A stretch of DNA of 64,000 bases. Origin: Streptococcus porcinus (GTDB lineage Bacteria; Bacillota; Bacilli; Lactobacillales; Streptococcaceae). Below the pieces are notes generated by a model that was not told the origin of the DNA, made no database searches, and was given only the letters and a program-made list of their open reading frames with translations. Each line of letters opens with the position of its first letter. Position 1 is the stretch's first letter. Location: assembly GCF_900475415.1 (NCBI RefSeq), contig NZ_LS483388.1, positions 916,001-980,000 of the forward strand. The letters run 5' to 3'. Shown one piece after another: positions 1 to 64,000 of the stretch. Made by a program: the position numbers and the translations under genes.

Positions 1-1
1 G

Positions 2-355
2 CTATGGCCACTCAATCAACCACTTTGTGATTTATGCGGACACGACTTTAACTTGAAAGAAAAGCAAGAGAAAGAACGCATAGAGGCAGAACTTGAACTC
101 ATAAAACGTGAGCAGTTTAGAATCAAACAACTTGCTAAGAAGAAGTTTGGTAAAGATTTAAAAACAAACTGGGAAATTGCCCAAGCTAGAGTTAAAGACG
201 CTGGTAAAGGCAAACCATTATACAAACTGATTTATTTCTACTTAAAAACTGATTGGGTAGAAACGAATATCAAACAACTTGCTGAAGTAACTGGCAAGTC
301 AGAAAAAGAAATATATAGCGCCTACAATTGGCTAGAAAAGAAATTAAGAGGATAA
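2..355 (+). CDS. Phage DEAD/DEAH-box helicase, C-terminal end (cut by window start)
   Basis: The frame is open from base 2, so the gene begins before the window; an internal TTG at 53 is not the real start. The first visible residues hold a C-x2-C zinc-knuckle half (CDLCGHDF). A charged helical stretch (about residues 18-45) and a winged-helix-like C-terminus follow. This layout matches the C-terminus of the superfamily II helicases encoded before DUF669 genes in many streptococcal phages. The helicase core motifs are outside the window, so the assignment rests on the tail and the neighbouring genes. Four bases separate it from the next gene. Confidence 0.7.
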   Translation, partial: LWPLNQPLCDLCGHDFNLKEKQEKERIEAELELIKREQFRIKQLAKKKFGKDLKTNWEIAQARVKDAGKGKPLYKLIYFYLKTDWVETNIKQLAEVTGKSEKEIYSAYNWLEKKLRG

Positions 356-359
356 AAAA

Positions 360-842
360 ATGGCAGGATTTACAACAGATTTTTCAGAAGTTAAAGAACA
401 CGCAGAATTCAAAGAACAACCATACGAAATGATTGTCTTTGATGCATACGAAGCAGTAAACGAACGCAACAATAAAAAGCGTGTCGTTATCGATTACGTT
501 GTCCGAAATGACATCAAACAAGAAATGCAAAACTTCCATTTATGGGATGAGCAATATCCTAATTCCCAAACTGGGAAATATCACATTGGCATCTTAATGG
601 GTAAAGCAAAAGCGCTAGGTATCAAAGAGGGTCAACACTACGATAGCTTTGAGGCATTCTTAAATGACTTCAAAGGACGTACTGCAAAAGTTACCGTAAA
701 ACTTGAGGAGTATAACGGAAATAGATATCCGAAAGTACGTTACTTAAACCCAAGTGAAGTGCCAAATTCACAACACGTTTGGAAAGAAAAAACAACTGGA
801 TTTACACAAGCGGAGATTAAAGACGACGATCTTCCGTTCTAA
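360..842 (+). CDS. DUF669-family phage protein, probable ssDNA-binding protein
   Basis: 160 aa. The body resembles the DUF669 family, which sits between helicase and primase genes in Gram-positive phages. The protein ends in the acidic sequence DDDLPF. That is the classic C-terminal tip by which bacterial SSB recruits replication and repair partners, so an SSB-like role in phage replication is likely. The start ATG follows a purine-rich stretch just after the helicase stop. Family assignment is from sequence flavour and position; the SSB-like tail is seen directly. Confidence 0.75.
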   Translation: MAGFTTDFSEVKEHAEFKEQPYEMIVFDAYEAVNERNNKKRVVIDYVVRNDIKQEMQNFHLWDEQYPNSQTGKYHIGILMGKAKALGIKEGQHYDSFEAFLNDFKGRTAKVTVKLEEYNGNRYPKVRYLNPSEVPNSQHVWKEKTTGFTQAEIKDDDLPF

Positions 843-858
843 TAAGATTGGGGGATAA

Positions 859-2412
859 ATGACATCAAATGAATTTATAGAGGCTTTATCAAAACTGACA
901 ACCGAAACAGATTGGGGAGACCCAATCTTCGGTGAATCAGTACTTAAAGCTGAATTGAGAAAACACTTATTTAAAATTGTTCCAATCGACCATAACGGTT
1001 ATGTTCACAAACTGTTCTATTCAGAGTTGGTTAAAGATGAAGATGTCATGTATTTCGTATCTGACGGACGCAAGACTTATCGATTTTTGTTCGGAGAAAC
1101 AAAACTTAAGACGGATAAGCAAGGTAGCGAATACCTAACCTACACAGTCGAAAACAACTTCCCACCATTCGCGAAACTGGTTATCGATTACATACTTGGT
1201 GCTTACACATTCTTTGAGAATAAACTCTACGATGTGAGGTATAAGCAATTCAAACTGATTGACGATTTTACACTCCAAACAAAATACGGTTTCAAAGATT
1301 CAGGTCATATTTTAGAAATACTACAAGGTATTCATAAAACGCTGGATATCAAACCAATAAATTATATCGAACCATATCAGATTGCCTGCAAGGATTTTAT
1401 AATTGACCTTGAGGACTCGGAAATATTAGAGCAAACACCTATGCAAAATGTTTCTTACTTTAAATACTACGACGTAGATTATCAAACAGCAATTGCAAGT
1501 AAAGCAACCGCAAATCAATTTTTAGAGTATGTTATCGCAGATGAAAATTCACTTAACAACGCAATGCTTCAAGCTTATTTCATAGCGCAGGTATCATGCG
1601 GTATTCGTGCAAAAACGAATTTCTTTATCTCAAAATCAGGGGTACGAACTGGGAAGGGGTTACGGCATATCGCATTATCAGGATTATTTAATAAAATCGA
1701 TGTTGAATTAGACACTCTTAAAAGTAATGGTTTCGAGGCACTGCAAGCTTGGGCGATGTTTTCAGGTGGCGAAATGGCACTTGCAACAGAGCAAGGGGAC
1801 ATTCAAGGCAACGCAATGGAACGTGTATTAAAAATCATTGCGACTGAGAAAACACACGTTGCACGAGCAATCGGTCAGAATCAGTCAATGGTTACGTTGT
1901 CATCTGTACTGTGTGTCGACACAAATAGAACAGTAGCACTATCCGATGAAATGAATGGACGAAAAGTGTTAATTCAATTTAAAGATAGACCGAAAAAAGA
2001 AACTGATTACGAGCGCGAACAGATATTTAGGCCTTACTGGCAAGCTTTCACTGATCGTGACAAGAATCCCAAAATTGATGGTTGTATCGGTTTCCTATTA
2101 AACTCACTTGAGTATTTTCAAAAAACCGGTAAGTGGTATCAATGGAAAGATGTTGAAGTATTCAATGATATTGATTTAGATGAATTTCAAATCGCACTTA
2201 TCAACTCATTACAAGAAGTCGATTTTGTACAACGGACTGATAATAAGGAAGTTATTGACTTATCATTGCAGGTGTACGGAAAAAATAGCAATGCATTAAG
2301 TAAAGCAATTTCTGAGATTGGTGTACGAAGTAAATCTAAAAGAGTGAACGGACGAACAGTTAGAGGATATGAAGTCGAAAATAAAACACGTTTCGATAAA
2401 TATGTCATCTAA
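859..2412 (+). CDS. Phage replicative SF3 helicase (P4/D5-type primase-helicase)
   Basis: 517 aa. A Walker A-like loop GVRTGKG lies near residues 261-267, within the region expected for a P4/D5-type superfamily 3 helicase. It is followed by an acidic beta strand (GGEMALATE) and a sensor-like segment ending in CVDTNR. The C-terminus looks like a winged helix (SNALSKAISEIGVRSKSKRVNGRTVRGY). Such proteins unwind phage DNA as hexamers. The gene sits between the DUF669 gene and an iteron region, with the prim-pol gene on the other side, so helicase and primase are separate proteins flanking the origin. Start at ATG 859 after GGGGGA. Confidence 0.75.
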   Translation: MTSNEFIEALSKLTTETDWGDPIFGESVLKAELRKHLFKIVPIDHNGYVHKLFYSELVKDEDVMYFVSDGRKTYRFLFGETKLKTDKQGSEYLTYTVENNFPPFAKLVIDYILGAYTFFENKLYDVRYKQFKLIDDFTLQTKYGFKDSGHILEILQGIHKTLDIKPINYIEPYQIACKDFIIDLEDSEILEQTPMQNVSYFKYYDVDYQTAIASKATANQFLEYVIADENSLNNAMLQAYFIAQVSCGIRAKTNFFISKSGVRTGKGLRHIALSGLFNKIDVELDTLKSNGFEALQAWAMFSGGEMALATEQGDIQGNAMERVLKIIATEKTHVARAIGQNQSMVTLSSVLCVDTNRTVALSDEMNGRKVLIQFKDRPKKETDYEREQIFRPYWQAFTDRDKNPKIDGCIGFLLNSLEYFQKTGKWYQWKDVEVFNDIDLDEFQIALINSLQEVDFVQRTDNKEVIDLSLQVYGKNSNALSKAISEIGVRSKSKRVNGRTVRGYEVENKTRFDKYVI

Positions 2413-2655
2413 AAGTTACGGGGTGTAACGCGGTTGTTACGGGGTTTTTGGAAAAGGTCGTAACGCACTTGAACCTTAGAGCGCCAACGGTTTTCAGAGT
2501 TAAAAATCTAAAAGTTACGGGGTTACAACCAAATAGTCTAATTAATGATTGATTAATTATTGATTATATATAGAGTGGGGTAGGTCGAAACGACGTAACG
2601 GCGTTACAAATAGCTATAAACATTATTATATCAACGATTATAGGAGTTACGGGGT
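2413..2655. other. Probable prophage replication origin with iterons
   Basis: This 243-base gap between helicase and primase genes carries four exact copies of GTTACGGGGT at 2415-2424, 2436-2445, 2514-2523 and 2646-2655. It also holds inverted copies of the GTAAC core, including the palindrome GTAACG-G-CGTTAC at 2595-2607 and GTAAC-N6-GTTAC at 2425-2440. A very AT-rich stretch at 2537-2572 could be the unwinding element. The last iteron abuts the ATG of the primase gene, so origin binding may also control its translation or transcription. Confidence 0.8.
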
Positions 2656-3522
2656 ATGTATCACACTACAGCACTTTCGTTCTTAAAGAAAGGATATCAG
2701 GTAATACCACTTAGTAAGAAGACTGGTAGACCAATTATTCCATTTAAAGATAGAGAAATGACGAAAGAAATTATCGAATCAATTAATTGGTTTAACTGTG
2801 ATTACGCATTGTTAATGCGTGGGATGTGGTGTATAGACATTGACACGCACGAGATGGACGAACAGTTATCTAGTGAATTGCTAACAATGATAAAAACTTT
2901 AGGGGTCGATTTATTAACAGTACTTACTACTGATCAATACGGAAATGGTTTAGATGGTTATTCGTCAATTATTCGAAGTGAGCATAAATTTGAATTGATA
3001 AAAAATTTCAAAAACACTTTCGTGGAAGTCACTAAAAGTGGTGGTATGCATATTTTATTTAAAAAACGTGATGGCATAAACTACTCACAAAAGATTGGTG
3101 TAATGCCTGGTGTTGATATAAAAGCCAATGACAATAACTATGTGAAGATATTTCCATCTGATGGACGTGAAGTATTACAAGCTGTTAAAAACTTACCTTA
3201 CTACGATGGAAAATTTGAAGAAGATATTTTTAAGTCAAAACAAGAAAGTATCATTACGTACTTCGGTGGTTCGATTGTTAAACCGAAAACAACGGGTTAC
3301 CACGAAGGAAGAGAAGCTTATGAGAGAGTGGCTTCTGGAACATCATATAACAGGAATGATGATTTATTTAAAGGTGCATGCTGGGCGTTTGAAAATGGTA
3401 TCGATATTGACGATTTAACATCAATCATTGGAACAGTAAAAGGTAGAGATGTATTTACACGAGAGGAGTTTGAACTAACTATTGAATCAGCAAGACGAAA
3501 AGTTAACTACGTCACTTTCTGA
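2656..3522 (+). CDS. Phage primase-polymerase (prim-pol domain)
   Basis: 288 aa. The N-terminal half resembles the bifunctional primase/polymerase domain. It has the opening ALSFLKKGYQVIPLSKKTGRP and a metal-binding DxD (D61, D63 in CIDIDTH). A later KSGGMHILFKK strand with its His (about residues 128-138) fits the family's nucleotide-binding motif. It would synthesise primers for phage replication together with the helicase encoded at 859-2412. AGGAG at 2642-2646 precedes ATG 2656 and overlaps the fourth iteron. The 3' end overlaps the next gene by 41 bases. Confidence 0.75.
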   Translation: MYHTTALSFLKKGYQVIPLSKKTGRPIIPFKDREMTKEIIESINWFNCDYALLMRGMWCIDIDTHEMDEQLSSELLTMIKTLGVDLLTVLTTDQYGNGLDGYSSIIRSEHKFELIKNFKNTFVEVTKSGGMHILFKKRDGINYSQKIGVMPGVDIKANDNNYVKIFPSDGREVLQAVKNLPYYDGKFEEDIFKSKQESIITYFGGSIVKPKTTGYHEGREAYERVASGTSYNRNDDLFKGACWAFENGIDIDDLTSIIGTVKGRDVFTREEFELTIESARRKVNYVTF

Positions 3523-3835
3523 ACATGATATCCAAAACCTTATCAGAATGGAATTATCCAAATCAGGCCATACAGTGTTTCGAATAAACGTCGGTAAAGT
3601 CAAGATGCAAAATGGGCGTTGGTTCGAAACAGGTGTACCTAAAGGGTATTGTGATTTATCAGGATTTCGAAAAGGTGACGCAAAAGCATTCTTTATTGAA
3701 GTAAAAAATGAAAAAGGTCGATTACGACCTGAACAGAAAAAATTTATAGAAAATATGCAAAAACGAGGCGCTTTAGCTGGAGTTGCTAGGTCTGTTGAAG
3801 ACGCATTGGAGATAATAAATGACACTAACAGATAA
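3482..3835 (+). CDS. VRR-NUC domain nuclease
   Basis: 117 aa from a TTG start. The protein is essentially one VRR-NUC domain: opening SEHDIQNLIRMEL, then GVPKGYCDLSG with the metal-binding Asp, then FIEVKNEKGRLRPEQ with the catalytic E-x-K. The family belongs to the PD-(D/E)xK nucleases and is common in phage replication modules, where it probably processes branched DNA. The start is uncertain because AGGAG (3463-3467) is far from TTG; ATG 3548 would delete the conserved N-terminus. It overlaps both neighbours. Confidence 0.85.
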   Translation: MNQQDEKLTTSLSEHDIQNLIRMELSKSGHTVFRINVGKVKMQNGRWFETGVPKGYCDLSGFRKGDAKAFFIEVKNEKGRLRPEQKKFIENMQKRGALAGVARSVEDALEIINDTNR

Positions 3836-4181
3836 ATTTTATAGTAAATTTGAAGATAATTCAAAAGCTTTTTGCAGAGAGGTATTTAAAGATATCAATA
3901 GTGAAGAGTTTAGACGTATCTATGTAACTATTGTTGCAAATAAACGAGCTGGTATTTTGCCTAGACCGTCGTCATTAATTTATTTTAAAAATTATTACGA
4001 GCCTGACGAATTTGAAAAAATGATGATTAAATCGCTTGAACAAAGGGATTTTAAAGCAGAAGAAGACATAACTGCTCTCGAAGAATTTAAAGCAGTTAAA
4101 AAAGGTTTGACTAGAAAGGAATACAGAGCGCTGATCAGAAAACAAGTGCATGAAAAAGCATTGTCGCTCTTAGGATTATAA
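3819..4181 (+). CDS. Phage protein of unknown function
   Basis: 120 aa, not recognised. It is rich in charged residues and probably mostly helical; the C-terminus (TRKEYRALIRKQVHEKALSL) is a basic helix. It overlaps the VRR-NUC gene by 17 bases and abuts the next ATG, so it is translationally coupled in the replication operon. The basic tail and position suggest a nucleic-acid-associated role, which is inference only. Confidence 0.6.
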   Translation: MTLTDKFYSKFEDNSKAFCREVFKDINSEEFRRIYVTIVANKRAGILPRPSSLIYFKNYYEPDEFEKMMIKSLEQRDFKAEEDITALEEFKAVKKGLTRKEYRALIRKQVHEKALSLLGL

Positions 4182-4424
4182 ATGAAAAGACATAAAGCAA
4201 ATTATTTAGACATAAAATACACAGCTAAGTCATACGATAACTTATTACCAAACGATGTGTTAGATCGTTTAATAGAGTATATGACTGCAAATAAAATAAG
4301 TATTGATGATATGTCAGAGCGTTTAAAAATGGAAGAAAAGTTAGTCGAGAAATTTTGGTTGCGAATTAAGATACCGACAGAATTTCAAGCAGAGTTGATT
4401 ATGAAAGAGGTGGAGAATGATTAA
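4182..4424 (+). CDS. Small phage protein, possible helix-turn-helix
   Basis: 80 aa, not recognised. The middle (DRLIEYMTANKISIDDMSERLKMEEKLVEKF, residues about 27-57) has the spacing of a helix-turn-helix like those of Xre-type regulators, although that is a weak resemblance. The start follows the previous stop directly and the end overlaps the next gene by 8 bases, so it belongs to the same polycistron. Confidence 0.55.
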   Translation: MKRHKANYLDIKYTAKSYDNLLPNDVLDRLIEYMTANKISIDDMSERLKMEEKLVEKFWLRIKIPTEFQAELIMKEVEND

Positions 4425-4785
4425 GTTGACAAGAGAAGAAGATAAAGCGTTACGTGTGTTTGGAGGAATTGAAGATACAGTTATAAAGACAGATTTAATA
4501 AATTGGTTATTTACAGGAGATGGACTATTAAGTAAAACTTTTGTTACTGCTGAATCTAAACTTAAAGCTATCCAAGCTATCCTTGACGGCGAATGGGAAG
4601 TTGAAGAGCCGTTGTATTATGTGAAGTTAGTTGATAGTGAATTTGGTTATTTAAACATTACGCCAGAAAGTGACTTTACTGTTACCAGTAAAGAAGAAGT
4701 ACTAGGTCACAAAACCAAATTCACCCGAGCGGAGGCTATTGCTATTGACCCACGCTATGAGCAATTTTTGGAGGAAGTGAGATGA
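4417..4785 (+). CDS. Phage accessory protein, DUF1642-like C-terminus
   Basis: 122 aa. The C-terminal half (YVKLVDSEFGYLN, then TRAEAIAIDPRYEQFLEEV) is reminiscent of small streptococcal and lactococcal phage proteins of the DUF1642 group. The function is unknown. GGTGGAG precedes the ATG inside the upstream gene and the stop overlaps the next ATG (ATGA). A second and clearer DUF1642-type protein is encoded at 6809-7387. Confidence 0.55.
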   Translation: MIKLTREEDKALRVFGGIEDTVIKTDLINWLFTGDGLLSKTFVTAESKLKAIQAILDGEWEVEEPLYYVKLVDSEFGYLNITPESDFTVTSKEEVLGHKTKFTRAEAIAIDPRYEQFLEEVR

Positions 4786-5162
4786 TACCTAAATTTAGAG
4801 TATACGATTTAGAAAATTGCGAAATGTGGGTAGCTAATGACTATGAAGATTTATCAGAGCTATTCATGGCATTAGATACAGATAACAGTATGTTTAGTGA
4901 TCCAATGCAATCAACAGGTCTGTTTGATAAAAACGCTTTAGAAATTTTTGAGGGTGATGTGGTAAATGCTTTTGATTATGACTCTGATGATGGGAAGATA
5001 TATAAAACTACTGATTTAACAGGCGTTATAACGTATCACAAAAACGCATTTTGTATTCAAAGTGGAAAAATTTTAATAGATTTGTGGGTACACGCCGAAG
5101 GAATCGAAATCATCGGAAACATATACCAAAACAGTGACTTACTAGAAAGCGTGGAAGAATGA
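4782..5162 (+). CDS. YopX-family phage protein
   Basis: 126 aa. The opening IPKFRVYD, the central STGLFDKNALEIFEGDVV and the closing IEIIGNIYQNSDLL match the YopX pattern, a beta-rich family found across Firmicute phages. Its molecular role is not established. ATG is inside the stop overlap with the preceding gene and GGAGGAAG supplies the ribosome site. The end overlaps the next ATG by 4 bases. Confidence 0.85.
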   Translation: MIPKFRVYDLENCEMWVANDYEDLSELFMALDTDNSMFSDPMQSTGLFDKNALEIFEGDVVNAFDYDSDDGKIYKTTDLTGVITYHKNAFCIQSGKILIDLWVHAEGIEIIGNIYQNSDLLESVEE

Positions 5163-5362
5163 GCGTAAATGATATTACAAATGTTGAATTACTTATAAAT
5201 GATTATCTAAAAATAGCCAAAGCTTTAGTGTATAAGCCTGATTTTCCTTTGTATTCTAAAGAAGAACAACAGTGGAATAGAGAAAACCCACACTGTAACA
5301 TGACCAGATTACGCAGATTAGGAAAAGAAATCAGAATTAAAATGCAAGAGGTGGAAGAATGA
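5159..5362 (+). CDS. Small phage protein of unknown function
   Basis: 67 aa, not recognised. It is hydrophilic, with a short PDFPLYSKEEQQWNRENPHCNM segment in the middle and a basic helix before the end. GTGGAAGA within the YopX-like gene is the ribosome site, and ATGA overlaps occur at both ends. It probably belongs to the accessory set carried for host-specific advantage rather than the core phage cycle. Confidence 0.55.
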   Translation: MSVNDITNVELLINDYLKIAKALVYKPDFPLYSKEEQQWNRENPHCNMTRLRRLGKEIRIKMQEVEE

Positions 5363-5529
5363 AAAACATTGAAATTAAAACACCACAAGATTTTCTTGAT
5401 GCAACTGTGATGGACCTTTTAATTTATTTGAGAAACGACAACTCAACAGAGTGTACTGCTGAATTAACTGACAACGGTTCAGGTAGGAAGTTAGTAGTTA
5501 CGCTGTCTTATAAAGAGGTAGAAGAATGA
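5359..5529 (+). CDS. Small phage protein of unknown function (56 aa)
   Basis: ATG 5359 lies in an ATGA overlap with the previous stop, and GAGGTGGAAG supplies the ribosome site. The 56-aa product (MKNIEIKTPQDFLDATVMDL to SYKEVEE) is not recognised. It looks folded: one amphipathic helix followed by two beta strands (CTAELTDNGSGRKLVVTLSY). The stop overlaps the next ATG in the same way. The recurring end sequence EVEE reflects the ribosome site of the next gene being read as codons. Confidence 0.6.
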   Translation: MKNIEIKTPQDFLDATVMDLLIYLRNDNSTECTAELTDNGSGRKLVVTLSYKEVEE

Positions 5530-5750
5530 AGAGGTATGAGTTTAAAGCATTACACGTAAAAATCTTTATTGTTATGTACAGCCTGATTTTAACAGTTTTG
5601 GGCTATACGATTGCTGATAATTACTATCAGCCTCAAATAGAGGGTTTGCAAAAACAACTCACACGCACACAGTATCAGTTACGCAAAGCGAGAGAGCAAA
5701 ATGTGGAGCAGACTGCGAGGATTGCGGAATTGACGAATAACGGAGGATAA
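5526..5750 (+). CDS. Small membrane-anchored coiled-coil phage protein
   Basis: 74 aa. One hydrophobic segment (about residues 12-30, IFIVMYSLILTVLGYTIA) is followed by a coiled-coil stretch (IEGLQKQLTRTQYQLRKAREQNVEQTARIAEL). The layout suggests an inner-membrane protein with a cytoplasmic or external helical rod. The function is unknown; phage accessory membrane proteins of this size include superinfection-exclusion factors, but nothing specific shows that here. It ends in NNGG, encoded by the GGAGG ribosome site of the next gene. Confidence 0.6.
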   Translation: MKRYEFKALHVKIFIVMYSLILTVLGYTIADNYYQPQIEGLQKQLTRTQYQLRKAREQNVEQTARIAELTNNGG

Positions 5751-5751
5751 C

Positions 5752-5940
5752 ATGAAGTTTTTAGAAATTGACGGAAGATATATAAATATCGATAAGATAA
5801 TTTCTGTTAACAGTGGGTTCTGCTTAGATGGAACAAAATTTACAACCATAAAATGTGAAAATCAAGAATATTTTGATACTGAAATACCTATTGAAAATAT
5901 TCTTGCTAGGCTTGCAGAACTTACAGGAAATGGGGGATAA
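5752..5940 (+). CDS. Small phage protein of unknown function
   Basis: 62 aa, not recognised. The sequence alternates short beta strands (KFLEIDGRYINIDKIISV, then FTTIKCENQEYFDTEIP) with a final helix ending in LTGNGG. The strand pattern resembles small single-domain beta proteins of phages that often read as DUF-type entries. GGAGG at the end of the preceding gene is the ribosome site. The last Gly-Gly is encoded by the ribosome site (GGGGGA) of the following gene. Confidence 0.55.
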   Translation: MKFLEIDGRYINIDKIISVNSGFCLDGTKFTTIKCENQEYFDTEIPIENILARLAELTGNGG

Positions 5941-5943
5941 AAT

Positions 5944-6171
5944 ATGGATTGGAAACATGCGTATTTAGCACCAAATAAAAACGGATTTTTACAATGGCAT
6001 GGAGATATGCCTGAGTATGACAAGGAACTAGTAATTTATACAAATGGATACTTTTTTATTGATACTTTTATTTTTGAAGATGACGGTCATGCTGAATTAG
6101 AAGAAAATTTTTCAGCGGATGATTTCTACTGGTGTGAACTTGAAAAACCTGATACTGGAAATGGGGGATAG
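5944..6171 (+). CDS. Small acidic phage protein of unknown function
   Basis: 75 aa, acidic and aromatic-rich (for example FIFEDDGHAELEENFSADDFYWCELE). Proteins with W-x-x-x-PEYDKELVIYT near the N-terminus and FYWCELE near the end resemble the small phage entries related to DUF551, which share a W-x2-x-P-x2-x-x-V pattern, but the match is weak. It ends in TGNGG, again because the GGGGGATAG ribosome site of the next gene is translated. Confidence 0.55.
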   Translation: MDWKHAYLAPNKNGFLQWHGDMPEYDKELVIYTNGYFFIDTFIFEDDGHAELEENFSADDFYWCELEKPDTGNGG

Positions 6172-6336
6172 ATGAAAGTAAAAGATCTACATAAAGTGCT
6201 AGCAAAAGTTGACCCAGAGCTCGAAGTTTGGATAAACGAAAAAGACGAAGGAGTTTTAACTAAAGCTAAAAACGTAATGACTTGGAACAAGCATCCTAAT
6301 AAGTTTTTTATCAATGCAGAAACATATCCAGATTAA
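6172..6336 (+). CDS. Small phage protein of unknown function (54 aa)
   Basis: ATG 6172 follows GGGGGATAG. The product begins MKVKDLHKVLAKVDPELEVW and ends NAETYPD. The opening (a short helix followed by PELEVWI) is typical of small phage and bacterial proteins of about 60-80 aa where the first helix precedes a beta hairpin. No function is known to me. It is co-oriented and in operon spacing with its neighbours. Confidence 0.55.
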   Translation: MKVKDLHKVLAKVDPELEVWINEKDEGVLTKAKNVMTWNKHPNKFFINAETYPD

Positions 6337-6348
6337 AAGAGGTAGCAA

Positions 6349-6587
6349 ATGAAGATATTAACTGAGTTTAAAATGGAAATTATTGAGTATAATCAACACT
6401 TTCCTAATTCCATAACAGCTAATAAAACTGAAGTTGTTGTAATAGCTGATAGTCTTCAATCAGCTATTGACAGAGCGTTTAAACTTACACCTAAAAACAC
6501 AGGTATGATGATGATTATGTTATGAAAGCTAAAGTTATATCACTTAGAGATATTTTAATAGATAGTGAGGAAGTAAATGAAGATTGA
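6349..6587 (+). pseudogene. Phage gene split by a -1 frame change
   Basis: From ATG 6349 (after GAGGTAGCAA) the frame gives 58 aa and stops at 6523-6525. Its last ten residues, MMMIML-like, are low complexity. Reading on from about 6506 in the -1 frame instead gives YDDDYVMKAKVISLRDILIDSEEVNED, which ends at 6587 and looks like a normal continuation. An intact ancestor of about 79 aa is therefore likely, broken by loss of one base near 6503-6507. An ATG at 6522 could still make the 21-aa tail alone. Sequencing error is an alternative. Confidence 0.6.
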
Positions 6588-6819
6588 AGATATTGAGCGA
6601 ATAGTTAACGAATATTTTATGTTCAGAGCTAACAGAAGTGGCGATGCAGTAATTAATATCGAAAATTTCTTAGATCATATTCGTTTTTCGTATGAGCGAC
6701 TAAATAGCGATGATAATCATAATCATTTTTATAAATTGGTAATTGACAAATCAGGCTATAGGATTGAATGCAATAAATGCCATGAAGTTTCTTTGGAGGT
6801 AATTACAAATGAAGATTGA
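6577..6819 (+). CDS. Small phage protein with C-x2-C motif
   Basis: 80 aa, not recognised. The C-terminus carries IECNKCHEVSLEV, a single C-x2-C pair that might bind metal if the protein dimerises. His residues cluster just before it (DDNHNHFY). The start overlaps the tail of the broken gene before it, and GAGGAAG is the ribosome site. The end overlaps the following DUF1642-type gene by 11 bases. Confidence 0.55.
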   Translation: MKIEDIERIVNEYFMFRANRSGDAVINIENFLDHIRFSYERLNSDDNHNHFYKLVIDKSGYRIECNKCHEVSLEVITNED

Positions 6820-7387
6820 AGAAGCAAAAATTCGATTTGAAGAAATCGAAACATATACACATGGTTTTTATGATGATGTGTTGATCAAAAAACGTGATGC
6901 GAAAGTATTACTAGACCAAATCGAACTAGACCAACCAAAACCAGTAGTGCCGAAGTTTGTGGCTGATTGGATAGAAGATCACAAAGGAGATTATAGTAAG
7001 TGGGATGAAGAGGCTAGAGCTGATTTTGTTTTTAGGGCTATCAATGACCTGTTCAGGTTTGGAGAAGATCTTTATTCTTGGGATTTTACTATTGATGAAA
7101 AAATTTCTGAGTGGACGACTAAAAATGCTTATGAATTTATTACTGCAATTTTGTTCGGCTACACAGTCGAGAAAGAGAAGCTCTACACTGTTGAGATACC
7201 TAATCCGAATCGTATAGGAAATGAAGCTAACGTTCTTATGATGAATAGTTTTAAACAAGTTGTCATAGTAAAAAAATTCGGAGAAGATTGGAAAAAAGAA
7301 AAAGGTTATCAACTAACAGAGGAAGAAATCCGCAAAGATTTTGATTGGGCGTGGCAACAAGGATTTATGAAAGAGGTGACGGAATGA
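6809..7387 (+). CDS. DUF1642-family phage protein
   Basis: 192 aa. The features of DUF1642 are present: VVPKFVADWIEDHKGD in the middle, GYTVEKEKLYTVEIPNPN as a central strand, and YQLTEEEIRKDFDWAWQQGF near the end. The family is confined mostly to streptococcal and lactococcal phages and has no known function. Its N-terminus starts with a repeated helix-rich segment (KIEEAKIRFEEIE). The gene is in tight overlap with both neighbours. Confidence 0.85.
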   Translation: MKIEEAKIRFEEIETYTHGFYDDVLIKKRDAKVLLDQIELDQPKPVVPKFVADWIEDHKGDYSKWDEEARADFVFRAINDLFRFGEDLYSWDFTIDEKISEWTTKNAYEFITAILFGYTVEKEKLYTVEIPNPNRIGNEANVLMMNSFKQVVIVKKFGEDWKKEKGYQLTEEEIRKDFDWAWQQGFMKEVTE

Positions 7388-7845
7388 CAGAGCCGTCTGT
7401 ATTAAAGGTAGTTTTAAGGAATTTGGCATTGAGAACGACATTAGCTATTATCTTGAAGCAACACTTACTGAATAGATTTCAGTTGAAAGTTATAAGTAAT
7501 TGGTATTGTACTGATGGACAAAATTTTGGATTAAAAAAGAAAGCCCAGATTCATCAGTCGTACATCAACGGAAACAGAAAAGATTCAATTATTCTGTGGG
7601 AAATGTTAAACAACCATTATCTAACCATATTTGGTCTCAATACTTACTATCCCATTCCCAAAAAAGAGTTAGATAAATTGGTGGAATCAGTCGATGGTAA
7701 TTTGAAAAAAATAAACTTGAATCAATTGCTTGATGACTGGAATAAAAAAACAAAAACAGATGATATTACTGCTCGTATTCAATATGAGGGTATTCTGGAA
7801 ATTGTAGACGAATTAAAGAAACCAAAAAATATGTACATGGACTGA
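7384..7845 (+). CDS. Phage protein of unknown function
   Basis: 153 aa from ATG 7384, which follows AAGAGGTGACGG. An in-frame upstream start at 7345 lacks a ribosome site. The C-terminal two thirds looks like a soluble helical protein (for example KKELDKLVESVDGNLKKINLNQLLDDW). The first 30 residues are unusually hydrophobic and basic. In the +2 frame, bases 7386-7472 read as a plausible protein segment (DRAVCIKGSFKEFGIENDI onward), so the N-terminus may have undergone frame changes. The function is unknown. Confidence 0.5.
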   Translation: MTEPSVLKVVLRNLALRTTLAIILKQHLLNRFQLKVISNWYCTDGQNFGLKKKAQIHQSYINGNRKDSIILWEMLNNHYLTIFGLNTYYPIPKKELDKLVESVDGNLKKINLNQLLDDWNKKTKTDDITARIQYEGILEIVDELKKPKNMYMD

Positions 7846-7857
7846 AATAAAAAACGA

Positions 7858-7995
7858 ATGGTCAGTCTTAATCATTTGATAGTTGAGGAGTTTGCAATCT
7901 TTACAGAAAAAATATCTGAAGCATTTAAACTCACACGCAAAGAAGCGGAACATTTTCCACAGTTTAAGTGGGTTAGCTTAGAGGAGTTGAAATGA
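7858..7995 (+). pseudogene. Fragment of a phage gene (45 aa, C-terminal piece)
   Basis: ATG 7858 has no ribosome site. The 45-aa product contains FTEKISEAFKLTRKEAEHFP followed by QFKWVSLEEL. This resembles the closing segment of longer phage proteins, with the 5' part missing. It overlaps the next ATG (AATGA), so it may survive only because it carries the ribosome site (GAGGAG) of the downstream gene. Confidence 0.45.
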
Positions 7996-8147
7996 TTAAA
8001 AAATATAGGTCCCTAGGTTTAGAAAAACTAAATAAGTATATTAAAAGAAATGGTATTAAAAGAGAAGATATTATTATACTCAAAAACGATGTTTCTTCTA
8101 TAAGCCATGATTGGTACACACTTACATACTGGGAGGATATTAAATGA
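7992..8147 (+). CDS. Small phage protein of unknown function (51 aa)
   Basis: ATG 7992 overlaps the previous stop and is preceded by GAGGAG. The product is basic in its first half (IKKYRSLGLEKLNKYIKRNGIKRED) and ends in a beta-like segment (HDWYTLTYWEDIK). Small proteins ending in a W-x2-x-x-YWED motif recur in streptococcal phage accessory regions; their role is unknown. The stop overlaps the next ATG. Confidence 0.55.
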   Translation: MIKKYRSLGLEKLNKYIKRNGIKREDIIILKNDVSSISHDWYTLTYWEDIK

Positions 8148-8515
8148 ACGAACTAATTAAACCGCTAGCAAAGGTTTTAGATATATCGGCTAGTGAACTA
8201 GAGAGAATAGTAAGCAGTCTGAATGTGAATGCACCACAGATTTATGAGCGGTTGTTGATTGAATATAAATGGTGGAAAGTGTTAGATATTATTTCTTCGA
8301 CTTCGGCAGTTGTTGCATTTGTAGCAATGCTTATATTCGGAATATTAACACTATTCATCTGTGTAGAGGGAACAAAATGGGTAGACGATGCATTAAAAAT
8401 AGTTTGCAAATGGTCTGGGATTATTTTTGTAGCTTCCGGTTTGGTTACAATAATTTGTGTTTCGCTATCAGTAATTCTAGCACCACATATTGATTTAATT
8501 ATGCAACTTAAATAA
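8144..8515 (+). CDS. Phage membrane protein with two transmembrane segments
   Basis: 123 aa. A cytoplasmic N-terminal helical region (about 1-45) is followed by two strongly hydrophobic segments (about 48-72 and 85-112). GGGAGGA precedes the ATG. The function is unknown. It is the last gene of the early accessory operon, and its stop codon overlaps the first base of the tRNA-like element at 8515. Confidence 0.6.
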   Translation: MNELIKPLAKVLDISASELERIVSSLNVNAPQIYERLLIEYKWWKVLDIISSTSAVVAFVAMLIFGILTLFICVEGTKWVDDALKIVCKWSGIIFVASGLVTIICVSLSVILAPHIDLIMQLK

Positions 8516-8556
8516 CCAACAACGGTATCACGAGCGTTCGATTCGCTCGGTTGGTA
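8515..8556 (+). other. tRNA-like minihelix 1 (acceptor stem plus T-arm only)
   Basis: A T-arm GAGCG-TTCGATT-CGCTC lies at 8532-8548. It is followed at once by GGTTGGT (8549-8555), which pairs with ACCAAC(A) at 8515-8521 as a 6-7 bp acceptor stem. Then comes A, the discriminator position, without an encoded CCA. Only ten bases (8522-8531) sit where D and anticodon arms would be. The T-loop TTCGATT matches the tRNA consensus. It sits immediately after the last early gene. Confidence 0.6.
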
Positions 8557-8560
8557 TTAA

Positions 8561-8683
8561 CCGAAAATAAAAAAAGAAAAGAGGTATCTCCTTACATCAA
8601 TACAAATCTAAAGCTGCTTATCGGTTAGCAGTGATTATCCAAGGTTATAAACCTGACAAAATAAAAAAGAAATGAGGTATCTT
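8561..8683 (+). repeat. Imperfect direct repeat around a start-less small reading frame
   Basis: Two near-identical stretches of about 27 bases, A-rich and ending GAGGTATCT, occur at about 8561-8588 and 8655-8683. Between them, bases 8590-8673 are open in one frame (LHQYKSKAAYRLAVIIQGYK, then PDKIKKK and a stop) but lack ATG, GTG or TTG at the right place. This looks like the remnant of a small gene or a duplicated leader. Confidence 0.4.
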
Positions 8684-8703
8684 AACTACTCTGATAAGAC
8701 AAA

Positions 8704-8731
8704 AAAAGAGCCCTGCAAAAGGCCCTTTTGG
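8704..8731 (+). terminator. Intrinsic terminator ending the early operon
   Basis: AAAAGAGCC at 8704-8712 pairs with GGCCCTTTT at 8721-8729 with one mismatch, closing a short loop and running into T residues. It separates the early accessory operon from the DUF1492 regulator gene. Confidence 0.6.
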
Positions 8732-8772
8732 TAAAACTATCTATCATCATTATACCATAAGGAGACTTGATT

Positions 8773-9192
8773 GTGGGGAAAAATCAGACACCAAAAGCAA
8801 ACAGATTTATAAATGATTTAAAGGCCATTCCTAAGCTCATAGAGAGCCTTGAACGCGACTCGAATATAATGAACCGCTCATTAATAAAAAGCCCACAGTG
8901 GAACGATATGAGCGTTTCTGGAGGCGTTAGAAAAACTCAAGAGGATAAAAATATTGATGCTATTGTTAAGACTGATTATTATAGCAAACAAATAGAGGAG
9001 TTGAAACGCAAAAAAGAAAATATGATTAACATAATTATACAGAATACAGGATTGTGTGAAAGTCATGTGTTAATCAAAACAATTGAAAGTGAAGATAGCT
9101 ATCAGGCTATGGAGAAACTTGATATAGGTAACAGAAATAAGTATTTTAAAATATTAAATGATGGCAAAAAAAGTCTAGAATTGATACTTTAA
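8773..9192 (+). CDS. DUF1492-type phage regulator
   Basis: 139 aa from GTG 8773, 8 bases after AAGGAG; the in-frame TTG at 8767 is too close to the ribosome site. IPKLIESLERDS, SLIKSPQWNDM and the YYSKQIEEL coiled region match DUF1492, a family encoded just upstream of late genes in streptococcal phages. Such proteins are thought to act like ArpU/RinA late-transcription activators. The position, last before the head genes, fits that idea. The C-terminus may form a sigma-region-4-like helix-turn-helix, though I cannot show this by eye. Confidence 0.65.
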   Translation: MGKNQTPKANRFINDLKAIPKLIESLERDSNIMNRSLIKSPQWNDMSVSGGVRKTQEDKNIDAIVKTDYYSKQIEELKRKKENMINIIIQNTGLCESHVLIKTIESEDSYQAMEKLDIGNRNKYFKILNDGKKSLELIL

Positions 9193-9343
9193 AATATTAT
9201 ATTTATACAAAATAATACGCATAAATACTTATTTGTATGCTATTATAGTATTATCAAAATAGCAAGAAGAGATAAATATTTTGTCAATGGACTGTTTATT
9301 AGTCGCCAATTTTAACTACGATCAAACTTGTTATTTTGATATG
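9193..9343. promoter_or_regulatory. AT-rich intergenic control region before the late genes
   Basis: No gene is visible. An inverted repeat AATACT (9224-9229) / AGTATT (9247-9252) encloses TATTATAG, a possible -10 region, although no convincing -35 is present. That is what an activator-dependent late promoter would look like. Further on, ATCAAA/TTTGAT (9331-9351 region) forms a small hairpin just before tRNA-like element 2. Confidence 0.35.
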
Positions 9344-9376
9344 TGAGATAAGCAGGTTCGAATCCTGCTATCTCAA
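9344..9376 (+). other. tRNA-like minihelix 2 (acceptor stem plus T-arm only)
   Basis: TGAGATA (9344-9350) and TATCTCA (9369-9375) pair perfectly over 7 bp. They flank a perfect T-arm GCAGG-TTCGAAT-CCTGC (9352-9368), with a single A between the two stems. A discriminator-type A follows and no CCA is encoded. This is exactly the acceptor/T-arm half of a tRNA without D or anticodon arms, a structure known to be a minimal RNase P substrate. It is 33 bases long and not followed by a T tract, so it is not a terminator. Confidence 0.65.
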
Positions 9377-9379
9377 TTA

Positions 9380-9471
9380 GGGAACATAGAGTAGTGATTG
9401 GAAAGGTACTAGAGTTGGCCACTCTTGGCACATTAGATGTCACTTTGTCGGTTCGATTCCGACTGTTCCTA
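9380..9471 (+). tRNA. tRNA-like gene with long variable region, anticodon unclear
   Basis: GGGAACA (9380-9386) pairs with TGTTCCT (9464-9470) as a 7-bp acceptor stem. GTCGG-TTCGATT-CCGAC (9447-9463) is a perfect T-arm, and A9471 is the discriminator; no CCA is encoded. Inside are a D-arm candidate AGTA/TACT with a GG-containing loop and an anticodon-arm candidate AGAG-TTGGCCA-CTCT. The last would give anticodon GGC (Ala), although the long variable region (about 20 bases) is that of class II tRNAs. The mismatch between these signs means a degenerate or non-canonical tRNA. Confidence 0.55.
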
Positions 9472-9561
9472 TAACTCATCTACCGAGTGTAGAAAGAGAT
9501 TGAGTAAGCGGTGCTAATCTACTGTATCGCTTATGGTTTTGAGAGACGCTTGACGTCGTTA

Positions 9562-9585
9562 GTCACCACAATTGGTGGCTTTTTA
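9562..9585 (+). terminator. Intrinsic terminator before the HNH gene
   Basis: GTCACC (9562-9567) pairs with GGTGGC (9574-9579) around loop ACAATT, followed by TTTTT. It would end transcripts that include the tRNA-like elements, which implies that the late head genes need either antitermination or a promoter close to 9585. Confidence 0.65.
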
Positions 9586-9602
9586 TTATGGAGGTAAATG
9601 AA

Positions 9603-9956
9603 ATGACCCCCCCTACATCAAATTTAAGGGCGGACAAAAAAGGTACCCACCGGGTTGCATTTGACAGAAATAAGAGAAAGCTACTCAAGACAGTAAACGT
9701 CTGCGGGATTTGTGGTAAGCCAGTTGATAAGTCGCTTAAGTACCCTCATCCTTTAAGTCCAGCAATAGATCATATCGTTCCCATTGCAAAAGGCGGACAT
9801 CCATCATCAATGGATAACTTACAGCTAACACATTGGCAATGCAATCGGCAGAAGTCTGATAAGCTCTACTCTGATGTCAAACAACAAGACCAAAAGACAG
9901 TTGGCAATAGAAATCTTCCTCAAAGCCGAGACTGGTCGTCATACGCATCTAAATAA
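9603..9956 (+). CDS. Phage HNH endonuclease
   Basis: 117 aa. The zinc ligands CGIC and the later HWQC frame the core DHIVPIAKGGHPSSMDNLQL, followed by CNRQKSDK, a complete HNH motif. Such nucleases are encoded beside the cos site and terminase in siphoviruses and assist DNA packaging with the large terminase. ATG 9603 follows GGAGGT with 7 bases spacing; the ATG at 9588 lies upstream of the ribosome site. The end QSRDWSSYASK is typical for this family. Confidence 0.9.
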   Translation: MTPPTSNLRADKKGTHRVAFDRNKRKLLKTVNVCGICGKPVDKSLKYPHPLSPAIDHIVPIAKGGHPSSMDNLQLTHWQCNRQKSDKLYSDVKQQDQKTVGNRNLPQSRDWSSYASK

Positions 9957-10004
9957 TAAATATGATGATTTATATCAAGAAAAACAAAAGTTGCTTAGAA
10001 TTGA

Positions 10005-10085
10005 TTTTAGGGGGCATATAGACCCAGCCGACTTGGTGGCCGAGCTTCACGCCGTCACTGTACATTTTTTCACACGTTAGCATTT
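10005..10085. other. Probable cos/packaging region
   Basis: Between the HNH gene and the next clear gene (9957-10099) lies a stretch of higher GC with GGGGGCATATAGACCC, GGTGGCC and GCCGTCACTGTACA. In HNH-encoding siphoviruses the cos site lies just here, with a G-rich then C-rich pattern and a CACTGTAC-like sequence. The reading frame through it (9874-10080) lacks a ribosome site and overlaps the HNH gene. The cohesive ends themselves cannot be seen. Confidence 0.45.
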
Positions 10086-10099
10086 GGAAAGGGGAGTAA

Positions 10100-10456
10100 A
10101 TGAAAAAGATATGCGTTATATGTCAAAAAGAGTTTGTGCCAGAGACAAACAGAAGTATTTACTGTTCGGAAGAATGCAGAAAACAAGGGCGGTTGAAGAC
10201 TCAGCGTGAATTAATGAAGAAGAAACGCCAACCAAAAAATGTTGAAAAAACAGACTCTCAAAATGCTAACCTAGACAGCGGAAATAGACCAAAGAAAAAG
10301 AGAAACTTGTTACAGCACTACCAGAAACTAAAAAAGGATTTGCTAGCAAATGAAGAGCAGTTCGGTTTCAAGGGTCTTTATTTAGTTGAGGGAATCGATA
10401 TACACGAAGAAAACTTTGAGCAATTAATCATAGAAAAGATTAAGGAGAGAAAATGA
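10100..10456 (+). CDS. Zinc-finger phage protein in the small-terminase position
   Basis: 118 aa. The N-terminus has a four-Cys zinc finger (C-x2-C at residues 5-8, then YCSEEC at about 23-28). The middle is very basic (KKKRQPKNVEK, RPKKKRN) and the C-terminus helical. GGAAAGGGGAG precedes the ATG. In related phages the small terminase gene lies here, but I do not recognise this protein as one. DNA binding at cos is a reasonable guess from the finger and basic region. The stop overlaps the portal ATG. Confidence 0.6.
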   Translation: MKKICVICQKEFVPETNRSIYCSEECRKQGRLKTQRELMKKKRQPKNVEKTDSQNANLDSGNRPKKKRNLLQHYQKLKKDLLANEEQFGFKGLYLVEGIDIHEENFEQLIIEKIKERK

Positions 10457-11721
10457 ACTATATGGGGATGGGCTACCTTCAAAGGAAGCTTAGCATTTAT
10501 AAACGGGGCGTCGAGAAGCGTTACAGATATTATTCGATGGACGACATAGATAACACAAGAAGCATTGTTACTCCTGACTCTGTCAAGCAGATGTACCGTT
10601 CTGTTTTGGAGTGGACCGCTAAAGGTGTTGATTCTTTAGCTGACCGCATTATTTTTAGGGAGTTTGAAAATGATGGCTTCAATGCATCGGAAATATTCCA
10701 AGCAAATAACCCTGATATTTTCTTTGATACTGCGATTCAATCCGCCTTAATCGCATCGTGTTGCTTTGTTTACATTATGCCCGGTGAAAATGGTGAACTC
10801 CCTAAATTGCAAGTTATCGAAGCTAGTAAGGCGACTGGTATTTTAGACCCGACAACATATTTATTAACAGAAGGCTATGCAGTCTTAGAAGTTGACCAAA
10901 ACGATAATCCGATACTGGAAGCTTACTTCACTAAAGAATACACAATCTATTATCCAAAAGGTGCTGACTCATTTTTCATCGAAAATCCGACGGGACAGCC
11001 TTTATTGGTTCCAATCATTCACAGACCAGATGCTAAGCGCCCTTTTGGTCGTAGTCGCATTACTCAAGCCGGAATGTACCATCAAAAGGCAGCTAAACGC
11101 ACATTGGAACGTGCTGAGGTTACAGCTGAGTTTTACTCATTCCCTCAAAAATACATACTTGGTCTTGATCCTGAGGCAGATGTCTTGGAAACGTGGAAAG
11201 CTACAGTATCTACAATGTTAGCGTTTGACAAAGATGAGGACGGAGATAGTCCAAGTGTTGGTCAATTTACAACTGCAAGCATGGCTCCATTCATGGACCA
11301 TTTGAAGATGTATGCTTCACTATTCGCTGGCGGTTCTGGTCTAACATTAGATGATCTCGGTTTCCCTTCAGATAACCCGTCATCAGTTGAAGCAATTAAA
11401 GCAGCACATGAAAACTTAAGGGCAGCAGGGCGAAAGGCTCAGCGCTCTTTTTCTTCGGGATTCTTAAACGTGGCCTATGTCGCTGTTTGTTTGAGAGATA
11501 ATTTCCCATATAGCAGGAATCAGTTTATGAATACAGTTATCAAGTGGGAGCCATTGTTTGAAGCAGATGCTGCTATGATGTCATTGATTGGAGATGGTGC
11601 TATTAAAATTAATCAAGCTGTTCCAGGTTTTATTGATAAAAACGTCATTTATGACTGGACCGGAATAAAAGGATCTGACGACGATGAACATTTATTGATA
11701 GGTGGTGTTGATAATGGTTGA
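10453..11721 (+). CDS. Phage portal protein
   Basis: 422 aa, a usual length for SPP1/HK97-type portals. The N-terminal region (RKLSIYKRGVEKRYRYYSM) is followed by the portal core (VLEWTAKGVDSLADRIIFREFEN), the crown-like strands (KLQVIEASKATGILDPTT) and the helical IIHRPDAKRPFGRSRITQAGM segment. The portal dodecamer forms the DNA entry channel of the capsid. It overlaps the zinc-finger gene by 4 bases and the next gene by 8 bases. Unusually the large terminase gene comes after, not before, this gene. Confidence 0.85.
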   Translation: MNYMGMGYLQRKLSIYKRGVEKRYRYYSMDDIDNTRSIVTPDSVKQMYRSVLEWTAKGVDSLADRIIFREFENDGFNASEIFQANNPDIFFDTAIQSALIASCCFVYIMPGENGELPKLQVIEASKATGILDPTTYLLTEGYAVLEVDQNDNPILEAYFTKEYTIYYPKGADSFFIENPTGQPLLVPIIHRPDAKRPFGRSRITQAGMYHQKAAKRTLERAEVTAEFYSFPQKYILGLDPEADVLETWKATVSTMLAFDKDEDGDSPSVGQFTTASMAPFMDHLKMYASLFAGGSGLTLDDLGFPSDNPSSVEAIKAAHENLRAAGRKAQRSFSSGFLNVAYVAVCLRDNFPYSRNQFMNTVIKWEPLFEADAAMMSLIGDGAIKINQAVPGFIDKNVIYDWTGIKGSDDDEHLLIGGVDNG

Positions 11722-12400
11722 GGATATCGTACCAAGTTTACTGCAAAAAATAAAAAAAGAGTTTAATGCTAAGTATGCATCAAGTCCAAAGATTAAAGAG
11801 TTACTAAAAAACAAAACATCTCAAAACTCTTATTTATTTGCAAAAGAGGTTGGGCAGATTCTAGCTAACGTTTTCGAAAGTAATTTAACGATGAATGTAT
11901 TACCTGATGGAAAGATGTATTTTAACATCGCTGAGCGTATATTGTTTGACACATTAGGTACTAATCATAAGTTAGTGACGCAATACGCAAGTCAAATGCA
12001 ATCGGCGTTGAACAAAGAAGCAAAGATAGGTCTCAAACCGAGGGAACCCTCTCTTAACAAAGATAAAATAAAAGGAATTGTTAATCGTGTCTCGTACGAA
12101 GAAAACTACGATGATATCAAGTGGATAATGAAGGACCCAATCGTCAACTTTACTCAGTCAGTAGTTGACGATTTTATAATGGAGAATGTTAATTTTCACG
12201 GAAAATCAGGACTAAAGCCACAGATAAAAAGATATGTCGTCGGGAAGTGTTGCGATTGGTGCGAACAAAAAGCTGGAACTTATTCTTACCCGGTAGACAA
12301 AAGCCTTTACGCAAGACACGAAAATTGTGATTGTATAGTGGAATATCATCCTAAAGATGGAAGAGGTATCCAAAATTCTTATACAAAACAATGGAGATAG
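11714..12400 (+). CDS. MuF-like minor head protein
   Basis: 228 aa from ATG 11714 after GGTGGT; an in-frame GTG lies at 11702. The C-terminal segment carries the diagnostic Cys/His pattern: GKCCDWCEQKAGTYSYP, then RHENCDCIVEYHP. This fits the Mu gpF / SPP1 gp7 minor head family, which goes into the capsid with the portal. The position straight after the portal gene is normal for this family. The N-terminal half is helical. Confidence 0.75.
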   Translation: MVEDIVPSLLQKIKKEFNAKYASSPKIKELLKNKTSQNSYLFAKEVGQILANVFESNLTMNVLPDGKMYFNIAERILFDTLGTNHKLVTQYASQMQSALNKEAKIGLKPREPSLNKDKIKGIVNRVSYEENYDDIKWIMKDPIVNFTQSVVDDFIMENVNFHGKSGLKPQIKRYVVGKCCDWCEQKAGTYSYPVDKSLYARHENCDCIVEYHPKDGRGIQNSYTKQWR

Positions 12401-12418
12401 TTATAAATAAAAAGGAGC

Positions 12419-12475
12419 GTGATCCGTTTATCTCCCAGCGACAGGGTTATCATGCAATACGATTGGAAGGAATGA
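12419..12475 (+). CDS. Possible 18-aa leader peptide before large terminase
   Basis: GTG 12419 follows AAAAAGGAGC with good spacing and opens a short frame encoding VIRLSPSDRVIMQYDWKE, ending 4 bases before the terminase ATG at 12479. It may couple translation of the terminase to upstream genes, or be the remnant of a lost gene. No homology is claimed. Confidence 0.3.
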   Translation: MIRLSPSDRVIMQYDWKE

Positions 12476-12478
12476 AAA

Positions 12479-13891
12479 ATGGTTGTTACGAAAACAAAAC
12501 TTGGCAATCAACATCCGACTCAATCGGTAAATTTACATTATTCTATTTCTTTGTCTGATGAAGCTGTTTTTTACTACGAAAAAACCGGCTTAAGTTGCTA
12601 TAATTGGCAGAAAAATATGCTTTCCCCGATTATGGCTATTGATGAAGATGGTTTGTGGGTACATCAAAAATATGGCTATGCTATTCCGCGTAGGAATGGT
12701 AAAACGGAAATTGTCTATATTCTAGAGCTTTGGGGTCTTCATAAAGGTCTTAAAATTTTGCATACTGCACATAGAATAAGTACGTCCCACTCATCATTTG
12801 AAAAGCTAAAAAAATATTTGGAAATGTCCGGCTATGTTGATGGCGAAGATTTTATTTCCAACAAGGCTAAAGGTCAAGAGCGTATAGAGTTTAAGTCGAG
12901 TGGTTCTGTTATCCAATGGCGAACTCGTACTTCAAATGGCGGTCTTGGTGAGGGCTTTGATTTATTAGTCATAGACGAAGCGCAAGAGTATACTTCTGAG
13001 CAAGAATCAGCTCTTAAATATACTGTCACGGATAGTGACAATCCTATGACAGTCATGTGTGGAACTCCACCAACAATGGTGTCAACCGGCACTGTCTTTG
13101 AATCTTATCGAAAAGAAGTACTAAAAGGCGCCAAAAAATATTCTGGTTGGGCTGAATGGTCTGTGTCTGAGATGACTAAAATTGATGATGTGCAGTCATG
13201 GTATATTGCAAATCCATCAATGGGATTTCACTTGAACGAGCGGAAAATTGAGGCGGAACTTGGCGATGATGAAATTGACCATAACATCCAGCGTTTAGGA
13301 TACTGGCCGACATTTAACCAAAAATCTGTCATCTCTGAAAAAGAGTGGGGCAAGCTCAAAGTTGAGCAAACTCCTGAATTATCAGGAAAACTTTTTGTTG
13401 GCATTAAGTTTGGTCAAGATGGGAACAATGTGTCTATGTCTATTGCAGCAAGAACAAAAGAAAATAAAATATTTGTTGAGTCTATAGACTGCTTGTCTGT
13501 CAGAAACGGGACACAATGGATAATTGATTTTTTGAAATCTGCTGACATTGCAAAAGTAGTGGTTGATGGCGCAAGTGGTCAAGAACTTTTAGCTCAGACG
13601 ATGAAAGAGCAAAAACTAAAAGCTCCAATTATGCCAAAAGTGTCAGAGATCATTACTGCAAATATGACTTGGGAACAAGCTATCATGCAAGAGACTATAT
13701 GTCACAATGACCAGCCGTCTTTAACCGCCGTTGTAACAAACTGCGAAAAGAGGCAAATTGGCTCTAACGGTGGTTTTGGGTATAAATCGCTTTATGACGA
13801 TAAAGATATTAGTTTAATGGATAGTGTATTGCTTGCGCACTGGGTTTGTTCAACAACAAAACCAAAAAGAAAGCAAAGAATCAGCTATTAA
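12479..13891 (+). CDS. Terminase large subunit
   Basis: 470 aa. The ATPase has a Walker A (IPRRNGKTE, about residues 69-77) and Walker B (LLVIDEAQE, about 163-171), then the coupling motif MCGTPP. The nuclease domain has RNase H-like acidic positions (FGQDGNNV, VVVDG, LMDSVLLAHW). It translocates DNA into the prohead and cuts it. ATG 12479 follows GGAAGGA. Gene order is odd: it follows the portal and MuF-like genes, instead of preceding them, and an intrinsic terminator follows. Confidence 0.9.
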   Translation: MVVTKTKLGNQHPTQSVNLHYSISLSDEAVFYYEKTGLSCYNWQKNMLSPIMAIDEDGLWVHQKYGYAIPRRNGKTEIVYILELWGLHKGLKILHTAHRISTSHSSFEKLKKYLEMSGYVDGEDFISNKAKGQERIEFKSSGSVIQWRTRTSNGGLGEGFDLLVIDEAQEYTSEQESALKYTVTDSDNPMTVMCGTPPTMVSTGTVFESYRKEVLKGAKKYSGWAEWSVSEMTKIDDVQSWYIANPSMGFHLNERKIEAELGDDEIDHNIQRLGYWPTFNQKSVISEKEWGKLKVEQTPELSGKLFVGIKFGQDGNNVSMSIAARTKENKIFVESIDCLSVRNGTQWIIDFLKSADIAKVVVDGASGQELLAQTMKEQKLKAPIMPKVSEIITANMTWEQAIMQETICHNDQPSLTAVVTNCEKRQIGSNGGFGYKSLYDDKDISLMDSVLLAHWVCSTTKPKRKQRISY

Positions 13892-13896
13892 ATACG

Positions 13897-13920
13897 GCAT
13901 CTCGTTTGAGGTGTTTTTTT
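13897..13920 (+). terminator. Intrinsic terminator within the head operon
   Basis: CATCTC (13898-13903) pairs with GAGGTG (13908-13913) around GTTT, followed by seven T residues. It lies 6 bases after the large terminase stop and before the scaffold gene. It could lower or set the ratio between terminase/portal and capsid/scaffold transcripts. Confidence 0.7.
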
Positions 13921-13969
13921 AATGCAAAAATTACCGAACTGCCGGGAAAGCAGGAGAAAGGACGTTATC

Positions 13970-14434
13970 ATGTCAGAATTTAAAAATATTACTTCGCAAG
14001 AAGAACTGGACGCAATCGTTAAAGCTCGTGTTGCTCGAGAACGTGAGAAATATAACGATTACGAAGAATTGAAGACAAAAGTTGCAGAGTTTGAAACAAA
14101 AGAAGCAACTTATCAGTCAACAATTGAAGGACTTAAGACAGAAAAAAACGAACTATCAAGTCAATTAGAATCTGTCAATGGCGAACTCAATCAAACTAGA
14201 TTACAAACTGCTAAGCAACGTATTGCAACCGAATATGGTTTACCACTTGACTTAGCCGAGCGACTACAAGGTGATGACGAAGAAGGATTTAAAGCAGATG
14301 CTGAACGATTGGCATCATATATCAAACCCTCTCAACCAACACCCCCCTTAAAATCAAACGAACCAGCTATTTCGGACTCGAAAGAAGCGAGTTGGGCAGA
14401 AATGGCACGAAACTTAATTAATACAGGAGATTAA
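13970..14434 (+). CDS. Phage scaffolding protein (DUF4355-like)
   Basis: 154 aa from ATG 13970, which follows AGGAGAAAGG; the in-frame ATG at 13922 sits within the terminator T tract and has no ribosome site. A long coiled coil (about residues 20-90, EEELKTKVAEFETKEATYQ and onward) and a C-terminal conserved segment before a Pro-rich linker fit capsid scaffolding proteins. It lies directly before the capsid gene, the usual order. It is expected to guide prohead assembly and then leave. Confidence 0.8.
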   Translation: MSEFKNITSQEELDAIVKARVAREREKYNDYEELKTKVAEFETKEATYQSTIEGLKTEKNELSSQLESVNGELNQTRLQTAKQRIATEYGLPLDLAERLQGDDEEGFKADAERLASYIKPSQPTPPLKSNEPAISDSKEASWAEMARNLINTGD

Positions 14435-14438
14435 AAAA

Positions 14439-15344
14439 ATGGCAGAAGCAATTAAAGCAGGAACACTTTTTAAACCAGAATTAGTAACAGAAATTATGAG
14501 CAAGGTTCAAGGACATTCTACTCTTGCTAAATTATCAGGACAAACTCCAATCCCATTTAATGGAGTAGAGCAATTTATTTTTAATTTAGATGGTAACGCT
14601 CAAATTGTTGGTGAGGGCGAGCAAAAACTCGGAAGCACTGCGACAGTAACATCTAAAATCATTAAACCGATGAAGTTTGTATATCAAGCTCGGATGACAG
14701 ATGAATTTAAATATGCATCAGAAGAAAAACGTTTAAACTTTTTGAAACATTATGCAGATGGGTTCGCGAAAAAAATGGCAGAAGCGTTTGACATTGCAGC
14801 TATTCACGGACTCGAACCTCGGTCGATGACTGACGCCTCATTCAAAGCGACAAACTCATTTGACGGAGTTGTTACAGGAAACGTTGTACCTTATAATGCA
14901 GCAACAATCGATGAAAATATCGATACAGCAGTAACGACTATTGTCGTAAACGGTAATGAAGTAACTGGTATTGCATTATCCCCACAAGCAGGCCAAGATA
15001 TGTCTAAAATTAAATTGGGTGCTGATAAATTACCAGCATATCCAGAATTCCGATTTGGTCAACGCCCAGATAATTTCTTCAACATGCAACTTGATATGAA
15101 TAAAACACTTACAACAACTGGCGGTACTGCTAAAACAGACCATGCAATTGTCGGAGACTTCCAAAGTAAATTTAAATGGGGTTACGCAGAAAATATTCCA
15201 ATGGAAATCATTGAATACGGCGATCCTGACGGCTCTGGACGTGACCTTAAAGCTTATAATGAAATCTTACTACGTACCGAAGCGTTTATTGGTTGGGGTA
15301 TTCTTGATGAAAAAGCATTCGCTCGTGTGGAGGTGCAAGGTTAA
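14439..15344 (+). CDS. Major capsid protein (HK97 fold)
   Basis: 301 aa. It opens with FKPELVTEIMSKVQGHSTLAK, contains the N-arm/E-loop strands (GGEGEQKLGSTATVTSKIIKP region) and the spine-helix region (KHYADGFAKKMAEAFDIAAIHG), then closing P-domain strands. It is short for the family and lacks a large delta domain, consistent with the separate scaffold gene upstream. Four bases separate it from scaffold; its stop overlaps the next ATG. Confidence 0.85.
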   Translation: MAEAIKAGTLFKPELVTEIMSKVQGHSTLAKLSGQTPIPFNGVEQFIFNLDGNAQIVGEGEQKLGSTATVTSKIIKPMKFVYQARMTDEFKYASEEKRLNFLKHYADGFAKKMAEAFDIAAIHGLEPRSMTDASFKATNSFDGVVTGNVVPYNAATIDENIDTAVTTIVVNGNEVTGIALSPQAGQDMSKIKLGADKLPAYPEFRFGQRPDNFFNMQLDMNKTLTTTGGTAKTDHAIVGDFQSKFKWGYAENIPMEIIEYGDPDGSGRDLKAYNEILLRTEAFIGWGILDEKAFARVEVQG

Positions 15345-15466
15345 TGATATATAAAGATAAAGAAACAGGTGCAGTAGTTGTTACTGACTGCGAACTTTCT
15401 GGCGACTGGGAAGTTATGCAAGAAGAAAAGCAAAAGAAAACTACTAAGAAAGCAGAGGCTAAATAG
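15344..15466 (+). CDS. Small phage head-region protein (40 aa)
   Basis: ATG 15344 uses the last base of the capsid stop codon. The 40-aa product starts MIYKDKETGAVVVTDCELSG and ends with a Lys-rich tail (KKTTKKAEAK). A tiny protein with a GAVV strand and Lys-rich tail between capsid and connector genes is common in Gram-positive siphoviruses; the function is unknown, possibly capsid decoration or assembly. Confidence 0.65.
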   Translation: MIYKDKETGAVVVTDCELSGDWEVMQEEKQKKTTKKAEAK

Positions 15467-15487
15467 CCTACTAGAAAGGTGGCTATT

Positions 15488-15910
15488 ATGGCAAATTTCG
15501 CTACTACAGACGATATTATCCTTCTTTGGAGGAATTTATCAGCTGATGAAATCAAACGCGCAGAGGCGCTCTTAGCAGTCGTATCTGACACGTTACGATT
15601 AGAAGCTAGCAAAGTTGGAAAGGACTTAGATGCAATGATTGTGTCTAGTCCTTTTTTTGCTACAGTCGTAAAATCCGTGACTGTTGACATTGTAGCAAGA
15701 ACGCTCATGACATCAACAAATGGAGAGCCGATGGCTCAAGAAAGCCAGTCTGCTTTAGGTTATTCGTGGTCTGGTACTTACTTAGTACCCGGCGGCGGGC
15801 TGTTTATTAAAGATAACGAGCTGAAAAGACTCGGCTTAAAGAAACAAAGATATGGAGGAATTGAACTTTATGGGGAAATTGAAAGGGATAACGATTACTT
15901 TAATCGATAA
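15488..15910 (+). CDS. Head-tail connector protein (gp15/HK97 gp6-like)
   Basis: 140 aa from ATG 15488 after AGAAAGGTGG; an in-frame GTG at 15479 overlaps the ribosome site. The start (ATTDDIILLWRNLSADEIKRAEALL) and helical bundle resemble the adaptor family that binds under the portal. It ends with YFNR, overlapping the next gene. The place directly after capsid is standard for the first connector. Confidence 0.75.
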   Translation: MANFATTDDIILLWRNLSADEIKRAEALLAVVSDTLRLEASKVGKDLDAMIVSSPFFATVVKSVTVDIVARTLMTSTNGEPMAQESQSALGYSWSGTYLVPGGGLFIKDNELKRLGLKKQRYGGIELYGEIERDNDYFNR

Positions 15911-16208
15911 AGTCGTCCAAGGAAAAGACGCCTTTAACAATCCTATAAAAATCGATTCTGAAATTAAGGTTGAAAATGTTCTAGTCGCCCCAACTTCCTC
16001 AGATGACATCACAAATCAACTAAATCTAACTGGTAAAAAGGCTGTTTATACTTTAGGAATCCCAAAAGGCGATACTCACAACTGGGAAAATAAGGAAGTT
16101 AGATTTTTCGGACAGAAATTCAGAACTTTTGGCCTGCCAGTCGAAGGCATAGAAGATTTGATTCCACTTGAATGGAATAAAAAAGTGATGGTCGAAAGAT
16201 ATGAGTAA
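15870..16208 (+). CDS. Head-tail joining protein (stopper-like)
   Basis: 112 aa from ATG 15870, placed 9 bases after GGAGG; the in-frame ATG at 15852 precedes that site. Short beta-rich protein with the recurring phrase TLGIPKGDTHNWENKEVRFFG that occurs in siphovirus head completion proteins. It would close the connector after DNA packaging. It overlaps both neighbours. Confidence 0.65.
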   Translation: MGKLKGITITLIDKVVQGKDAFNNPIKIDSEIKVENVLVAPTSSDDITNQLNLTGKKAVYTLGIPKGDTHNWENKEVRFFGQKFRTFGLPVEGIEDLIPLEWNKKVMVERYE

Positions 16209-16440
16209 TTTTAAATTTAAGCTTGACAGAACTGGGGTAGCAAGTCTCATGAAGTCGTCTGAAATGCAAAATGTCCTAAAAGGACATGCTAAAGCAATTA
16301 AGGATCGTGTGGGAGATGGCTACGAGCAAGACATTTATGTTGGTAAGAATCGAGCAAATGCGATGGTAAGCGCAACAAGTATTAAAGCTAAAAAAGACAA
16401 CATGGAAAACAATACTCTGCTTAAGGCGGTGCATAGATGA
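16201..16440 (+). CDS. Minor capsid/neck protein (HK97 gp10-like)
   Basis: 79 aa, shorter than usual for gp10-like proteins. Features include the opening KFKLDRTGVASLMKSSEMQNVLKGHAKAIKDRVGDGYEQDIYVGKNR. This is the pattern of minor capsid proteins of the neck. It lies between stopper and tail terminator genes, as expected. The ribosome site lies in the upstream gene. Confidence 0.65.
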   Translation: MSNFKFKLDRTGVASLMKSSEMQNVLKGHAKAIKDRVGDGYEQDIYVGKNRANAMVSATSIKAKKDNMENNTLLKAVHR

Positions 16441-16772
16441 TCGAAATAATTATTACAAATTACCTCGCAGAAAACTTAAATGTTCCAGTTTTTAATGAAC
16501 ATCAAGAAAATGAACTAGATTCTTTTGTTTTAATCGATAGAACTGGTGGAACTAAAAAGAATTATTTGAAAACTGCAACAATAGCTTTCCAAAGTTACGC
16601 AGAATCAAAATATAAAGCTTCGTTGTTAAACGAAGAATTAAAACAAACTATAGAAAAAATTGAGGAACTTCCTGAGATTTCAGGGGTGCATCTCAATTCT
16701 GATTACGACTATACCGACGTACAGACTAAACGTTATCGCTATCAAGCGGTATACGACATAAATTACTATTAA
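16437..16772 (+). CDS. Tail terminator-like minor capsid protein
   Basis: 111 aa. The central segment DSFVLIDRTGGTKKNYLKTATIAFQSYAESKYKA and the end YTDVQTKRYRYQAVYDINYY match the tail completion proteins that precede the tail tube gene. It would cap the tail tube and set its join with the head. ATGA overlap with the upstream gene. Confidence 0.7.
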   Translation: MIEIIITNYLAENLNVPVFNEHQENELDSFVLIDRTGGTKKNYLKTATIAFQSYAESKYKASLLNEELKQTIEKIEELPEISGVHLNSDYDYTDVQTKRYRYQAVYDINYY

Positions 16773-16784
16773 AAAGGAGAAAAA

Positions 16785-17342
16785 ATGGCTACAGATTCTA
16801 CTAAAGTTGTTGCTGGTAAACCTAAAATTGGAGGCGCGATTTGGTCAGCTCCGGCAGGATCAACATTACCAACAGACGCAAAAACAGAATTAGATCCAGC
16901 GTTTAAATCGCTAGGATATGTTTCCGATGATGGACTAACCAACGAAATGACAACAGATACCGAAGAAATAAAGGCGTGGGGAGGAGATACAGTTCTTACA
17001 CCACAAACGGGAACATCTGATACATTTACATATAAATTGATCGAAGCTCTCAATGTTGAGGTTTTAAAAGAGGTTTACGGTGAAAAAAATGTTACTGGCA
17101 CCCTCGAAGAAGGAATCAAAATATCTGTTAATTCTAAGGAAAAAATAGATCATGTCGTTGTCATTGAGATGGAAGTTAGAGGGCAATTTAAACGCATTGT
17201 TATCCCAATCGCCAAAATCAAAGAAATGGCTGAAATCAAGTATGTCGATGGCGAGCCAGTCGGTTACGAACTAACCGTCCAAGCTTTGCCTGATTCAAAA
17301 GGCAATACTCATTATGAGTATATTGGAGGTACACCTCTATGA
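16785..17342 (+). CDS. Major tail tube protein
   Basis: 185 aa. It begins with [17 protein letters not shown] and ends with [18 protein letters not shown], a familiar signature of the major tail proteins of streptococcal siphoviruses. The fold is the tail-tube beta barrel. A clear AAAGGAG ribosome site precedes ATG 16785, suiting high expression. It overlaps the tail chaperone gene by 4 bases. Confidence 0.85.
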
Positions 17343-17599
17343 TAATCGGTACCACAAAATCAGGATTTGAATATAAAATTTCAGAGGCTCGCCTCAAAAA
17401 CTATGAGCTAGTTGAACTCCTAGCAGACGTTGACAAAAATCCTTTATTGTTGCCTAAATTGGTTAAAGTTATGCTAGGAGAAGAGCTGGCAGACAAATTA
17501 AAAGATCATGTACGAGATAGCGAAGGCCTTGTTGATCTAGAAAAAATCAATGAAGAAATCGCTGAAATCTTCGAAAGTCAAAAAACATTAAAAAACTAA
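17339..17599 (+). CDS. Tail assembly chaperone (gpG-like)
   Basis: 86 aa. A small acidic protein between tail tube and tape measure genes, as lambda gpG. It begins [34 protein letters not shown]. The end reads into a perfect -1 slippery heptamer A-AAA-AAC (17590-17596) directly before the TAA stop, so a fraction of ribosomes should continue into the downstream frame and make a gpGT-like fusion that loads the tape measure protein. Confidence 0.85.
17590..17596 (+). promoter_or_regulatory. Programmed -1 frameshift site A-AAA-AAC
   Basis: In the zero frame the codons are TTA-AAA-AAC-TAA. The heptamer A-AAA-AAC is the most efficient class of bacterial -1 slippery sequence. It lies immediately before the stop and the -1 frame continues to 17979. 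The frame of the downstream ORF is exactly -1 relative to the chaperone gene. Confidence 0.85.
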
Positions 17600-17979
17600 T
17601 TGTCCTCGCCAAAATGATAAAAGCAGATGAAGACGCTCTTATTTGTGATTTAGCAGAAACTTATCACATATACGATTACAGACAGTTGCCAGCGGACTTG
17701 GTAGCTGTCTTTTCTGCTGGTTTAAGGGAAAATTCACGGGTCAGAATGTTAATGTCTGAAGAAAAACTAACAGTTGAGCAGACGCTTATAGCTGGAATTT
17801 TAGACAGATTGAGCATTCTGTTGTGGTCTAAAACCAAAGACGGGCAAAAAGGCATTAATCAGCCAAAATCCGTCATTGAGTCAGTTAATGCGAAGTCACA
17901 AGAAGAGATTACATCTTTTGAAACTGGTGAGGACTTTATGAAAGTAAGACAAAAATACATTACGAAAGGAGGGAACTGA
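17596..17979 (+). CDS. Tail assembly chaperone extension (gpT-like, made by frameshift)
   Basis: The frame opens at the slip site: [39 protein letters not shown], the helical extension typical of gpT-like segments. An ATG at 17614 exists but has no ribosome site, so production as the C-terminus of a fusion with the upstream chaperone is the natural reading. It overlaps the tape measure ATG by one base; AAAGGAGG near the end is the tape measure's ribosome site. Confidence 0.8.
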   Translation, partial: LIVLAKMIKADEDALICDLAETYHIYDYRQLPADLVAVFSAGLRENSRVRMLMSEEKLTVEQTLIAGILDRLSILLWSKTKDGQKGINQPKSVIESVNAKSQEEITSFETGEDFMKVRQKYITKGGN

Positions 17980-20447
17980 TGGCGATTGAATTAGGTCAAG
18001 CATATGTGCAGATAATGCCTTCGGCAAAAGGGATAAGCGGATCAATTAGTAAGCAATTAGACCCCGAAGCATCAAGCGCCGGAGCTAGTGCAGGCTCGCT
18101 AATTGGCGGAAATATTGTCAAAACTTTAGCGGGAATAGTTGCAGCAGCTGGGATAGGGAAGCTTATTGGAGATGCGATAAAATCATCAATAACAGAAGGT
18201 GCAGCTCTGCAACAATCTTTGGGCGGAGTTGAAACTTTGTTTAAAGAAAATGCGACTATTGTTAAAAAATACGCAGATGCAGCATATAAGACAGCTGGTT
18301 TGTCTGCGAATGCATATATGGAGAATGTAACAGGATTTTCCGCAAGTCTTCTGCAATCTTTAGGAGGAGATACTAAAAAAGCAGCTAATATAGCAAACAT
18401 GGCGATGATCGACATGGCGGATAACTCAAATAAAATGGGAACTTCAATGGAGTCCATACAGTACGCCTACCAAGGATTTGCTAAGCAGAATTACACCATG
18501 CTTGATAACTTAAAACTTGGTTATGGTGGTACAAAAGAGGAAATGAAGAGATTGCTTCAAGACGCCGAAAAATTAACTGGCAAGAAGTATGACATGAGTA
18601 ACTTATCTGATGTTTATCAAGCAATCCACGAAGTCCAAAAGGAAATTGGAATTACTGGAACTACCGCAAGAGAGGCGGAGCACACTTTCTCAGGTTCGTT
18701 AAACGCTATGAAATCTTCAGCTAGTAATCTTTTAGGCAAATTAGCGTTAGGAGAAGACATAAAACCTTCACTAGAAGCATTAGGGAAAACAACTTACACA
18801 TTTGTTGTAGGTAATTTTATACCGATGTTAAAAAATGTGTTGACTGGAATACCGGTTATTTTAGGTACGGTTATCAAAGAGGGCTTGCAAAGCGTTTTTG
18901 GCAATAGTATTGCATCTCAGATGATGAAAGAACTGACAAAAGTCAACGAAGTTATCAACACTTTTTACGATATGGCTTTTGGCTCGCTTAGCAAAAAAGA
19001 TAATAGCGACTTATTGGAAAGTTTGGGCTTTAGTCCCAGAACATCAAAAGAAATAGTAAATATAGCCGAACAAATCGGAACAACTATAAATACTTTCATA
19101 GGACAAATTCCAAGCGTCATAAATTCTGTTGGCGGTCTTATAATCCCTTTGATCCAGAAAATAACAAGTGGATTTTCAAAACTTGATTTTAGCGGTATTA
19201 AATCTATAGTCACATCAATCCTACCAGCTTTAACAACTGGTTTTAAACGATTTATGACTATTTCGAGTCCGGCCATTGAAAAAGTTTCTTCATCCTTTCT
19301 TGGTTTGTGGAATGCTATTCAGCCGTTAGCCTCCGTTTTGTCAAAGGCTTTGACGCCAGCTTTCCAAATTATTGGCTCATTTTTAGGTGGCATTCTGTCT
19401 GGAATTCTTACTGGTGTTGCTGGAGCATTCGATCTTATTAAAATAGCGATTGAAGTTTTAACACCTGTAATTAAGCTGCTTGTAGATGGTTTTCTCGCTT
19501 TAGAGCCAGCTTTAAGCTGGCTAGCAGAAAAAATAGGTTTTGTTATCGGCTTATTTAGCAATCTAAGCACAGCTGGGCAAGGAATGGGATCTATGATTTC
19601 ATCGGCGTGGGCTAATATGCAGTCCGCTATTACAACATCAAGCACGATTATTTCAGGTGCTATTAACTTTACAAAGACTGTTTTTAGCAATCTTGGTAAT
19701 ACAGCTACAATAATAAAAAATATGATTTCGTCTGCGTTTACGGTAGCAGGAAATGTCATCTCGTCTGTTAGTGGTGCTATTCGTAGCGCTATTAATTTTG
19801 TTATCAATGTATTTACAAATTTTGGCGGAACAGTATCAAATGTGAGCAGAATAGTGATAGGTTGGGTAAACAACATAAAGGCTACTTTTAACAGCGTCAA
19901 AAATATAAATCTTTTCGAGGCTGGGAGGGCTATTATTGATAGTTTCTTAGCAGGCTTGAAAAGCGGTTGGGATGCTGTCACGGGATTTGTTGGCGGTATA
20001 GCTGAGTGGATAAAAGATAACAAAGGCCCTATTGAATATGACAAAAAGTTACTTATTCCGGCCGGAAATGCGATAATGGATGGCTTACATAAAGGATTAA
20101 AAGATAACTTTGCAACTGTAAAAGGGACTGTTACAAGTATGGCTGACGAGCTTCAAAGTGCTTTTGGGACACCTCAACTTGCAACAGAAATGCCTTTAAG
20201 CATGACAGGTCAAATTGCTAGCCAAGTGGCTAGTGGTCAACTTGCATATCAAGTAAGCGCCACACCATCAGAATTTCAAAATAATTTTGATTTACTCAAA
20301 GCTATTTCCGATTTAGCTGGTCGTCCAATTAATGTATCAATGAAGATCAACGAAAGAGAAATTGCCAAGGCTATCGCTCAGCCAGTAGAAGAACGGCAAT
20401 CACTTTTAAAGGATCAAATGAATAGAATGAGAGGTATCGTTAATTAA
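17979..20447 (+). CDS. Tape measure protein
   Basis: 822 aa. The N-terminus (IELGQAYVQIMPSAKGISGSISKQL) and a glycine-rich hydrophobic segment (about 30-55) are typical for streptococcal tape measure proteins. Several later hydrophobic stretches (about 450-500, 520-545) may interact with the host membrane during DNA injection. Helical repeats and the C-terminal variable region complete it. The length sets the tail length; 822 aa predicts a fairly short to medium siphovirus tail. Confidence 0.9.
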   Translation: MAIELGQAYVQIMPSAKGISGSISKQLDPEASSAGASAGSLIGGNIVKTLAGIVAAAGIGKLIGDAIKSSITEGAALQQSLGGVETLFKENATIVKKYADAAYKTAGLSANAYMENVTGFSASLLQSLGGDTKKAANIANMAMIDMADNSNKMGTSMESIQYAYQGFAKQNYTMLDNLKLGYGGTKEEMKRLLQDAEKLTGKKYDMSNLSDVYQAIHEVQKEIGITGTTAREAEHTFSGSLNAMKSSASNLLGKLALGEDIKPSLEALGKTTYTFVVGNFIPMLKNVLTGIPVILGTVIKEGLQSVFGNSIASQMMKELTKVNEVINTFYDMAFGSLSKKDNSDLLESLGFSPRTSKEIVNIAEQIGTTINTFIGQIPSVINSVGGLIIPLIQKITSGFSKLDFSGIKSIVTSILPALTTGFKRFMTISSPAIEKVSSSFLGLWNAIQPLASVLSKALTPAFQIIGSFLGGILSGILTGVAGAFDLIKIAIEVLTPVIKLLVDGFLALEPALSWLAEKIGFVIGLFSNLSTAGQGMGSMISSAWANMQSAITTSSTIISGAINFTKTVFSNLGNTATIIKNMISSAFTVAGNVISSVSGAIRSAINFVINVFTNFGGTVSNVSRIVIGWVNNIKATFNSVKNINLFEAGRAIIDSFLAGLKSGWDAVTGFVGGIAEWIKDNKGPIEYDKKLLIPAGNAIMDGLHKGLKDNFATVKGTVTSMADELQSAFGTPQLATEMPLSMTGQIASQVASGQLAYQVSATPSEFQNNFDLLKAISDLAGRPINVSMKINEREIAKAIAQPVEERQSLLKDQMNRMRGIVN

Positions 20448-21976
20448 TGTCATATAAAACAGTTAGAGCATATCTTAACGATATCGAATTAACACAATGG
20501 ATTACTATCAAACCAGGTTTCACTATTTTTAAAGGTAGCGATAAAAAGCTTGACTTGAAAAATTTTGACGATAGCAATGGATCTATTTTCTTAGGTACAA
20601 GCTACGGTCATAAGGTGATTGAAGTGCCATTTTATGTAAAGTATGAAACTATCAATGATTATGATGCTTTTCAACTCGCATTAAGATTGAAAGAGCCTAA
20701 AAAATTAAGATTTGATATCGCTCCGGACAGATATTTTATGGCTATTCCCGTAAATGACCTTGATTTCGATGAAATTAAATTGAACGGTAGTGGCAAAATT
20801 ACGTTTGTCATTCCAGAAGGTGTCGCTAGAAGTAATGTCTATAAACGAGTTCAAAACTACACGCTAGACGGTAATAAATTAACTTTCCAAATTGAAAATA
20901 ATGGAACTGAAGAGGCACTACCAATTATTACTATCAAGCATAATTCCGAAAACGGATATATTGGTTTAGCTAACCAAACAGGAGTTTTTGCTTTAGGGTC
21001 GCCTGAAGCTGAAGATGGGGCCATCGTTACAAAAAACGAGGTCCTTTTTGATTATTCGAAAGCCATTGCTCAGTCATTAGAAGGCGCTAAAAATGTTGGC
21101 GTTCTCAATTATATGGCACCTACTTATGACACAGAGCTAAAGCGCATGAGATTTGATAATATTCTTGGTTCTGGTAAAGGTGGAGAATATGTTGTTATCG
21201 GCAATCGTGGGACAACACCAGGTTACGGAGAGCATGAAGGAACACTAACTTGGGATATTGCTCCTGATTCGAACGGAGAATATACACTCAATGAGCATTT
21301 GTGGTGGTCTCAAGTATTTATTGCAGTCAATCAAGACCGCAAAGGGTTCCTTAAAATGTGTGTGTCAGGAATCAAAGAAGATGGTACAGAAGAATTCCTT
21401 TACGGGATCGAAACATATAAACGTAAAAATGGTACAGAAACTGAATATAACTTTTTTGCACTAGATGATGACGGGATCGGATGGAGATTTTATAAAAAAT
21501 TTACATTCTCATCTGAAAATAGCAAACGAAATCCATTCAGTATGTCACGAGGTCGTGCTACTGAAATTTTTAGGGAAGAAGATAAGTTCAGGATTTTCTT
21601 TGATGGTAAACACTATCCAGTATCAGTACCGTCGCTTAGAGGTAAAAAGTCACGGAAAGTCCATTTGGCTATGGGGACTTGCTCAGACAGTAGAAAATAC
21701 ATTGACTACATGCTTTTTGAAAAACTACGATTTGAAAAAATGGGAGTTTCTCATTACAACAATATCGTAAACAAATATCAACCAGGTGATAAAGTCGTTA
21801 TTAATTTTGAAGACGACTCTGTGGAGACTAAAGATGTTGATAGTATCCAAGACATGTTGCTTGGTTCAGAACCGTTAACTATTCCACCAGGAACATCAGA
21901 GTTTGTCATTCACTTGTCTAGTTGGATTTCGGTGATACCTGAAATAACAATTGATTTTGAAGAAAGGTTCTTGTAA
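20447..21976 (+). CDS. Distal tail protein (Dit)
   Basis: 509 aa. The N-terminal region (RAYLNDIELTQWITIKPGFTIFKGSDKKLD) is the SPP1 gp19.1-like Dit domain. The protein is long for a Dit (about 250 aa in SPP1), so a carbohydrate-binding module is probably inserted in the second half, as in evolved Dits; the segment around residues 230-440 has lectin-like strands (FRIFFDGKHYPVSVP). It forms the hub between tail tube and baseplate. Overlaps the tape measure stop by one base. Confidence 0.75.
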   Translation: MSYKTVRAYLNDIELTQWITIKPGFTIFKGSDKKLDLKNFDDSNGSIFLGTSYGHKVIEVPFYVKYETINDYDAFQLALRLKEPKKLRFDIAPDRYFMAIPVNDLDFDEIKLNGSGKITFVIPEGVARSNVYKRVQNYTLDGNKLTFQIENNGTEEALPIITIKHNSENGYIGLANQTGVFALGSPEAEDGAIVTKNEVLFDYSKAIAQSLEGAKNVGVLNYMAPTYDTELKRMRFDNILGSGKGGEYVVIGNRGTTPGYGEHEGTLTWDIAPDSNGEYTLNEHLWWSQVFIAVNQDRKGFLKMCVSGIKEDGTEEFLYGIETYKRKNGTETEYNFFALDDDGIGWRFYKKFTFSSENSKRNPFSMSRGRATEIFREEDKFRIFFDGKHYPVSVPSLRGKKSRKVHLAMGTCSDSRKYIDYMLFEKLRFEKMGVSHYNNIVNKYQPGDKVVINFEDDSVETKDVDSIQDMLLGSEPLTIPPGTSEFVIHLSSWISVIPEITIDFEERFL

Positions 21977-21981
21977 AAAAT

Positions 21982-24900
21982 ATGATTATAGTAATTCATG
22001 ATTCAGAGTTGAAACCAGTCTTAATACTTGATAATAAGAAACAAGGAACCTTGAACTTTTTTGATGATCAGTGGACAAGACATTTAATGACAGGGTCGTC
22101 CGTTTTTGAATTTTCTGTTTACAAAAAGAATTTACTAGGTGATACACCACTTTCTCACAAATATGACGTCTTGAATGACCAGGCATTTGTCTCTTTTATT
22201 AACAAAAAAGGCAAAGTTGAACTTTTTAACGTCATGCGGATTGAAGAAACTGAAAATAAAATCACTTGCTACTGTGAAAACCTAAACCTTGAATTACTAA
22301 ATGAGTATTGTCCAGCATTCAAAGCTGATAAAGCGATGTCACTGGAAGAATATTTTGTTGAATTTGACATGATTAACTTCGGTGCATTAACTATTGGTGT
22401 TAACGAGGTTAAAGACAAGAAACTCACACTTGAGTGGACAGCAACTGAAACTAAACTTGCTAGACTTTTATCTATTGTTACCAATTTTGATGCAGAGGTT
22501 GAGTTCGAAACAAAGCTAAATGACAACTATACCTTTAAAATGCTTCAGGTTAACATTTACAAAGAATATGAAGAAGGCGTCTCAAGCGGAGTTGGTCAAG
22601 ATAAGACTGATAGAGTGCTTAGATATCATAAAAACATCGATGGTGTTACAAAGAAAGTAGATAAGACTCAGATATATAATGCAGTCAAACCATTTGGTAA
22701 AAAGAAGGTAACTGGAACAAGAGTTGTTTCTAATCCAGTTACAAAAAAAGTAACTAAACTAGTTACTAACAGAAAAACATATGTTGGCGGTGATCTTCGA
22801 CTTCAAGATAAAATTTTGAAGAAGGATTTTGTTCAATCAATTATTGATTATGCTGTTCTATATAATATTCTTCCATCAGGTCTAATTGTTCAGCTATTTA
22901 CAGAGTCATTATGGGGAACAAGTTATGTAGCACGAGTGGACAATAACTGGGGCGGTTTAACATGGACTGGTCAAACTACTCGACCAAGTGGCGTCACAGT
23001 CTCAAGAGGTAGTGCAAGACCTGCAAATGAAGGTGGCTATTACATGCATTTCGCAAGTGTAGCTGATTACCTTAAAGACTATGCTTATCTTTTAGCAAAA
23101 CAAGGCATTTACAATGTAGTTGGCAAAAAAACTTTTGCTACATTTACTCAAGGATTATTTACAATTGGCGGGGCAAAATATAATTATGCTGCTGTTGGTT
23201 ATGATAGATATAAAATTTCGATGGACTCTTTGAGAAATCAAATCAATAAGAGTAATAACAATATCTTAAATACTATCGACAGTATCTGGTCAACACCAGT
23301 AACTACAACGGGAACGACAGTTGCTAAACGAGCGACTCAAACAATCAATGTACTTAACCAAATTCAAGGGATGAAGGGGCACAGAGTTGGTTCAGGGCAA
23401 TGTTATGCGTTGTCGGCTTGGTATGCTATGAAACTAAATGGCCCTGGACTCGATGGTGGGGTCACTGGCTTTAGAGGTCGTATTGGCGCAGGTGTGGCGG
23501 CATCACAAATCGGTACTGACTATGCTTGGGGTTCCTATCAGTGGTTATTAGATAAAAACCCAACGGCAAGTAACTTAAAAGCCGGCGGTATTTATAACGT
23601 AAGAGCATTTGCTCCAGCACCTATCCAAACTGGTGTTTATGGTCATACTGGGATTATTAAAAGTGTTACAGATACTCAAGTTACTGTTTATGAGCAAAAT
23701 TATGCAGGTAGAATGTATGTTATCGAAAATGTTTATAATAAGACAGCTTTTGTAAATACACTTCAAACAGTTTGTTATCCTCGTGAGATTAAAGAGGGTA
23801 TGTCTGTAACAGGTGCAACGACTCAACAAATTTCAGGCGGTACTCAAATTTCATATGATGAAGTAGTACAGGAAGCTCAAACTGAAACTTACGAAGAAGA
23901 ACAAATTGTAACTATCGACAAATCAATCTATAAAGAGTGGAAAGACTCAAAAGGCCAAGTTGAATTTTACCTGAAAGATGGAATGTTTTATGCGCCATTG
24001 TCAAAAAATAGGTATCCTTCAGTGTTATCCGGAAACGAGACAAAAGATAACTGGATTCGGAAAGATTTAGAAGTTGATACGGATAGTCCAGCTATGCTTG
24101 AAACTGTTGGACTACGTGACATCAAAGCGCATGCTTATCCAATAATCACTTATGAGGTTGATGGATGGTTCGACGGAGACATCGGAGATATTGTCACAAT
24201 TCAAGATGATGGTTATAAGCCACCGCTAATTTTATCTGCAAGGGTAGTTGACCAAGTAGTTTGTGACACCAACAAAAAGGCTAGCAAGACAACGTTTAGT
24301 AATTATGTTGAAAAAGCTAGCCAAATTTCGGATGACTTAATTAGTGAAATGCTTCGTATGTATGATGATGCAACACCTTATAATATCAGACTGGCGGTAT
24401 CAAATGGTACTGCTTTTAAAAACGGTATTGGTGAGTCATTACTAACACCAACTCTTGAAAAAAATGGAAAAGAGTATGACGCCATTTTTGCTTACAGAAA
24501 CGGTGACAGCCACTTAGATATGGGTCCTCAATTTTTGGTAAAAGCAACCGACTTTAGCCATGTCCTAAATGTGACAGTCGAAGCCTATATAAACGATGAG
24601 TTAGTAGCATCAGCTCAAGTATCATTTACAGATACTGAAGACGGTACTGATGGTGTAGGCGTTAACTCTGTTTCAATCACTTACGGCTTATCAAAATCAG
24701 CTGGCACTCAACCGACAACTTGGACGACTGATTTACCAGTAGCTGGGCAAGGTGATTATCTATGGACTAGAAAAATAACGGACTACACTGACTCTACAAA
24801 AGAAGACACCATTGAATTAACTTACAGTTTCCAGGGCAAGGATGGCGTTGCTGGAGCATCGCTTAAAGTATCAAAAATAGAGTATCAAGCAGGAACGAGT

Positions 24901-26238
24901 GGCACAGTTGCACCAACAGGGGCATGGTCTACAACAATTCCAAGTGTCCCCGAAGGGCAATATCTATGGTCTAAGACAACACTGTCAGACAACAGTATTG
25001 TCTATGGTATAGCTAAACAAGGTGCTGTCGGCCCTAAGGGGGACAAAGGGGACACTTACTATCCGCATACTGCATGGGCTAACAGCGAGGATGGCAAAGT
25101 AGACTTTAGTACAACTGAGTCAAAAGGAAGACGGTATAAAGGTGACTACTCAGATACTAATGTAGCAGGTAGCACTGACCCTACCAAGTACAAATGGGTT
25201 GATATGACTGCTAATGCAAAGACTGGCAACAATAACTTATTGATTAACACAAAGTCATTATCAGGTAATTACTTTATTGCTAACAATTCATCTGAGACTT
25301 ATTTAGGCGGTACTATTGCGACTGCAAAAGCAGTCAGCGGATCATATCAAGATGCTTTTAGGCAAGCGATGAAAATTGCCCCCGAAGGAAACGAGTTTAT
25401 AGTTTCGTTTTATGCTAAGAGTTCGGTTGATAATGTAACAATTAACAATCATTTTTATTCACCGAACAGAACAATTAAAGGAGTTTCCAGTACAGGCGCA
25501 TTATTTAACAATTCAAATGGCGGCGATGGTTTAATAGCGTTTAAGCTAACAACTCAATGGAAACGTTATTGGATAAAATGGACTATTCGTGATGCTAGTA
25601 CAGAGGCCGAAAACACACCAATGTGGTTAATTTTAGGTCGCAACTTTGACTCAGTAAATAGCGTATATATCGCTTTACCTGCTTTGTACGCTGGGAACCT
25701 TAACACAGAGTGGTCTAAAGCTCCTGAAGATGTCGACGCTAAAATTGACTCAAAAGCAGATGAAGATTTTACCATTGAGCAATTAAACTTAATAGCGGAA
25801 AATCAGCGTTTATTAAAGGCGGAAAATGATGCAAAGGCAAGTTTAGAAGAGTTAAACACTTGGGTCAATACCATTAAAGAGCAACTTGAGGCACAAAAAA
25901 ATGGGCAACGTATATCAGAGGAAGCCTTAATTGAAGCATCTACTCGTGTCACACAAATACAAGCTAAACTTGGGGAAATAGCACTTGTCACCGAAGCTAT
26001 CACGCAGTATATGTCATACTCTGAAAATGGACTTATTATCGGAATGAAAGACGGTACGTCAAGCGTACGTGTGACAACTGACCGAATTAGTTTTTACTCA
26101 GGCGGAACAGAAACTGCTTTTATTAGTCAAGGATTTTTACAAATCGAATCTGGGGTATTTACATTACGTTTACAAATCGGACATTATTTGTTTGAGGAGG
26201 ATGGTAATGGAATGCTCATGATTGGACGAGTAATATAG
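21982..26238 (+). CDS. Tail-associated lysin (Tal) with glucosaminidase-like and CHAP domains
   Basis: 1418 aa. Residues 1-270 resemble the gp18-like Tal platform. Next is a glucosaminidase-like region (about 288-420, LIVQLFTESLWGTSYVARVD, NNWGGLTW). A CHAP amidase/endopeptidase region follows (about 466-600) with catalytic Cys474 (GSGQCYALSAWYA) and His555 (YGHTGII). The C-terminal half has beta modules, a short collagen-like GPKGDKGDT (about 1015) and a coiled coil near 1270-1340. It probably opens the cell wall at adsorption and carries receptor-binding parts. Confidence 0.85.
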   Translation: MIIVIHDSELKPVLILDNKKQGTLNFFDDQWTRHLMTGSSVFEFSVYKKNLLGDTPLSHKYDVLNDQAFVSFINKKGKVELFNVMRIEETENKITCYCENLNLELLNEYCPAFKADKAMSLEEYFVEFDMINFGALTIGVNEVKDKKLTLEWTATETKLARLLSIVTNFDAEVEFETKLNDNYTFKMLQVNIYKEYEEGVSSGVGQDKTDRVLRYHKNIDGVTKKVDKTQIYNAVKPFGKKKVTGTRVVSNPVTKKVTKLVTNRKTYVGGDLRLQDKILKKDFVQSIIDYAVLYNILPSGLIVQLFTESLWGTSYVARVDNNWGGLTWTGQTTRPSGVTVSRGSARPANEGGYYMHFASVADYLKDYAYLLAKQGIYNVVGKKTFATFTQGLFTIGGAKYNYAAVGYDRYKISMDSLRNQINKSNNNILNTIDSIWSTPVTTTGTTVAKRATQTINVLNQIQGMKGHRVGSGQCYALSAWYAMKLNGPGLDGGVTGFRGRIGAGVAASQIGTDYAWGSYQWLLDKNPTASNLKAGGIYNVRAFAPAPIQTGVYGHTGIIKSVTDTQVTVYEQNYAGRMYVIENVYNKTAFVNTLQTVCYPREIKEGMSVTGATTQQISGGTQISYDEVVQEAQTETYEEEQIVTIDKSIYKEWKDSKGQVEFYLKDGMFYAPLSKNRYPSVLSGNETKDNWIRKDLEVDTDSPAMLETVGLRDIKAHAYPIITYEVDGWFDGDIGDIVTIQDDGYKPPLILSARVVDQVVCDTNKKASKTTFSNYVEKASQISDDLISEMLRMYDDATPYNIRLAVSNGTAFKNGIGESLLTPTLEKNGKEYDAIFAYRNGDSHLDMGPQFLVKATDFSHVLNVTVEAYINDELVASAQVSFTDTEDGTDGVGVNSVSITYGLSKSAGTQPTTWTTDLPVAGQGDYLWTRKITDYTDSTKEDTIELTYSFQGKDGVAGASLKVSKIEYQAGTSGTVAPTGAWSTTIPSVPEGQYLWSKTTLSDNSIVYGIAKQGAVGPKGDKGDTYYPHTAWANSEDGKVDFSTTESKGRRYKGDYSDTNVAGSTDPTKYKWVDMTANAKTGNNNLLINTKSLSGNYFIANNSSETYLGGTIATAKAVSGSYQDAFRQAMKIAPEGNEFIVSFYAKSSVDNVTINNHFYSPNRTIKGVSSTGALFNNSNGGDGLIAFKLTTQWKRYWIKWTIRDASTEAENTPMWLILGRNFDSVNSVYIALPALYAGNLNTEWSKAPEDVDAKIDSKADEDFTIEQLNLIAENQRLLKAENDAKASLEELNTWVNTIKEQLEAQKNGQRISEEALIEASTRVTQIQAKLGEIALVTEAITQYMSYSENGLIIGMKDGTSSVRVTTDRISFYSGGTETAFISQGFLQIESGVFTLRLQIGHYLFEEDGNGMLMIGRVI

Positions 26239-26250
26239 AGAGGAGGTTAA

Positions 26251-28272
26251 ATGGCTACATATTATAGTAATGCGGACAGAGGATATCGCTTAACTTATAT
26301 AGTTGACGAGTTATCGACTTCAACCGCAAAAAACTCTAGTCAGGTTAGATTTAGATTGTATTTAACAACAGGTGCTAACAGCTATGCTCAATATAGTTTT
26401 GGCGGTTACGCTTGGGTTGGTAGCAAGTATGACTTTACAGCTCCATCAGCTCTAGGGGCTAACAGTAATTACTTGCTTATTGACAAAACTATTGAGATAC
26501 CTCATGACTCAAACGGTAATAAGACAGTCGTAGTGGCTGCTAAATTAAATGGACCAGGCGGATTTGCGCCATCAACGCTAACTATTAGTGATAAAAATTT
26601 TGAGTTAACAAAAATTGCAAGAGCAAGCTCTGTTACATCAACTAGCGGATATTTTGGCGATACTTTGGCAATCACGATTAATCGCTCTGATGCAAGTTTT
26701 ACACATGATGTTAGATATGAATTTGAAGGATTATCTGGTACGGTAGCAAGTAATGTTGCAACATCTGCGACACTTGCAACACAATTGGATTGGATGACAA
26801 AAATCCCAAACACCAAAACGGCAAGCGGAAAAATTATAGTTGATACAAAATCGGGTAGCACGGTTATTGGTACATCGGAGACGCAATTTACTTTAAATGT
26901 GCCAGTCACAATCAAGCCCCAAATAGCTGGATTAACAATTACAGATACAAATACAAAAGTCCCAGCAATTGTTGGGGCTAATAATTTTATCCAAATCGTA
27001 TCGAATCCATCTGTTACCTTTAATGGTGCAATTGGTGCTTATGGCTCAACAATCGAGACCTACACAGCTAAGATAGTTGGTAAAGACCAAGCTGTCTATA
27101 GTAACGGTGGGGCATTTGGTGTTTTAAAATGGTTTGGTCAAGCAACTGTTGAGGCTACTGTTACAGATAGCCGAGGACAAGTCTCCGACCCATTTAGGAC
27201 TACTATTAATGTATTAGAGTATAAAGGTACATCTATTGACTTTAAAACTGATAGAGGAGCAGTAAACGCTAATCAAATTGTTGTTACCGTGACAGCCTCT
27301 GTTAGTCCGCTTTTAATAGGTGGTGTGCAAAAAAACAAGATGATTCTCAGCTTTAAAACGGCTCCATCTGGCACACAAACATTTACAATTGACACTTCAA
27401 GCGCTAGTACGACTTATACAAGCAAATATGAGTTAATCTCTCAACAATTTGTTTTATCTGGTACATTTGACAATGCAAAATCATTTGATGTTTACGGCAC
27501 AATAACCGACGCTTTTGGCATTGCTGACTCCAAAAAAGTACCAGTGTCATCACAGTTTAAAGCGTTAACGCTTATGGATGCTGGCAGTCCAGCTAAAAGC
27601 GGAGTTGGAATAAATAAAAAGTGGGAAAAAGGTGCAGTTGATGCAATCGGCGATGCTTACATAACTGGAAAGTATTATAGTAATGGGAAACCAGTCCAAC
27701 AGATGCAAATAACGCAAGAAGACGGGACTGCAATAATTTTTTCTGGGGATATAAACAATTTAAAAACCACTGGGTTTTATATGGCGTATCGTTCAGCTAC
27801 AACAAACTTACCCTCGGCTGAGACCGGCGCTCATACGTGGTTTCACATAATCGTGCAGAGACACAATGATTTGTGGGTTAAGCAAACAGTAACTGATTTT
27901 TCAGGGGTTATACATTCATATCGCATTTGTAGCAATGGAGTTTGGGGGGCGTGGATACCAATTATCACAGCAAACAGCCCAAGTCAAATTAACACTGGAT
28001 GGGTAAACATTGGTAATAGTTTTTACTATAAACAAGTTGGTGATGTTGTATACCTGAGATATGATTTTGCATCTAATGGCGTCACGAGACTTAGCGCTGG
28101 GAATATGCCAACAACACTAACGCCGAGAGCTATGATGTTTGATATCACAGGTTGGACAACTGCTGTTGATAAGCAAATACAGATCCAAGTCAATGACAAC
28201 GGATTAATCGAGTGGCTAAATCCTGGCGCTTATAAAAACAATTACAGGGGCCAAATTTCGTGGGCAATCTAA
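26251..28272 (+). CDS. DUF859-type tail fibre / baseplate protein
   Basis: 673 aa. The first about 450 residues have the repetitive strands of DUF859 (YYSNADRGYRLTYIVDELSTS, FGGYAWVGSKYDF), a family restricted to streptococcal phages and placed next to Tal. The C-terminal region (NLKTTGFYMAYRSATTNLP, then TAETGAHTWFHIIVQRH) looks like a receptor-binding head seen in tail spikes. It probably determines host range. AGAGGAGG precedes the ATG. Confidence 0.8.
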   Translation: MATYYSNADRGYRLTYIVDELSTSTAKNSSQVRFRLYLTTGANSYAQYSFGGYAWVGSKYDFTAPSALGANSNYLLIDKTIEIPHDSNGNKTVVVAAKLNGPGGFAPSTLTISDKNFELTKIARASSVTSTSGYFGDTLAITINRSDASFTHDVRYEFEGLSGTVASNVATSATLATQLDWMTKIPNTKTASGKIIVDTKSGSTVIGTSETQFTLNVPVTIKPQIAGLTITDTNTKVPAIVGANNFIQIVSNPSVTFNGAIGAYGSTIETYTAKIVGKDQAVYSNGGAFGVLKWFGQATVEATVTDSRGQVSDPFRTTINVLEYKGTSIDFKTDRGAVNANQIVVTVTASVSPLLIGGVQKNKMILSFKTAPSGTQTFTIDTSSASTTYTSKYELISQQFVLSGTFDNAKSFDVYGTITDAFGIADSKKVPVSSQFKALTLMDAGSPAKSGVGINKKWEKGAVDAIGDAYITGKYYSNGKPVQQMQITQEDGTAIIFSGDINNLKTTGFYMAYRSATTNLPSAETGAHTWFHIIVQRHNDLWVKQTVTDFSGVIHSYRICSNGVWGAWIPIITANSPSQINTGWVNIGNSFYYKQVGDVVYLRYDFASNGVTRLSAGNMPTTLTPRAMMFDITGWTTAVDKQIQIQVNDNGLIEWLNPGAYKNNYRGQISWAI

Positions 28273-28285
28273 GAAAGGAGATAAC

Positions 28286-28615
28286 ATGTTTAAAGTTATT
28301 ACAAAATTCCCCAAAGAGCTTGAGGACAAAAGTATCACAGGTGTGACATCAATAATTGAAGTTGATTTGCCACATGTTAAAGGTAGTTTAACTTTTGACT
28401 TGCCACCTGATTTTGACAATAAAACTTTTGCTGAAACACTCGAGAAATGTGAGCAAATCTTTTATGACGAAAAGTACAAAGACAAAGCACAGACTGAGAA
28501 GATGACAGAGCTTAGCGCAAAAACATCAACTGGTACACAGTCTTTAATAGAGCTTATTAATATACTTTATAAAAAAGGGACTTTAAATGATGAAGATTTT
28601 ATGGTACTTAGTTAA
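28286..28615 (+). CDS. DUF1366-like phage protein
   Basis: 109 aa. The pattern (FKVITKFPKELEDKSITGV, LTFDLPPDFDNKTFAETLEKCEQIFYDEKY) agrees with small proteins encoded between receptor-binding and holin genes in streptococcal phages, which I believe belong to DUF1366. The function is unknown. AAAGGAGATAAC gives a clear start. The end overlaps a possible earlier start of the next gene. Confidence 0.6.
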   Translation: MFKVITKFPKELEDKSITGVTSIIEVDLPHVKGSLTFDLPPDFDNKTFAETLEKCEQIFYDEKYKDKAQTEKMTELSAKTSTGTQSLIELINILYKKGTLNDEDFMVLS

Positions 28616-28643
28616 ATTTATTTATGGGAAAGAAGGGATAGAT

Positions 28644-28802
28644 ATGATGATTAAATTATTTGCTACAGACTTATACTACGATAACATGAGTTGGTCACAG
28701 TTTTTGAAAAAAGAGTTTTCGGAGTACATTAACAACAAAGTTAAGGCACAGTTGGCTCTTATGTGCGACGAAGAACATTTGGAAATGATTTTAGCTAAAT
28801 AG
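28644..28802 (+). CDS. Small phage protein (52 aa) before the lysis module
   Basis: Start taken at ATG 28644, with GAAGGGATAG upstream; an earlier in-frame ATG at 28587 has no ribosome site. The sequence MIKLFATDLYYDNMSWSQFL and an amphipathic end (KVKAQLALMCDEEHLEMIL) resemble the small XkdX-like or baseplate-associated proteins found at this site. The function is unknown. Confidence 0.55.
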   Translation: MMIKLFATDLYYDNMSWSQFLKKEFSEYINNKVKAQLALMCDEEHLEMILAK

Positions 28803-28812
28803 AGGAGTGACT

Positions 28813-29136
28813 ATGATTATAGATTTAACTGCTATCAGTCAGTGGTGCATTGCGTTTACTGCGATACTCATTTTTTTAAAATGGGTATCAGCGCCAGTTA
28901 AAAACGTTTTAGACAACAACAAACATGCAATGCAAGCACTACAAGAAGCTATCAACAAATTGTCAGATGGCCTCAAAGAAAATCAATATAATTTCCAGAC
29001 TTCTAAGCTGCACCGTGAACAATTACAAAAAGTCCAAGATCAACACGAGGCGCGCATCGGAACTGTGGAAGACAGACTTATTAGTCACGACGAGCAATTA
29101 AAAACGCTCTGGAAAGTAAAAGAGGAGAAAAAATAA
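28813..29136 (+). CDS. Holin-associated membrane protein with coiled coil
   Basis: 107 aa from ATG 28813 after GAGGAG. One transmembrane segment (about residues 8-26, SQWCIAFTAILIFLKWV) is followed by a long coiled coil (about 35-100). Proteins of this layout stand directly before LLH-type holins in streptococcal phages and may be part of the holin system or an antiholin. The stop overlaps the next ATG. Confidence 0.65.
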   Translation: MIIDLTAISQWCIAFTAILIFLKWVSAPVKNVLDNNKHAMQALQEAINKLSDGLKENQYNFQTSKLHREQLQKVQDQHEARIGTVEDRLISHDEQLKTLWKVKEEKK

Positions 29137-29468
29137 TGGAAGAATTACAACAAACAATCGTTAGCGCATCAATGACAATTATTACTATTGTCATTGGTAT
29201 TTTAGTTAAATACGTTAAAGAGTACTTGCTCAAAAAGGGTGGGGAAAAGTCTGTTAAAATCGCCGAAATCGTCGCAAAAAACGCAGTCGAAGCAGTAGAA
29301 CAGATTGCATACGACAAAGATATCAAAGGTCTAGACAAACTCACAGAAGCTAAAATCAGCATGCAAAATGAATTATCTAAGCATAATATTTATTTAAGCA
29401 ATCAAGACATGGAAATGTTTATTGAAGCAGCTGTGAAAAGAATGAACGACAATTGGAAAGGTCAATAA
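29136..29468 (+). CDS. Phage holin, LLH family
   Basis: 110 aa. One N-terminal transmembrane segment (SMTIITIVIGILVKYV) followed by KEYLLKKGGEKSVKIAEIVAKNAVEAVEQIA fits the LLH holin family. It makes membrane holes at a set time so that the endolysin reaches the wall. The start ATG overlaps the previous stop and the endolysin gene follows after one base, giving a compact lysis cassette. Confidence 0.8.
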   Translation: MEELQQTIVSASMTIITIVIGILVKYVKEYLLKKGGEKSVKIAEIVAKNAVEAVEQIAYDKDIKGLDKLTEAKISMQNELSKHNIYLSNQDMEMFIEAAVKRMNDNWKGQ

Positions 29469-29469
29469 T

Positions 29470-30651
29470 ATGTCATTTTTAGATGATATAAAAGCAGGCT
29501 GTCTAAAAGGATGGGAGCAGTACAAAATTCTCCCATCTTTAACAGCGGCACAAGCCATTTTAGAGAGCGGTTGGGGCAAGCATGCTCCGCATAACGCTTT
29601 ATTTGGTATTAAAGCGGACGCAAGCTGGACTGGAAAGTCTTTTAATACCAAAACTCAGGAGGAGTATCAGCCAGGGGTTATGACTGATATTGTAGATAGA
29701 TTTAGAGCTTATGACAGTTGGACTGATAGCATTTTGGATCATGGCAAGTTTTTAAACGATAATCCACGCTACAAAGCAGTTATCGGTGAGACTGACTATA
29801 AAAAAGCCTGTCATGCTATTAAAGCCGCAGGTTATGCCACAGCGAGTGGATATGCTGAACTGCTTATACAGCTGATTGAGGAAAACGACTTACAAAAATG
29901 GGATGAGGAAGTTATTGGAAAAGGAGAAAATGCAATGACAATTAACACAGAACAAGCTATTGCTTGGATGTCAGCGAGGCAAGGGAAAGTAACTTACTCA
30001 ATGGACTATCGAAACGGTCCAAGCTCTTATGACTGCTCTAGCTCTATTTATTTCGCTTTACGATCAGCAGGGGCGTCAGACAATGGTTGGGCAGTAAATA
30101 CAGAGTATGAGCACGAATGGTTAGTCAAAAACGGATATCAGTTAGTTGCAGAAAATGAGTTGCTTTATCCCAAACGTGGAGATATTGGAATTTGGGGGAA
30201 GCGTGGCTACTCAGCAGGTTCAGGTGGTCATACATTTATGTTCCTTGATGATAGCAATATCATCCATTGTAATTATGGATATAATGGCATTACAGTTAAT
30301 GATTATAATGAGATTTGGTACGCAAATGGCCAACCGTATGAATATTTGTACAGATACACAGGTTCGGGATCAGCACCAGTTAATCAACAAACAGTCGTAT
30401 CACAGTTTGAGAGAGAGCTAGATGTAAATACTCCGCTAAGTAATTCAAATATGCCTTATTACGAGGCTACAGTTTCTGAGGATTATTACGTCGAGTCTAA
30501 ACCTGATGTAAATTCAGAGGACAAAGAGCTTTTAAAAGCTGGAACTCGTGTCAGAGTTTACGAGAAATTAAACGGCTGGGCAAGAATAGGCGCTCCACAA
30601 TCAGCTCAATGGGTAGAAGATAGCTACTTAGTTGATGCAACAGATATGTAA
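29470..30651 (+). CDS. Endolysin: glucosaminidase-like, Amidase_5 (NlpC/P60) and SH3b domains
   Basis: 393 aa. Residues 1-145 are a lysozyme-2/glucosaminidase domain (LPSLTAAQAILESGWGKHAP, NALFGIKADASW). Residues about 156-300 are an Amidase_5-type peptidase with catalytic Cys189 (SYDCSSS) and GGHTFMF. Residues about 325-390 are an SH3b wall-binding domain (GTRVRVYEKLNGWARIG). A second ribosome site, AAAGGAG, stands 8 bases before in-frame ATG 29935 (Met156), so a shorter amidase/SH3b product may be made as well. There is no signal peptide, consistent with holin-dependent release. Confidence 0.9.
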   Translation: MSFLDDIKAGCLKGWEQYKILPSLTAAQAILESGWGKHAPHNALFGIKADASWTGKSFNTKTQEEYQPGVMTDIVDRFRAYDSWTDSILDHGKFLNDNPRYKAVIGETDYKKACHAIKAAGYATASGYAELLIQLIEENDLQKWDEEVIGKGENAMTINTEQAIAWMSARQGKVTYSMDYRNGPSSYDCSSSIYFALRSAGASDNGWAVNTEYEHEWLVKNGYQLVAENELLYPKRGDIGIWGKRGYSAGSGGHTFMFLDDSNIIHCNYGYNGITVNDYNEIWYANGQPYEYLYRYTGSGSAPVNQQTVVSQFERELDVNTPLSNSNMPYYEATVSEDYYVESKPDVNSEDKELLKAGTRVRVYEKLNGWARIGAPQSAQWVEDSYLVDATDM

Positions 30652-30684
30652 AAACCGCTCTCTTAATTGAGGGCGGTTTTTTTG
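30651..30684 (+). terminator. Terminator after endolysin
   Basis: ACCGCTCTC pairs with GAGGGCGGT (one G-T pair) around TTAATT, followed by seven T residues. It ends the late transcript right after the lysin stop and shields the opposite-strand genes that follow. Confidence 0.85.
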
Positions 30685-30712
30685 TGTTTAAAAAAGCAGC
30701 AATATTAGCTGC

Positions 30713-31069
30713 TCAAATATTAATCGACTCTATCAATTTTAGGCGCTGTGTGTAGTCTAAGTCTCTAACAATTTTTGCTAAACCAAGACATCCGTCAATC
30801 TCTGTATCTGCAATAGCGTCATGCAAATATCTGATTTTGTTGCGGTCCATAAAAGCACCGAGGACAGCCTCACCTAAAATCATTTGCTGTTGTGGTGTCA
30901 ACTCTGGAATCTCTGTTAACCCCATCAAAACATCATAACGCTCTGCAATATCCATGACACGACCGCTAAACGTACGATTGCGCATGCCGTTGCTGCACTC
31001 ATCATAAACCTTTTCAAGTGCTCCGTTGATATAAATTGATTTTTTGCGTTGTGCTGTTGTTTTTGTCAT
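30713..31069 (-). CDS. Post-lysin phage protein of unknown function
   Basis: 118 aa. Start at 31069 (MTKTTAQRKK), which follows AAGGAGAGAC on the minus strand; the upstream in-frame ATG at 31099 lacks a site. The protein is helical (KSIYINGALEKVYDECSNGM, PELTPQQQMILGEAVLGAFM). I do not recognise it. It is encoded opposite to the late genes in the moron position and overlaps the AP2 gene's 3' end by 56 bases, so the two are probably co-transcribed. Confidence 0.6.
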   Translation of the reverse strand: MTKTTAQRKKSIYINGALEKVYDECSNGMRNRTFSGRVMDIAERYDVLMGLTEIPELTPQQQMILGEAVLGAFMDRNKIRYLHDAIADTEIDGCLGLAKIVRDLDYTQRLKLIESINI

Positions 31070-31544
31070 TTTGTCTCTCCTTTGGTACATATTTTTCAAT
31101 TAGTTTTAGACGATAATTATAAGCTTCTTCTGGTGTATTAAAGCCTTTTTTGCTGTAATTTTTACCGCCAACAGTTAAATAACTTTGGAACCTTGCCGAT
31201 CCGTCAGCTAATCTATATTGCAAAACACCTTTATAACCAGTCTTGTTATTTTTTTGTATCTTATCGTTAATCAAAAAAGTAGCAATGCCATCAACACGTT
31301 TTTTGTTATACCCATCATGTGCATTTTCTACTGTTCCGGTTTCTTTAGCTAGGTTTTGAGCGATTTCTAAAGCCAAGCAGCCGCATGATTTTGTTGTTCC
31401 GTTTTTAATAGCAGTTCCCTTAACTTCAACAATTTTTCCACAGGAACACTGGCATAACCAGTACGTGTCCTTTCTCGAGTTTGGAACTTCTTTAATAACC
31501 GTTAAGCGATTAAATGTTTTCCCTGTTAAATCTAATTTTCTCAT
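31014..31544 (-). CDS. AP2-domain DNA-binding protein with zinc finger
   Basis: 176 aa from 31544 (MRKLDLTG); a TTG at 31559 is possible. The N-terminus has the GKTFNRLTVIKEV motif and a four-Cys cluster (CQCSCGK, then SCGC). An AP2-like domain follows (about residues 105-155, TGYKGVLQYR, then GFNTPEEAYNYRLKLIE). Such proteins are related to the DNA-binding parts of mobile HNH endonucleases but lack the nuclease here. They are common near prophage ends in streptococci. No strong ribosome site is seen. Confidence 0.75.
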   Translation of the reverse strand: MRKLDLTGKTFNRLTVIKEVPNSRKDTYWLCQCSCGKIVEVKGTAIKNGTTKSCGCLALEIAQNLAKETGTVENAHDGYNKKRVDGIATFLINDKIQKNNKTGYKGVLQYRLADGSARFQSYLTVGGKNYSKKGFNTPEEAYNYRLKLIEKYVPKERQNDKNNSTTQKINLYQRST

Positions 31545-31557
31545 GGTTTTTACCAAC

Positions 31558-31582
31558 AAAGAGGGGCTGCCGCCCCTCTTAA
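31558..31582 (-). terminator. Strong hairpin terminator (minus strand)
   Basis: AAGAGGGGC pairs perfectly with GCCCCTCTT around a 4-base loop, followed on the minus strand by TTTGTT. It lies between the acidic small gene and the AP2 gene, so the acidic protein gene is a mono-cistron with partial read-through at most. Confidence 0.75.
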
Positions 31583-31822
31583 TTAAAATTCAAATCCGTT
31601 TTCTTTAGCAACTGTTACGTAGTCCGCTAGTTCGCTAGTTTCTGCATCAATACCGTTATCGTTTAAAAATTCGATTGCTTGAGCAAGTTCATTCCACCAG
31701 TCAAACATCGCTTTATCTTCTGTGTACCAAATTCCGTCTTCTGATTCTTCAAAGTTAAAACCAAACTCTTCAAAGATTGTGATGTTTTCAAGATTTTCGA
31801 TGTCAGTTGTAAAGTATTTCAT
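31583..31822 (-). CDS. Very acidic small protein in moron position
   Basis: 79 aa with roughly 20 Asp/Glu, three Lys and no Arg; aromatic-rich (FDWWNELAQAI, GIWYTEDKAM). A strong ribosome site GAGGAGGAAAAT precedes the start at 31822. It is transcribed alone, from a consensus promoter and into its own terminator, at the prophage right end. Acidic proteins of this size include DNA mimics, anti-restriction and anti-CRISPR proteins and paratox-like factors. I see no specific homology; the role is open. Confidence 0.7.
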   Translation of the reverse strand: MKYFTTDIENLENITIFEEFGFNFEESEDGIWYTEDKAMFDWWNELAQAIEFLNDNGIDAETSELADYVTVAKENGFEF

Positions 31823-31893
31823 ATTTTCCTCCTCAGCCTCTTGCAGGCCTTGCGATTTATTTTTTTGTAAGCCTTTGTCTTACTTACATATTT

Positions 31894-31922
31894 ATTATAA
31901 CATTAGGTAGCACCCGAGTCAA
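31894..31922 (-). promoter_or_regulatory. Consensus sigma-70 promoter for the acidic moron gene
   Basis: On the minus strand TTGACT (31917-31922) and TATAAT (31894-31899) are separated by exactly 17 bases. This is the best promoter of the prophage part and should be active in the lysogen. Confidence 0.85.
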
Positions 31923-31978
31923 TACCTTTTTAAAACTTTTTTAAATATTTTTCGAATAATAAAATAGGAGGAATAAAA

Positions 31979-32071
31979 ATGGCAGAATTAATTATAAAGT
32001 TTAAAGAGTGGAAGCGTGACAATTCAGACGAATTTTTAAAGTGGGCTGAGGAGCACTGGTTTTTGTTTTGA
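31979..32071 (+). CDS. 30-aa peptide at the prophage end
   Basis: ATG 31979 follows a perfect AGGAGGA (31966-31972). The peptide (MAELIIKFKEWKRDNSDEFL, KWAEEHWFLF) is amphipathic, with three Trp and a hydrophobic end. It could be a real small protein or the start of a gene whose remainder was lost when the prophage recombined. No promoter is obvious. Confidence 0.5.
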   Translation: MAELIIKFKEWKRDNSDEFLKWAEEHWFLF

Positions 32072-32280
32072 GTCTTGTAAAATGGACTTACTGCGATAAG
32101 TCGGTTAGAACGGCAAATGAGAAGAATACAAAAAATTTTGTCCAAATTTTGTCCAAAATATTTTAAAAGTTATAGTTTAAAATAGTTAAAAAATACTATT
32201 CTTAAAAACTTTCTTCCTATATAATATACTATTTTATTATCAAAATTCTCTCAAGGTGGATTTAAATTTCATAACTTTTA
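32072..32280. other. Prophage/chromosome junction region
   Basis: No gene is seen. TTTTGTCC is repeated directly in tandem at about 32135-32155, followed by AT-rich sequence with AAAATAGTTAAA and a TATAATATACTATTTTAT stretch. The att core is expected here, but it cannot be defined without the left end or an empty chromosome. Confidence 0.45.
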
Positions 32281-32287
32281 AGTACAA

Positions 32288-32320
32288 ATAAAGCATTAGC
32301 TGTAAGCTAATGCTTTATTT
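32288..32320 (-). terminator. Terminator of the lipoprotein gene
   Basis: ATAAAGCATTAGC pairs with GCTAATGCTTTAT around TGTAA (32288-32318), with T and A tracts on both sides, so it could work in both directions. It lies 12 bases past the stop of the minus-strand lipoprotein gene. Confidence 0.85.
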
Positions 32321-32332
32321 GTTATATCGAGT

Positions 32333-32956
32333 CTATTTTAGAAGTCCTCTTTGGCTAAGTTGGATAAGTTTATCATTTTCGAATAGGAGGTTAATGTGGC
32401 TTCCTTGTGTATTTGTTTTTAAACCACTAATCCAAACAGCTTGTAGTTGTATTTTATCGCTAGAACTCGCATGAGTATAATCATCTGGCTCAGTTAATAT
32501 TTTTGTCACTTGATTATAAGTCATGCCTTTTTGAAGCTTATTATAGTCTTTTAGAGAGATTTTGGGTTTTCTATTAAAAGCAAAATTAGCAATGGATTTG
32601 ACAATGGTAGAGTTTTGATACATATTTGCTTGGATAGTGACTTTATCAAATGTCCAAGTGTAATTATCGAGGGCAACATTACCAGCAGGTTTTTTTTCGT
32701 GTTTACTTGGATTTCCAAATAAACTTGTTAAGTCCTCGATGGAGGATCCTCCTTTGAATTCCTGATCAGCGCTAGCAATATGAATTTTCTCAAAAGCAAG
32801 TCGCTTGTCTTGATGAGGAGCTGTTTCTTGAGACTTAGCGATTAGTGACGGTTTATCCTTAGATGATGTCTTATTTTCGGAATTTTTGCCACAGGCCACC
32901 ATACTAAAGCAAAGAACAGGAAGGAGTAGTGTCAAAATGAATGAACTTTTTTTCAT
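32333..32956 (-). CDS. Lipoprotein, DUF3862/SmpA-like fold
   Basis: 207 aa. The signal peptide ends at lipobox MVAC with Cys22, so it is a membrane-anchored surface lipoprotein. Two repeats of the small inhibitor-like fold are suggested: LTSLFGNPSKHEKKPA with later YTWTFDKVTIQA, and YNKLQKGMTYNQVTKILTEP with later LQAVWISG. This is the DUF3862 pattern common in streptococci. The function is unknown. It is the first chromosomal gene after the prophage. Confidence 0.75.
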   Translation of the reverse strand: MKKSSFILTLLLPVLCFSMVACGKNSENKTSSKDKPSLIAKSQETAPHQDKRLAFEKIHIASADQEFKGGSSIEDLTSLFGNPSKHEKKPAGNVALDNYTWTFDKVTIQANMYQNSTIVKSIANFAFNRKPKISLKDYNKLQKGMTYNQVTKILTEPDDYTHASSSDKIQLQAVWISGLKTNTQGSHINLLFENDKLIQLSQRGLLK

Positions 32957-33045
32957 AGTTTAAATTATTTCTCCATTAATATTGTATCTGTTATAACAGA
33001 TTTTGATCAGGTTTGAGTTAAGCACCAATGTAACTCAGGTGAAGG

Positions 33046-33077
33046 TCTAAAAAATAAAACCCTTACAGGTAAGGGTT
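33046..33077 (-). terminator. Terminator of ssrA
   Basis: On the minus strand AACCCTTAC pairs with GTAAGGGTT around CT, followed by TTATTTTTT (33046-33054). It lies 14 bases beyond the tmRNA CCA end. Confidence 0.85.
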
Positions 33078-33090
33078 CAGTAAGTTTTAA

Positions 33091-33435
33091 TGGAGCTGGT
33101 GGGAGTCGAACCCACGTCCAAACACCTGCCAACATATTCGTCTACAACCATAGGTTATGTTTTGATTTAACAAGGTAAGGACACATAACTCAAGCCATTA
33201 CCTTGCGAGTCTAAAACTCTCTTTTTAAGGCAGCAGACACTACCTTAAACGTAGCTTGTTATTTTGAGACTTCTAACAGGACACAAGCAATCTTGCAGAA
33301 GTCACGCTAGCTGGTTTTTAGGCAGCTAAAGCGTAAGAGTTTGTATTTTTTGCAGTTATATTTAACTGGCATTTTACATCTGCCGATGGGTCGCAGAACA
33401 TGTCTCATAATGCCTGTCGAATCCGTAACAACCCC
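33091..33435 (-). ncRNA. ssrA: tmRNA (ssrA)
   Basis: The 3' end matches the tmRNA T-arm/acceptor (GACGTGGGTTCGACTCCCAC followed by CAGCTCCA, CCA encoded at 33091-33093). The 5' end begins GGGGTTGTTACGGATTCGAC at 33435. The tag frame at 33318-33353 reads AKNTNSYALAA followed by TAA, the streptococcal form. tmRNA with SmpB rescues stalled ribosomes and tags the partial peptides for proteolysis. tmRNA 3' ends are common phage attachment sites, but here a chromosomal gene and 770 bases separate it from the prophage. Confidence 0.97.
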
Positions 33436-33469
33436 TTTGCTAAAAGGGTAAGAAAAACTTACAAGAATT

Positions 33470-33521
33470 ATTATATCAGAAAATATTTCGTATGGCAAAA
33501 TTATCTATCTTATGGTATGAT
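33470..33521. promoter_or_regulatory. Overlapping divergent promoters of ssrA and the TVP38-like gene
   Basis: On the minus strand TTGCCA (33493-33498) and TATAAT (33470-33475) are 17 bases apart and serve ssrA. On the plus strand TATGAT (33516-33521) lies 6 bases before ATG 33528, and its -35 position falls, also at 17 bases spacing, on the same bases 33493-33498 read as TGGCAA. Polymerase can thus occupy only one promoter at a time. Confidence 0.65.
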
Positions 33522-33527
33522 AAAAGC

Positions 33528-34139
33528 ATGAAAATCAAGAATCCGAAAGCCTACGCCTTTTTTCAGCAACTATTTAAAGTCTTGGGAATTATAGCTCTCA
33601 TAGGGTCCTTTGTTTTAGCTTTTTGGTTATATAAGATGGGTATATTTAATGATAAAAATGTATTGAAAGATGTTATCAACCAATACAAATTTTGGGGCCC
33701 CTTCATTTTTATTATCATCCAAATTTTTCAAATTGTTTTTCCAGTCATTCCTGGTGGGATAACAACTGTTTTTGGATTTCTTATTTTTGGTCCCGTTAAA
33801 GGTTTCTTACTCAATTATTTTGGGATATTGATCGGGAGTTACATTCTGTTTATTCTAGTTCGAATTTATGGGAAGAAGTTTATTCTCCTTTTTCTCGATG
33901 AAAAAACGTTCTATAAGTATGAAAAAAAATTGGAGACACCTGGTTACGAAAAACTTTTTATTTTTTGCATGGTCTCTCCGATAGCTCCAGCAGATATTAT
34001 GGTTATGATTACTGCTCTAACAAATATGTCGGTCAAACGCTTCATGACAATTATGATGATTGCAAAGCCAATATCAATCATCGGTTATAGTTACCTTTTC
34101 ATTTTTGGGAAAGATATCATTAAATTTTTCTTTAAATAA
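33528..34139 (+). CDS. TVP38/TMEM64 (DedA-like, VTT domain) membrane protein
   Basis: 203 aa from ATG 33528; an in-frame ATG at 33492 overlaps the promoter. About five to six membrane segments are seen. The VTT/SNARE-associated core is present: FQIVFPVIPGGITTVFGFLIFGPVKGFLLNYFGILIGSYILF, then LFIFCMVSPIAPADIMVMI. Members are lipid scramblase-like or flippase-like proteins. No ribosome site is present and the -10 TATGAT ends 6 bases before the ATG, so the mRNA may be leaderless. Confidence 0.85.
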   Translation: MKIKNPKAYAFFQQLFKVLGIIALIGSFVLAFWLYKMGIFNDKNVLKDVINQYKFWGPFIFIIIQIFQIVFPVIPGGITTVFGFLIFGPVKGFLLNYFGILIGSYILFILVRIYGKKFILLFLDEKTFYKYEKKLETPGYEKLFIFCMVSPIAPADIMVMITALTNMSVKRFMTIMMIAKPISIIGYSYLFIFGKDIIKFFFK

Positions 34140-34144
34140 ATAAT

Positions 34145-34177
34145 AAAAAAGGTCAGGATAGGTTCCCGCCTTTTTTG
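34145..34177. terminator. Bidirectional terminator between convergent genes
   Basis: AAAAAAGG (34145-34152) pairs with CCTTTTTT (34169-34176) with a 16-base loop that can pair further. It serves the TVP38-like gene from the left and the ABC permease gene from the right. Confidence 0.65.
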
Positions 34178-34196
34178 TTTGTAATTAGTTTTAGTA

Positions 34197-34976
34197 TTAT
34201 TGTAAATTGAGCTTATACTTCATAATGAAATGTGTTCCAAAATAGTAGAGAATAATTTGGAAGAATCCTTCTAGAGAAGAGATTAAGAAGTAATAATTAC
34301 TTGTATAATCAACCTCTTGATTAAAACCAAGCCCTAAAAGATTTGTGTTGATATATGTGAAGATAATGCTGAGAGTAATTTGAACGCAGAAGTACGCTAT
34401 AAAAGCTTTTAATCCACGGCGGTTGGAAAATAACTGACCAATTGAAATAGCGAAATAAAAGGCAAGAATACTAGATAGGGTTGATAATATTATCGTAACA
34501 CAAATAAAAGCAATAAGGTTCATATGTTGAGGAGCAACTTTTAATATTTCGTTAATACCTTTTAGAAGGTCTGCTTTATCAAATTGAGGTAGAATTAAAA
34601 TAGCGAAGGCGACTGCTAACATCAAAAGGTTAAAGAAACTGTAAGTAACTGAGGATAATAATTTCGCTAGAATCAGCTTATGCTCCGATACGGGTAAGGT
34701 CATTGTTAGATAACCTTCACGCCCATAAATGTTTTTGTTAAATCGGTTAATAATAATTAATAAAGTTGCTAGAAGAGAGCCAGCAATTAGGGCTCCAAAA
34801 ATAAGGATAAGTGAAAAAGGTAAGAATTTTGAAAAAAGGCTGATATCAGGATTTTTCTTTACTAATATTTTTATAACAAATGATAGAATGGCAGCAATTG
34901 CAACTATTCCAGCGTTCAATCCAAAGTACCACTTACCTACTGATCTGAACTCATATTTTAATAATTTTCCAAACAT
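34197..34976 (-). CDS. ABC-2 type transporter permease
   Basis: 259 aa with six hydrophobic segments. It opens MFGKLLKYEFRSVGKWYFGL, typical of ABC-2 permeases paired with YtrB-like ATPases in Firmicutes. The partner ATPase gene is 9 bases upstream. The GntR gene at the operon head makes this a YtrA-type system, usually tied to cell-envelope stress or antibiotic response. The substrate is unknown. Confidence 0.8.
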   Translation of the reverse strand: MFGKLLKYEFRSVGKWYFGLNAGIVAIAAILSFVIKILVKKNPDISLFSKFLPFSLILIFGALIAGSLLATLLIIINRFNKNIYGREGYLTMTLPVSEHKLILAKLLSSVTYSFFNLLMLAVAFAILILPQFDKADLLKGINEILKVAPQHMNLIAFICVTIILSTLSSILAFYFAISIGQLFSNRRGLKAFIAYFCVQITLSIIFTYINTNLLGLGFNQEVDYTSNYYFLISSLEGFFQIILYYFGTHFIMKYKLNLQ

Positions 34977-34985
34977 TGCTTCCTC

Positions 34986-35684
34986 CTATACTTTGTAAGT
35001 GTTTCTAAAGAGAGTGTCAATGGACATAGCGTGGCTTTCTCTCAACTCATCTACTGCCCCTGTAATAACAACTTGTCCATCTTTAAGAAAAATGACTTCG
35101 TCAAGAATAGGTTCAATATCAGAAATAAGGTGGGTGGAAATGAGAACGGTAGCATCTTCGCTGTAGTTATTAATAATTGTTTTCAAAATATAATCACGAG
35201 CAGCAGGATCAACACCACCAATTGGTTCATCAAGAATGTAAAGTTTTGCTTTACGACTCATCACAAGAATCAATTGCACTTTTTCCTTATTCCCTTTTGA
35301 GAGATTTTTGAGATGATCATTTAGGTTTAAATGAAGATCACGCAGTAAGCTATGAGCTTTAGTAACATCAAAGTCTTCGTAAAAATCACTGAAGTAGTCA
35401 ATGATATCTGAGATTTTCATATCCTCTCGCAAATAGGATGTGTCAGGTAAATAAGAAATAATTTTCTTTGTATCAATTGAAGGACGATAGCCGTCAATAA
35501 CAATATCACCTTTGTTAGGTTGGATTAGACCATTAATTAACTTAATCAATGTCGTTTTTCCAGAGCCATTAGGTCCAAGTAAGCCAATGATTTTTCCAGA
35601 TGGGATTGTCAGTGTTAGATCATCTATAACCTTTTTACCTTTGAAAGCTTTTGAAACATGGTGTAGCTGTAAAAGTTGTGACAT
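34986..35684 (-). CDS. ABC transporter ATP-binding protein (YtrB-like)
   Basis: 232 aa. Walker A GLLGPNGSGKTT (about 34-45), a signature LSKGNKEKVQ instead of LSGGQ, Walker B KLYILDEP and the switch His in STHLIS. The LSKGN-type signature is typical of this subfamily. It begins 1 base after the GntR gene stop, in one operon with regulator and permease. Confidence 0.85.
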   Translation of the reverse strand: MSQLLQLHHVSKAFKGKKVIDDLTLTIPSGKIIGLLGPNGSGKTTLIKLINGLIQPNKGDIVIDGYRPSIDTKKIISYLPDTSYLREDMKISDIIDYFSDFYEDFDVTKAHSLLRDLHLNLNDHLKNLSKGNKEKVQLILVMSRKAKLYILDEPIGGVDPAARDYILKTIINNYSEDATVLISTHLISDIEPILDEVIFLKDGQVVITGAVDELRESHAMSIDTLFRNTYKV

Positions 35685-35685
35685 C

Positions 35686-36054
35686 CTAAGAATCCTCCTT
35701 TAGAAAATCTTCAAGTTCTGGTATAATTTGTGACTTATCAAAGCCAATTTTTACCATATTGCTAACGAAGGATTCAAGTTCACTTCGAGACAATTCACGA
35801 CGTTTTTCTGCAATTAATGCTTGATTATCCGTTACAAAACGACCAGCTGTGCGTTGGGAATAAACAATGCCTTCACGTTCTAATTCGGTGAAAGCTCGTT
35901 GCATGGTATTAGGGTTAACACCAGCAGTTTCCGCATATTCTCGTACAGTTGGTAATTGTTGACCAATATTAATCTCATGGCTGACAATTTGCATTTTGAT
36001 ATGTTGTGCAATCTGAGCATAGATCGGCGATTTTTCATCAAAATTCCAAGACAT
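35686..36054 (-). CDS. GntR-family regulator (YtrA subfamily)
   Basis: 122 aa, the short YtrA length: N-terminal winged helix (PIYAQIAQHIKMQIVSHEIN, then REYAETAGVNPNTMQRAFTELEREGIVYSQRTAGRFV) and a small helical dimer region, with no large ligand domain. It heads the operon and likely represses it through the palindrome overlapping its promoter. GAGAGGAGA is the ribosome site. Confidence 0.9.
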   Translation of the reverse strand: MSWNFDEKSPIYAQIAQHIKMQIVSHEINIGQQLPTVREYAETAGVNPNTMQRAFTELEREGIVYSQRTAGRFVTDNQALIAEKRRELSRSELESFVSNMVKIGFDKSQIIPELEDFLKEDS

Positions 36055-36086
36055 ACGGTCTCCTCTCTTTGTGATTAAGCATCACT

Positions 36087-36127
36087 TGTACTACATAAAT
36101 AGTACAGAAAAAAAGAGTAAAAGTCAA
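36087..36127 (-). promoter_or_regulatory. Promoter and operator of the GntR/ABC operon
   Basis: On the minus strand TTGACT (36122-36127) and TACTAT (36099-36104) are 17 bases apart. The perfect palindrome TGTACT-N8-AGTACA (36087-36106) covers the -10 and the start point. YtrA-type regulators bind GTACT-type palindromes, so autorepression is the direct reading. Confidence 0.8.
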
Positions 36128-36230
36128 CTTATTAATTTCTAAATTATACTTAGACAGTTATGAAATATAAAAAGGGAGCACAGTAATCAATTTCATAGTA
36201 TAATAGAAGAAATCATTTCAAGGAGAAGCC

Positions 36231-39200
36231 ATGTTTGCACAATTAGATACCAAAACGGTATATTCTTTTATGGATAGTTTAATTGACTTAGACCATTACA
36301 TCTCAGAAGCTAAGAAGATTGGTTATCAATCAATTGGCATCATGGATAAAGATTGTTTATATGCGGCGTATCATTTTATTATTAAGACTCAAAAGGCTGG
36401 TTTGCAACCTATTTTAGGGTTAGCGATTGATTTCCCAATTAATGGAAATGAGGAAGCTTTATATCTCATTGCAAAAAATAATTTGGGATATCAAAACCTC
36501 TTAAAAATTTCGACTCTGCGTATGTCGGCTGGCTTTAGTCCTGAGAAAATTAAAGATTTTCTTGAAGGTTTGATAGTCATACTGCCCTATAGGTCACATT
36601 TACATGATATAAATCTTGGATTTCCTTACTTCACTGGTGTTTTTGAGGAGACTGAACTGGCTCAGCCCCTCCCTCTGCAAAAGCTAGTGCCTTTACGAAC
36701 TGTACGATATTTTGCTGATTCTGAAAGGGAGACCTTGCAAGTTTTACACGCTATTCGGGACAATGTAACGCTTGCAGAAACGAAGGTCGTAGAAGCTGGG
36801 CAATATCTGAAAGATCCAAGGGAAGTTTCACAAAAGTTTGAGGAGCTTTATCCAGGCATCAATAACCATTTAACTGATTTATTAAAAGATATTCATTATG
36901 ATTTTAATCATGATTTTAAATTACCAAGGTTTAATCGTCAAAAGGTAGCTAAAGATGAACTAAGAGAATTAACCGAAACCGGTTTAAAGGAAAAAGGTCT
37001 GTGGCAAGAAATTTATCAAGAGCGCTTGAAAAAGGAGCTTCAAATTATCTCGGACATGGGCTTTGATGACTATTTCTTGATCGTTTGGGACTTGCTCCGT
37101 TTTGGGCGTAGTAAGGGCTATTATATGGGCATGGGACGTGGCTCTGCAGCGGGTAGTTTGGTTGCTTATGCATTGAATATTACTGGTATTGATCCTGTTA
37201 AGAATAATCTGCTTTTTGAACGCTTTTTAAACAAAGAGCGTTACAGTATGCCCGATATTGATATTGATTTACCAGATATTTATCGTTCAGAATTCTTACA
37301 CTATGTTCGAAATCGTTATGGTAGTGATCATTCTGCTCAAATTGTAACCTTTTCAACTTTCGGAGCTAAACAAGCTATTAGAGATGTCTTTAAACGGTTT
37401 GGAGTCCCTGAATACGAGATTAGCAATTTAAGCAAGAAAATAGCCTTTAAAGATACTTTGGCATCTATCTACGACAAAAACATAAGTTTTCGCCAAACAA
37501 TCAATAGTCGCTTAGAATTTCAAAAGGCATTTGAAATAGCCAAACGAATTGAAGGTAATCCTAGACAAACATCTATTCATGCTGCAGGAATTGTTATGAG
37601 TGATGATCTTTTGACAGACCATATTCCTTTGAAAGAAGGAATAGAAATGATGGTGACGCAGTATGATGCTCCAGCAGTGGAAGCAAATGGTCTTTTGAAA
37701 ATGGATTTTCTTGGCTTAAGAAATCTAACATTTGTGCAAAAAATGAAAGAGAAAGTTGCTAAAGACTTTGGAAAAGAAATTATCATCGAAGATATTGACT
37801 TGGAAGATCCAAAAACGCTAGAGTTGTTTGCTAAGGGTGATACTAAAGGTATTTTTCAATTTGAACAAAGCGGTGCCATCAGCTTATTGAAACGGATTAA
37901 ACCTGAGCGATTTGAAGAAATTGTTGCGACAACGAGTTTAAATAGGCCAGGGGCAAGCGACTATACTAATAATTTTATTAAGCGTAGAAGAGGACAAGAA
38001 AAAATTGATTTAATTGATCCTATCATTGCACCTATCTTGGAACCGACTTATGGCATTATGCTTTATCAAGAGCAAGTTATGCAAATTGCACAAGTTTTTG
38101 CCGGTTTTACTTTAGGCAAAGCCGACCTTCTCCGCAGAGCTATGTCCAAAAAGAATCTATCAGAAATGAAAAAAATGGAGAATGACTTTCTGGAAGGTGC
38201 CATCAAACTTGGTCGTTCTGAAGATACAGCTAAGCTTTTATTTAATAGGATGGAGAAGTTTGCAGGTTACGGTTTTAATAGAAGTCATGCCTTTGCTTAT
38301 TCCGCTTTAGCTTTTCAGTTGGCCTATTTTAAAGCGCATTATCCGGCAGTTTTCTATGATGTCATTATGAATTATTCAAATAGTGATTATATCAGTGATG
38401 CCTTAGAATCAGATTTTAAAGTGGTACCCTTGACCATTAATAATATTCCGTATAATGATAAAATTGATGCAAATAAGATTTATATGGGATTGAAAAATAT
38501 TAAGGGACTACCACGTGATTTAGCTTATTGGATTATTGAAAAACGCCCTTTTTCGAGTATTGAGTCCTTTCTAAGTGCCTTACCCGCTAAGTACCAAAAA
38601 AAAGACTTACTGGAACCTCTATTCGCTATTGGTTTATTTGATCTCTTTGAACCTAATCGTAGAAAAATTTTAAAAAATTTGGACGGATTATTGATTTTTG
38701 TTTCGGAACTTGGTTCTCTTTTTGCGGACTCATCCTTTAGTTGGGTGGACTGTGATGATTTTTCAAATAGAGAAAAATACCAGTTAGAAGAAACTTATAT
38801 TGGTATTGGTCTTAGCCCACATCCTTTACTAGAAATTGCTGAAAAAACAGATCAAGAATTTACGCCAATAATAAAGCTTCTTAAAGATAGTGACCAAACC
38901 GTTCTTGTTCAGATTGAAAAGGTAAGGATTATCCGTACGAAAAGTAGTGGTCAACAAATGGCTTTCCTAACTGTAACTGATACTAAGAAAAAAATTGATG
39001 TTACGGTATTTCCCCAAGAATTTTTGCAGTTTAAACATCTTTTGACAGAGGGGCAGATGGTATTTATCCAAGGAAGGGTAAAGGAGCGTGACAATCGTCT
39101 ACAAATTGTTGTGCAAACAATCACTTTAGCTAATCAAAAGAAATACTGGATTCTGCTTGAGAGTCATGAAAATGATCAGCGGATTGCTAAAATTTTAGGA

Positions 39201-39341
39201 GAGTTTACGGGCCAATATCCTGTTGTGATCCATTATCAAAAGACCAAGGAAACACTTCAATTAAGCCATATTCTTGTAGATGGTAGTCCAGAATTAGAGG
39301 AGGCACTTGAAGAATTAGTTGTGAAAACGGTTTTTCGATAA
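36231..39341 (+). CDS. dnaE: DNA polymerase III alpha subunit DnaE
   Basis: 1036 aa, the short DnaE type of Firmicutes. The catalytic Asp pair is in MPDIDIDLPD (about 340-349) and the palm continues to KMDFLGLRNL (about 487-496). A helix-hairpin-helix region and an OB fold (about 890-960, VLVQIEKVRIIRT) follow. The N-terminal PHP region lacks the H-x-H and D-H metal ligands of active forms (it reads LDTKTVYSFM and IMDKDCL), so no nuclease activity is expected. In Firmicutes DnaE extends primers on the lagging strand before PolC. AAGGAG precedes the ATG; TATAAT lies at 36199-36204. Confidence 0.95.
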   Translation: MFAQLDTKTVYSFMDSLIDLDHYISEAKKIGYQSIGIMDKDCLYAAYHFIIKTQKAGLQPILGLAIDFPINGNEEALYLIAKNNLGYQNLLKISTLRMSAGFSPEKIKDFLEGLIVILPYRSHLHDINLGFPYFTGVFEETELAQPLPLQKLVPLRTVRYFADSERETLQVLHAIRDNVTLAETKVVEAGQYLKDPREVSQKFEELYPGINNHLTDLLKDIHYDFNHDFKLPRFNRQKVAKDELRELTETGLKEKGLWQEIYQERLKKELQIISDMGFDDYFLIVWDLLRFGRSKGYYMGMGRGSAAGSLVAYALNITGIDPVKNNLLFERFLNKERYSMPDIDIDLPDIYRSEFLHYVRNRYGSDHSAQIVTFSTFGAKQAIRDVFKRFGVPEYEISNLSKKIAFKDTLASIYDKNISFRQTINSRLEFQKAFEIAKRIEGNPRQTSIHAAGIVMSDDLLTDHIPLKEGIEMMVTQYDAPAVEANGLLKMDFLGLRNLTFVQKMKEKVAKDFGKEIIIEDIDLEDPKTLELFAKGDTKGIFQFEQSGAISLLKRIKPERFEEIVATTSLNRPGASDYTNNFIKRRRGQEKIDLIDPIIAPILEPTYGIMLYQEQVMQIAQVFAGFTLGKADLLRRAMSKKNLSEMKKMENDFLEGAIKLGRSEDTAKLLFNRMEKFAGYGFNRSHAFAYSALAFQLAYFKAHYPAVFYDVIMNYSNSDYISDALESDFKVVPLTINNIPYNDKIDANKIYMGLKNIKGLPRDLAYWIIEKRPFSSIESFLSALPAKYQKKDLLEPLFAIGLFDLFEPNRRKILKNLDGLLIFVSELGSLFADSSFSWVDCDDFSNREKYQLEETYIGIGLSPHPLLEIAEKTDQEFTPIIKLLKDSDQTVLVQIEKVRIIRTKSSGQQMAFLTVTDTKKKIDVTVFPQEFLQFKHLLTEGQMVFIQGRVKERDNRLQIVVQTITLANQKKYWILLESHENDQRIAKILGEFTGQYPVVIHYQKTKETLQLSHILVDGSPELEEALEELVVKTVFR

Positions 39342-39406
39342 TTTTAGCCTAATAGTGAAGAAATTTGCAAGGGAATATGCTATAATGGGAACGTTAAATT
39401 AATTAA

Positions 39407-40435
<1,029 letters not shown>

Positions 40436-40510
40436 AAGCAAGCTATAAGCTATAATTAATTTTTGTTAAACGTCGACAGTCGACAAAAAAATAAGGAGTT
40501 TCATAATATT

Positions 40511-42013
40511 ATGAGTAAACGTGTAAAAATTGTTGCAACACTTGGTCCTGCGGTAGAAATTCGTGGTGGAAAAAGATTTGGTGAAGATGGCTACTGGGCT
40601 GGTCAACTTGACGTTGAAGAGTCAGCAAAAAAAATCGCTGAATTAATCGAAGCTGGTGCAAATGTTTTCCGTTTCAATTTCTCACATGGCGATCATCAAG
40701 AACAGGGTGACCGTATGGCAACTGTACGTCGTGCAGAAGAAATTGCACGTAAAAAAGTTGGCTTCCTTTTAGACACTAAAGGGCCAGAGATGCGTACAGA
40801 ATTGTTTGAAGAAGATGCTAAAGAATACAGTTACCTAACTGGTGAACGTATTCGTGTCGCTACTGAACAAGGTATTAAGTCTACTCGTGATGTCATCGCT
40901 TTGAGTGTTGCTGGGAACTTAGATATCTATGATGAAGTTGAAGTGGGCCATACTATCCTTATTGACGATGGTAAGCTAGGATTGAAAGTAGTTGAAAAAG
41001 ATATCGCTACACGTCAATTTATCGTTACCGTTGAAAACGATGGTAGTATTGCAAAACAAAAAGGTGTGAATATTCCAAACACTAAGATTCCATTCCCTGC
41101 TCTAGCTGAGCGTGATAATGCTGATATCCGTTTTGGTTTAGAACAAGGCTTGAATTTTATTGCCATTTCATTTGTACGTACTGCTAAAGATGTTGAAGAA
41201 GTACGTGACATTTGTCGTGAAACTGGAAATGATCATGTTCAATTATTTGCTAAAATTGAAAATCAACAAGGTATTGATAACCTTGACGAAATCATCGAAG
41301 CAGCAGATGGTATCATGATTGCTCGTGGAGACATGGGAATTGAAGTGCCATTTGAAATGGTACCAGTTTTCCAAAAAATGATTATTACTAAAGTGAACGC
41401 AGCTGGTAAAGCAGTTATTACAGCGACAAACATGCTTGAAACAATGACTGAAAAACCACGTGCAACCCGTTCAGAAGTTTCAGACGTCTTCAATGCGGTT
41501 ATTGATGGTACTGATGCAACTATGCTTTCAGGTGAATCAGCAAATGGTAAGTATCCTGTTGAGGCAGTGCGTACAATGGCGACAATTGATAAAAATGCGC
41601 AAACACTTCTTAATGAATATGGCCGTTTAGATTCTTCTACTTTCCCACGTACTAATAAGACAGATGTTATTGCCTCTGCAGTTAAAGATGCAACGCATTC
41701 TATGGATATCAAACTTGTTGTAACGATTACTGAGACTGGTAATACAGCTCGTGCTATCTCAAAATTCCGTCCAGATTCAGATATTCTAGCTGTTACTTTT
41801 GATGAAAAAGTGCAAAAAGCTCTTATGATTTATTGGGGAGTAACTCCAATTGTCGCAGACAAACCATCTTCTACAGATGATATGTTTGAAGTAGCGGAAA
41901 AATTAGCTCTTAAGTCAGGAATGGTCAGCTCAGGCGACAACATCATTATTGTTGCGGGTGTTCCCGTCGGCTCTGGTGGAACTAACACAATGCGAGTTCG
42001 TACTGTTAAATAA
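40511..42013 (+). CDS. pyk: Pyruvate kinase
   Basis: 500 aa from ATG 40511 after AAGGAG; an in-frame ATG at 40463 lies over a repeat and lacks a site. Motifs seen: RFNFSHG for nucleotide/substrate binding, LLDTKGPEMRT, the catalytic AKIENQQG and IMIARGDMGIEVP with the Mg-binding Glu/Asp, and the TATNMLETM segment. It makes pyruvate and ATP at the end of glycolysis. Upstream, GTCGAC-A-GTCGAC (40472-40484) is a short repeat of unknown use. Confidence 0.97.
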   Translation: MSKRVKIVATLGPAVEIRGGKRFGEDGYWAGQLDVEESAKKIAELIEAGANVFRFNFSHGDHQEQGDRMATVRRAEEIARKKVGFLLDTKGPEMRTELFEEDAKEYSYLTGERIRVATEQGIKSTRDVIALSVAGNLDIYDEVEVGHTILIDDGKLGLKVVEKDIATRQFIVTVENDGSIAKQKGVNIPNTKIPFPALAERDNADIRFGLEQGLNFIAISFVRTAKDVEEVRDICRETGNDHVQLFAKIENQQGIDNLDEIIEAADGIMIARGDMGIEVPFEMVPVFQKMIITKVNAAGKAVITATNMLETMTEKPRATRSEVSDVFNAVIDGTDATMLSGESANGKYPVEAVRTMATIDKNAQTLLNEYGRLDSSTFPRTNKTDVIASAVKDATHSMDIKLVVTITETGNTARAISKFRPDSDILAVTFDEKVQKALMIYWGVTPIVADKPSSTDDMFEVAEKLALKSGMVSSGDNIIIVAGVPVGSGGTNTMRVRTVK

Positions 42014-42021
42014 AATTTCTA

Positions 42022-42051
42022 AAATCACAAGGAATTCCTTGTGATTTTTTG
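42022..42051 (+). terminator. Terminator after pyk
   Basis: ATCACAAGGA pairs with TCCTTGTGAT (42024-42045), a near-perfect palindrome, followed by TTTTTTG. It closes the pfkA-pyk operon. Confidence 0.9.
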
Positions 42052-42134
42052 TTCATTGAATAGTCTTCTTCCAAGTTCTAGTCTTTTGTTATCAGGCATA
42101 ACATGCTATAATAGACATAAGATTAGGAGTAAAT

Positions 42135-42692
42135 ATGGTAAAAAGAGATTTTATTCGAAATATTATTATTGTTTTAATTGTGGCTATTATTGCAGTACTT
42201 TTAAGTATTTTTGTCTTTTCTACATTTGAAGTTACGAAAGAATCAGAAAATTCTTATTTGAAAGCGGGTGACTTGGTTACCATTAAACATAATGTAGAGC
42301 CTCGTTATAAAGACTTTGTTGTTTATAAAGTGGATAAAAAAGAATATGTTAGTCGAGTGATCGCAACTGAGGGGCAGAGAGCAACCTATATGGACGATAT
42401 TTTTTATTTAAATAATCGTATCAAAGACCAACCTTATATCGAAAAGTTGAAAAATGACTACTTAAAACATTCACCTATGGGAAGTCTCTTTACAGATGAT
42501 TTTAATATAGCAACCATTTCAAAAGGAAAGAACACCGTTATTCCTAGTGGGAAATATCTTTTGTTAAATGATAATCGTCGTAATCGTGCCGATAGTCGCC
42601 AGTTTGGTTTGATTGATAAAAAACAAATTAAAGGTGTCGTTACCTTCCGAGTGCTACCTATTGATGAATTTGGTTTTGTAGAGGTTGACTAA
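42135..42692 (+). CDS. lepB: Signal peptidase I-like protein with altered catalytic dyad
   Basis: 185 aa. One N-terminal transmembrane segment (about 8-30) then the S26 fold. Ser37 (KESENSYLKAGD) aligns with the nucleophile of the usual SM-x-PTL-x2-GD motif. The general-base Lys of the usual YVKRVIG motif is replaced by Ser73 (YVSRVIATEG). Later NDNRRNRADSRQFG is normal. It may use another base, or not be a classical protease. AGGAG precedes the ATG and TATAAT lies at 42107-42112. Position between pyk and glmS is usual for streptococcal lepB. Confidence 0.8.
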   Translation: MVKRDFIRNIIIVLIVAIIAVLLSIFVFSTFEVTKESENSYLKAGDLVTIKHNVEPRYKDFVVYKVDKKEYVSRVIATEGQRATYMDDIFYLNNRIKDQPYIEKLKNDYLKHSPMGSLFTDDFNIATISKGKNTVIPSGKYLLLNDNRRNRADSRQFGLIDKKQIKGVVTFRVLPIDEFGFVEVD

Positions 42693-42733
42693 AGCAGTGG
42701 AAGGCAAGTTCCTCTTAGAAATAAATGATTACT

Positions 42734-42776
42734 AAAAGGCATGACCTCTATTTCAACTGGGGGTCATGTCTTTTAA
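42734..42776 (+). terminator. Terminator after lepB
   Basis: AAAAGGCATGACC pairs with GGTCATGTCTTTT (one G-T pair) around a 15-base loop, with T residues after it. Confidence 0.8.
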
Positions 42777-43066
42777 AATCCCTTAAAGAATATCAATCTT
42801 AAAAATAGCTAAGAAAATAGTTATAAGTAAGCTATACTGTCCTTGAGAAGGCATATCAGACTTCCTTTAGTAGCTAAAGAGACACTTTTTGTTACCTTTC
42901 AAATATCTTTTAACCCTCTAAATTAGACTATACCAATATAATATTTGACAAGAAAAAATCATTATTATATACTACTAACATAGCTTTTTAAATGACAAAA
43001 GCAGACTATACCAATTTTAAAAATAATGAAAAGAAAGAAGTAAGGTAACTTACTTGGTGTTTATTT
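42777..43066 (+). promoter_or_regulatory. glmS promoter with two identical operator-like repeats
   Basis: TTGACA (42945-42950) and TATACT (42968-42973) are exactly 17 bases apart. The 13-mer AGACTATACCAAT occurs at 42925-42937, just upstream of the -35, and at 43003-43015, about 30 bases past the start point. It resembles DasR/NagR-type GntR operators (TGGT-N-TA-N-ACCA pattern). In S. mutans NagR controls glmS, so GlcN6P-dependent control by two sites is the likely reading. I see no glmS ribozyme. The rest, 42777-42924, shows nothing clear. Confidence 0.65.
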
Positions 43067-44881
43067 ATGTGTGGAATCGTTGGAGTAGTAGGGAATCGTA
43101 ATGCAACAGATATTTTGATGCAAGGATTGGAAAAGTTGGAATATCGTGGCTACGACTCAGCTGGTATTTTTGTGGCAAACGGAAAGAATTCAAGTTTGGT
43201 TAAATCTGTTGGTCGTATTGCTGACTTACGAGCAAAAATCGGGATTGATGTAGCTGGTAGCACAGGAATTGGTCATACACGTTGGGCAACTCACGGACAA
43301 GCAACTGTTGAGAATGCTCACCCTCATACTTCAGCTACAGAGCGTTTTGTTTTAGTTCACAATGGTGTTATCGAAAACTATCTCCAAATGAAAGAAGAGT
43401 TTTTGGCTAATCACAACTTTAAGGGGCAAACAGATACAGAAATTGCTGTTCATCTAATTGGAAAATTTGTGGAAGAAGATAGACTCACAGTATTGGAAGC
43501 CTTTAAAAAAGCACTGTCAATTATTGAAGGCTCATATGCCTTTGCATTAATTGATAGAGAAGATGCAGATACCATTTATGTAGCAAAGAATAAATCTCCT
43601 TTACTAATTGGTCTTGGTGAAGGGTATAATATGGTTTGCTCAGATGCGATGGCTATGATCCGTGAAACAAGTGAGTTTATGGAAATCCATGACAAAGAGC
43701 TTGTTATCTTAACAAAAGACTCTGTTAAAGTTCTTGATTATGAGGGTAATGTCCTTGAACGTGAGTCCTATACTGCTGAACTAGATTTATCTGATATTGG
43801 TAAAGGAACTTATCCTTTCTATATGCTAAAAGAAATTGATGAGCAGCCAACTGTAATGCGTAAATTAATTTCAACTTATGCAAGCGAAGATGGCAAAATG
43901 GCTATTGATCCAGCAATCGTAAAATCGGTACAAGATGCTGATCGTATCTATATTCTTGCAGCAGGGACATCATATAATGCTGGTTTTGCCGCTAAATCAA
44001 TGATAGAGCAGCTCACAGATACCCCAGTTGAATTAGGGGTTGCTTCTGAGTGGGGCTACAACATGCCTTTACTAAGTCAAAAACCAATGTTTATTTTGTT
44101 GAGTCAATCTGGTGAAACTGCGGATAGTCGCCAAGTATTAGTAAAAGCTAACCAAATGGGAATTCCAAGTTTAACTGTGACAAATGTTCCTGGTTCAACC
44201 TTATCTCGTGAGGCAACTTACACTATGCTCTTACATGCAGGTCCAGAAATAGCAGTGGCCTCAACTAAAGCTTATACTGCACAAGTAGCTGCCTTAGCAT
44301 TCTTATCGAAAGCTGTTGGTGAGGCAAATGGTAAGAAGGAAGCTATTGAGTTTGATTTAGTTCATGAGTTGTCACTTGTTGCCCAATCAATAGAAGCAAC
44401 CCTATCAGAAAAAGACTTGATTGCTGAAAAAGTTGAAAAATTATTAGCGACAACACGTAATGCTTTCTATATCGGTCGAGGTAATGATTATTATGTTGCC
44501 ATGGAAGCATCCCTTAAATTAAAAGAAATTTCCTACATCCAATGTGAAGGTTTTGCTGCTGGTGAATTAAAACATGGTACAATCTCACTTATTGAAGATC
44601 AGACACCAGTTATTGGACTGATTTCATCTAGTGAACTGGTTGCTGCACATACGCGTGGAAATATCCAGGAAGTTGCAGCACGTGGCGCAAGTGTTTTGAC
44701 AGTTGTTGAAGAAGGACTTGAACGTGAAGGTGATGATATCATCGTTAACAAAGTTCATCCATATCTTGCAACAATCGGAATGGTTATTCCAACACAATTA
44801 ATTGCCTACTATGCTTCACTACAACGTGGTCTGGATGTTGATAAACCACGTAACTTAGCCAAAGCTGTAACAGTAGAATAA
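43067..44881 (+). CDS. glmS: Glutamine--fructose-6-phosphate aminotransferase
   Basis: 604 aa. The N-terminal glutaminase domain starts with Cys2 (MCGIVGVVG) and has HTRWATHG and HNGVIENY. Two SIS sugar-isomerase domains follow (AAGTSYNAG near 306, LSQSGETADS near 350, then LKEISYIQCEGFAAGELKHG). It converts fructose-6-phosphate and glutamine to GlcN6P for peptidoglycan. The single gene stands between two terminators, with its own promoter. Confidence 0.97.
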   Translation: MCGIVGVVGNRNATDILMQGLEKLEYRGYDSAGIFVANGKNSSLVKSVGRIADLRAKIGIDVAGSTGIGHTRWATHGQATVENAHPHTSATERFVLVHNGVIENYLQMKEEFLANHNFKGQTDTEIAVHLIGKFVEEDRLTVLEAFKKALSIIEGSYAFALIDREDADTIYVAKNKSPLLIGLGEGYNMVCSDAMAMIRETSEFMEIHDKELVILTKDSVKVLDYEGNVLERESYTAELDLSDIGKGTYPFYMLKEIDEQPTVMRKLISTYASEDGKMAIDPAIVKSVQDADRIYILAAGTSYNAGFAAKSMIEQLTDTPVELGVASEWGYNMPLLSQKPMFILLSQSGETADSRQVLVKANQMGIPSLTVTNVPGSTLSREATYTMLLHAGPEIAVASTKAYTAQVAALAFLSKAVGEANGKKEAIEFDLVHELSLVAQSIEATLSEKDLIAEKVEKLLATTRNAFYIGRGNDYYVAMEASLKLKEISYIQCEGFAAGELKHGTISLIEDQTPVIGLISSSELVAAHTRGNIQEVAARGASVLTVVEEGLEREGDDIIVNKVHPYLATIGMVIPTQLIAYYASLQRGLDVDKPRNLAKAVTVE

Positions 44882-44887
44882 AAGTTT

Positions 44888-44918
44888 AAAAGATATCTAG
44901 AAATAGATATCTTTTTTT
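44888..44918 (+). terminator. Terminator after glmS
   Basis: AAAGATATCTA pairs with TAGATATCTTT around GAAA and runs into a T tract that touches the operator-like palindrome of the next operon. Confidence 0.85.
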
Positions 44919-44937
44919 GTCACAAATTCTGTGCCAA
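44917..44937 (+). promoter_or_regulatory. MtlR-type operator before mtlA
   Basis: TTGTCACA and TGTGCCAA form an inverted repeat with 5 bases (44925-44929) between. This closely fits the MtlR operator consensus I remember from bacilli (TTGNCACA, 4-5 bases, TGTGNCAA). It lies about 70 bases before mtlA, upstream of TATGAT-like -10 sequence near 44971. MtlR (encoded within the operon) would activate from here when mannitol is present. Confidence 0.65.
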
Positions 44938-45005
44938 AGTTTGAGTTTTCCCGATACTTCTTACATGATATGATAAAAATGTAAATAAACTAGGAGGCGG
45001 TTCTG

Positions 45006-46781
45006 ATGGAACAAAAATCTTCACTTAAAGTTAAAATTCAAAAGTTAGGTACAGCCCTATCGAATATGGTAATGCCTAACATAGGGGCATTTATTGCTTG
45101 GGGAGTTTTAACGGCACTTTTTATCCCCACCGGCTGGATGCCAAATAAAGAATTTGGTGCTGCAGTCGGACCAATGATCACCTATTTGTTGCCACTGCTA
45201 ATTGGATACACTGGTGGTTATGTTGTTCATGGTCAACGTGGTGCAGTGGTCGGTGCCATTGCAACGTTTGGAGCTATTGCAGGCTCAACAGTACCAATGT
45301 TTATCGGTGCTATGGCTATGGGGCCTTTAGGTGGATGGGTTATCAAAAAATTTGATGAGACCTTCCAAGACAAAATTCGTCCAGGTTTTGAGATGTTGGT
45401 TAACAACTTTTCAGCAGGTTTAATTGGATTTGGGTTACTATTGCTGGCATTCAAAATTGTAGGACCATTTGTTGCTGTTTTCACAACTGCGGTGGGCCAC
45501 GGTGTACAAACCATTATTGATATGAAGCTTTTGCCTTTAGCAAATATTCTTATTGAACCAGCTAAAATTTTATTCCTTAATAATGCACTTAACCATGGTA
45601 TCTTTACACCACTTGGGGCAGAACAAGTTGCTCAAACTGGCAAATCAATTCTCTTCTTACTTGAAGCAAACCCTGGTCCAGGGCTTGGTATTTTATTAGC
45701 TTATTTAATATTTGGTAAAGGGGCAGCGAAATCATCTTCTTGGGGTGCTTTAATTATTCATTTCTTTGGTGGTATTCATGAAATTTACTTTCCATATGTA
45801 ATGATGAAGCCAGCTTTATTCTTAGCTGTTATTGGTGGTGGTGTTACAGGTACATTTACTAACCAATTATTGGGTTCAGGTCTTGGAGGACCTGCATCAC
45901 CAGGTTCTATCATCGCTATTTGGGGAATGGTACCAAAAGGTGATAATTACTTATATAACCTAAGCTCTGTATTAGCAGGTGTATTCTCAGCAGCGATTGT
46001 TTCCTTCTTAATTGCTTCGATTATATTAAAGGCAGATAAAACAGAAGATGACGAAAGTGCGTTAGTAGAAGCACAAGCGGCAACGAAGCAGGCAAAAGCA
46101 GAAGCAAAAGGTCAAGTTGTGACAAATGCAAAGGAAACCTTCACAGGTGATACTATTCAACAAATCATCTTTGCTTGTGATGCTGGTATGGGAAGTTCTG
46201 CTATGGGAGCTTCAATCCTTCGCGATAAGGTGAAAAAGGCTGGGCTAACAATCCCGGTAACCAATAAAGCTATCTCTAATTTAACTGATGTGACAAATAC
46301 TTTGGTTGTGACTCAACAAGAACTTGCAGCTCGTGCAGCTCAAAAAACGCCACGTGCCAGCCATGTTTCAGTCGATAATTTCTTAGCTACGCCAAAATAT
46401 GATGAGATAGTTGCACAGCTTGTAAAAAAGCCTAATCCAGAAGCTCTTAAGCCTCAAACGCAACCAGTCACAAATCAAGAAGTGATTGATTTACATAATA
46501 TTGATGAAGTGGTCTTTGCCTACGGTGATGCTAAAGGTTCAGCGACTATGGGACAAGCTACTTTAGAAGAAATTTTCAAAGTTAGAAATATTAGCATTCC
46601 AGTGACAAAGGTTGAAAATCACAAACTAGCTGCCCACAACTCAAGCAATATTTTGATTATTACAAGTATTGATAATCAAGCACAGGTGCAACAAGTGGCG
46701 CCTGCTGCAACCTTACTTGCTGTTGACAGTTTGGTAACTACTAACGAATACGACAAAATGGTCGATAGAATCTCTAAATAA
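45006..46781 (+). CDS. mtlA: Mannitol-specific PTS enzyme IICB
   Basis: 591 aa. The IIC transport domain (about 10-345) shows GYTGGYVVHGQRGAVVGAIATFGAI and the GGIHEIYFPYVMM substrate loop. An Ala/Lys/Glu-rich linker leads to IIB with phospho-acceptor Cys391 (IIFACDAGMGSSAMGAS). A second IIB-like domain (about 498-591) repeats the fold (VVFAYGDAKGSATMGQAT) but has Tyr506 in place of Cys. It imports and phosphorylates mannitol to mannitol-1-phosphate. AGGAGG precedes the ATG; mtlR, mtlF and mtlD follow. Confidence 0.93.
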   Translation: MEQKSSLKVKIQKLGTALSNMVMPNIGAFIAWGVLTALFIPTGWMPNKEFGAAVGPMITYLLPLLIGYTGGYVVHGQRGAVVGAIATFGAIAGSTVPMFIGAMAMGPLGGWVIKKFDETFQDKIRPGFEMLVNNFSAGLIGFGLLLLAFKIVGPFVAVFTTAVGHGVQTIIDMKLLPLANILIEPAKILFLNNALNHGIFTPLGAEQVAQTGKSILFLLEANPGPGLGILLAYLIFGKGAAKSSSWGALIIHFFGGIHEIYFPYVMMKPALFLAVIGGGVTGTFTNQLLGSGLGGPASPGSIIAIWGMVPKGDNYLYNLSSVLAGVFSAAIVSFLIASIILKADKTEDDESALVEAQAATKQAKAEAKGQVVTNAKETFTGDTIQQIIFACDAGMGSSAMGASILRDKVKKAGLTIPVTNKAISNLTDVTNTLVVTQQELAARAAQKTPRASHVSVDNFLATPKYDEIVAQLVKKPNPEALKPQTQPVTNQEVIDLHNIDEVVFAYGDAKGSATMGQATLEEIFKVRNISIPVTKVENHKLAAHNSSNILIITSIDNQAQVQQVAPAATLLAVDSLVTTNEYDKMVDRISK

Positions 46782-46794
46782 GTTAGAAATGGTG

Positions 46795-46806
46795 TATAAT
46801 TAATTT
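46795..46806 (+). promoter_or_regulatory. Possible leaderless promoter for mtlR
   Basis: TATAAT (46795-46800) is followed by 6 bases and then ATG 46807, so transcription would start at the A of the start codon. No ribosome site precedes this ATG. The -35 position is weak, so use of the promoter is uncertain. Confidence 0.45.
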
Positions 46807-48759
46807 ATGCAACTAACAAGACGAGAAGAAGAACTTTTGAAAGCTTTCCTGACTTATGGAAAGCTTTCAATTGATAATATGAGTGATATTCTGAAGGTTT
46901 CAAAACGGACAGTCTATCGGGTTTTGAATGAACTAACTGATAGCTTGAAACCATTGCAAATTGTCATTCATAAAGATGATCAAAAATATTATCTAAATGG
47001 TGATTTGGAACAGTTACAGTCTTTTACTAGTCAGGAACTATTTACTAAATGTGAACGTTTAAATCTGATTACTTATCACTTATTGATCAATGAGCAAGGT
47101 GTGACAAATGACTATTTACAAGCTATTTTGGGGGTTAGTAATGTTACTATTATTCAAGATATTGCCTTGATTGAGGAGCGTTTGGCAGATTTTAATATTC
47201 CTATCAATCGTCAAAAGGGCTATCAGCTTGGACAAATCCCAATTTCAAGAAGACGATTTCTAGCCATACTTTTATGTAATACCATAAATCTATCTGATTT
47301 TTATCAGCTACAAATGGGTTACTATTCTCTTATTCCAAAGGAAACCTTAGCTAGAGCGTGTCAGATCTTTCAAAGCTATCAGTCTGAATTACCAGAGATG
47401 GATTCAAAGTTGTTCCAATTTTTTGTTTTTCTCTTAGCCTTAAGTAATTGGGATCAGATTCCTCAGGAAAAGCAACAGGTCAGTAAATTGTCCCTTGATT
47501 TTTCCAAAAAAGTTTTTGCAGACCTTTCCAAGGAACTACAAACTTTTTATCCCTTACAAGAAATTTTATATTTTGCTAGAATGCTTGATCAATTAGTGCT
47601 CAAGCGTCAAGAAACACCACTGTTTCAGGAAAATTTTGATAGTGAGTTTTTTTATAATGTAACGAATTTGATTGATAAAGTAGCGCTATACACTAAAATC
47701 AATTTTACAAAAGATCCCAAGCTATTTAAATTTTTATTTAACCACATTCGCCTTAGCTTAGCTGTACCTCTTATCTTCGCTGATAGTCATACCACTGATT
47801 TAGCTCATCAAGCTCTAAGTCATAGTGATTATCTCCATCGCCTGATTAAATTACTGGTCATGGAGATTTTTCCGCAATTCCTTCGAACTGAAAGTGAGTT
47901 GGAGCTGATCACCCTCCACTTTGCTTCCAGTTTGAGACGTAGTCCACAAATTTACCCGATCCGTTTATTGTTGTTGACTGATGAAAGGCCATTAGCAACC
48001 GAGCTATTAATTACTCGCTTGAAAAACATTGCTCCTTTTATTGAAAGTATTCAAACAAAAGGCACTGATAAGCTTTTAAAGAGTGATTTTGAGGTATTTG
48101 ATGCGGTTTTATCGACAAAATTACTTGCCAATAACCAAGTTCATTTAGTTTCAACCTTTCCTAATCCAAATGAACTGGTTGAGTTAGAGAAGTTTTTAAA
48201 TCAGGTACAAGTCAGTCGAGACTTTAAGCCAAGAGATGATATATTCTTACCGTCTAACTTTCATTTTAAAGATTATTTTGAAGCTAGTCAGTTTCTCTTA
48301 GAGACCTTTACAGTCACTTATATCTACAACAGCGCGTGCTTTGAACAAACAATTGTCGAAATCATTGCTGATATCCATCAGGTAAAGGATAAAGATTATC
48401 TAGCTCATAAACTTATTAAGCGATTTCATGAAAGTCCTATGGCAATTCCAGAGACCAATCTTGCTCTTGTTCATACACAGTCCAGTCAGGTGGAACATTC
48501 AACCTTTATGGTTTTTGAATTGAATCATCCCGTTAAGGCGAAGTCTATGAATGGGCAAGATGAAGTCGTCAATCGGATTTTAGTCATGCTAACGCGACTC
48601 AATGAAAGTGAAGAGATTAGAGACTTGATGACTGCCATAAGCCAATCCTTGATTGAAAATCATCTTTATACAGAAATATATCGTAAGGGAAATTATGACA
48701 TTATTTATCAATTATTAAATCAAATTTTTACTGAAAAAATTAAAAAACTGGAGAATTAA
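46807..48759 (+). CDS. mtlR: Mannitol operon activator MtlR (PRD-containing)
   Basis: 650 aa. N-terminal helix-turn-helix ([24 protein letters not shown]), a second HTH ([23 protein letters not shown]), two PRDs (about 190-400), a IIB-Gat-like domain (about 400-490), and a C-terminal IIA-like domain ([12 protein letters not shown], about 550-640). Phosphorylation of these by HPr and MtlF/MtlA couples mannitol flux to operon expression. It lies 25 bases after mtlA and 1 base before mtlF. Confidence 0.9.
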
Positions 48760-48760
48760 T

Positions 48761-49198
48761 ATGGAATTTCAAAAAGAACTCATAAAACTTAACCAATCTT
48801 TTCATAGTTATGAAGAGGCTATTCGTTATTGTGGTCAGCTACTTTACCAAAATGGTTATGTTGAAGAGGGCTATATTCAATCGATGCTTGATCGTAACCA
48901 AGAATTATCTGTCTATATGGGAAACTTTATTGCTATTCCTCATGGAACAGATGCAGCTAAAACAAACGTTAAAAAATCAGGTTTAACAGTAGTACAAGTC
49001 CCAGATGGTGTTAACTTTGGAACGCAAGAGAATCCTCAAATAGTTACGGTCCTATTTGGAATTGCGGGTATTGGTGATGAACATTTGCAATTAATCCAAA
49101 AAATTTCAATCTTCTGTGCTGATGTTAATAATGTTGTTAAATTAGCTGATGCTAAAACAGAAGAAGAAATCATTATTTTATTAAATTCAGTAGACTAA
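48761..49198 (+). CDS. mtlF: Mannitol-specific PTS enzyme IIA
   Basis: 145 aa, the usual length. Phospho-acceptor His61 is in FIAIPHGTD. It accepts phosphate from HPr and passes it to Cys391 of MtlA. The ribosome site GGAG lies in the end of mtlR, 9 bases before the ATG. Confidence 0.95.
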
Positions 49199-49227
49199 TT
49201 AGAAATTTGCAGTAAAAGGAGTAAGTC

Positions 49228-50376
49228 ATGAAAAAAGCAGTTCATTTTGGAGCAGGAAATATTGGTCGGGGTTTTATCGGAGAAATTTTAGCAACAAATA
49301 ATTTCTCCATTCAATTCGTAGATGTTAATGAAACTATTATTAATGCTTTAAACGACAGACATACTTATGAGATTGAAATAGCAGAAGATGGTAAACGTCA
49401 TATTACTATAGAAAATGTAGCTGGTATTAATAGTCGGTTAAATCCTGAGGCAGTTGTTGAGGCTATAGCTGAGGCTGATATTGTTACAACAGCTATTGGG
49501 CCTAATATCCTTCCGTTTATTGCAGAATTGATTGCTGGTGGTATCCAAAAACGTCAATCAAATGGTGTTCAAACCCCTCTTGATATATTAGCATGTGAAA
49601 ACATGATTGATGGATCTCAGTTCTTACTTGAGGAAGTTAAAAAGTATCTATCGGAAGAGACAGAAGTTTATCTCAATTCCTATATAGGTTTTCCAAATGC
49701 AGCTGTTGATAGAATTGTTCCAGCTCAGTCACATGAAGATCCCTTATTTGTAATTGTTGAACCTTTTAATGAATGGGTGGTTGAAACAAGCCGAATGAAA
49801 AATAAAGATTTAAGGCTTATCGGTGTTCACTACGAGGAAGATTTAGAACCTTTTATTGAGCGTAAATTATTCTCGGTAAATACCGGCCATGCTACGTCAG
49901 CATATACAGGAGCACACGCAGGCGCTAAGACCATCTTAGAAGCTTTGCAATTACCAGAAGTAAAAGAAAGATTACAGGCTGTGCTAGCTGAAATTAGATC
50001 TTTACTGGTGGCTAAATGGAATTTTGATTTAGCAGAACTAGAGGCCTATCATGACATTATCATCAGTCGTTTTGAAAACCCTTATATTGTTGATGATGTG
50101 GTTCGGGTAGCTAGAACCCCTATTCGCAAACTTGGATATGACGAACGTTTTATCCGTCCTATTCGGGAACTTAAAGAGCGTCAGCTTCCCTATAATCAGC
50201 TTTTGAAAACAGTTGCCTATGTTTTTAACTATAAAGATGCGAATGATGAGCAAAGTAATCAACTTCAAGTTATGCTATCAGAAAATAATTTAGAAAAGGT
50301 TGTAGCAGACGTGACTTCACTTGAAGATCGTGACCTTATTCAAGAAATTGTTACAAGTATTAAGACAACTCCTTAG
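49228..50376 (+). CDS. mtlD: Mannitol-1-phosphate 5-dehydrogenase
   Basis: 382 aa. NAD-binding HFGAGNIGRGFIGEIL at residues 5-20. Further family segments are CENMIDGS, the catalytic region PNAAVDRIVP, FNEWVVE and ERKLFSVNTGHATSAYTGAHAG. It oxidises mannitol-1-phosphate to fructose-6-phosphate. AAAGGAG precedes the ATG; a terminator follows at once, so it is the last gene of mtlA-R-F-D. Confidence 0.96.
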   Translation: MKKAVHFGAGNIGRGFIGEILATNNFSIQFVDVNETIINALNDRHTYEIEIAEDGKRHITIENVAGINSRLNPEAVVEAIAEADIVTTAIGPNILPFIAELIAGGIQKRQSNGVQTPLDILACENMIDGSQFLLEEVKKYLSEETEVYLNSYIGFPNAAVDRIVPAQSHEDPLFVIVEPFNEWVVETSRMKNKDLRLIGVHYEEDLEPFIERKLFSVNTGHATSAYTGAHAGAKTILEALQLPEVKERLQAVLAEIRSLLVAKWNFDLAELEAYHDIIISRFENPYIVDDVVRVARTPIRKLGYDERFIRPIRELKERQLPYNQLLKTVAYVFNYKDANDEQSNQLQVMLSENNLEKVVADVTSLEDRDLIQEIVTSIKTTP

Positions 50377-50386
50377 TTGATATCTT

Positions 50387-50412
50387 CCCCTCTGATTAGT
50401 AGAGGGGTTTTT
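50387..50412 (+). terminator. Terminator of the mannitol operon
   Basis: CCCCTCT (50387-50393) pairs with AGAGGGG (50401-50407) around GATTAGT, followed by TTTTT. Confidence 0.92.
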
Positions 50413-50446
50413 CTTTAAAAAAATCATTTTTAAAAACGCATTCAAC

Positions 50447-50475
50447 TTGTCAAATAGCCTTATCTAAAGTAGAAT
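50447..50475 (+). promoter_or_regulatory. Promoter of the PhnA-like gene
   Basis: TTGTCA (50447-50452) and TAGAAT (50470-50475) are 17 bases apart, about 40 bases before the ATG. Confidence 0.65.
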
Positions 50476-50516
50476 AGTTAAAATACAGAATAGTTAGACT
50501 TAGAGGAGATAATAGT

Positions 50517-50858
50517 ATGTCACTACCAAATTGTTTACAATGTCAATCCGAGTATGTTTATGAAGATGGTCTTATGCTCATTTGCCCCATGTGTAGTTTT
50601 GAATGGCCAGCAGATCAAACAACTCTCTTAGAAGAAGCGGATACTTTAAAAGTTCTTGATAGTAATGGGACGCAGTTACATGATGGGGATAGTGTTACAG
50701 TCATTAAGGACCTTAAAGTAAAAGGTGCACCTAAGGATATTAAACAAGGCACGCGTGTCAAAAATATCCGTTTAGTTGAAGGTGACCATAATATTGACTG
50801 TAAAATAGATGGTTTCGGTGCTATGAAGTTGAAGTCAGAATTTGTAAAAAAATTGTAG
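50517..50858 (+). CDS. PhnA/YjdM-family zinc-ribbon protein
   Basis: 113 aa. A zinc ribbon ([21 protein letters not shown], two C-x2-C pairs) is followed by the conserved SH3-like C-terminal domain ([25 protein letters not shown]). The family is named for phosphonate use but members are widely spread and the true role is unclear. AGAGGAG precedes the ATG. It is transcribed alone. Confidence 0.88.
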
Positions 50859-50918
50859 AATATTTTTACTTATATTGTATCTTTATTCAAAGTTCTCCCA
50901 AAATTTCAGATAATTTGG

Positions 50919-50924
50919 TATAAT
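50919..50924 (+). promoter_or_regulatory. -10 element of the amino-acid ABC operon
   Basis: TTGGTATAAT carries a TATAAT at 50919-50924 with an upstream TG, an extended -10. The -35 position is weak. It lies 31 bases before the permease ATG. Confidence 0.55.
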
Positions 50925-50955
50925 GAGAACACTTATTTTCATTATTGGAGTATAA

Positions 50956-51597
50956 ATGTCATATATATTACAAGTTCTTCCCAGTTTACTGGATGGGGCT
51001 AAGGTTACCTTACAAGTGTTTTTCATTGTTATTAGTCTCTCCATTCCTTTAGGTGCTCTGTTGGCATTTTTGATGAAGGTCCCCTTTAAACCCTTGCAAT
51101 GGTTTTTGACCCTCTACGTCTGGATAATGCGGGGCACACCTTTGCTTTTGCAATTGATCTTTTTCTATTATGTCTTGCCCAATGTGGGTCTTACCTTTGA
51201 TAGGATGCCGGCAGCAATTTTAGCCTTTACTATGAACTATGCAGCTTACTTTGCTGAGATATTCCGTGGTGGTATTGAGGCAATTCCTAAAGGACAATAT
51301 GAAGCTGCTAAAGTATTAAGGTTAAGTCAGTTGCAAACCATTCGCTACATTATTTTGCCACAAGTTTTTAAAATTGTACTACCAAGTGTTTTTAACGAAG
51401 TAATTAATCTAGTTAAAGATTCTTCCTTGGTTTATGTCTTAGGTGTAGGAGACTTGTTGCTGGCAAGTAAGACAGCAGCTAACCGTGATGCAACCCTCGC
51501 ACCAATGTTTATTGCGGGGATGATATACCTTTTACTTATCGGATTAGTCACAATTTTATCACGTCATATCGAAAAGAAATTTAACTATTATAAATAA
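50956..51597 (+). CDS. Polar amino-acid ABC transporter permease (HisM/GlnP-type)
   Basis: 213 aa with about five transmembrane segments. The family signature is complete: YVWIMRGTPLLLQLIFFYY and the EAA loop AAYFAEIFRGGIEAIPKGQYEAAKVL. It forms the channel of the importer encoded with the ATPase and binding protein downstream. TTGGAG is the ribosome site. The next gene starts 9 bases after. Confidence 0.9.
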   Translation: MSYILQVLPSLLDGAKVTLQVFFIVISLSIPLGALLAFLMKVPFKPLQWFLTLYVWIMRGTPLLLQLIFFYYVLPNVGLTFDRMPAAILAFTMNYAAYFAEIFRGGIEAIPKGQYEAAKVLRLSQLQTIRYIILPQVFKIVLPSVFNEVINLVKDSSLVYVLGVGDLLLASKTAANRDATLAPMFIAGMIYLLLIGLVTILSRHIEKKFNYYK

Positions 51598-51606
51598 GGA
51601 GGCCAC

Positions 51607-52236
51607 ATGTTAGAACTTAAAAATATTTCCAAACAATTTGGCCATAAACAGATATTTGATCGTTTCAGTTTGACAGTTTCTGATGGCCAAATTCTTTCTT
51701 TGGTGGGACCTTCAGGTGGTGGTAAGACAACTCTTTTAAGAATGTTAGCTGGTCTGGAGCCTATTGATTCTGGGGAAATCATTTATGATGGTGAAACAGT
51801 TCCGATTGATCACTTAGAGAATCGTCATTTACTTGGTTTTGTTTTTCAAGATTTTCAACTTTTCCCACACTTAACGGTACTAGACAATTTGATTTTATCA
51901 CCAACTCTCACTATGGGTTTAAACAAAAAGCAGGCAAAAGTTAAGGCTCAAGAAATCTTGGAGCGACTAGGCCTTAAGGATCATCTTATAGACTACCCCT
52001 TTTCCTTATCTGGAGGACAAAAGCAAAGGGTGGCATTAGCAAGAGCGATGATGATTAATCCTCAAATTATTGGTTACGATGAGCCTACTAGCGCTTTAGA
52101 TCCAGAATTACGTGATGAAGTTGCTAAGTTAATCCTACAAAATCGTCAGATGGGAATTACGCAAATAGTTGTCACTCATGACCTTCAGTTTGCTGAAACA
52201 ATCTCAGATCAGATTATAAGAGTTAATCCTAAATAA
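51607..52236 (+). CDS. Amino-acid ABC transporter ATP-binding protein (GlnQ-type)
   Basis: 209 aa. Walker A GPSGGGKTT (34-42), Q-loop FVFQDFQLFPH, signature LSGGQKQR, Walker B IIGYDEP and switch VVTHD. It powers the importer. It is short for the family (about 240 aa), lacking some C-terminal residues, but all motifs are present. AAGGAGG precedes the ATG. Confidence 0.92.
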   Translation: MLELKNISKQFGHKQIFDRFSLTVSDGQILSLVGPSGGGKTTLLRMLAGLEPIDSGEIIYDGETVPIDHLENRHLLGFVFQDFQLFPHLTVLDNLILSPTLTMGLNKKQAKVKAQEILERLGLKDHLIDYPFSLSGGQKQRVALARAMMINPQIIGYDEPTSALDPELRDEVAKLILQNRQMGITQIVVTHDLQFAETISDQIIRVNPK

Positions 52237-52261
52237 ATAGGTAATGATAGGGAGTAGATCA

Positions 52262-53086
52262 ATGAAAAAACTAGCTATGATCTTAATGACAGTAGTAGTC
52301 ACTACGTGTTTAGTTGCTTGTGGCAAACCTCAAGCCACTAAAGGTGATTCGTGGAAGACTTATAAAAAAGAAAAAACAATCACTCTAGGCTTTGATAACA
52401 CCTTTGTCCCAATGGGCTATAAGGATGAATCGGGTAAAAATACTGGTTTCGATATTGAATTAGCTAAAGCAGTTTTTGCAGAGTATGGGATTACTGTTAA
52501 ATTTCAAGCCATTAATTGGGATTTAAAAGAGACAGAGCTTAAAAACGGTAAGATTGATATGATTTGGAATGGTTATTCCATGACTAAAGAACGCCTAGCT
52601 AAAGTTGCTTTTTCAAATCCTTATATGAAAAATGAACAAATTCTTGTATCGAAAAATGCTACCCATATCAACAGTTTTTCAGATATGAAAGGGAAAACTT
52701 TAGGTGCTCAATCGGCTTCTTCTGGCTATGATGCTTTTACTCGTTACCCTAAAATTTTAAAGAATAATGTTAAAGGTCAAGATGCTACTCAGTACGAAAC
52801 CTTCACACAAGGTTTTATTGATTTAAAAAATGATCGGATAGATGCTTTACTGATTGATAAAGTTTATGCTAACTATTATCTTAAGCAAGAAGGCGAGTTA
52901 GAGAAATACCATATTACGAAAAGCGAATATGCAGGGGAAAACTTTGCTGTTGGTGTTCGAAAAGAGGATAAAACCTTAGTCAAAATGATTAATAAAGGAT
53001 TTAAAACTCTTTACAAAAATGGAAAATTTCAAGAGATTTCGAAAAAATGGTTCGGTGAGGATGTAGCTACCGATCAAGTAAAATAG
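52262..53086 (+). CDS. Amino-acid ABC transporter substrate-binding lipoprotein
   Basis: 274 aa from ATG 52262 after GGGAG; an in-frame start at 52244 has none. Signal peptide with lipobox LVAC and Cys20. The SBP type 3 fold follows: TLGFDNTFVPMGYKDESGKN, TGFDIELAKAVFAEYG, DMIWNGYSMTKERLAKVAFS and KGKTLGAQSASSGYDA. The substrate, a polar amino acid or cystine, cannot be told. Forms an importer with the two upstream genes. Confidence 0.9.
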   Translation: MKKLAMILMTVVVTTCLVACGKPQATKGDSWKTYKKEKTITLGFDNTFVPMGYKDESGKNTGFDIELAKAVFAEYGITVKFQAINWDLKETELKNGKIDMIWNGYSMTKERLAKVAFSNPYMKNEQILVSKNATHINSFSDMKGKTLGAQSASSGYDAFTRYPKILKNNVKGQDATQYETFTQGFIDLKNDRIDALLIDKVYANYYLKQEGELEKYHITKSEYAGENFAVGVRKEDKTLVKMINKGFKTLYKNGKFQEISKKWFGEDVATDQVK

Positions 53087-53104
53087 ATGTAAACAAATAT
53101 TTTT

Positions 53105-53153
53105 AATACTCCTGATTTGTCGAAAATATAGTTAGACAAATCAGGAGTATTTT
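53105..53153 (+). terminator. Terminator of the amino-acid ABC operon
   Basis: AATACTCCTGATTTGTC pairs with GACAAATCAGGAGTATT, a perfect 17-bp stem with a 14-base loop, followed by T residues. Confidence 0.93.
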
Positions 53154-53462
53154 TGTAATTATTAATATTTTAATAATTATAATAAAAATTATTTACGTCT
53201 CATCTGGTTGATTTAAGTAGCTATAACTATGAAATTAAATATTCAGATAATATAAGCATGCTTAATAATTTATTTTATGGCCCTTTGTTATTTCAAACAG
53301 GATATCCTTTAATAATTCGAAAAATTAAAAAACAAAAGCAGAAGACCGCTCTTGTTAAATTTAATCTAATAATATGACTATTAAAGTAACTTTATAGGAC
53401 ACAACCATTGCTATTAGTCTCTTCAAATTATATTTGACGAAGAAATTGATAAGTAGTATGAT
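53154..53462 (+). promoter_or_regulatory. AT-rich upstream region and promoter of the CAMP-factor gene
   Basis: TTGACG (53434-53439) and TATGAT (53457-53462) are 17 bases apart and lie about 60 bases before the ATG. The preceding 280 bases contain no gene. They are very AT-rich, with several ATTAAT/ATTATA-like sequences (53157-53190 especially), the kind of site bound by CovR in related species; this is inference. Confidence 0.6.
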
Positions 53463-53523
53463 ACATGCGTAAGTACTTATTACCATATATTGCAATATAT
53501 CATCAATTAGAAGAGGAATCACT

Positions 53524-54294
53524 ATGGATATTAAAAAAATACTTTATCTATCAGGTTCAGTTGCAAGTATAGCTTTATTTTCACCAGTTCTTACTACCGT
53601 AAGTGCAGATCAAGTTAATGGGGCACAAAATACAACTGCAGTAACTAGCATAAATACTCAAGAAAAAGCACAATTAACTAATCGGTTAACTCAAGAGAGT
53701 AATCAATTGAGTGCTTTGAAAGAAGAAGTTAAAGGAACACCTAATGAGAAAACCGTCACTACAGCTATTAATACTGTGAACGGTCTTGAAACATCCTTAA
53801 GAGCCAATCCTGAAACTATTTATGATTTAAGTTCAATTGGTGCCAGAGTTGAAGCACTTTCTGATGTTGTTCAAGCTATTGTCTTTTCAACAAATCATTT
53901 GACAAATAAAGTGGAACAAGCACATATTGATATGGGATTTGCCATTACCAAATTGCTTATTCGAATTGCTGATCCATTTGCTTCTGTAGATTCTATAAAA
54001 GCGCAAGTCGAAGCAGTAAAACAGTTGGAAGTAGCTGTTCTTAAATACCCAGATTTAAAACCAACTGACAGAGCAACTCTCTATACCAAAGCAAAACTAG
54101 ATAAAGCTATCTGGAGCACACGAATTACCCGTGACCAGAAAGTTTTGAATGTTAAGAGCTTTGAAGTTTATAATACCTTGAATAAAGCTATTACTCATGC
54201 AGTTGGAGTGCAGCTAAATCCAAGCGTAACGGTTGCACAGGTTGATCAAGAAATTGTAACGCTACAAAAAGCTTTAGATACTGCTTTACAATAA
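53524..54294 (+). CDS. cfb: CAMP factor (secreted cohaemolysin)
   Basis: 256 aa. The signal peptide ends after VSA (residue 28). Family blocks are clear: ETSLRANPETIYDLSSIGAR, VFSTNHLTNKVEQAHIDMGF, IADPFASVDSIKAQV, LKPTDRATLYTKAKLDKAIW and YNTLNKAITHAVGVQLNPSV. CAMP factor forms pores in membranes weakened by sphingomyelinase. It differs markedly from the S. agalactiae protein in the N-terminal half, so the species is probably a relative. Transcribed alone between two terminators. Confidence 0.93.
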   Translation: MDIKKILYLSGSVASIALFSPVLTTVSADQVNGAQNTTAVTSINTQEKAQLTNRLTQESNQLSALKEEVKGTPNEKTVTTAINTVNGLETSLRANPETIYDLSSIGARVEALSDVVQAIVFSTNHLTNKVEQAHIDMGFAITKLLIRIADPFASVDSIKAQVEAVKQLEVAVLKYPDLKPTDRATLYTKAKLDKAIWSTRITRDQKVLNVKSFEVYNTLNKAITHAVGVQLNPSVTVAQVDQEIVTLQKALDTALQ

Positions 54295-54340
54295 AAATAT
54301 TACGTTCTATACGATATCGTTTCTTCATAATATTAAAAAG

Positions 54341-54391
54341 CTGAGTAAGTTGAACTCTAGATAGTATTTAGGGTTCAACTTGCTCAGTCTT
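54341..54391. terminator. Bidirectional terminator between CAMP factor and MntE-like gene
   Basis: CTGAGTAAGTTGAACTC (54341-54357) pairs with GGGTTCAACTTGCTCAG (54371-54387) over 17 bp with two G-T pairs. AAAAAG precedes and TCTTTTAG follows, so it stops both convergent genes. Confidence 0.9.
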
Positions 54392-55630
54392 TTAGTTTCT
54401 TTTAGAGATTTTGTAATGTTTTGTCGTTAAACGGTGTTTTTCTTTGGGGGTTATTTGATGAAAAATTAAATACCAAACCTCATTACGACGCCAAATACTA
54501 GTGTGAAGATTATCTTCGAGTTCATAGGTAATGAGCTTTGTCTTTTGGCTAATTGATTGCAAGTGGAAGTTTTTAAAATTGCTAGGATAGAAGGTTGGTT
54601 TATCAATTAGGCTCTGCCGATTGAGAAGTTTTCCTGTTTGATCAATTAAAGTAAAATTATCAGCGATGTGCTCTTCATAGCCAGGTATTTTTGAGAGGAT
54701 TATTTTCTCATTGCGGTAAATTTTTAGGGTAACATTTTCAATTAACTCATCATCAGGAATTTTTGCCGGCTCCACATGAATGTCAATATCATAAACAGAG
54801 AACTTTTCACTTAAGAGATTCTCGACTTGCTCAGTAATAGCATGACTTTCATAAACTGATAAGTCGGGATTCATTTCTAAAACGATATCTAAGTAGACAT
54901 TACTACCATAGGTGCGACCTCTCTGGGATTTGACAGCTTTTATTTTGGGAATTTTTAAGATTGCTTCTTCGTATTGCTTCAAGTGCTTATTATCAAAGCC
55001 ATCTGATAAGCTAAAGGCACTTTGCATAAAAATATCATAAGCGGTTTTTAATATAAAAAAGGTAATGATAATAGCAGCGATTCTATCGACAATTGGTAAA
55101 TTTAGAGAAGCGGCAACAATTGCAATAGAAGTTCCAACGGACGTTACTGCATCTGATAAATTGTCTTTAGAAGCAGCAACCAGAGCGCTAGATTTCACTT
55201 GCTTTGAGAGTCTTTTATTGTAAAAGTAAACCATCAGCATTATTATTGCGGAAATAATACCGACAATTGCTCCCAAGGGATCTACAGGGGCTTGCTTATC
55301 AAGAACCATATTTTGAATCGTTTGAATAAGCACTTGGAAGCCGACAATAAACATAATAAATGAGGTTATTAGACTAGATAAGTCTTCAAATTTCCAGTGA
55401 CCAAATTTATGGTTAGCGTCAGCAGGCTGACTCGCAAGTTGAAGACCAATTAGGAGTGCTACGTTTCCGACGATATCTGATAGATTATTAAAGCCATCGG
55501 CAATTAAAGAGTTAGAGTTAAGGAAGTAACCACTTAGCAACTTTGCAATACTGATGATTAAGTAAGCCACAATACTAACAATAGGACCTCGTTTAGCAAG
55601 TTTTAGGTTAATAATAGGATCTTGAGTCAT
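54392..55630 (-). CDS. Cation diffusion facilitator exporter (MntE-like)
   Basis: 412 aa with six transmembrane segments. Metal-site motifs SNSLIADGFNNLSD (second segment) and AASKDNLSDAVTS (fifth segment), each D/N-x3-D. A GHWKFEDLSSL loop and cytoplasmic domain (HVEPAKIPDDE) follow. It resembles MntE, the Mn exporter of streptococci, which protects from Mn excess. The C-terminus is longer than in many CDF proteins (about 120 residues after the cytoplasmic domain). GGAGAAG is the ribosome site. Confidence 0.8.
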   Translation of the reverse strand: MTQDPIINLKLAKRGPIVSIVAYLIISIAKLLSGYFLNSNSLIADGFNNLSDIVGNVALLIGLQLASQPADANHKFGHWKFEDLSSLITSFIMFIVGFQVLIQTIQNMVLDKQAPVDPLGAIVGIISAIIMLMVYFYNKRLSKQVKSSALVAASKDNLSDAVTSVGTSIAIVAASLNLPIVDRIAAIIITFFILKTAYDIFMQSAFSLSDGFDNKHLKQYEEAILKIPKIKAVKSQRGRTYGSNVYLDIVLEMNPDLSVYESHAITEQVENLLSEKFSVYDIDIHVEPAKIPDDELIENVTLKIYRNEKIILSKIPGYEEHIADNFTLIDQTGKLLNRQSLIDKPTFYPSNFKNFHLQSISQKTKLITYELEDNLHTSIWRRNEVWYLIFHQITPKEKHRLTTKHYKISKRN

Positions 55631-55817
55631 TACTTCTCCTTAAAGTTCAATGTTTTTATTATATCATATTCCAATATATAGTAACGTGATACATGTCTCC
55701 AAGTTTATGCTTTATCAGGAGAAAATGCTTTTAAGCCTTTTCTGTTTATTTTAAAATTTGCTTGGAAAGTGGTATAATTTTAAAGTTAATAGATGTATAG
55801 AGTTATGAGGAGAAAAA

Positions 55818-58094
55818 ATGAATCCCTTATTGGATGGAATGAATGATAAACAAGCGGAAGCAGTTCAAACAACAGAAGGACCGCTTTTAATTATGGCTGG
55901 CGCGGGTTCTGGAAAAACAAGAGTCTTAACCCATCGAATTGCTTATTTAATTGATGAAAAATATGTCAATCCTTGGAATATTTTGGCTATTACGTTTACC
56001 AATAAAGCAGCACACGAGATGCGAGAAAGGGCGCTAGCTTTAAACCCTGCAACACAAGATACTCTAATTGCTACCTTTCACTCAATGTGTGTCAGGATTT
56101 TAAGGCGGGAAGCTGATCATATAGGTTACAATCGTAATTTTACGATTGTTGATCCTGGAGAGCAGCGAACGCTAATGAAACGTATTTTAAAATCTTTAAA
56201 CATTGATTCTAAAAAATGGAGTGAACGGTCAATCTTGGGTACCATTTCCAATGCCAAAAATGACTTGCTAGATGAAAAGGCATATGAAGCCCAAGCCTCT
56301 GATATCTATACTCAAATTGTTGCGCGTTCTTATAAAGCTTATCAGGAAGAGCTACGACGTAGTGAATCCATGGATTTTGATGATTTAATCATGATGACTC
56401 TAAGATTGTTTGATCAAAATCCAGAAGTTTTAGCCTATTACCAGCAACGTTATCAGTATATCCATGTCGATGAATATCAGGATACCAACCATGCCCAGTA
56501 TCAGTTGGTGAAATTGCTAGCCTCACGTTTTCAAAATATCTGTGTAGTTGGTGATGCCGATCAGTCTATCTACGGGTGGCGGGGTGCTGATATGCAGAAT
56601 ATACTAGATTTTGAAAAAGATTACCCCCAAGCAAAGGTTGTTCTATTAGAAGAAAATTATCGTTCAACAAAGACAATCTTGCAAGCTGCTAATGACGTCA
56701 TTAAGAATAATCAAAATAGACGTGATAAAAAACTATGGACGCAAAATAGCAGTGGTGAACCAATTGTATACTACAGGGCAAATGACGAAAGAGATGAAGC
56801 TGTTTTTATTGCTTCGACCATCTCAAGTATGTGCATGGAGATGGGGAAAAGTTTTAAAGACTTTGCAGTTTTATATCGTACAAATGCGCAATCTCGGACA
56901 ATAGAAGAAGCTTTTCTCAAATCAAATATCCCCTATACAATGGTTGGAGGAACAAAATTCTATAGCCGTAAGGAAATCCGTGATTTGATTTCCTATTTAA
57001 ATATTGTGGCCAACCCATCTGATAATATTTCTTTTGAAAGGATTGTCAATGAGCCTAAACGTGGTGTAGGACCTGGGACACTTGAGAAATTGAGGCTGTT
57101 TGCTTATGATCAGGAAATGTCGTTATTAGAAGCATCTAGTCATTTATTCCTCTCTCCTTTGAAAGGTAAAGCAGCTCAAGCTATTATGGATTTAGCAAGC
57201 CTTCTGGGTGATTTACGCAATCATTTAGATCAGTTAACAATTACCGACTTGGCACAAGAAATACTTGATAAATCAGGTTATTTGCAGGCGCTAACCATTC
57301 AAAATACATTGGAAAGTCAGGCGCGGATTGAGAATATTGAAGAATTCTTATCTGTTACTAAAAACTTTGACGAATCAAGTGCAACTATAGAAGAAAGCGG
57401 GCTTGATAAACTGGGTAGGTTTCTAAACGACCTTGCCTTAATAGCTGACACTGATGATTCTAAGAGCGATGTAGCAGAAGTGACGTTGATGACTTTGCAT
57501 GCGGCCAAAGGTTTAGAATTCCCAATCGTATTTTTAATTGGGATGGAAGAAGGTGTGTTTCCTTTATCAAGATCTCTTGAAGAGCAGAGTGAATTAGAAG
57601 AAGAAAGACGATTAGCTTATGTAGGTATTACTAGGGCTGAAGAGATTCTCTTTTTGACAAATGCTAATACACGGACCTTATTTGGTAAAACCAACTATAA
57701 TCGGCCAACTCGTTTTTTACGCGAAATTTCTGATGAATTGCTTACTTACAAGGGCTTAGCGCGACCGACGAGTAGTTCTTTTGGCGTGAAAATGACTCAT
57801 CAAAATCAGACACATTTTGCCCAAGGAATGAGTTTATCCCAGGCTATTCAAGGGCGTAAGTCACATGCTCAACCACAAGCTATTAACACGATGGATTTGC
57901 CTTTTGGCAGAAATAACCAAAGTGGCGAAGTGCATTGGGAAATTGGCGATATTGCTCAGCACAAAAAATGGGGGAAAGGAACAGTTCTAGAGGTATCTGG
58001 AAGTGGCAAAACTATGGAACTAAAAATTAAATTTCCGGAAGTTGGTCTGAAAAAGTTACTAGCCAGCGTAGCTCCTATTGAAAAAGTTAACTAA
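55818..58094 (+). CDS. pcrA: ATP-dependent DNA helicase PcrA
   Basis: 758 aa. Superfamily 1A: Walker A AGAGSGKT (27-34), [13 protein letters not shown] (Ia), [12 protein letters not shown] (II), [15 protein letters not shown] (III), [10 protein letters not shown] (IV), [21 protein letters not shown] (V), [15 protein letters not shown] (VI). The C-terminal Tudor-like domain ([19 protein letters not shown]) binds RNA polymerase. It acts in repair and replication-transcription conflicts. AGGAG precedes the ATG; extended -10 TGGTATAAT lies at about 55770-55778. Confidence 0.97.
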
Positions 58095-58097
58095 TAT

Positions 58098-58140
58098 AAA
58101 AAGCTAGAAATCTTATCACACGGGGATTTCTAGCTTTTTA
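58098..58140 (+). terminator. Terminator of pcrA
   Basis: AAAAAGCTAGAAATC pairs with GATTTCTAGCTTTTT around a 12-base loop. It is near-perfect and A/T-flanked, so it may act in both directions. Confidence 0.92.
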
Positions 58141-58429
58141 CTATTTCAAAAATAAAAAAATTTAAAAATTCAGTGCTTTTTTCTTGCAAATAAAAACGTA
58201 AGAGGTATAATAACAATATAAATAAAAAAACGAGTGGTCACTACGAAAAAGCCTCTAAGTATATGATTTGAATAAAGAATTGATATGTTATATATTTAAG
58301 TTTTATATTATTGACACTTGCTTTTAGATTTATGTAGTCACTTCTTAAACGACCGAGGTTAGTTACAGGGTGATGAACCATTTTTACAACAAACATACAG
58401 TGCAATGCACTAATAGAAGGAGAAATACT
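58141..58429 (+). promoter_or_regulatory. Promoter region of the envelope-stress cluster
   Basis: TTGCAA (58184-58189) and TATAAT (58206-58211) are 16 bases apart. That leaves a leader of about 215 bases before the first GlsB-like gene. The leader holds no clear hairpin or gene; an in-frame upstream ATG at 58370 lacks a ribosome site. A long leader suggests extra control, but nothing specific is seen. Confidence 0.55.
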
Positions 58430-58672
58430 ATGGGTATTATTTGGACATTATTAGTTGGAGCCTTGATTGGTTTAATCGCTGGAGCACTTACAAAGGGTGG
58501 CTCAATGGGCTGGATTGCTAATATCTTAGCTGGTCTTATTGGATCTTGGCTAGGGCAAGCTTTATTAGGGTCATGGGGACCATCACTAGCAGGTATGGCA
58601 TTAATTCCGTCAATTATTGGTGCTGTGATTGTTGTTTTAATTGCTTCATTCATCTTAAGGAAAGTCAATTAA
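58430..58672 (+). CDS. GlsB/YeaQ/YmgE-family membrane protein, copy 1
   Basis: 80 aa from ATG 58430 after AAGGAG. Three hydrophobic segments with the Gly-rich family pattern: IWTLLVGALIGLIAGALTKG, GSMGWIANILAGLIGSWLGQ, and a last segment ending LRKVN. It is the most divergent of three tandem copies. Families of this type are stress-induced membrane proteins, and in streptococci they accompany Gls24. The molecular function is unknown. Confidence 0.88.
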   Translation: MGIIWTLLVGALIGLIAGALTKGGSMGWIANILAGLIGSWLGQALLGSWGPSLAGMALIPSIIGAVIVVLIASFILRKVN

Positions 58673-58754
58673 CCCTCAGCTAGAGCTTTAGAGAGAAAAT
58701 GATATTGAGTAAAAAATAATTATCAAAATACTCAAAATACTAAGGAGAAATATT

Positions 58755-59000
58755 ATGGGACTTATTTGGACATTAATTGTTGGAGGCCTTATTGGTCTAA
58801 TCGCCGGAGCGCTTACAAAAGAAGGTGGCTCAATGGGCTGGATTGCTAATATCGTAGCAGGTCTTATTGGATCTTGGTTAGGGCAAGCTCTGTTAGGAAC
58901 ATGGGGACCATCACTAGCAGGCATGGCCTTGATTCCGTCAATTATCGGTGCAGTTATAGTAGTTGTTGTAACTTCATTTATGCTACGTAAAGTTGGTTAA
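58755..59000 (+). CDS. GlsB/YeaQ/YmgE-family membrane protein, copy 2
   Basis: 81 aa. It is nearly identical to copy 3 over the first 50 residues (MGLIWTLIVGGLIGLIAGAL), with an inserted Glu-Gly (KEGGSMGW) compared with copy 1. AAGGAG precedes the ATG with the same spacing (GGAGAAATATTATG) as copy 3, so ribosome site and coding region were duplicated together. 82 bases separate it from copy 1. Confidence 0.88.
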   Translation: MGLIWTLIVGGLIGLIAGALTKEGGSMGWIANIVAGLIGSWLGQALLGTWGPSLAGMALIPSIIGAVIVVVVTSFMLRKVG

Positions 59001-59088
59001 GCGGAGTTACTTACTAGCTATTAAACAGTTGATTGCTTAATAAAGGTAGAATCGATCATTCTGATTCTCACAGAGAAGGAGAAATATT

Positions 59089-59334
59089 ATGGGACTTATT
59101 TGGACATTAATCGTTGGAGGCCTTATTGGTCTAATTGCCGGAGCACTTACAAAACGTGGTGGCTCAATGGGCTGGATTGCTAATATTGTAGCAGGTCTTG
59201 TTGGTGCATGGGTTGGTCAGGCTTTACTAGGAGCTTGGGGACCATCACTAGCAGGTATGGCATTAATTCCGTCAATTATCGGTGCAGTTATAGTAGTTAT
59301 TGTAACTTCTTTTGTACTAAGTAAACTTAATTAA
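59089..59334 (+). CDS. GlsB/YeaQ/YmgE-family membrane protein, copy 3
   Basis: 81 aa, KRGGSMGW at the position of the copy 2 KEGG and WVGQALLGAWGPS after it. The C-terminus (VLSKLN) differs from the other two. It is followed after 59 bases by amaP, as the GlsB gene is in other Gls24 operons, so copy 3 may be the ancestral one. Confidence 0.88.
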   Translation: MGLIWTLIVGGLIGLIAGALTKRGGSMGWIANIVAGLVGAWVGQALLGAWGPSLAGMALIPSIIGAVIVVIVTSFVLSKLN

Positions 59335-59393
59335 TACATTAATGATTGCAAAAAGTATTAACAGAGCTATTGAAAAGTAAGAAAGAGGTAGGT

Positions 59394-59975
59394 ATGGCAA
59401 AGATATTAAAAATATTTTATAGTTTATTTGGCCTTATCCTCCTATCCATCTTTATTATGGTAATGGGAGTGACTCAAGGTTATCTAGATATGCCTTCAAG
59501 TTATGACTGGTTTGGCTGGGATTTAGACAGGATTCCTGGCTTCCTTGATCCTGGAATGTATTACTATTTTTACTGGGTAGCTGTTGCTTTAGCAGCTTTA
59601 ACAATCATAGGAATTTTAGTAGTTATATTTTACCCACGGACTTATACAGAGGTGCGTCTTAGTAAAAACCAAGGTTCCTTACTTCTTAAAAAGTCAGCAA
59701 TTGAGTCTTATGTCCGCACTGCAATTCAAAATGCCGGTTTAATGACTAAGCCAAATGTCACAGCAACTCTTTATAAGCGGAAATTTAAAATTGACGTTAC
59801 GGGTCGTTTAGATTCACGGGTAGCTGTTAGTGACCAAATCCGTGGAATAAAAGAAGGTATTGATACTGGTTTTAAAGAATTTTTTGGAATTGATAAACCT
59901 GTTAACCTAAAAGTTTATGTAAAAGATATTGCTCAAACTGAAAAAAAATACGGTAAAGGGAACCGTGTAGAATAG
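59394..59975 (+). CDS. amaP: Alkaline shock response membrane anchor protein AmaP
   Basis: 193 aa from ATG 59394 after GAAAGAGGTAGG; an earlier ATG-like start at 59346 lies before the ribosome site. Two transmembrane segments (about 6-28 and 58-82) and a cytoplasmic C-terminal domain (EVRLSKNQGSLLLKKSAIES, later GRLDSRVAVSDQIRGIKEGI). In S. aureus AmaP anchors Asp23 to the membrane; two Asp23-like proteins are encoded just below. Confidence 0.88.
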   Translation: MAKILKIFYSLFGLILLSIFIMVMGVTQGYLDMPSSYDWFGWDLDRIPGFLDPGMYYYFYWVAVALAALTIIGILVVIFYPRTYTEVRLSKNQGSLLLKKSAIESYVRTAIQNAGLMTKPNVTATLYKRKFKIDVTGRLDSRVAVSDQIRGIKEGIDTGFKEFFGIDKPVNLKVYVKDIAQTEKKYGKGNRVE

Positions 59976-59984
59976 GAGATAAAG

Positions 59985-60173
59985 ATGGAGTTTTTTGAAA
60001 AATATAAATATCCTATTGTTGGTGGCGTCATTGGCTTGATACTTGCTATTTTACTAATGACTTTCGGCTTCTTTAAAACCCTCCTAGCTCTCATTTTTAT
60101 TGTGTTGGGTGTCTATGGTGGTTTATTCGTAAAGAGAACAGGCATTTTTGACCAATTTATCGGCCGTCGCTGA
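59985..60173 (+). CDS. DUF2273 small membrane protein
   Basis: 62 aa. Two transmembrane segments with the YKYPIVGGVIGLILAILLMTFGFFKTLLALIF pattern of DUF2273, always found with Asp23/AmaP. Probably part of the same membrane complex. It begins 9 bases after amaP, with AGGAGA as ribosome site. Confidence 0.9.
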   Translation: MEFFEKYKYPIVGGVIGLILAILLMTFGFFKTLLALIFIVLGVYGGLFVKRTGIFDQFIGRR

Positions 60174-60239
60174 GAGAAGTAACTCTTTTCCTCTCAAAAC
60201 TACTATTTTTAAATAACTTATCTAAAAAGGAGAATAATT

Positions 60240-60761
60240 ATGACTGACACATTTATCAAAAATACTCAAGTAGCTGACGCACCAACTATTCGTGGTGAAT
60301 TAACTTACGAAAATAAAGTAATTGAGAAAATTGTTGGTTTAGCAGTAACTCATATTGATGGTTTATTGGCTGTTAATGGTGGTTATCTCGCAAATATCAA
60401 AAACAAATTAGTTAACACTGATACAGTTCGTGAAGGTGTTTCGGTTGAAGTGGGTAAAAAGCAAGTAGCTGTTGATTTAGATATTATTGCTGAATATCAA
60501 AAACACGTACCAACTATTTTTGATGAAATTAAGAAAACCATTGAAACTGAAGTTAAGAAAATGACTGATTTAGATGTTATTGAAGTTAATGTTAACGTTG
60601 TCGATATTAAAACTAAAGCTCAACACGAAGCAGATACTGTTAGCCTTCAAGATAAAGTGGCTGATGCAGCGCACGCAACGAGTGAATTCACTAGTAAGCA
60701 AGTTGGCAATGTAAAATCTACGGTTAATGATAGCATGCAAACTGAACCTCGCGTGAAATAG
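60240..60761 (+). CDS. Asp23/Gls24-family envelope stress protein, copy 1
   Basis: 173 aa. The family core: GELTYENKVIEKIVGLAVTH, IDGLLAVNGGYLANIKNKLV, EGVSVEVGKKQVAVDLDIIA and VIEVNVNVVDIKT. A charged C-terminal tail follows. Gls24 proteins help with stress and bile resistance in enterococci and streptococci. AAAGGAG precedes ATG. The second copy at 61013-61501 is about 60-65 percent similar by eye. Confidence 0.92.
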   Translation: MTDTFIKNTQVADAPTIRGELTYENKVIEKIVGLAVTHIDGLLAVNGGYLANIKNKLVNTDTVREGVSVEVGKKQVAVDLDIIAEYQKHVPTIFDEIKKTIETEVKKMTDLDVIEVNVNVVDIKTKAQHEADTVSLQDKVADAAHATSEFTSKQVGNVKSTVNDSMQTEPRVK

Positions 60762-60798
60762 TTTAGAAAGGCTAAATTGATAGAAGAAGGTGTTTAAT

Positions 60799-61002
60799 AT
60801 GTCAGATGAAAAATTGAAAGCAAAGATGGAACAAGTTACTGGCTCTGTTAAGGAATCTTTGGGTAAACTTTCTGGGGACAAATCATTGGAAACAGAAGGA
60901 AAAGTCAACAAAACAACTGGTAAGGTTGATGAAGTTGCTGCTGATGCAAAGGATGCACTTGACGGCCTAGCAAAAGGGCTTAAAGACAAGACTAAAGAGT
61001 AG
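60799..61002 (+). CDS. CsbD-like small stress protein
   Basis: 67 aa from ATG 60799; an in-frame ATG at 60790 is nearer the ribosome site AGAAGGTG, so the start is slightly uncertain. The pattern [33 protein letters not shown] is that of CsbD (general-stress protein, unknown function). It sits between two Gls24-family genes, supporting a stress role. Confidence 0.88.
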
Positions 61003-61012
61003 AGGAGAGCTT

Positions 61013-61501
61013 ATGACTGCTAAGGATATAAAAAGTACATTAACTTACGATGACAAAGTAATTGAAAAAATTGTTGGCCATGCCCTTGAAAATGTAGATG
61101 GGCTTCTAGCTGTCAGCGGTGGTTTTTTCTCAAACCTTAAAAATAATGTTGTGAACAGTGATTCAGTCACCGATGGAGTAAATGTAGAAGTCGGTACTGA
61201 GGAAGTTGCGGTTGATCTTAACATTATTGTCGAGTATGGCAAAGATATTCCAAAAATTGTCGATCAAATAAAAGCAATCGTGGCTCAAAATGTCGATGTT
61301 ATGACTCACCTTAATGTTGTGGAAGTCAATGTCAATGTTGTTGATATTAGAACTAAAGAAGAACAAAAAGCTGCAGAAGTAACAATTCAGGATCGTGTTG
61401 AAAGTGCTGCAAGCTCCACTTCAGAGTATGTAAGTTCAAAGACAAATCAAGTCAAAGAAGCCGTTTCTAATAATACTAATACTGAGAAAACAGTTAACTA
61501 G
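61013..61501 (+). CDS. Asp23/Gls24-family envelope stress protein, copy 2
   Basis: 162 aa. Same blocks as copy 1 (STLTYDDKVIEKIVGHALEN, VDGLLAVSGGFFSNLKNNVV, VEVNVNVVDIRT). The start lies 10 bases after the CsbD-like gene with GAGGAG as ribosome site. Likely arose by duplication within the operon; the two proteins may form mixed assemblies at AmaP. Confidence 0.92.
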   Translation: MTAKDIKSTLTYDDKVIEKIVGHALENVDGLLAVSGGFFSNLKNNVVNSDSVTDGVNVEVGTEEVAVDLNIIVEYGKDIPKIVDQIKAIVAQNVDVMTHLNVVEVNVNVVDIRTKEEQKAAEVTIQDRVESAASSTSEYVSSKTNQVKEAVSNNTNTEKTVN

Positions 61502-61530
61502 TTTTTTAGGTGATTCTTAATGGAAAGACA

Positions 61531-61562
61531 AGAGAGCTGGTTTTAAACCGCTCTCTGTTTTA
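61531..61562 (+). terminator. Terminator of the Gls24 cluster
   Basis: AGAGAGC (61531-61537) pairs with GCTCTCT (61550-61556), with an inner GGTTTTAAACC that extends the stem, followed by GTTTTA. Confidence 0.85.
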
Positions 61563-61654
61563 TGTTATACTTTATAATCGCTATTGAAATCTTTTGTGAA
61601 ATGTGATTTAATTAGACTGTTTGAGTAAGATTAAGTATAGTAAGGAAGTGAAAA

Positions 61655-62299
61655 ATGACTACAGCTAGTAAAAATGAAGTAACAACTTCAAAATACCAAA
61701 AGATTGCTATCTCTGTTGCTCAGAGAATAGCAAGTGGGGAATATGAAGTTGGAGAAAAGTTAAAATCACGGACAACAATAGCATCAACTTTTAATGTATC
61801 ACCTGAAACTGCACGAAAAGGCCTTAATATTTTAGCAGATTTAAAAATATTAACCCTCAAGCATGGTAGCGGTGCTATTGTTTTATCCAAAGAAAAAGCT
61901 ATAGAATTTATCAACCAATACGAGTCAACACACTCTATAGCCGTGATTAAAGAAAAAATTCGGGAAAATATCAAGAAACAAAATGATGAATTAAATGATT
62001 TATCTCTACTAGTCAATGATTTCTTAATGCAGAGTCAAAATATTAGTAAGCAATTTCCTTTGGCCCCTTATGAAATTATTGTCAATAAAGATACGGTTCA
62101 TTTTGGAAAGTCGATAGGTGTGTTAAATTTATGGCATCAAACAGGGGCAACCGTTGTTGCTATTGAACATGAAGGTAAGTTCCTCATTTCTCCCGGGCCA
62201 TATGCTGTTATCGAAAAAGGGGATCATATCTACTTCGTTGGAGATGAAGCAGCTTATTCTAGAATGAAAAATTATTTTAATTTATCAATGGGACTCTAA
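61655..62299 (+). CDS. BusR-like GntR regulator with RCK_C (TrkA_C) domain
   Basis: 214 aa. N-terminal GntR winged helix (AQRIASGEYEVGEKLKSRTT, then FNVSPETARKGLNILADLKI), a coiled linker, then RCK_C (about 135-214, EIIVNKDTVHFGKSIGVLNL, then GPYAVIEKGDHIYFVGDEA). This architecture is that of BusR, which binds c-di-AMP and represses the glycine-betaine importer busAB. No busAB genes are nearby, so the target here is elsewhere or different. GGAAGTG precedes ATG. Confidence 0.8.
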   Translation: MTTASKNEVTTSKYQKIAISVAQRIASGEYEVGEKLKSRTTIASTFNVSPETARKGLNILADLKILTLKHGSGAIVLSKEKAIEFINQYESTHSIAVIKEKIRENIKKQNDELNDLSLLVNDFLMQSQNISKQFPLAPYEIIVNKDTVHFGKSIGVLNLWHQTGATVVAIEHEGKFLISPGPYAVIEKGDHIYFVGDEAAYSRMKNYFNLSMGL

Positions 62300-62396
62300 T
62301 AGTGCTTAACTGTGTCATTAGTGAACCTTTTAAACATTATTTACCTAATGACAGAGATATGAGGTCTTGATACATTTTTGTAGGAGGTATAAGCTA

Positions 62397-62888
62397 ATGA
62401 CAACCTTTATCGGGAAACCCGTAACCTTAGCTGGGCAACAATTTCAAGTAGGTCAAATAGCGCCAGATTTCACCTTATTATCTACTGATTTAGAGAAAAA
62501 ATCATTATCGGATTTTAAGGGTAAAAAAGTTATTAGTGTGGTTCCATCAATTGATACAGGTATCTGTTCAACTCAAACGCGTACTTTTAACAAGGAGTTA
62601 GCGAGCCTGGAAGATACCTATGTGATAACAATCTCTGTTGACTTACCATTTGCACAGGCACGTTGGTGTGGAGCAGAAGGGCTTAACAAGGCAATCATGT
62701 TATCTGACTATTATGATTATTCGTTTGGTAAGTCCTATGGCTTACTAATGGAGGAATGGCATTTACTTGCTCGCGCAGTTCTTGTACTAGATAATGATAA
62801 TAAAATCGTTTATACACAATATTTAGAAAATGTAAACTCTGAGCCAGATTATATTTCAGCAATCACCGCTCTAAAAGCAATTCAATAA
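62397..62888 (+). CDS. tpx: Thiol peroxidase
   Basis: 163 aa from ATG 62397 after AGGAGG. Peroxidatic Cys57 ([11 protein letters not shown]) and resolving Cys91 (ARWCGAEG) are both present, the atypical 2-Cys Tpx pattern. It reduces hydrogen and organic peroxides with thioredoxin as electron donor, important in catalase-free streptococci. The stop lies inside the long terminator arm shared with the TetR gene. Confidence 0.96.
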
Positions 62889-62939
62889 AGCTCACAAAAA
62901 GCCAAGAAAGACTCTTCTTGGCTTTTTGTGAGCTTTATT
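62884..62939. terminator. Perfect 25-bp bidirectional terminator shared by two stop codons
   Basis: Bases 62884-62908 and 62915-62939 are exact inverted copies around a 6-base loop (AGACTC), with internal A5 and T5 runs. The tpx stop (62886-62888) lies in one arm and the tetR stop (62938-62940) at the edge of the other. Confidence 0.95.
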
Positions 62940-63477
62940 ATATGCCAACAGTTTTCAAAATAATATCTGTTAGTTCTTCGGGTGATTGCTGACCACCTGT
63001 TTTAATCCAATATGAGATGATACTTTCAACACTAGCTAAGTAGACCTCCAAAGCGTATTCAAAGGGAATACCGCCATATTGTTGCCTGACAATTTTTTGA
63101 TAATCTTCTAAGGTTAATAGTACTTTATAGATAAAATCTTTGAGAATTTCTTTGACGTGTAAGCTATGTGACTGTGAAATAGCTGCAATAAAATCAAAAT
63201 GTTCGGTCAACACGGTTAAGGTTTTAATTAATAACTCTCTGGTATTAGTTGTGATTTCAGGGGCATCTAAAACCTGAAAAAGTTTGTCAAAATGTTCATC
63301 TTTGAAGTAGTTAATCATGTCATATTTATCTCGGAAATGTAAATAGAAAGTCCCACGGTTAATACCTGCCCTTTTGGTTAAGTCTGCTACCGAAATAGCT
63401 TCAAAGTCTTTTTCAGCTAATAAAGCAATCAGAGATTCTCTTAGATAGTTTAGGGTTTCAGTTTGTCTTTTTCTCAT
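62938..63477 (-). CDS. TetR-family repressor
   Basis: 179 aa. N-terminal helix-turn-helix (ESLIALLAEKDFEAISVADL, then TKRAGINRGTFYLHFRDKYD) and an all-helical ligand domain resembling the TetR_C YxiE/FapR-like group. It is divergent from an ABC transporter gene starting 121 bases away, with operator-like repeats in between, so it probably represses that exporter and itself. GAGGAGA is the ribosome site. Confidence 0.9.
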   Translation of the reverse strand: MRKRQTETLNYLRESLIALLAEKDFEAISVADLTKRAGINRGTFYLHFRDKYDMINYFKDEHFDKLFQVLDAPEITTNTRELLIKTLTVLTEHFDFIAAISQSHSLHVKEILKDFIYKVLLTLEDYQKIVRQQYGGIPFEYALEVYLASVESIISYWIKTGGQQSPEELTDIILKTVGI

Positions 63478-63492
63478 CAGATTATCTCCTCT

Positions 63493-63577
63493 TAAATCAA
63501 CACTTAGTTTACTTTTGTTCTTGTTCGCTAATTGAGAGCATTATATAATAGAAATAGAATTAAATCAACAGTCTGTT
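63493..63577. promoter_or_regulatory. Divergent promoter region with TetR operator candidates
   Basis: For the ABC gene TTGTTC (63521-63526) and TATAAT (63544-63549) are 17 bases apart. The 10-mer TAAATCAACA occurs at 63493-63502 and 63561-63570. Each is the start of a palindrome: AACAG-T-CTGTT (63567-63577, perfect) and AACA-CTT-AGTT (63499-63509, imperfect). The first lies past the ABC start point, the second near the tetR start. Confidence 0.7.
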
Positions 63578-63598
63578 CAGATAAAAGGAGTATATCTT

Positions 63599-64000
63599 GT
63601 GGCTTATATTGAAATGATTAAATCTAGTAAGGTTTACCGAATTGGAGATAATATCATCAAAGCAAATGATAAAGTGAGTTTTGAGATTGAAAAAGGAGAG
63701 TTAGTTGTCATTCTTGGAGCTTCTGGAGCAGGAAAATCTACTGTTTTGAATATCTTGGGAGGAATGGACACAAATGATTCAGGTCACGTTATCATTGATG
63801 GTCAAGATATTTCGCAGTTCTCTACTAAAGAGCTAACTCATTATCGGCGTCGAGATATTGGTTTTGTTTTTCAATTTTATAATTTAGTTCCAAATTTAAC
63901 AGCAAAAGAAAATGTTGAGCTGGCCGTTGAAATTGTTGATGATGCGCTTGATCCCAGTTATGTTCTTTCTGAAGTAGGTCTAGACAAACGAATGGATCAT
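63599..64000 (+). CDS. ABC transporter ATP-binding protein, MacB/LolD-type (cut by window end)
   Basis: Begins at GTG 63599 after AAAGGAG. Walker A LGASGAGKST (about 38-47) and Q-loop FVFQFYNLVPNLTAKEN (about 90-106) are seen; signature and Walker B lie beyond the window. The subgroup is that of MacB/LolD/FtsE, which pairs with FtsX-like permeases, so a permease gene should follow. Control by the divergent TetR suggests a drug or peptide exporter. Confidence 0.9.
   Translation, partial: MAYIEMIKSSKVYRIGDNIIKANDKVSFEIEKGELVVILGASGAGKSTVLNILGGMDTNDSGHVIIDGQDISQFSTKELTHYRRRDIGFVFQFYNLVPNLTAKENVELAVEIVDDALDPSYVLSEVGLDKRMDH

Follow-up and report, generated by a model that had tools for sequence, protein, structure and literature searches.

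Short tRNA-like elements that lack an anticodon arm stand beside the presumed late regulator of streptococcal prophages and of some phages of related bacteria, and they are probably cutting marks for the tRNA-processing enzymes of the host. They make up a so far undescribed class, and we lean towards the reading in which its members, at presumed transcript boundaries around the late switch, are cut by host RNase P and RNase Z. Among the explanations weighed below, the one in which these enzymes would process the elements is the best supported by the sequences. We further infer that processing separates mRNAs and matters to the early-late switch; the position of the elements suggests that they may have a role in controlling this switch. 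The first-pass annotation knew of no described phage control system of this kind, and we likewise found none, nor any description of such elements, in the open-licence literature searched by titles and the beginnings of abstracts.

Organization of the late-switch region

The window, a 64,000-nucleotide stretch of Streptococcus porcinus DNA, contains a Streptococcus prophage, and its positions 8500-9600 are 100% identical to phages Javan423 and Javan425, whose listed host is S. porcinus. The genes and RNA elements described here are on the plus strand. An open reading frame of 123 amino acids (phrog_26340, 8144-8515) ends with a TAA stop (8513-8515) that overlaps the first base of element A, a mini tRNA-like structure at 8515-8556 (acceptor 8515-8521/8549-8555, linker 8522-8531, T-arm 8532-8548). 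The DUF1492/phrog_36 gene, the probable late regulator, lies between A and element B at 8773-9192, where we chose a GTG start with an in-frame TTG at 8767; its product matches DUF1492 (PF07374) with 30.2 bits against a cut-off of 21.5, and also phrog_36. A hairpin between A and this gene (8704-8729) scored as a terminator on the minus strand only. Downstream of the regulator, a probable -10 element of the late promoter (TATTAT, 9249-9254), recognized by eye and from the upstream sequences and identities of relatives, precedes a conserved late leader RNA of 78 nt (9258-9335) with the closing stem P1 (9258-9266 with 9327-9335). Together with an intrinsic terminator (9561-9585; stem 9561-9580, then a T-tract) the leader frames element B (9344-9376, U74 at 9377), an acceptor/T-arm minihelix with a single bulged base, and element D (9380-9471, U74 at 9472), a class-II tRNA-like structure with an abnormal anticodon arm. 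A structured spacer (9472-9560) leads from D to the terminator (the fold of 9472-9585, which includes the latter, has a z-score of -2.9). The terminator stands directly 5' of the late genes, the first of which encodes an HNH endonuclease (9588-9956, from domain and phrog matches); the portal gene also lies 3' of the terminator.

Three tRNA-like elements of two designs had been claimed for this region, one before and two after the DUF1492 gene, followed by a terminator, the HNH gene and head genes. All three elements are present, A and B as minihelices and D as the class-II-like form, and the DUF1492 match, the terminator, the HNH gene and the portal gene were located in the expected order. The arrangement of one before and two after is true of the window but does not hold as a rule, since of 90 leader loci only 12 have A in the 1.1 kb before the leader.

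Structure of the individual elements

Element A consists of the acceptor ACCAACA/GGTTGGT (six pairs and one A.G), a 10-nt linker (ACGGTATCAC) and the T-arm GAGCG-TTCGATT-CGCTC, followed by the discriminator R73 (A8556) and U74 (8557). It shares with most short forms one design of about 42 nt, made of an acceptor, a linker with GG and a T-arm. The linker GG corresponds to the D-loop part of the tRNA elbow. Element B has the acceptor TGAGATA/TATCTCA, a linker of one base only, which forms the bulge, and the T-arm GCAGG-TTCGAAT-CCTGC. Element D, with the acceptor GGGAACA/TGTTCCT and the T-arm GTCGG..CCGAC, was called tRNA-Ala(GGC) by ARAGORN and matched the Rfam tRNA model with 36.1 bits (gathering score 29), the weakest of the 49 tRNA matches in the genome (next: 52.1 bits). 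Both B and D have seven acceptor pairs, one of those in D being a G.U. An anticodon arm is absent from A, B and the minis, and the hairpin at this place in D is abnormal although ARAGORN reads an anticodon there.

When A, B and D were folded alone, the expected form was the best structure for B only (z-score -4.8, none of 200 shuffles as stable). In A the T-arm was kept and the 3' acceptor strand paired downstream instead (z-score -2.3, 4 of 200 shuffles as stable), and the best fold of D was not a cloverleaf (z-score -1.1, 33 of 200). Since A and D are not tRNA-like in their own best folds, the case for both rests on comparison. The covariance model R2, built from 26 minis, matched A with 55.2 bits (E 2e-11), A itself being one of its training sequences, and B, which is absent from them, with 29.1 bits (E 9.4e-5). 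In relatives, 10-18 nt or 60-92 nt separate acceptor and T-arm of D, and the long D forms retain a D-arm and an anticodon-like hairpin; a long form of B occurs as well, in which the D-arm sequence is canonical. One of the two folds drawn for long forms was constrained to contain acceptor and T-arm.

In the A family the T-stems vary by paired changes (GAGCG/CGCTC, GCAGG/CCTGC, GCACG/CGTGC). The stop codon at the start of A is TAA or TAG in seven of seven distinct A forms, and it ends an open frame in 19 rows with a complete element, which were collected with an expression that itself demands TAA or TAG. Locus L320 has the same stop register: its TAG closes a frame of 234 aa. A TGA within the acceptor of L322 and L328 ends a 91-aa frame. 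An RNase P cut at base 1 would thus land in or beside the stop codon of A.

The mini design and its 3' signature

In an alignment of 25 diverse minis, 94.0% of the cells pair, compared to 55.8% in shuffled alignments, and 101 cells show double changes, compared to 28.5; none of 500 shuffles reached either value. Double changes occur at 11 of the 12 pairs, a measure that 80 of the 500 shuffles reached as well. The T-stem is paired in 100% of the cells, and the T-arm is that of a canonical tRNA, with five base pairs and a TTCRANN loop. The innermost acceptor pair is standard in seven minis and non-standard in 18, including A, which leaves these short of the seven pairs of a tRNA acceptor. Comparison gives an acceptor/T-stem stack of 11-12 pairs, in most cases with a mismatch at the innermost acceptor position, and an elbow is predicted from the GG and the T-loop. 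The first base of the acceptor is A in 19 of the 25 and G in only three. A second alignment of 26 mostly streptococcal minis, from which three rows misaligned by MAFFT were left out, is paired in 94.9% of cells (64.6% in shuffles). If the innermost acceptor pair is set aside, G.U on the plus strand is the sole non-Watson-Crick pair in these 26 and A.C does not occur, which is what one expects of an RNA made from this strand. All mini alignments (26, 15 and 25 sequences) consist of chosen representatives, some of them mutually related (for example, the ACCCACA forms). As families A-D may have separate tRNA ancestors, differences between families overstate the change within lineages in the 25- and 26-mini tests. 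The pairing and the compensatory changes in the mini stems nevertheless bear out that the elements are structured in relatives, on which the first-pass annotation had made its idea depend.

The strict search pattern and the models demand a GG in the linker. A mechanical pairing that did not require GG found YGG in 25 of 31 linkers; of the other six, L095 and L164 pair better at 75-77 nt, and L007, L142, L146 and L204 are taken for false short pairings too.

The 3' flank is equally constant: U74 is present in 67 of 69 distinct phage elements and in 24 of 25 host tRNAs, and position 73 is a purine in 64 of the 69 phage elements. An encoded CCA was found in none of the 69 elements and none of the 25 host tRNAs. 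In sequence the elements therefore look as expected of RNase Z substrates, with a U after the discriminator and no CCA. Pellegrini et al. (2012) reportedly worked on such downstream uracils. On the 5' side, U at position -1 (42 of 69 phage elements, 13 of 25 host tRNAs) is compatible with an RNase P substrate, no more, and base -2 is frequently unable to pair with U74. According to PMC8549757, Streptococcaceae have CCA-less tRNAs, which RNase Z cuts directly behind the discriminator, and PMC4810234 describes the elbow as read by both RNase P and RNase Z. The parts kept in the elements (acceptor/T-arm stack, elbow GG, purine 73, U74, absence of CCA) are those that the two enzymes read, and processing fits the pattern of constant and variable parts. 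Acceptor and T-arm would stack as in tRNA, and docking of the linker GG into the T-loop would create the elbow. The 5' end would then be cut by host RNase P, and host RNase Z would cut after the discriminator, aided by the next U.

T-arm arrays behind the leader

One to five T-arms follow 74 of 81 distinct leaders (none in seven, one in 13, two in 24, three in 22, four in six and five in nine); these leaders were selected by the leader alone, but they include loci that had been fetched with the D motif. In 247 Streptococcus genomes, 14 of the 15 places matched by the leader model have T-arms behind them, although these places include some that were used to build the model (R1). The arrays are strictly oriented: 76 intervals, chosen for containing a T-arm-like string, hold 177 strict T-arms on the plus strand and none on the minus strand, while the sequence outside holds 25 and 2, respectively, in 596 kb. 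The elements thus stand behind a conserved promoter-like site and the leader on the sense strand only, which suggests co-transcription. The distance from acceptor to T-arm ranges from 1 to about 100 nt, the long pairings being partly due to chance. Phages JX01 and vB_Sags-UPM1 have two and three T-arms, and only one tRNA-Ser is annotated in each. Among loci of the ArpU family, 14 of 32 from Streptococcus have a strict T-arm, and none was found in the 27 from other genera.

The arrays raise the question of whether the processed minis are themselves the product, acting in trans with a CCA tail, for example as decoys for tRNA-targeting defences, or alternatively as substrates of enzymes for which acceptor and T-arm are enough, with the untranslated late leader serving as a strong expression site. 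We consider this unlikely; it shares all the support for processing and agrees with the variable number of T-arms, the variable length of the acceptor-T-arm stretch and the ordinary-looking tRNAs in the same array. G3.U70 is an alanine identity element. Its presence in the one-base-bulge B form of many phages (TGGGACG/CGTCTCA) would suit a product, but the pair is not kept in other B forms, nor in A, C or D, and a lone A at the end of a gene fits processing better than an array of products.

Some array members resemble ordinary tRNAs (Ser GCT, Trp CCA, Lys TTT), and ARAGORN made calls in 25 of 85 intervals. These full tRNA-like forms, like the long B form with its canonical D-arm and the long D forms, are what one would see if the arrays consisted of tRNA genes that serve translation in the phage and have in many cases decayed by internal deletion. 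Decay, however, would not preserve 94% pairing, double changes and U74, minis of the same design but of very different sequence are present in other families, and the minis have no anticodon. This explanation, already weakened, is thus quite improbable.

The late leader and its terminator

The stretch from leader to B (9225-9376) matches 67 Streptococcus phage records, and the elements are accordingly not unique to this prophage, the other point on which the first-pass idea hung. No annotated feature lies beneath the match in the 60 of these 67 that were listed; in the viral scan with the leader motif, too, counts refer to the matches listed, the totals being at least as high. In 40 leader sequences, two of the nine pairs of P1 have double changes and only one cell is unpaired; further matched changes were seen by eye in L208 and L303. 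A TATTAT-like stretch is common just upstream of the leader, and several unrelated promoter types lie beyond it: the median pairwise identity of 60 distinct cases is 0.44 at -60 to -13, compared to 0.92 over the first 24 nt of the leader. A simple promoter scan did not call the late promoter. A terminator-like hairpin is present in 74 of the 81 distinct leader loci. Because the late genes stand directly behind an intrinsic terminator and the leader stays constant under differing promoters, we infer that the leader may act as an antitermination or attenuation RNA. HK022 put and lambda Q/tR' are antitermination systems, and the region resembles the put type in having a conserved structured leader upstream of a terminator before late genes, downstream of a putative promoter.

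If so, the leader and the terminator could be the entire control device and the tRNA-like elements stable filler. The constancy of the leader, the covariation in P1 and the frequent hairpin speak for this, as does L303, which has the leader and (by eye) a terminator-like stretch without a tRNA-like element and thereby marks the two as separable parts. Filler, however, needs no purine 73, U74 or matched acceptors, and A stands without a leader; we regard it as improbable that the elements are only this. An antitermination leader and processing of the elements are compatible in any case and not exclusive.

Neither the conserved leader RNA nor the 3' U signature had been described in the first-pass annotation.

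Distribution beyond the prophage family

In 2.13 Mb of fetched loci the strict mini pattern occurred 152 times, in 40 distinct forms, and five shuffles gave no match. In the copy listed for each, all 40 forms have purine 73 and U74, neither of which the pattern requires. A laxer pattern found 60 forms (U74 in 58, purine 73 in 57), again with none in shuffles. Model R2 matched 13 of 197 Streptococcus genomes and, in a phylum sample, the genome of the window itself and 1 of 298 others. Its matches included L318, L320-L323 and L326, which have very different sequences and the same design. As R2 was nearly empty in the phylum sample, a further model, R3, built from 15 minis, was needed to see the wider class: among 295 genomes of the order it matched 18, spread over 12 of 74 genera, and it also matched 5 of 299 genomes of a class sample, two of these being Streptococcus. 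Outside the training set of R3, 22 places were listed and 18 could be parsed, 14 of them with U74; L347-L349 from the class sample have no U74. The neighbours of some R3 matches are integrases or apparent host genes (L329, L340, L339, L343).

The link to the late regulator recurs in this wider set. In L331 and L334, from one family that is not that of Streptococcus, an ArpU-like gene (phrog_248) is followed by a promoter-like site, one or two minis, a terminator-like hairpin and the terminase small subunit gene (the second mini and the hairpins were read by eye). In L318 and L332 a mini precedes a phrog_36 gene, and in L333 a weak ArpU-family match. A search with a DUF1492-type protein alone gave nine loci, seven of them with upstream sequence; in six of the seven, one or two minis precede the gene by 254-592 nt, always on the sense strand; the seventh, L361, is without one. 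The DUF1492 protein of the window as query led to L353 with a mini and L354 without, and the ArpU-like protein of L331 to three close relatives, two with a mini. The ArpU-like proteins of L351 and L350 are 99% identical, yet L351 lacks a mini.

Of the seven leaders with no intact T-arm, six look by eye like chimeras joined in the T-loop (L040, L082, L084, L108, L126, L128) and the remaining one carries a base change. The T-loop, a short repeated sequence, is therefore a probable site of recombination. Recombination there would explain the mosaic arrays, though not the paired stems. That the elements are mainly DNA-level recombination joints or integration sites, as the chimeras, the integrase genes near L329 and L340 and the isolated 5' halves of A at gene starts (L011, L141, L142, L155) might suggest, is very improbable: T-arms occur on a single strand with G.U and no A.C outside the innermost acceptor pair, a comparison of the 3' halves of six kinds of element with 35 recovered host tRNAs gave no match (best 20/24), and T-loop recombination would presumably break stems rather than compensate them.

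Four further candidates were rejected. A remnant of an attachment site in a host tRNA found no matching tRNA 3' end among the 35 recovered sequences (best 20/24). A DNA-level cruciform or packaging signal disagrees with the strand bias and with G.U occurring without A.C outside the innermost acceptor pair. An alanine-charging minihelix would require G3.U70, which occurs in some B forms only. Of known Rfam families, only tRNA matches D, and a tmRNA match stayed below its gathering score.

Discussion

In the proposed mechanism, A would be cut where the upstream reading frame ends, which would part the early mRNA from the regulator mRNA. Excision of B, D and their relatives from the late leader would detach the 78-nt leader RNA and leave a late mRNA whose new 5' end begins with the structured segment and the terminator hairpin. 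As RNase P is always present, cutting alone would not be a switch. The idea of punctuation by host RNase P and RNase Z, put forward in the first-pass annotation, agrees with the conserved parts, which match the requirements of the enzymes, and with the sense-strand placement; against a required control system speaks that the elements are partly dispensable (no intact T-arm behind 7 of 81 leaders, no tRNA-like element in L303, A in 12 of 90 loci, and no strict T-arm in 27 ArpU-family loci of other genera). A more general version, which we put forward tentatively and would not call probable, is that the phages of the order to which Streptococcus belongs carry a general but so far unrecognised RNA module, a mini-tRNA lacking the anticodon and having the elbow GG and the U for RNase Z. 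It would serve as a processing hinge that flanks the late regulator and partly overlaps the preceding stop codon, through which the tRNA-maturation capacity of the host would set the separation and stability of the RNAs of early genes, regulator and late genes. A novel antiterminator in the leader would lie next to it.

If this reading is true, the early-late transition of these phages would be tied to the most basic RNA enzymes of the host, and the elements would allow the requirements of RNase P and RNase Z to be tested on natural RNAs and would provide a covariance model for annotating unlabelled intergenic phage RNA. It would also raise the question of how the late operon behind its terminator is expressed and matured in Gram-positive temperate phages.

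Organelle transcripts are punctuated by tRNAs. As in these, and as in the cuts within bacterial operons, tRNA-shaped elements would here stand between units of one transcript, and host RNase P and RNase Z are the expected enzymes; as differences, the minis have no anticodon arm and no D-stem, are phage-borne and lie around a late regulator, and their cleavage is predicted. Bacterial RNase P is reported to process the phage C4 and M3 RNAs and operon mRNAs (PMC11143913). As with antisense C4 RNA and M3 RNA, a phage RNA would here be presented to the RNase P of the host. C4 (of P1/P7) and M3 are, however, single RNAs of other phages and are not known as repeated boundary elements of this design. 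GOLLD and ROOL are described in PMC12286853 as non-coding RNAs of phages and prophages that are often near tRNA islands, with GOLLD rising during lysis. Unlike the minis, both are large multi-domain RNAs, and their covariance models gave no match to the elements. A eukaryotic tRNA-like RNA is mascRNA. Plant viruses such as TYMV and TMV also have tRNA-like structures (PMC12710915). The minis differ from the former, which is eukaryotic, and from the latter, which are pseudoknotted, lie at the 3' ends of viruses and end with CCA. An acceptor/T-arm design is also that of pATSer-type substrates. pATSer is a model hairpin substrate of RNase P (PMC12710915). Element B is nearly such an acceptor/T-stem hairpin with one bulge; unlike the synthetic pATSer, the elements described here are natural, and most minis add the GG linker. 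To our knowledge, the minis would be among the smallest natural tRNA mimics.

Comparison with other genomes and phages

An ArpU-like gene (a presumed late regulator), minis (anticodon-less tRNA-like elements of ~42 nt), a terminator-like hairpin and a terminase gene occur together in L331 (1395-1660) and in the reverse complement of L334 (1380-1800). Both loci come from phages of a different family than Streptococcus, and their arrangement is a non-streptococcal copy of the window's layout.

The isolated 5' half of element A, the mini at 8515-8556, is carried by gene starts in four other loci, L011 (at 1114), L142, L155 and L141, which suggests that cassettes were exchanged at this element.

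Two minis stand in tandem in the reverse complement of L321 (1384-1541), 3' of a gene that, judged by eye, resembles a cytosine methyltransferase, and no late regulator was seen near them. Integrase genes lie close to the minis of L329 and L340, and the genome of L329 contains a near-copy of its mini, L344, at a distance of 455 kb. The minis of L329, L344 and L340 could be attachment sites.

The long interiors of element B (a minihelix with one bulged base, 9344-9376 in the window) in L063 and L132 both contain a hairpin with the loop TGCACGCA, whose paired stems differ between the two loci. This hairpin is possibly a cargo RNA.

Other features of the window

The phrog_2862 protein (10100-10456) matched the Pfam family Ecl1, described as a TORC1 inhibitor, above the cut-off (31.4 versus 28.3 bits); the match is probably a coincidence of zinc-binding motifs. 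A tmRNA gene (33088-33435, minus strand; Rfam match, 189 bits) encodes the tag AKNTNSYALAA. If the prophage is collinear with the S. porcinus phage Javan423 and of the same length, its end would, by arithmetic, lie ~1.3 kb short of this gene.
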